9,718 nt of DNA from Deltaproteobacteria bacterium RIFOXYA12_FULL_61_11 (lineage in GTDB: Bacteria > Bdellovibrionota_F > JAHFAK01 > YA12-FULL-61-11). Of this stretch, positions 1 through 9,718 are shown piece by piece. Made by a program: the position numbers and the translations under genes. The DNA lies in NCBI GenBank assembly GCA_001799195.1, contig MGSU01000034.1, forward strand, positions 1 to 9,718, given 5' to 3'. Under the pieces are notes generated by a model. That model did no database searches. It worked only from the letters and a program-made list of their open reading frames with translations, and was not told the DNA's origin. Every line of letters starts with the position of its first letter. Position 1 is the first letter of the stretch.

Positions 1-8
1 GAGTACTC

Positions 9-887
9 ATGAGGCCGTCAGCCATCGCCATCTGCCTCGTCCTGTTGCTCGCGGGGAGCGGCCTTGCCGCCGCCAAGACCGTGACCGACCTCGCCAATTT
101 CGAAGTGCCGCGGGCCAACCCGGCCAATCGCATCGCCTGCAAGGGCCAATCCTTCCTCGCCAGATTCCACAACCCGTTCGAGAACAAGCGCATGACCGGT
201 CCGCAGCTCCTCCGCAAGCTCGCCGGTGCCTTCGAATGCGCCTTCCTGAACCGCGACCTCTCCCTGCTCGATCGCTTCATCGCCACGGTCGACGAGCACC
301 TGCGCAACGACAGCGAGGTTATCGCTGGCCTGATCATCGACAAACATGCCAAGGTCGGCGCCAGCCTCAAAATGATCGAGCAGCAGCGCCGCGAGTACGA
401 AGAACAACTCGACGAGCTGGCCGAACAAGAGGCCGCCTACAGCGATCAAGTCGAGGTCGCCGAGACGATCTTCCTCTTGCAGACACAGCAGTTGTCCCTG
501 GAAGAACTCGAGACCCGCCTGGTCGACACGGCCGGCAAGATCGCCGACCTCGAACAGATCATGGCCGGGCGCAAGGAACTCTACAAACTCTACAAGGACA
601 TCATCGATCGCAAGTACCAGCTCTATCTCGAGCGCACCACCAAGATGAAGTCGATCAAAGCGGTGCGAGAGGACGTCCGGCGGTACTTCGCGACCCAGGA
701 CGCCAAGGAGGCCATGGTCCGTTTCGAGGCCGACACCGCCTTCTTCTCCTCCGAACAGTTACTCGACTTCCATACCCGGGTTATCGACCTGGTCCAGGAA
801 AACCACCCCCAGGACCTCCTCGCCGATCCGGAGAACGTGCCGAGCGATGTCCAGGCCATCATTGACCGCGCCAGGGGGAAACGCTGA
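9..887 (+). CDS. Secreted coiled-coil protein of unknown function (gene 1 of a four-gene exported cluster)
   Basis: 292 residues. I do not recognise the family. The N-terminus is a clear Sec signal peptide: a short basic start, a hydrophobic run at about residues 5-18, and an Ala-rich cleavage region near 20-22. The cysteine in the signal (C9) is not in a lipobox, so a soluble periplasmic or secreted protein is more likely than a lipoprotein. The mature part has two cysteines (C44, C77), then a long charged helical region at about 100-235 rich in Glu, Gln, Lys and Leu, typical of coiled coil. It ends with a helical tail containing RVID (257-260), DPE (273-275) and QAII..AR (282-289). The same landmarks occur in the next gene, so the two look like diverged paralogs. 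A GAG a few bases before the ATG may be the end of a ribosome site that lies mostly outside the window. The reading frame, signal peptide and codon pattern make the gene itself secure; its function is unknown. Confidence 0.8.
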   Translation: MRPSAIAICLVLLLAGSGLAAAKTVTDLANFEVPRANPANRIACKGQSFLARFHNPFENKRMTGPQLLRKLAGAFECAFLNRDLSLLDRFIATVDEHLRNDSEVIAGLIIDKHAKVGASLKMIEQQRREYEEQLDELAEQEAAYSDQVEVAETIFLLQTQQLSLEELETRLVDTAGKIADLEQIMAGRKELYKLYKDIIDRKYQLYLERTTKMKSIKAVREDVRRYFATQDAKEAMVRFEADTAFFSSEQLLDFHTRVIDLVQENHPQDLLADPENVPSDVQAIIDRARGKR

Positions 888-937
888 ACCCGGAACGATG
901 AGCATGATCAGGAATATCGATACGACCAATACGTCGA

Positions 938-947
938 AAGGAGAGAG
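938..947 (+). promoter_or_regulatory. Ribosome binding site that fixes the start of gene 2
   Basis: AAGGAGAGAG ends one base before the ATG at 949, with its AGGAG core about 6 bases away. It is much stronger than anything before the in-frame upstream ATG codons at 847 or 898. It therefore supports 949 as the main start, which also places a good signal peptide at the N-terminus. Confidence 0.7.
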
Positions 948-948
948 T

Positions 949-1734
949 ATGAGCATGATCGTCAAGACCCTCGTCCTCGGGCTGCTCTGCACCATGGCCG
1001 TACCTGCGTGGGCCGGCAGACAGAAAACCTGCGATCCGGCCAACATCGACATCAAGAACGCGAAGGGGTGCGGCCGCATCGAGGTCTTCAGCCGCTTCGC
1101 CCTTGGAAACCTCAATCCGTGCGACGTTCTGCGCTGCAGCGTGGCCACCAAGAACGCCGACCTGCTCGAACGCTGGCTCACCTCGGTCGAGCGTTCGTGG
1201 GAAAAGGCCTACGCCGGGGGAGAACTCGAGCGCCAGGAAGCGGAAGTCGCAAAGCTGCAGAAAGACATGACCTCCCTGCGCCGCGACATCGCCTCGCTCG
1301 AGGCAAGAATCGCCGGTACCGCCACTGACGCCGAGGCCTTGCCCTATGCGCGGGACATCGAGCTGAAGGAAGGCCGGCTCGCCATTGCCGAGGAAACTCT
1401 CAAGGTACTCACTACCACCCTCACGGCCATGACCGGCGAACGGAACCGAACGAAACAGAACATCGAGAAGGCGCGGGAACTGCTCTCCACCATCGAACTG
1501 ATGAAGGTGGAAGGCCCGGGAGATCTCGACCGGGATCACCTGCTCGACGCCTTCGACGCCGCCGTCAGCCTCGAGAGCATCGATACCCTGGCCCGCCGAG
1601 TCATCGACGCCAGCCGCGAGGGTTTCGAGGACGAGGACCGCACGACGGACCCAGAAGGGAACGCGAAAACCCAGGACATCATCAAGAAGGCCCGGGAACG
1701 CGCCGCCAAGAAGCAATCCCTCGGCGTGAAATAA
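949..1734 (+). CDS. Secreted coiled-coil protein of unknown function (gene 2, likely paralog of gene 1)
   Basis: 261 residues from the ATG at 949. The frame is open from an ATG at 847, but that start would overlap gene 1 and push the signal peptide 34 residues inward. The N-terminus is a signal peptide with an AWA cleavage site after about A22. Four mature cysteines follow (C28, C41, C58, C63), then a helical charged region at about 90-190 with strong coiled-coil character (heptad-like Leu/Ile among Glu, Lys and Arg). The C-terminal tail carries RVID (217-220), DPE (234-236) and QDII..AR (242-249), matching the order seen at the end of gene 1. C28 and C63 are spaced much like C44 and C77 of gene 1 and flank a similar SRF/ARF segment. 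Gene 1 ends 61 bases upstream and gene 3 starts 13 bases downstream, so co-transcription is likely. Function is unknown; a periplasmic or secreted structural or adaptor role is only inference. Confidence 0.8.
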   Translation: MSMIVKTLVLGLLCTMAVPAWAGRQKTCDPANIDIKNAKGCGRIEVFSRFALGNLNPCDVLRCSVATKNADLLERWLTSVERSWEKAYAGGELERQEAEVAKLQKDMTSLRRDIASLEARIAGTATDAEALPYARDIELKEGRLAIAEETLKVLTTTLTAMTGERNRTKQNIEKARELLSTIELMKVEGPGDLDRDHLLDAFDAAVSLESIDTLARRVIDASREGFEDEDRTTDPEGNAKTQDIIKKARERAAKKQSLGVK

Positions 1735-1747
1735 TGGAGGTGCGAGC

Positions 1748-3295
1748 ATGAACCAACGACACGTACTCTCGAACCTCCTGCTCTGTTGCCTCGCGATCGT
1801 CCTGGCGGTATGCCCTGCGGCCCTGGCCGACGGTCAAGACCTCCTCAAGATGCTCGCCGACCAAGAACCCCTGGCCGAAGACCTAGCAGAGACCCTCACG
1901 GCCGAGAACGTGGCTGAGGCGACCGCGGCCGTCGAAGAAATGAGCCCGGCCGAGGTGGAGCAGGCCGTACTCGAGGCCGGCGAACAAAAAGGCGGTCTTC
2001 TGCAACGCCTCGGCTTCTCGGAAAAAGCGTCCCAGCTCCGCACCTTCGTCTCGAGGTTCGCCGAGAAGAACGAGCTGCTCCGTGAACTCAAGAAGTTTAC
2101 CGAGAGCGAGGAGGTCGACGCCGTGGTGAAGGCCAGCGGCGGAGTGGCCGGGGCGAGCGCCATGGCCAGTTTGGTCGCCGGTATCCTGGCCAAGCGTGCC
2201 TCCGGAGACAAGGCGAAAAAATGGCGAGGCATCCGCAACGCCATGTTTGCCCTGGGAGCCTGTGCCACCCTGACCGGCGTGCACCGTTACTGGAAGAACG
2301 GCCAGGAGGACGGCGAGGAGGACAGCGCTGCCGCGGGCCATTCTTTCAAGAAGGACGTGCTCTCGCCCGTGCTCCAAACCACCGCCTGTCTCGTCGGTGC
2401 CATCGGCGTCAACCTCCTGCTCAAGAAAGCCAAACGTTCCTGGATGTACCATCACCACGACTACTTCAAGCTCGTGCGGAAGGACGGAGCCTGGGGCAAG
2501 CTGAAGATGCGCGAGCCGGTCTTCTACCTGCCGCTCTCGGATACCGGGCTCGAAAACCTGATGGGGAAGGACGTCGGTGCCTACCGCTTGGTCGAGGGCG
2601 AGGGCAAGGGCCAGAGCTTCGAGGCCGAGGACGGCATTCTCGGCAACGGGCTGCGGTTCCGCCATCCCGATGCCGCGATCCGAGTCGAGAAGCTCTCCGA
2701 GGTCTTGAAGCGCAACAAACAGGCGACCCTGACCTTCTGGGTCAACTTCGAACAGTACCCCTCTTTCATCCTCGGACAACGCGTCCTCGAAGAGAAGGTG
2801 CCAGAGCTCAGCCACGAGCCGATGAGCTTCTTCCTGGCCGCCGACAGCAAACTCTACTTCAATTTCAACAAACTCCAGAGCAACGGTGTGTTCAAGAAGG
2901 AGCAGAGTATCGAGGCCTACTACAGCACCATGCCTCGCGGCGACTCGGCGCTCCACAAGTGGCGGTACATGGCCGTGGTCATCCGTCGCGAGGGAGGCGA
3001 ATACCTGCTCGACACCCACGTTTCCTCCTTCGACTGGGGCGAGGTGGTGTTCATGAACCAGGGCGAACACAAAACCGTCCGCGTACCGGCGGACGAGACC
3101 GACCTCTTCGGCCCCGCCCCCTGGTTCTTCGGCGGCAGCTCAGTGGCCAAGGGGGACAAGTACTTCTACCAACGACTCCCTCAGGGCAGCGGGTTCACCG
3201 GCCTCCTCGACGAGGTGCGGGTCTACGACTTCGCCCTGAACCGCGAGCAGATGATCTTCGACCGCGACGTAGCGCAAGACATCGACGCCGAGTGA
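1748..3295 (+). CDS. Exported protein with hydrophobic segments and a C-terminal LamG/concanavalin-like domain (gene 3)
   Basis: 515 residues. The start is supported by GGAGGTG at 1736-1742, and the stop of gene 2 lies only 13 bases upstream. Residues 1-27 form a signal peptide with an ALA cleavage site. Residues 30-125 are acidic and helical. Three hydrophobic stretches follow at about 131-148, 162-178 and 205-225, separated by charged linkers, so the protein may be membrane-anchored. A basic, HHH-containing link (235-237) leads into the C-terminal half, about 258-510. This half has the hallmarks of a LamG/jelly-roll domain: an opening strand VFYLPLSD, then a GNGLRF motif (299-304), TLTFWVNF (327-334), and the near-terminal GLLDEVRVYDFAL (485-497). 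That last motif is characteristic of Laminin_G_3-type domains. Such domains usually bind glycans or proteins on the cell surface; the ligand here cannot be told from sequence. The overall architecture is not one I can name. Confidence 0.8.
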   Translation: MNQRHVLSNLLLCCLAIVLAVCPAALADGQDLLKMLADQEPLAEDLAETLTAENVAEATAAVEEMSPAEVEQAVLEAGEQKGGLLQRLGFSEKASQLRTFVSRFAEKNELLRELKKFTESEEVDAVVKASGGVAGASAMASLVAGILAKRASGDKAKKWRGIRNAMFALGACATLTGVHRYWKNGQEDGEEDSAAAGHSFKKDVLSPVLQTTACLVGAIGVNLLLKKAKRSWMYHHHDYFKLVRKDGAWGKLKMREPVFYLPLSDTGLENLMGKDVGAYRLVEGEGKGQSFEAEDGILGNGLRFRHPDAAIRVEKLSEVLKRNKQATLTFWVNFEQYPSFILGQRVLEEKVPELSHEPMSFFLAADSKLYFNFNKLQSNGVFKKEQSIEAYYSTMPRGDSALHKWRYMAVVIRREGGEYLLDTHVSSFDWGEVVFMNQGEHKTVRVPADETDLFGPAPWFFGGSSVAKGDKYFYQRLPQGSGFTGLLDEVRVYDFALNREQMIFDRDVAQDIDAE

Positions 3296-3329
3296 CAGAT
3301 CCCTGCAGGCAGCCTCGAGGAGTACGACC

Positions 3330-4484
3330 ATGCGCATGCCACTCTTCCTTCTTGCACTCTTGCTGCTCAGCTTCTCCAGCAAGGTCCAGGCGGCAGAGGA
3401 AGATCCTGCCACAGCATGCCTGGCATTCCTAAACGACCACAAAGAGTTGCGTGGGATGCCCGATCCCGAGCTGACCTGCGCCCGGGTCGGCACCACCGTG
3501 GGCTTGGCCTGTCTGCAGACGGTCTTGCCCCACGCCAAGCACTGGCGCGAGGAACATACTATCGCAGACGTGGTCGAGGGGTGCGCCGGTTTGCGCAGCC
3601 TGGAAGGCGTGGTCTACCTCGACCGGCTCTCCGACCAAGGCGGATTGACCTACGAGGACCTCCTCGAGGCCAAGGCCATCGAAGGCTATTTCTCGGACAC
3701 CAAGCTTGCGACCGAGTTGATCGAGAAGCTCTCGTCTTACTCCGAGTTCCGCTCCGTGCACGACCAGCTCAAACAGAAGGGGATCTACCGGGCCTCGGCC
3801 ATTGCCTCTAACCTGGCCGGCGTGGTCGCGATCCTAGGCTTCGCCTGTGTCTTCGCCCAACCGACCTGTGCCGCGCTGGTCGGCGCGATCGTCGGCCAGG
3901 CCGTGGCGACGCACACCGTCGGCACGGTGGGGTTGCTCACCTTCGTCGGGGCGTTCTCGGGCAGCGGTTTCTTGAAAATACCCCAGTCCTGTCTCGACGA
4001 GAAAGACGGTATCCCGGTCGGTGAGGAGCGCCTCAGCATGGACGAGATCAACCGGCGCATGGCCGGGCTCTCGGAGGTGGTGGTCGACTTCTTCACCCAG
4101 GCCTTCAAGACCCGGGGGCACCAGCACCTGTTCAGCAACTACGGCGACTTCGCCTTCGTGACCTTCAAGCATTGCAGACGGGTGAAGAGTCTCTTCTACA
4201 TCGACAAGATCGTCTTCGCCGACAAGAAGCACTACGTCGGCACGGTGACCAGCCGCGGCAAACTTGGTTTCGGGTTATTCGAGATCAAGACCAAGCTGGA
4301 TATCCCGCGTCTCCCGTACCTGAATATCGACTTCATGGCTCCGAACATGGCCGCGGATCCCATGAACGAGGATATGGAGTACGTGGTCGAGGGCAGGAGG
4401 CAGAAGCCGGCCATGTTCACCATCCGCCACACGCAACGCCAGTTCCTGGTCCTCAACTCCCGCCTGCTCGAGGAGATCGACTAA
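3330..4484 (+). CDS. Exported cysteine-containing protein with a hydrophobic hairpin, unknown function (gene 4)
   Basis: 384 residues. The start has a good ribosome site (GAGGAG, 3317-3322, 7 bases before the ATG). Residues 1-21 are a signal peptide with probable cleavage around the VQAA region. The mature N-terminal domain (about 25-145) holds C30, C50, C61 and C85 and is mainly helical. A long Ala/Gly/Val-rich hydrophobic zone at about 155-213 could form two or three membrane helices; C173 and C180 bracket the first turn. The C-terminal 170 residues (C221, C282) are soluble and look beta-rich, with alternating hydrophobic residues around 284-320. The mature protein has eight cysteines in all, consistent with disulfides in an oxidising compartment, though pairing is inference. 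It starts 34 bases after gene 3 and is probably the last gene of the operon, because the next gene faces it. I do not recognise the family. Confidence 0.78.
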   Translation: MRMPLFLLALLLLSFSSKVQAAEEDPATACLAFLNDHKELRGMPDPELTCARVGTTVGLACLQTVLPHAKHWREEHTIADVVEGCAGLRSLEGVVYLDRLSDQGGLTYEDLLEAKAIEGYFSDTKLATELIEKLSSYSEFRSVHDQLKQKGIYRASAIASNLAGVVAILGFACVFAQPTCAALVGAIVGQAVATHTVGTVGLLTFVGAFSGSGFLKIPQSCLDEKDGIPVGEERLSMDEINRRMAGLSEVVVDFFTQAFKTRGHQHLFSNYGDFAFVTFKHCRRVKSLFYIDKIVFADKKHYVGTVTSRGKLGFGLFEIKTKLDIPRLPYLNIDFMAPNMAADPMNEDMEYVVEGRRQKPAMFTIRHTQRQFLVLNSRLLEEID

Positions 4485-4489
4485 GCCGT

Positions 4490-5128
4490 TCAGCCCTCTG
4501 GTTTTCTCAAGACCACCAGTTCAATCGCGCCGAAGGTGACCAACTTCCGCTCTACTAGCTCCACCCTGGGGAGCCCCGCGATCAGAGGCGAGAGGCCTCC
4601 GGCCAGTTGGTACTGCTGCTGGCGGCGTAGGTGTTCCAGCCCAGCCGCGCATTCGAAGCCGAGGATGACCAGCCGGGCCAACCACCCCAGGGGGAAGGAA
4701 TAGGGTCCGGGGTGGAAATCCACCAGCAGGATCCTTCCCCCCGGCCGGACCACCCGGAAGAGTTCGGCCAGGGCCACAACCCGGACTTCGGCGGGCAGCT
4801 CGTGCAGGGTCAGCATGGCCAGCCCGAGCTCAAACGCCGCCGACGGGTAGGGCAGGGCTTCAGCATTGCCGAGCGTGAGTTCGGCCTCGTCGCCGAGCTT
4901 GCGGATCGCCCGGCCGAGCATGGCCGGGGAGGCATCCAACCCGGTGACCGTATAGCCCGCCCGGCGGAACAACACGAGGTTGCTGCCGGTGCCGCAACCG
5001 ACCTCGAACATCATCCTGCCCGCGCCGGGTCCTGCCAGGCGCAGGGCCAAGGCTCGCAGGCCGGCGTTGAAAGGTTCGACTACAAGGTCGAAGTACGGAG
5101 CTTGGAACGCATAGGGATCGCGAGCCAT
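4490..5128 (-). CDS. Class I SAM-dependent methyltransferase (Methyltransf_11/UbiE-like fold)
   Basis: 212 residues from the ATG at 5128. The frame is open to an ATG at 5218, but the extra 30 residues are Pro/Ser/Gly-rich and unlike the family. The 5128 start has AGAGG five bases upstream and begins right before the conserved N-terminal helix (YAFQAPYFD). Family motifs are in order: the SAM-binding glycine loop FEVGCGTGS (41-49), the acidic residue ending strand 2 in GLDAS (D65), the NAEALPYP segment (88-95), and the LFRVVRPGGRILLVDF post-motif region (123-138). The protein is cytosolic and transfers a methyl group from S-adenosylmethionine. The substrate cannot be assigned; quinone, lipid or small-molecule acceptors all occur in this superfamily. 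It converges on gene 4 with 5 bases between stop codons and diverges from lolC. I saw no clear Rho-independent terminator between the two converging genes. Confidence 0.88.
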   Translation of the reverse strand: MARDPYAFQAPYFDLVVEPFNAGLRALALRLAGPGAGRMMFEVGCGTGSNLVLFRRAGYTVTGLDASPAMLGRAIRKLGDEAELTLGNAEALPYPSAAFELGLAMLTLHELPAEVRVVALAELFRVVRPGGRILLVDFHPGPYSFPLGWLARLVILGFECAAGLEHLRRQQQYQLAGGLSPLIAGLPRVELVERKLVTFGAIELVVLRKPEG

Positions 5129-5160
5129 GCACACCTCTGGGAAGAAGAGTAGCACCGAGA

Positions 5161-5186
5161 CCCTACCCCGGGTACCTGGGGTAGGG
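5161..5186. repeat. 26-bp near-perfect palindrome upstream of the methyltransferase gene
   Basis: CCCTACCCC (5161-5169) pairs exactly with GGGGTAGGG (5178-5186). The 8-base centre contains GGTACC on the same axis, so only one pair (G5170/T5177) is mismatched. Neither strand has a T-run after it, so it is unlikely to be a Rho-independent terminator. Lying about 33 bases before the methyltransferase start, it could be an operator for a dimeric regulator or a hairpin in the mRNA leader. Which of these is not decidable from sequence. Confidence 0.6.
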
Positions 5187-5325
5187 CAAGCGGGAGAACT
5201 TCCCCCAGGGGACTTCACCGAACGCGTGCCGCTCCCAGGGCACCGACGAGCGCCGGATGCTCGTGGAAGACGCGATCCAGGGTCTCGGCGATGGCATGGT
5301 CCCCGCTCGTTCCGCCATTACCATG

Positions 5326-5355
5326 ACCATGCTGACGCCGCCCTCGGGTTGTCAA
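5326..5355 (-). promoter_or_regulatory. Weak candidate promoter for the methyltransferase gene
   Basis: On the minus strand a perfect TTGACA (-35) sits at 5355-5350. After an 18-base spacer comes CATGGT at 5331-5326, which matches only 3 of 6 positions of a sigma-70 -10 box. If real, the transcript would have a leader of nearly 190 bases carrying the palindrome. The exact -35 hexamer is suggestive, but the -10 is poor. Confidence 0.22.
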
Positions 5356-5385
5356 GGTTCCTCTCGATCCCGCTTGGCTTTCTCC

Positions 5386-5413
5386 TTGATCTTTTCCACT
5401 CGCGAGTTATGCT
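5386..5413 (+). promoter_or_regulatory. Candidate sigma-70-type promoter for lolC-lolD-bamA
   Basis: TTGATC (5386-5391), a 16-base spacer and TATGCT (5408-5413) each match 4 of 6 consensus bases. This is the most AT-rich part of the intergenic region. Transcription would begin near 5420, giving a leader of about 60 bases before lolC. It lies back to back with the possible minus-strand promoter. Confidence 0.45.
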
Positions 5414-5478
5414 CATCCACCCTCCAGCCTGGGAGGTCTTGTACCCGGGCGGGGCCGATAGCGAGGATGCAACCGGCA

Positions 5479-6732
5479 ATGCGCTTCGAGGCGTTCATCG
5501 GGACGAGGTACCTCCTCTCCCGGAAATCCCAGATGTTCATTTCGTTCATTTCGGTGATCTCGGTGCTCGGGGTTTGCCTCGGGGTCATGGCCCTGATCGT
5601 GGTCCTCTCGGTCCAAGCCGGCTTCGAGCACGACCTGAAATCCAAGATCCTCGGCAACTCCTCGCACCTCATCCTGCTCAAGTACGGTTCGGAGAAATTG
5701 CACGACTATCGGGCCGTGATGCAGCGGATCGCCGAGGGTGTGACCGGCATCGAGGGCATGACCCCGACCCTGTACCACGAGGTCCTCCTGACCACGGAGA
5801 GCAACACCTCATCGGGAGTCATGCTCAAGGGCGTGGACCCGGAGACGGCGGCCTCGGTGCTCAACCTCGGCCGCAACCTCATCAGCACCGAACACGGCGA
5901 CCGCGACCTTGCCAAGGTCCTCGCCCATGCCGAGGACGACCTGCCCCGGGTGATCGTCGGCCTCGAGCTCAGCAAACAGTCGCTGATCTTCCCGGGCGAC
6001 ACCCTCACCTTGCTCTCGCCCGAGGGTGAGATCACCCCCTTCGGCAACACCCCGCGCCTCAGGAAATTCCGGGTTGCAGGCATCTTCAAGACCGGGATGT
6101 GGGAGTACGATACCAAGTTCGTCTACACCCACCTCAGCGATGCCCAACGCTTCTTCTCGCTCTCCGATGTCTGTTCCTACATCGAGATGCGCATCACCGA
6201 TCTCGACCAACCCAAGGCCACCGGCACCGAGGTCACCCGCTTGCTCGGCCCGCCCTATCTGACCCGGGACTGGCAGGACCTCAACGGCGACCTCTTCGAC
6301 GCACTCCGCCTCGAACGCACGGTCACCTTCATCACCCTGGCCATGGTCATCCTGGTGGCGACCTTCAGCATCGTGGCCACGCTGGTCATGCTGGTCATGG
6401 ACAAGTCCAAGGAGATCGCCATTCTCAAGACCATGGGCGCGACCTCCGCGCAGGTGATGCGCATCTTCGTGCTCACCGGCGCCACCATCGGCGTCATCGG
6501 CGTGCTCCTCGGCGAGGTCCTGGGCGTGGTCCTCTCCCTGCTGCTGCGCGATGTCATCCGCTGGCCGCTCAACCCCTCGGTCTACTTCATCGACACCCTG
6601 CCGGTGCAGATCGACCCGGCCCGCTGCGCGGTGGTCGGCCTTTTCACCCTGACCATGGTCCTCGGATCGACCCTCTATCCCTCCTGGAAGGCCGCATCGC
6701 TCGATCCGGTCGAGGGGTTGCGCTATGAGTGA
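5479..6732 (+). CDS. lolC: Lipoprotein-releasing ABC transporter permease, LolC/LolE family
   Basis: 417 residues from the ATG at 5479. This is the inner-membrane subunit of the Lol transporter, which extracts mature lipoproteins and passes them to the periplasmic carrier LolA. The start gives MRFEAFIGTRYL, the typical family N-terminus; an ATG at 5467 would add four residues and cannot be excluded, since neither has an ideal ribosome site. The layout is a first membrane helix at about 20-45, including the conserved GVMALIVVLSV stretch, then a large periplasmic domain (about 46-280). Three C-terminal helices follow at about 282-306, 330-355 and 380-402 (FtsX-like permease domain). The segment MDKSKEIAILKTMGAT (307-322) is the cytoplasmic coupling region for the ATPase. 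The C-terminus YPSWKAASLDPVEGLRYE is characteristic. Length fits the family (about 400-420). Only one permease gene is seen here, as in bacteria that use a single LolC/E-type subunit, but a second copy elsewhere cannot be excluded. Confidence 0.93.
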   Translation: MRFEAFIGTRYLLSRKSQMFISFISVISVLGVCLGVMALIVVLSVQAGFEHDLKSKILGNSSHLILLKYGSEKLHDYRAVMQRIAEGVTGIEGMTPTLYHEVLLTTESNTSSGVMLKGVDPETAASVLNLGRNLISTEHGDRDLAKVLAHAEDDLPRVIVGLELSKQSLIFPGDTLTLLSPEGEITPFGNTPRLRKFRVAGIFKTGMWEYDTKFVYTHLSDAQRFFSLSDVCSYIEMRITDLDQPKATGTEVTRLLGPPYLTRDWQDLNGDLFDALRLERTVTFITLAMVILVATFSIVATLVMLVMDKSKEIAILKTMGATSAQVMRIFVLTGATIGVIGVLLGEVLGVVLSLLLRDVIRWPLNPSVYFIDTLPVQIDPARCAVVGLFTLTMVLGSTLYPSWKAASLDPVEGLRYE

Positions 6733-7405
6733 GACCTTCATCGAGGTACGCAACCTCACGAAGACCTACACCAAGGCAGGTCAGGTCATCGAGGTCCTCC
6801 ACGGCCTGAACCTCTCCATCGGCAAGGGCGAGGTCGTGGCCGTGACCGGGGTGTCGGGAGTCGGGAAGAGTACCCTCTTGCACCTCCTCGGCGGCCTCGA
6901 CCGTCCGGACAGCGGGACCATCTCGTACGCCGGCCAGGACCTTCTCGCCCTCTCCGACCGCAAGCGGTGCGCGTTCCGCAACCAGACCATCGGCTTCATC
7001 TTCCAGTTCCACCACCTGTTGCAAGAGTTCTCGGCCCTCGAGAACGTCATTGTCCCGGGCATGATCCGCGGAGGCCGTAAAACGCTCCTCCTCGACCGCG
7101 CCAGGGAATTGCTCGAAGCGGTGGGTCTGGGAAACAGGCTGCACCATCGTCCGACCGAACTCTCCGGCGGCGAACAACAACGGGTGGCCATCGCCCGCGC
7201 CCTAGCCCTCTCTCCCGGCGTGGTCCTCGCCGACGAGCCGACCGGGAACCTCGATCCGGCGACCGGGAAGCGCATCCACGAGCTCCTGCTGACGCTGCAG
7301 GCCCGCGAGGGTACGACCCTGATCTTCGTCACCCACAACCGCGAATTGGTCACTCCGAAGACCCGGTTGGTCAGACTCGAACGAGGGGGGCTCGTTGAAG
7401 CGTAG
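6725..7405 (+). CDS. lolD: Lipoprotein-releasing ABC transporter ATP-binding protein LolD
   Basis: 226 residues, the usual LolD length. It hydrolyses ATP at the cytoplasmic face to drive lipoprotein release through LolC. All ABC ATPase motifs are present: Walker A GVSGVGKST (42-50), the Q-loop around Q94, signature LSGGEQQ (146-152), Walker B VVLADEP with the catalytic Glu (166-172), D-loop NLD (175-177) and H-loop His204. The ATG lies inside the end of lolC in ATGAGTGA, an 8-base overlap that suggests translational coupling. The 3' end in turn overlaps the start of bamA. The MacB/FtsE group shares the fold, but the direct link to a LolC-type permease and bamA makes LolD the best call. Confidence 0.95.
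   Translation: MSETFIEVRNLTKTYTKAGQVIEVLHGLNLSIGKGEVVAVTGVSGVGKSTLLHLLGGLDRPDSGTISYAGQDLLALSDRKRCAFRNQTIGFIFQFHHLLQEFSALENVIVPGMIRGGRKTLLLDRARELLEAVGLGNRLHHRPTELSGGEQQRVAIARALALSPGVVLADEPTGNLDPATGKRIHELLLTLQAREGTTLIFVTHNRELVTPKTRLVRLERGGLVEA
7384..7390 (+). promoter_or_regulatory. Ribosome binding site supporting a TTG start for bamA
   Basis: The purine run GAGGGGGG (from about 7383 to 7390) ends four bases before TTG at 7395, inside the last codons of lolD. No ATG or GTG in the bamA frame nearby gives a complete signal peptide, so this site decides the start. Confidence 0.6.
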
Positions 7406-9718
7406 GTTGCTTCCCCTGCTCCTCCTCTGCCTCTGGGCGGGTACGGGACTCGCCCAGGAGCAGGTCGATCGGACGCCCGGCGACGGCTCCGACGACGTCT
7501 CGGGCGAGGCTTCCTCCGACGAAACCGTCCCCGAACAGGTCGTCCCCCCGCCGGTCATGGCCGGCGATGTCTCTCCCGATCAAGCCTCCCCCGCCGTGGA
7601 ACTCGAGGAACTCGAGGTCGCACCAAAGCCCTCGGCCCCCCAGCCCTCCGGACCGATCGTGCGGGGCATCGCGGTCGAGGGCAATCGGCGGATCGAGACC
7701 GCGGCCATCCTGGCTCGTATCGGTACGACGGTCGGCACGCCGCTGGACCGCCGCCGCCTTTCGGACGACCTCAAGGCCATCTACGAACTCGGCTATTTCG
7801 AGGAGGTCGAGGTCCTCGACCACGGTCGGGACGGGGACGCGGACCTGATCCTCAGGGTCGTGGAGAAGCGTTCGATCAAGACCGTGACCTTCCGCGGCAA
7901 CGAGGAGATCAAGGCCGACGATCTCACCTCGGCCATCGGCACCCAGAAGTTCGGGCTGCTCGATCAGCACACCCTGGCCGAGGACGTGGGCAAGATTCTT
8001 CAGAAATACACCGACAAGGGCTATTTCCTGGTCCGGGTCAAACCCGAGATCGCGGACCTGCCCGAGAACCAAGCCGAGGTCGTCTTCGTCATCGAGGAGA
8101 ACCAACCGCTGGTGATCCGGCGCATCAACTTCGTCGGCAACCACTTCTACACCGAGGACGAGCTGCGCGGCTGGATCGAGACCAAGGAGGGAGGCATCAT
8201 GGCCCTCTTCCAGGGCATGGGTAGCTCGGTCGGCTCCTACAAACAGGAGCTCTTCGAGATCGACAAGCAACGGCTGTTGTACCAATACCTGCGCAAGGGG
8301 TTCGTCAACGTCAAGGTCGCCGAGCCCGAGGTGGCCATCGCCCCGGACCGCAAGGGCCTCTACCTGACCATCCGTCTGGAGGAAGGCGAGCAGTACACGG
8401 TCACGAGCATCGATTTCAGCGGGGACCTGATCCGGGACAAGGACGAATTCCACGCCCTCCTGCAGAGCCGGACCGACGAGCTGTTCAACTACGAAGTGAT
8501 CCAGAAGGACCTCCAGCGTATCTCCTTGGTCTATCAAGACGAGGGGTATGCCTTTCCCAACATCATCCCCCGCACCCACACCAACGACGAACAACACACC
8601 CTGCGCCTGGACTTCCAGGTCCAGAAGGGGCTGAAGACCACGGTCGAGCGCATCGACATCCTCGGCAACCACTCGACGCGGGACAAGATCATCAGGCGGC
8701 AGATCCTCATCGCCGAAGGCGAGCTGTACCACGCCTCCAAACTGAAGGAGAGCGAGTTCAACCTGCGCAGTCTCGGGTTCTTCAAAGAGGTCAAGATCAC
8801 GCACAAGACCGGCTCGGCCGAGGATCGCCTGATCCTGCTCGTGGAGGTGACCGAGGAGAACACCGGAACCTTCACCGTCGGAGCGGCGTTCAACACCCTG
8901 GAAAACTTCCAGTTCATCGCCCAGATCCAGAAGGCCAACCTCCTGGGTTACGGCTGGACGATCAACCTCAGCGCCCGCATGGGCGGTCGCAGCAAACTGT
9001 TCCAGGTCAACTTCGTCGAGCCGTATCTCCTCGACAGCGAGGTTCAGCTCTCCCTGGACGCCTTCAACCAGGAGAACCGGTTCAACGATTTCTCGACCCT
9101 GCGCCAGGGCGGGGGCGCGACCCTGGGGTATCCGATCTATCGGCCCTATTACCGGGTCAGCGGCGGGTACAACCTCGAGAACGTCGAACTCTCGAATCTG
9201 ACCGACTTCCAGAAGAACCTCTTCAAGGACGGGCTCACCAGCGCTGTGGTCCTCTCGGTGTGGAGAGATTCCCGCATTCGCATCAGCATGTTCCAAACCC
9301 TCTCCGGCACCTTCACCTCGGCCTCGACCCGGTATGCCGGCACCTTCCTCGGCGGCGACCATTCGTTCGTCGAGTACACGCTCAAGCACCTCCACCACTA
9401 CCCGGTCTACGACGGCGACCTGCCGCTGATCGGCGGTTCGCAGATCGAACTCCGCAGCCGCCTGCGCTACCTCGCCTCGGTCAACGGCAAACCCGTCCCC
9501 CTGCACGAACGGTACTTCCCCGGCGGGATCAACTCGATGCGCGGCTTCGATTTCCGTTCCCTCGGCCCGGCCATCTACGTCGCCTCGGGCGCAGACCCCA
9601 ACTCCTTCGTGCGCAAGAAGTTCCGCATCGGCGGGAACAAGGAATTCGTCCTCAATCTCGAGTACATCATGCCGCTCTTCCGCGAGCAGAACATCCTCTG
9701 GGTGACCTTCTTCGACCT
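7395..9718 (+). CDS. bamA: Outer-membrane protein assembly factor BamA (3' end beyond window)
   Basis: 774 codons are present and the gene continues past the right edge. BamA inserts beta-barrel proteins into the outer membrane. I place the start at TTG 7395, which yields MKRRLLPLLLLCLWAGTGLA and cleavage before Gln21. Residues 21-87 form an acidic, Pro/Ser-rich linker. Five POTRA domains follow: about 88-158 (opening VRGIAVEGNRRIE), 159-235 (SIKTVTFRGNEEI), 237-327 (VIRRINFVGNHFY), 333-412 (YTVTSIDFSGDLI) and 413-487 (TVERIDILGNHST). The barrel begins near 490. It includes the conserved loop-6 RGF at 716-718 within GGINSMRGFDF, followed by IGGNKEFVLNLEY. Judging by where RGF falls in known BamA proteins, roughly 100-150 residues are missing. 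The start overlaps lolD by 11 bases, so the gene is probably translated from the lolC-lolD-bamA message. A 711-codon open frame on the opposite strand (7371-9506) is a shadow. Confidence 0.95.
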   Translation, partial: MKRRLLPLLLLCLWAGTGLAQEQVDRTPGDGSDDVSGEASSDETVPEQVVPPPVMAGDVSPDQASPAVELEELEVAPKPSAPQPSGPIVRGIAVEGNRRIETAAILARIGTTVGTPLDRRRLSDDLKAIYELGYFEEVEVLDHGRDGDADLILRVVEKRSIKTVTFRGNEEIKADDLTSAIGTQKFGLLDQHTLAEDVGKILQKYTDKGYFLVRVKPEIADLPENQAEVVFVIEENQPLVIRRINFVGNHFYTEDELRGWIETKEGGIMALFQGMGSSVGSYKQELFEIDKQRLLYQYLRKGFVNVKVAEPEVAIAPDRKGLYLTIRLEEGEQYTVTSIDFSGDLIRDKDEFHALLQSRTDELFNYEVIQKDLQRISLVYQDEGYAFPNIIPRTHTNDEQHTLRLDFQVQKGLKTTVERIDILGNHSTRDKIIRRQILIAEGELYHASKLKESEFNLRSLGFFKEVKITHKTGSAEDRLILLVEVTEENTGTFTVGAAFNTLENFQFIAQIQKANLLGYGWTINLSARMGGRSKLFQVNFVEPYLLDSEVQLSLDAFNQENRFNDFSTLRQGGGATLGYPIYRPYYRVSGGYNLENVELSNLTDFQKNLFKDGLTSAVVLSVWRDSRIRISMFQTLSGTFTSASTRYAGTFLGGDHSFVEYTLKHLHHYPVYDGDLPLIGGSQIELRSRLRYLASVNGKPVPLHERYFPGGINSMRGFDFRSLGPAIYVASGADPNSFVRKKFRIGGNKEFVLNLEYIMPLFREQNILWVTFFD

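Follow-up and report, generated by a model that had tools for sequence, protein, structure and literature searches.

The stretch of DNA analysed here (the window) spans 9,718 bases from the start of a contig of 18,334 bases, taken from a draft assembly of 4.64 Mb in 342 contigs that is ~87% complete. It opens with four genes, A to D, whose coordinates and common strand (Table 1) were confirmed as first described, with intergenic gaps of 61 (A/B), 13 (B/C) and 34 (C/D) bases. SD-like sites lie before B (AGGAGA, with an ATG start), before C (GGAGGT) and before D (GAGGAG), and the layout is operon-like. The A–D frames score 0.41–0.59 bits per codon, as against −1.8 to 0.22 in the other five frames, their GC3 is 0.82–0.85 and their codon use resembles that of lolC, lolD and bamA on the same contig. 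Because the scores are like those of these three neighbours and well above those of the other frames, A–D look like real genes. Window base 1 is also the start of the contig, so that the DNA upstream of A is off the contig and the run may therefore continue upstream. A scan for promoters and terminators gave nothing above chance, and Rfam gave no match. At the right edge of the window, bamA is broken by a short run of N (a scaffold gap, about 9717-9731). Further along the contig, a putatively exported protein of 796 residues contains what may be a caspase-like His/Cys arrangement (MFHGHSNYQ ... LLVLESCDSF), noted by eye alone.

Table 1. Features of the A–D locus and of related or neighbouring loci (window coordinates unless a contig is given; export is predicted)
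Feature	Location	Strand	Description
Gene A, 292 aa	9-887	+	Exported; charged, helical-looking; Cys44 and Cys77 in mature part
Gene B, 261 aa	949-1734	+	Exported; charged, helical-looking; probable distant paralogue of A
Gene C, 515 aa	1748-3295	+	Exported; helical N-part, hydrophobic segments, LamG-like C-terminus
Gene D, 384 aa	3330-4484	+	Exported; Cys-patterned N-domain, hydrophobic hairpin, C-terminal domain
SAM-dependent methyltransferase	4490-5128	-	Opposes the A–D run; outside the cluster, between D and lolC
End of D, methyltransferase and intergenic DNA	4399-5308		Diverged second copy on contig C160 (4207-5270), 86-88% identical
796-residue protein	own contig, beyond window, 10953-13343	-	Exported
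P0005, 391 aa	contig C64		Exported; D-like Cys-rich N-domain, then LamG
P0006	contig C340		Signal peptide, Cys-patterned helices, two hydrophobic segments, C-terminal domain
P0007	contig C309		Signal peptide, Cys-patterned helices, two hydrophobic segments, C-terminal domain
P0008, 353 aa	contig C340, stretch L052 7008-8069	-	Exported orphan, 10 bases downstream of P0006
P0009	contig C340, stretch L052 5553-6524	-	Nine C-x9-11-C units in tandem, spaced by roughly 30 residues
Open frame, 2281 residues	contig C188, stretch L039 1-6846		5′ end off contig; three tandem LamG matches

Each of the four predicted proteins starts with a basic, hydrophobic and small-residue segment that ends in a plausible signal peptidase I site, in agreement with the signal peptides initially ascribed to all of them; these were judged by eye, and the same reading found no canonical lipobox in the signal segments. 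A and B contain many charged residues and little proline or glycine. For neither did Pfam, NCBIfam, PHROGs or PADLOC give a family beyond weak noise: the matches were to coiled-coil-rich models (LmuB, PbeC, SMC-like, Rad50) and we took them as composition effects, setting aside membership of these families. The preliminary description had called A and B two coiled-coil proteins. Their composition and the weak matches fit with this, but a simple test of heptad periodicity did not exceed shuffles, and for this reason coiled coil stays a likelihood. The two are probably distant paralogues that form a weakly similar pair, since the score of their global alignment was reached by 0 of 1000 shuffles in one comparison and 1 of 1000 in another. 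Local similarity was not significant (61 of 1000 shuffles reached the score), and the resemblance is clearest at the C-terminus, with a DPE...II..AR motif in both. This relationship is supported, though more weakly than the D family and the C–D similarity presented below; none was detectable by sequence comparison between A or B on one side and C or D on the other.

D had been described as a cysteine-bearing protein with a hydrophobic hairpin, and it does carry eight cysteines and two hydrophobic segments (157-176 and 197-215) in a hairpin at about 155-215, which follows an N-domain (22-120) and precedes a C-terminal domain. The survey of its own genome, made by searches and on selected stretches of contigs, brought relatives. 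The resemblance between the N-domains of D and P0005 was first spotted by eye and then tested by shuffling, when 2-3 of 500 shuffles reached the score; a profile of these two N-domains, run against the genome, led to P0006 (E 6.8e-4) and P0007 (0.022). D and P0006 align locally with a score of 99 (z 12.5, 0 of 200 shuffles) over D residues of about 76-318, hairpin and C-terminal part included, and the pairwise z is 9.1 for P0006-P0007 and 5.1 for D-P0007. With D held out, an N-domain profile of P0005 to P0007 recovers it at E 5e-6, the best of 994 block-shuffled decoys reaching 0.024; a whole-length profile of P0006 and P0007 alone barely separates D from decoys. N-domain similarity beyond block-shuffled controls thus holds for D, P0006, P0007 and the N-domain of P0005, and hydropathy and alignment find a signal peptide, paired cysteines and two hydrophobic segments in D, P0006 and P0007. 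By these comparisons D is a member of a putatively exported in-genome family together with P0006 and P0007, which is a new finding. P0005 has LamG where the other three have the hairpin. The family appears to exchange its C-terminal parts, which is also new information.

The cysteines of the family follow an alternating spacing, of about 11 and then about 14-24 residues. In the register adopted, the pairs are 30/44, 55/77 and 88/107 in P0006 and 30/49, 59/80 and 91/111 in P0005. In D the pairs 30/50 and 61/85 are kept and the third is replaced by Tyr96 and Lys115, while P0007 lacks both cysteines of the first pair. Cysteines are thus lost two by two, which suggests disulphides between helices and hence an oxidising compartment; judging from four sequences, the helices of the N-domain are probably disulphide-stapled there. 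Pairing of the adjacent cysteines (C-x10-C) was considered too and rejected, as the losses in D and P0007 follow the first register and not this one.

C was described as combining hydrophobic stretches with a LamG domain, and both are present. Its N-part (28-128) is helical and is followed by hydrophobic segments at about 129-148, 163-180 and 207-225. The C-terminal part (about 318-501) matches Laminin_G_3 (PF13385, concanavalin A-like) over profile positions 12-149 of 151, with the typical GLLDEVRVYDFAL end motif; its 26.7 bits (E about 7e-6) are slightly below the gathering cut-off of 27.6, and unlike in Laminin_G_3 itself the domain is attached to a hydrophobic, helical N-part. It is the one recognisable domain within A–D, and profile searches thus brought C near to LamG and left A and B without a family. 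About a dozen LamG loci are found genome-wide, P0005 among them, mostly clear members unlike C, and none of those checked for sister clusters had relatives of A, B or the C N-part beside it. One open frame, on contig C188, is notable for its length and its tandem LamG matches (Table 1). C shares with D a stretch made of the helical N-part and the first hydrophobic segment, with a score of 69 that none of 1000 window shuffles and none of 1000 heptad-block shuffles reached; BLASTP, as a single comparison, gave E 0.002. C resembles D only, no similarity to P0006 or P0007 being detectable. Most likely, C is related to D but has diverged, with a LamG-like domain as its C-terminus.

Structure prediction from single sequences was of little help: the two models were poor (mean pLDDT 39 and 33.5), of no use for C and for most of D, and Foldseek found nothing. 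A sequence search of the PDB gave nothing for C, noise for D and nothing for the D-family profile. Within the D model, residues 25-105 were moderately confident, and with VIA-align they aligned best to helical-hairpin repeats of the TAL/BurrH type and similar solenoids (Z 5.8, 2.7 Å over 70 residues; Z 4.2, 2.8 Å over 69), values that are below the level meaningful alone, as Z<8 may reflect a common arrangement only. D resembles helical-hairpin solenoids in the ~30-residue spacing of its cysteine pairs, but differs from them in having no sequence relation and in its putative cysteine staples.

Of the D paralogues, P0007 lies between flagellar genes on one side and type I restriction-modification genes on the other, P0005 is flanked by opposite-strand genes and P0006 is next to P0008 and P0009, two more proteins that are exported or anchored. 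Genes resembling A, B or C were found beside none of the three. P0008 contains an internal repeat (DSDVVFYDDGTYMISDINGG / DNDLVYYEGHCYYVPGIYGG). P0009, which would have an N-terminal membrane anchor if an upstream start is used, has no match in Pfam or NCBIfam and may represent the stapled helical repeat of D in longer form. Another trace of D is found on contig C160: the last D codons, the methyltransferase gene and the next 180 bases or so recur there as a diverged second copy. In that copy a glycosyltransferase, seemingly without its N-terminal part, adjoins the D tail, and the D stop codon is followed by about 146 extra bases; the arrangement looks like a duplicated segment that carries a truncated D paralogue, or else like an assembly junction.

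No relatives of A–D were met in the other genomes searched. Neither C nor D had a match in a pattern scan of 84,980 species, and such scans, made from single sequences, detect close relatives only and have limited sensitivity for distant ones. A 386-genome sample contained nothing for A/B or the N-part of C and nothing for D outside its own genome, and G001, the one other genome of the phylum that was compared, had no homologue of A–D. Phages (searched with D), plasmids (D and P0006) and viral contigs (a pattern scan for C and the D-family profile) gave nothing, and in the literature nothing relevant was found on orphan exported LamG/coiled-coil clusters. This lack of homologues restricts the conclusions that can be drawn.

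The four genes had been proposed to form one envelope or secreted assembly. That this would be a recurring one is not supported: the neighbourhood survey, over the 386-genome samples, the 84,980-species scan and the D-paralogue loci, did not bring them together anywhere else. Since the D paralogues have no A–C neighbours and other genes occupy the corresponding place in G001, A–D do not form a conserved unit within the reach of these comparisons. Homologues that never co-occur, put forward at the outset as the observation that would speak against a common assembly, were found for D within its own genome only; A, B and C have no clear homologues. The preliminary description is supported, on the other hand, in the shared export, in the tight spacing and in matching the combination to no named system, as the Pfam, NCBIfam, PHROGs and PADLOC searches found none. 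Its suspicion that the nearby lipoprotein-export and barrel-insertion genes may be there by coincidence is probably right too. The LolC-LolD-BamA envelope block adjoins the A–D run on its contig, but the opposed methyltransferase stands between them, and G001, the sister genome, retains the block (lolC 47% identical) but has other genes upstream and lacks A–D. Neither a shared transcription unit nor a conserved adjacency that would place A–D in a Lol/Bam operon was found, and for these reasons the closeness is probably a coincidence.

How, then, can the run be explained? The reading that we favour, tentatively and at somewhat short of an even chance, is that A–D are at least in part one operon of lineage-restricted envelope proteins that arose mostly by in-genome duplication and domain shuffling, with D from its family, C as a relative and A/B as a soluble pair. 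C and D would be exported via Sec and would then insert by their hairpins into a membrane, most simply the inner one, with the domains on either side of the hairpins in the periplasm. Binding surfaces might be provided by the LamG-like domain and by the stapled helices, with A and B as soluble or bridging partners. The analysis shows the gene layout, the in-genome D family, the loss of cysteines in pairs and the local C–D similarity; where in the cell the proteins sit, the disulphides, the association of the four and the binding of ligands are inferred. A substantial but lesser possibility is that A–D are simply adjacent exported orphans, co-transcribed or not, which have separate jobs and build no common assembly. 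The D paralogues are indeed solitary (C309, C64) or placed by unrelated exported genes (P0008 and P0009 on C340), the four genes recur nowhere among the genomes searched and, on the assumption that about one-fifth of the genes are exported, several runs of four exported genes per genome are to be expected. However, the short gaps, the SD sites, the C–D similarity and the probable A–B pairing suggest a shared history of the cluster.

Basic residues flank the D hairpin. With periplasmic flanks this would agree poorly with the positive-inside rule, so that there is some room for a membrane-inserting, pore-like reading. In such a multi-component system the C and D hairpins would insert, A and B would be soluble helical components and LamG would aid binding. 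The hairpin turns are neutral or short in D (AQPT) and P0007 (KLPGEFF), C, D and P0007 contain segments rich in glycine and alanine, and the split between soluble and hydrophobic components is as in the tripartite alpha-pore-forming toxins of the Ahl/Smh type (PMC7979752). The likeness to AhlABC/SmhABC is in outline only, as several exported components of which some are soluble and some bear hairpins; in contrast to the tripartite ClyA-type toxins, A–D have no sequence match, another domain order and no conserved three-gene set. Since, in addition, no Pfam or NCBIfam family of pore-formers matches A–D (E up to 1), the hairpin does not, by sequence, lie within a long helical bundle of its own protein and D paralogues occur alone, we regard this reading as very unlikely. 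An artefact, with false ORFs or a foreign contig, is the most improbable of all: the genome is a fragmented draft of limited completeness and outside homologues are missing, but the codon use of A–D matches that of lolC, lolD and bamA beside them, G001 has relatives of lolC and bamA, and further contigs of the genome carry the D paralogues and the second methyltransferase segment.

A–D are real genes that match no known system and are ordinary in kind: lineage-restricted exported orphans, and, as things stand, typical of lineage-specific surface or periplasmic proteins. A more ambitious view, which we consider improbable, is that of a phylum-restricted modular exported assembly in which the paralogous hairpin proteins of the D family, with disulphide-stapled helical repeats, would enter a membrane and swap partners (C with A/B here, P0008/P0009 on C340), i.e. 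a new envelope or membrane-inserting system. If the reading favoured above holds, an undescribed exported family, with a probably stapled N-domain, a hairpin and a swappable C-terminus, would have expanded in one poorly sampled lineage and would offer a defined protein set for structure work.
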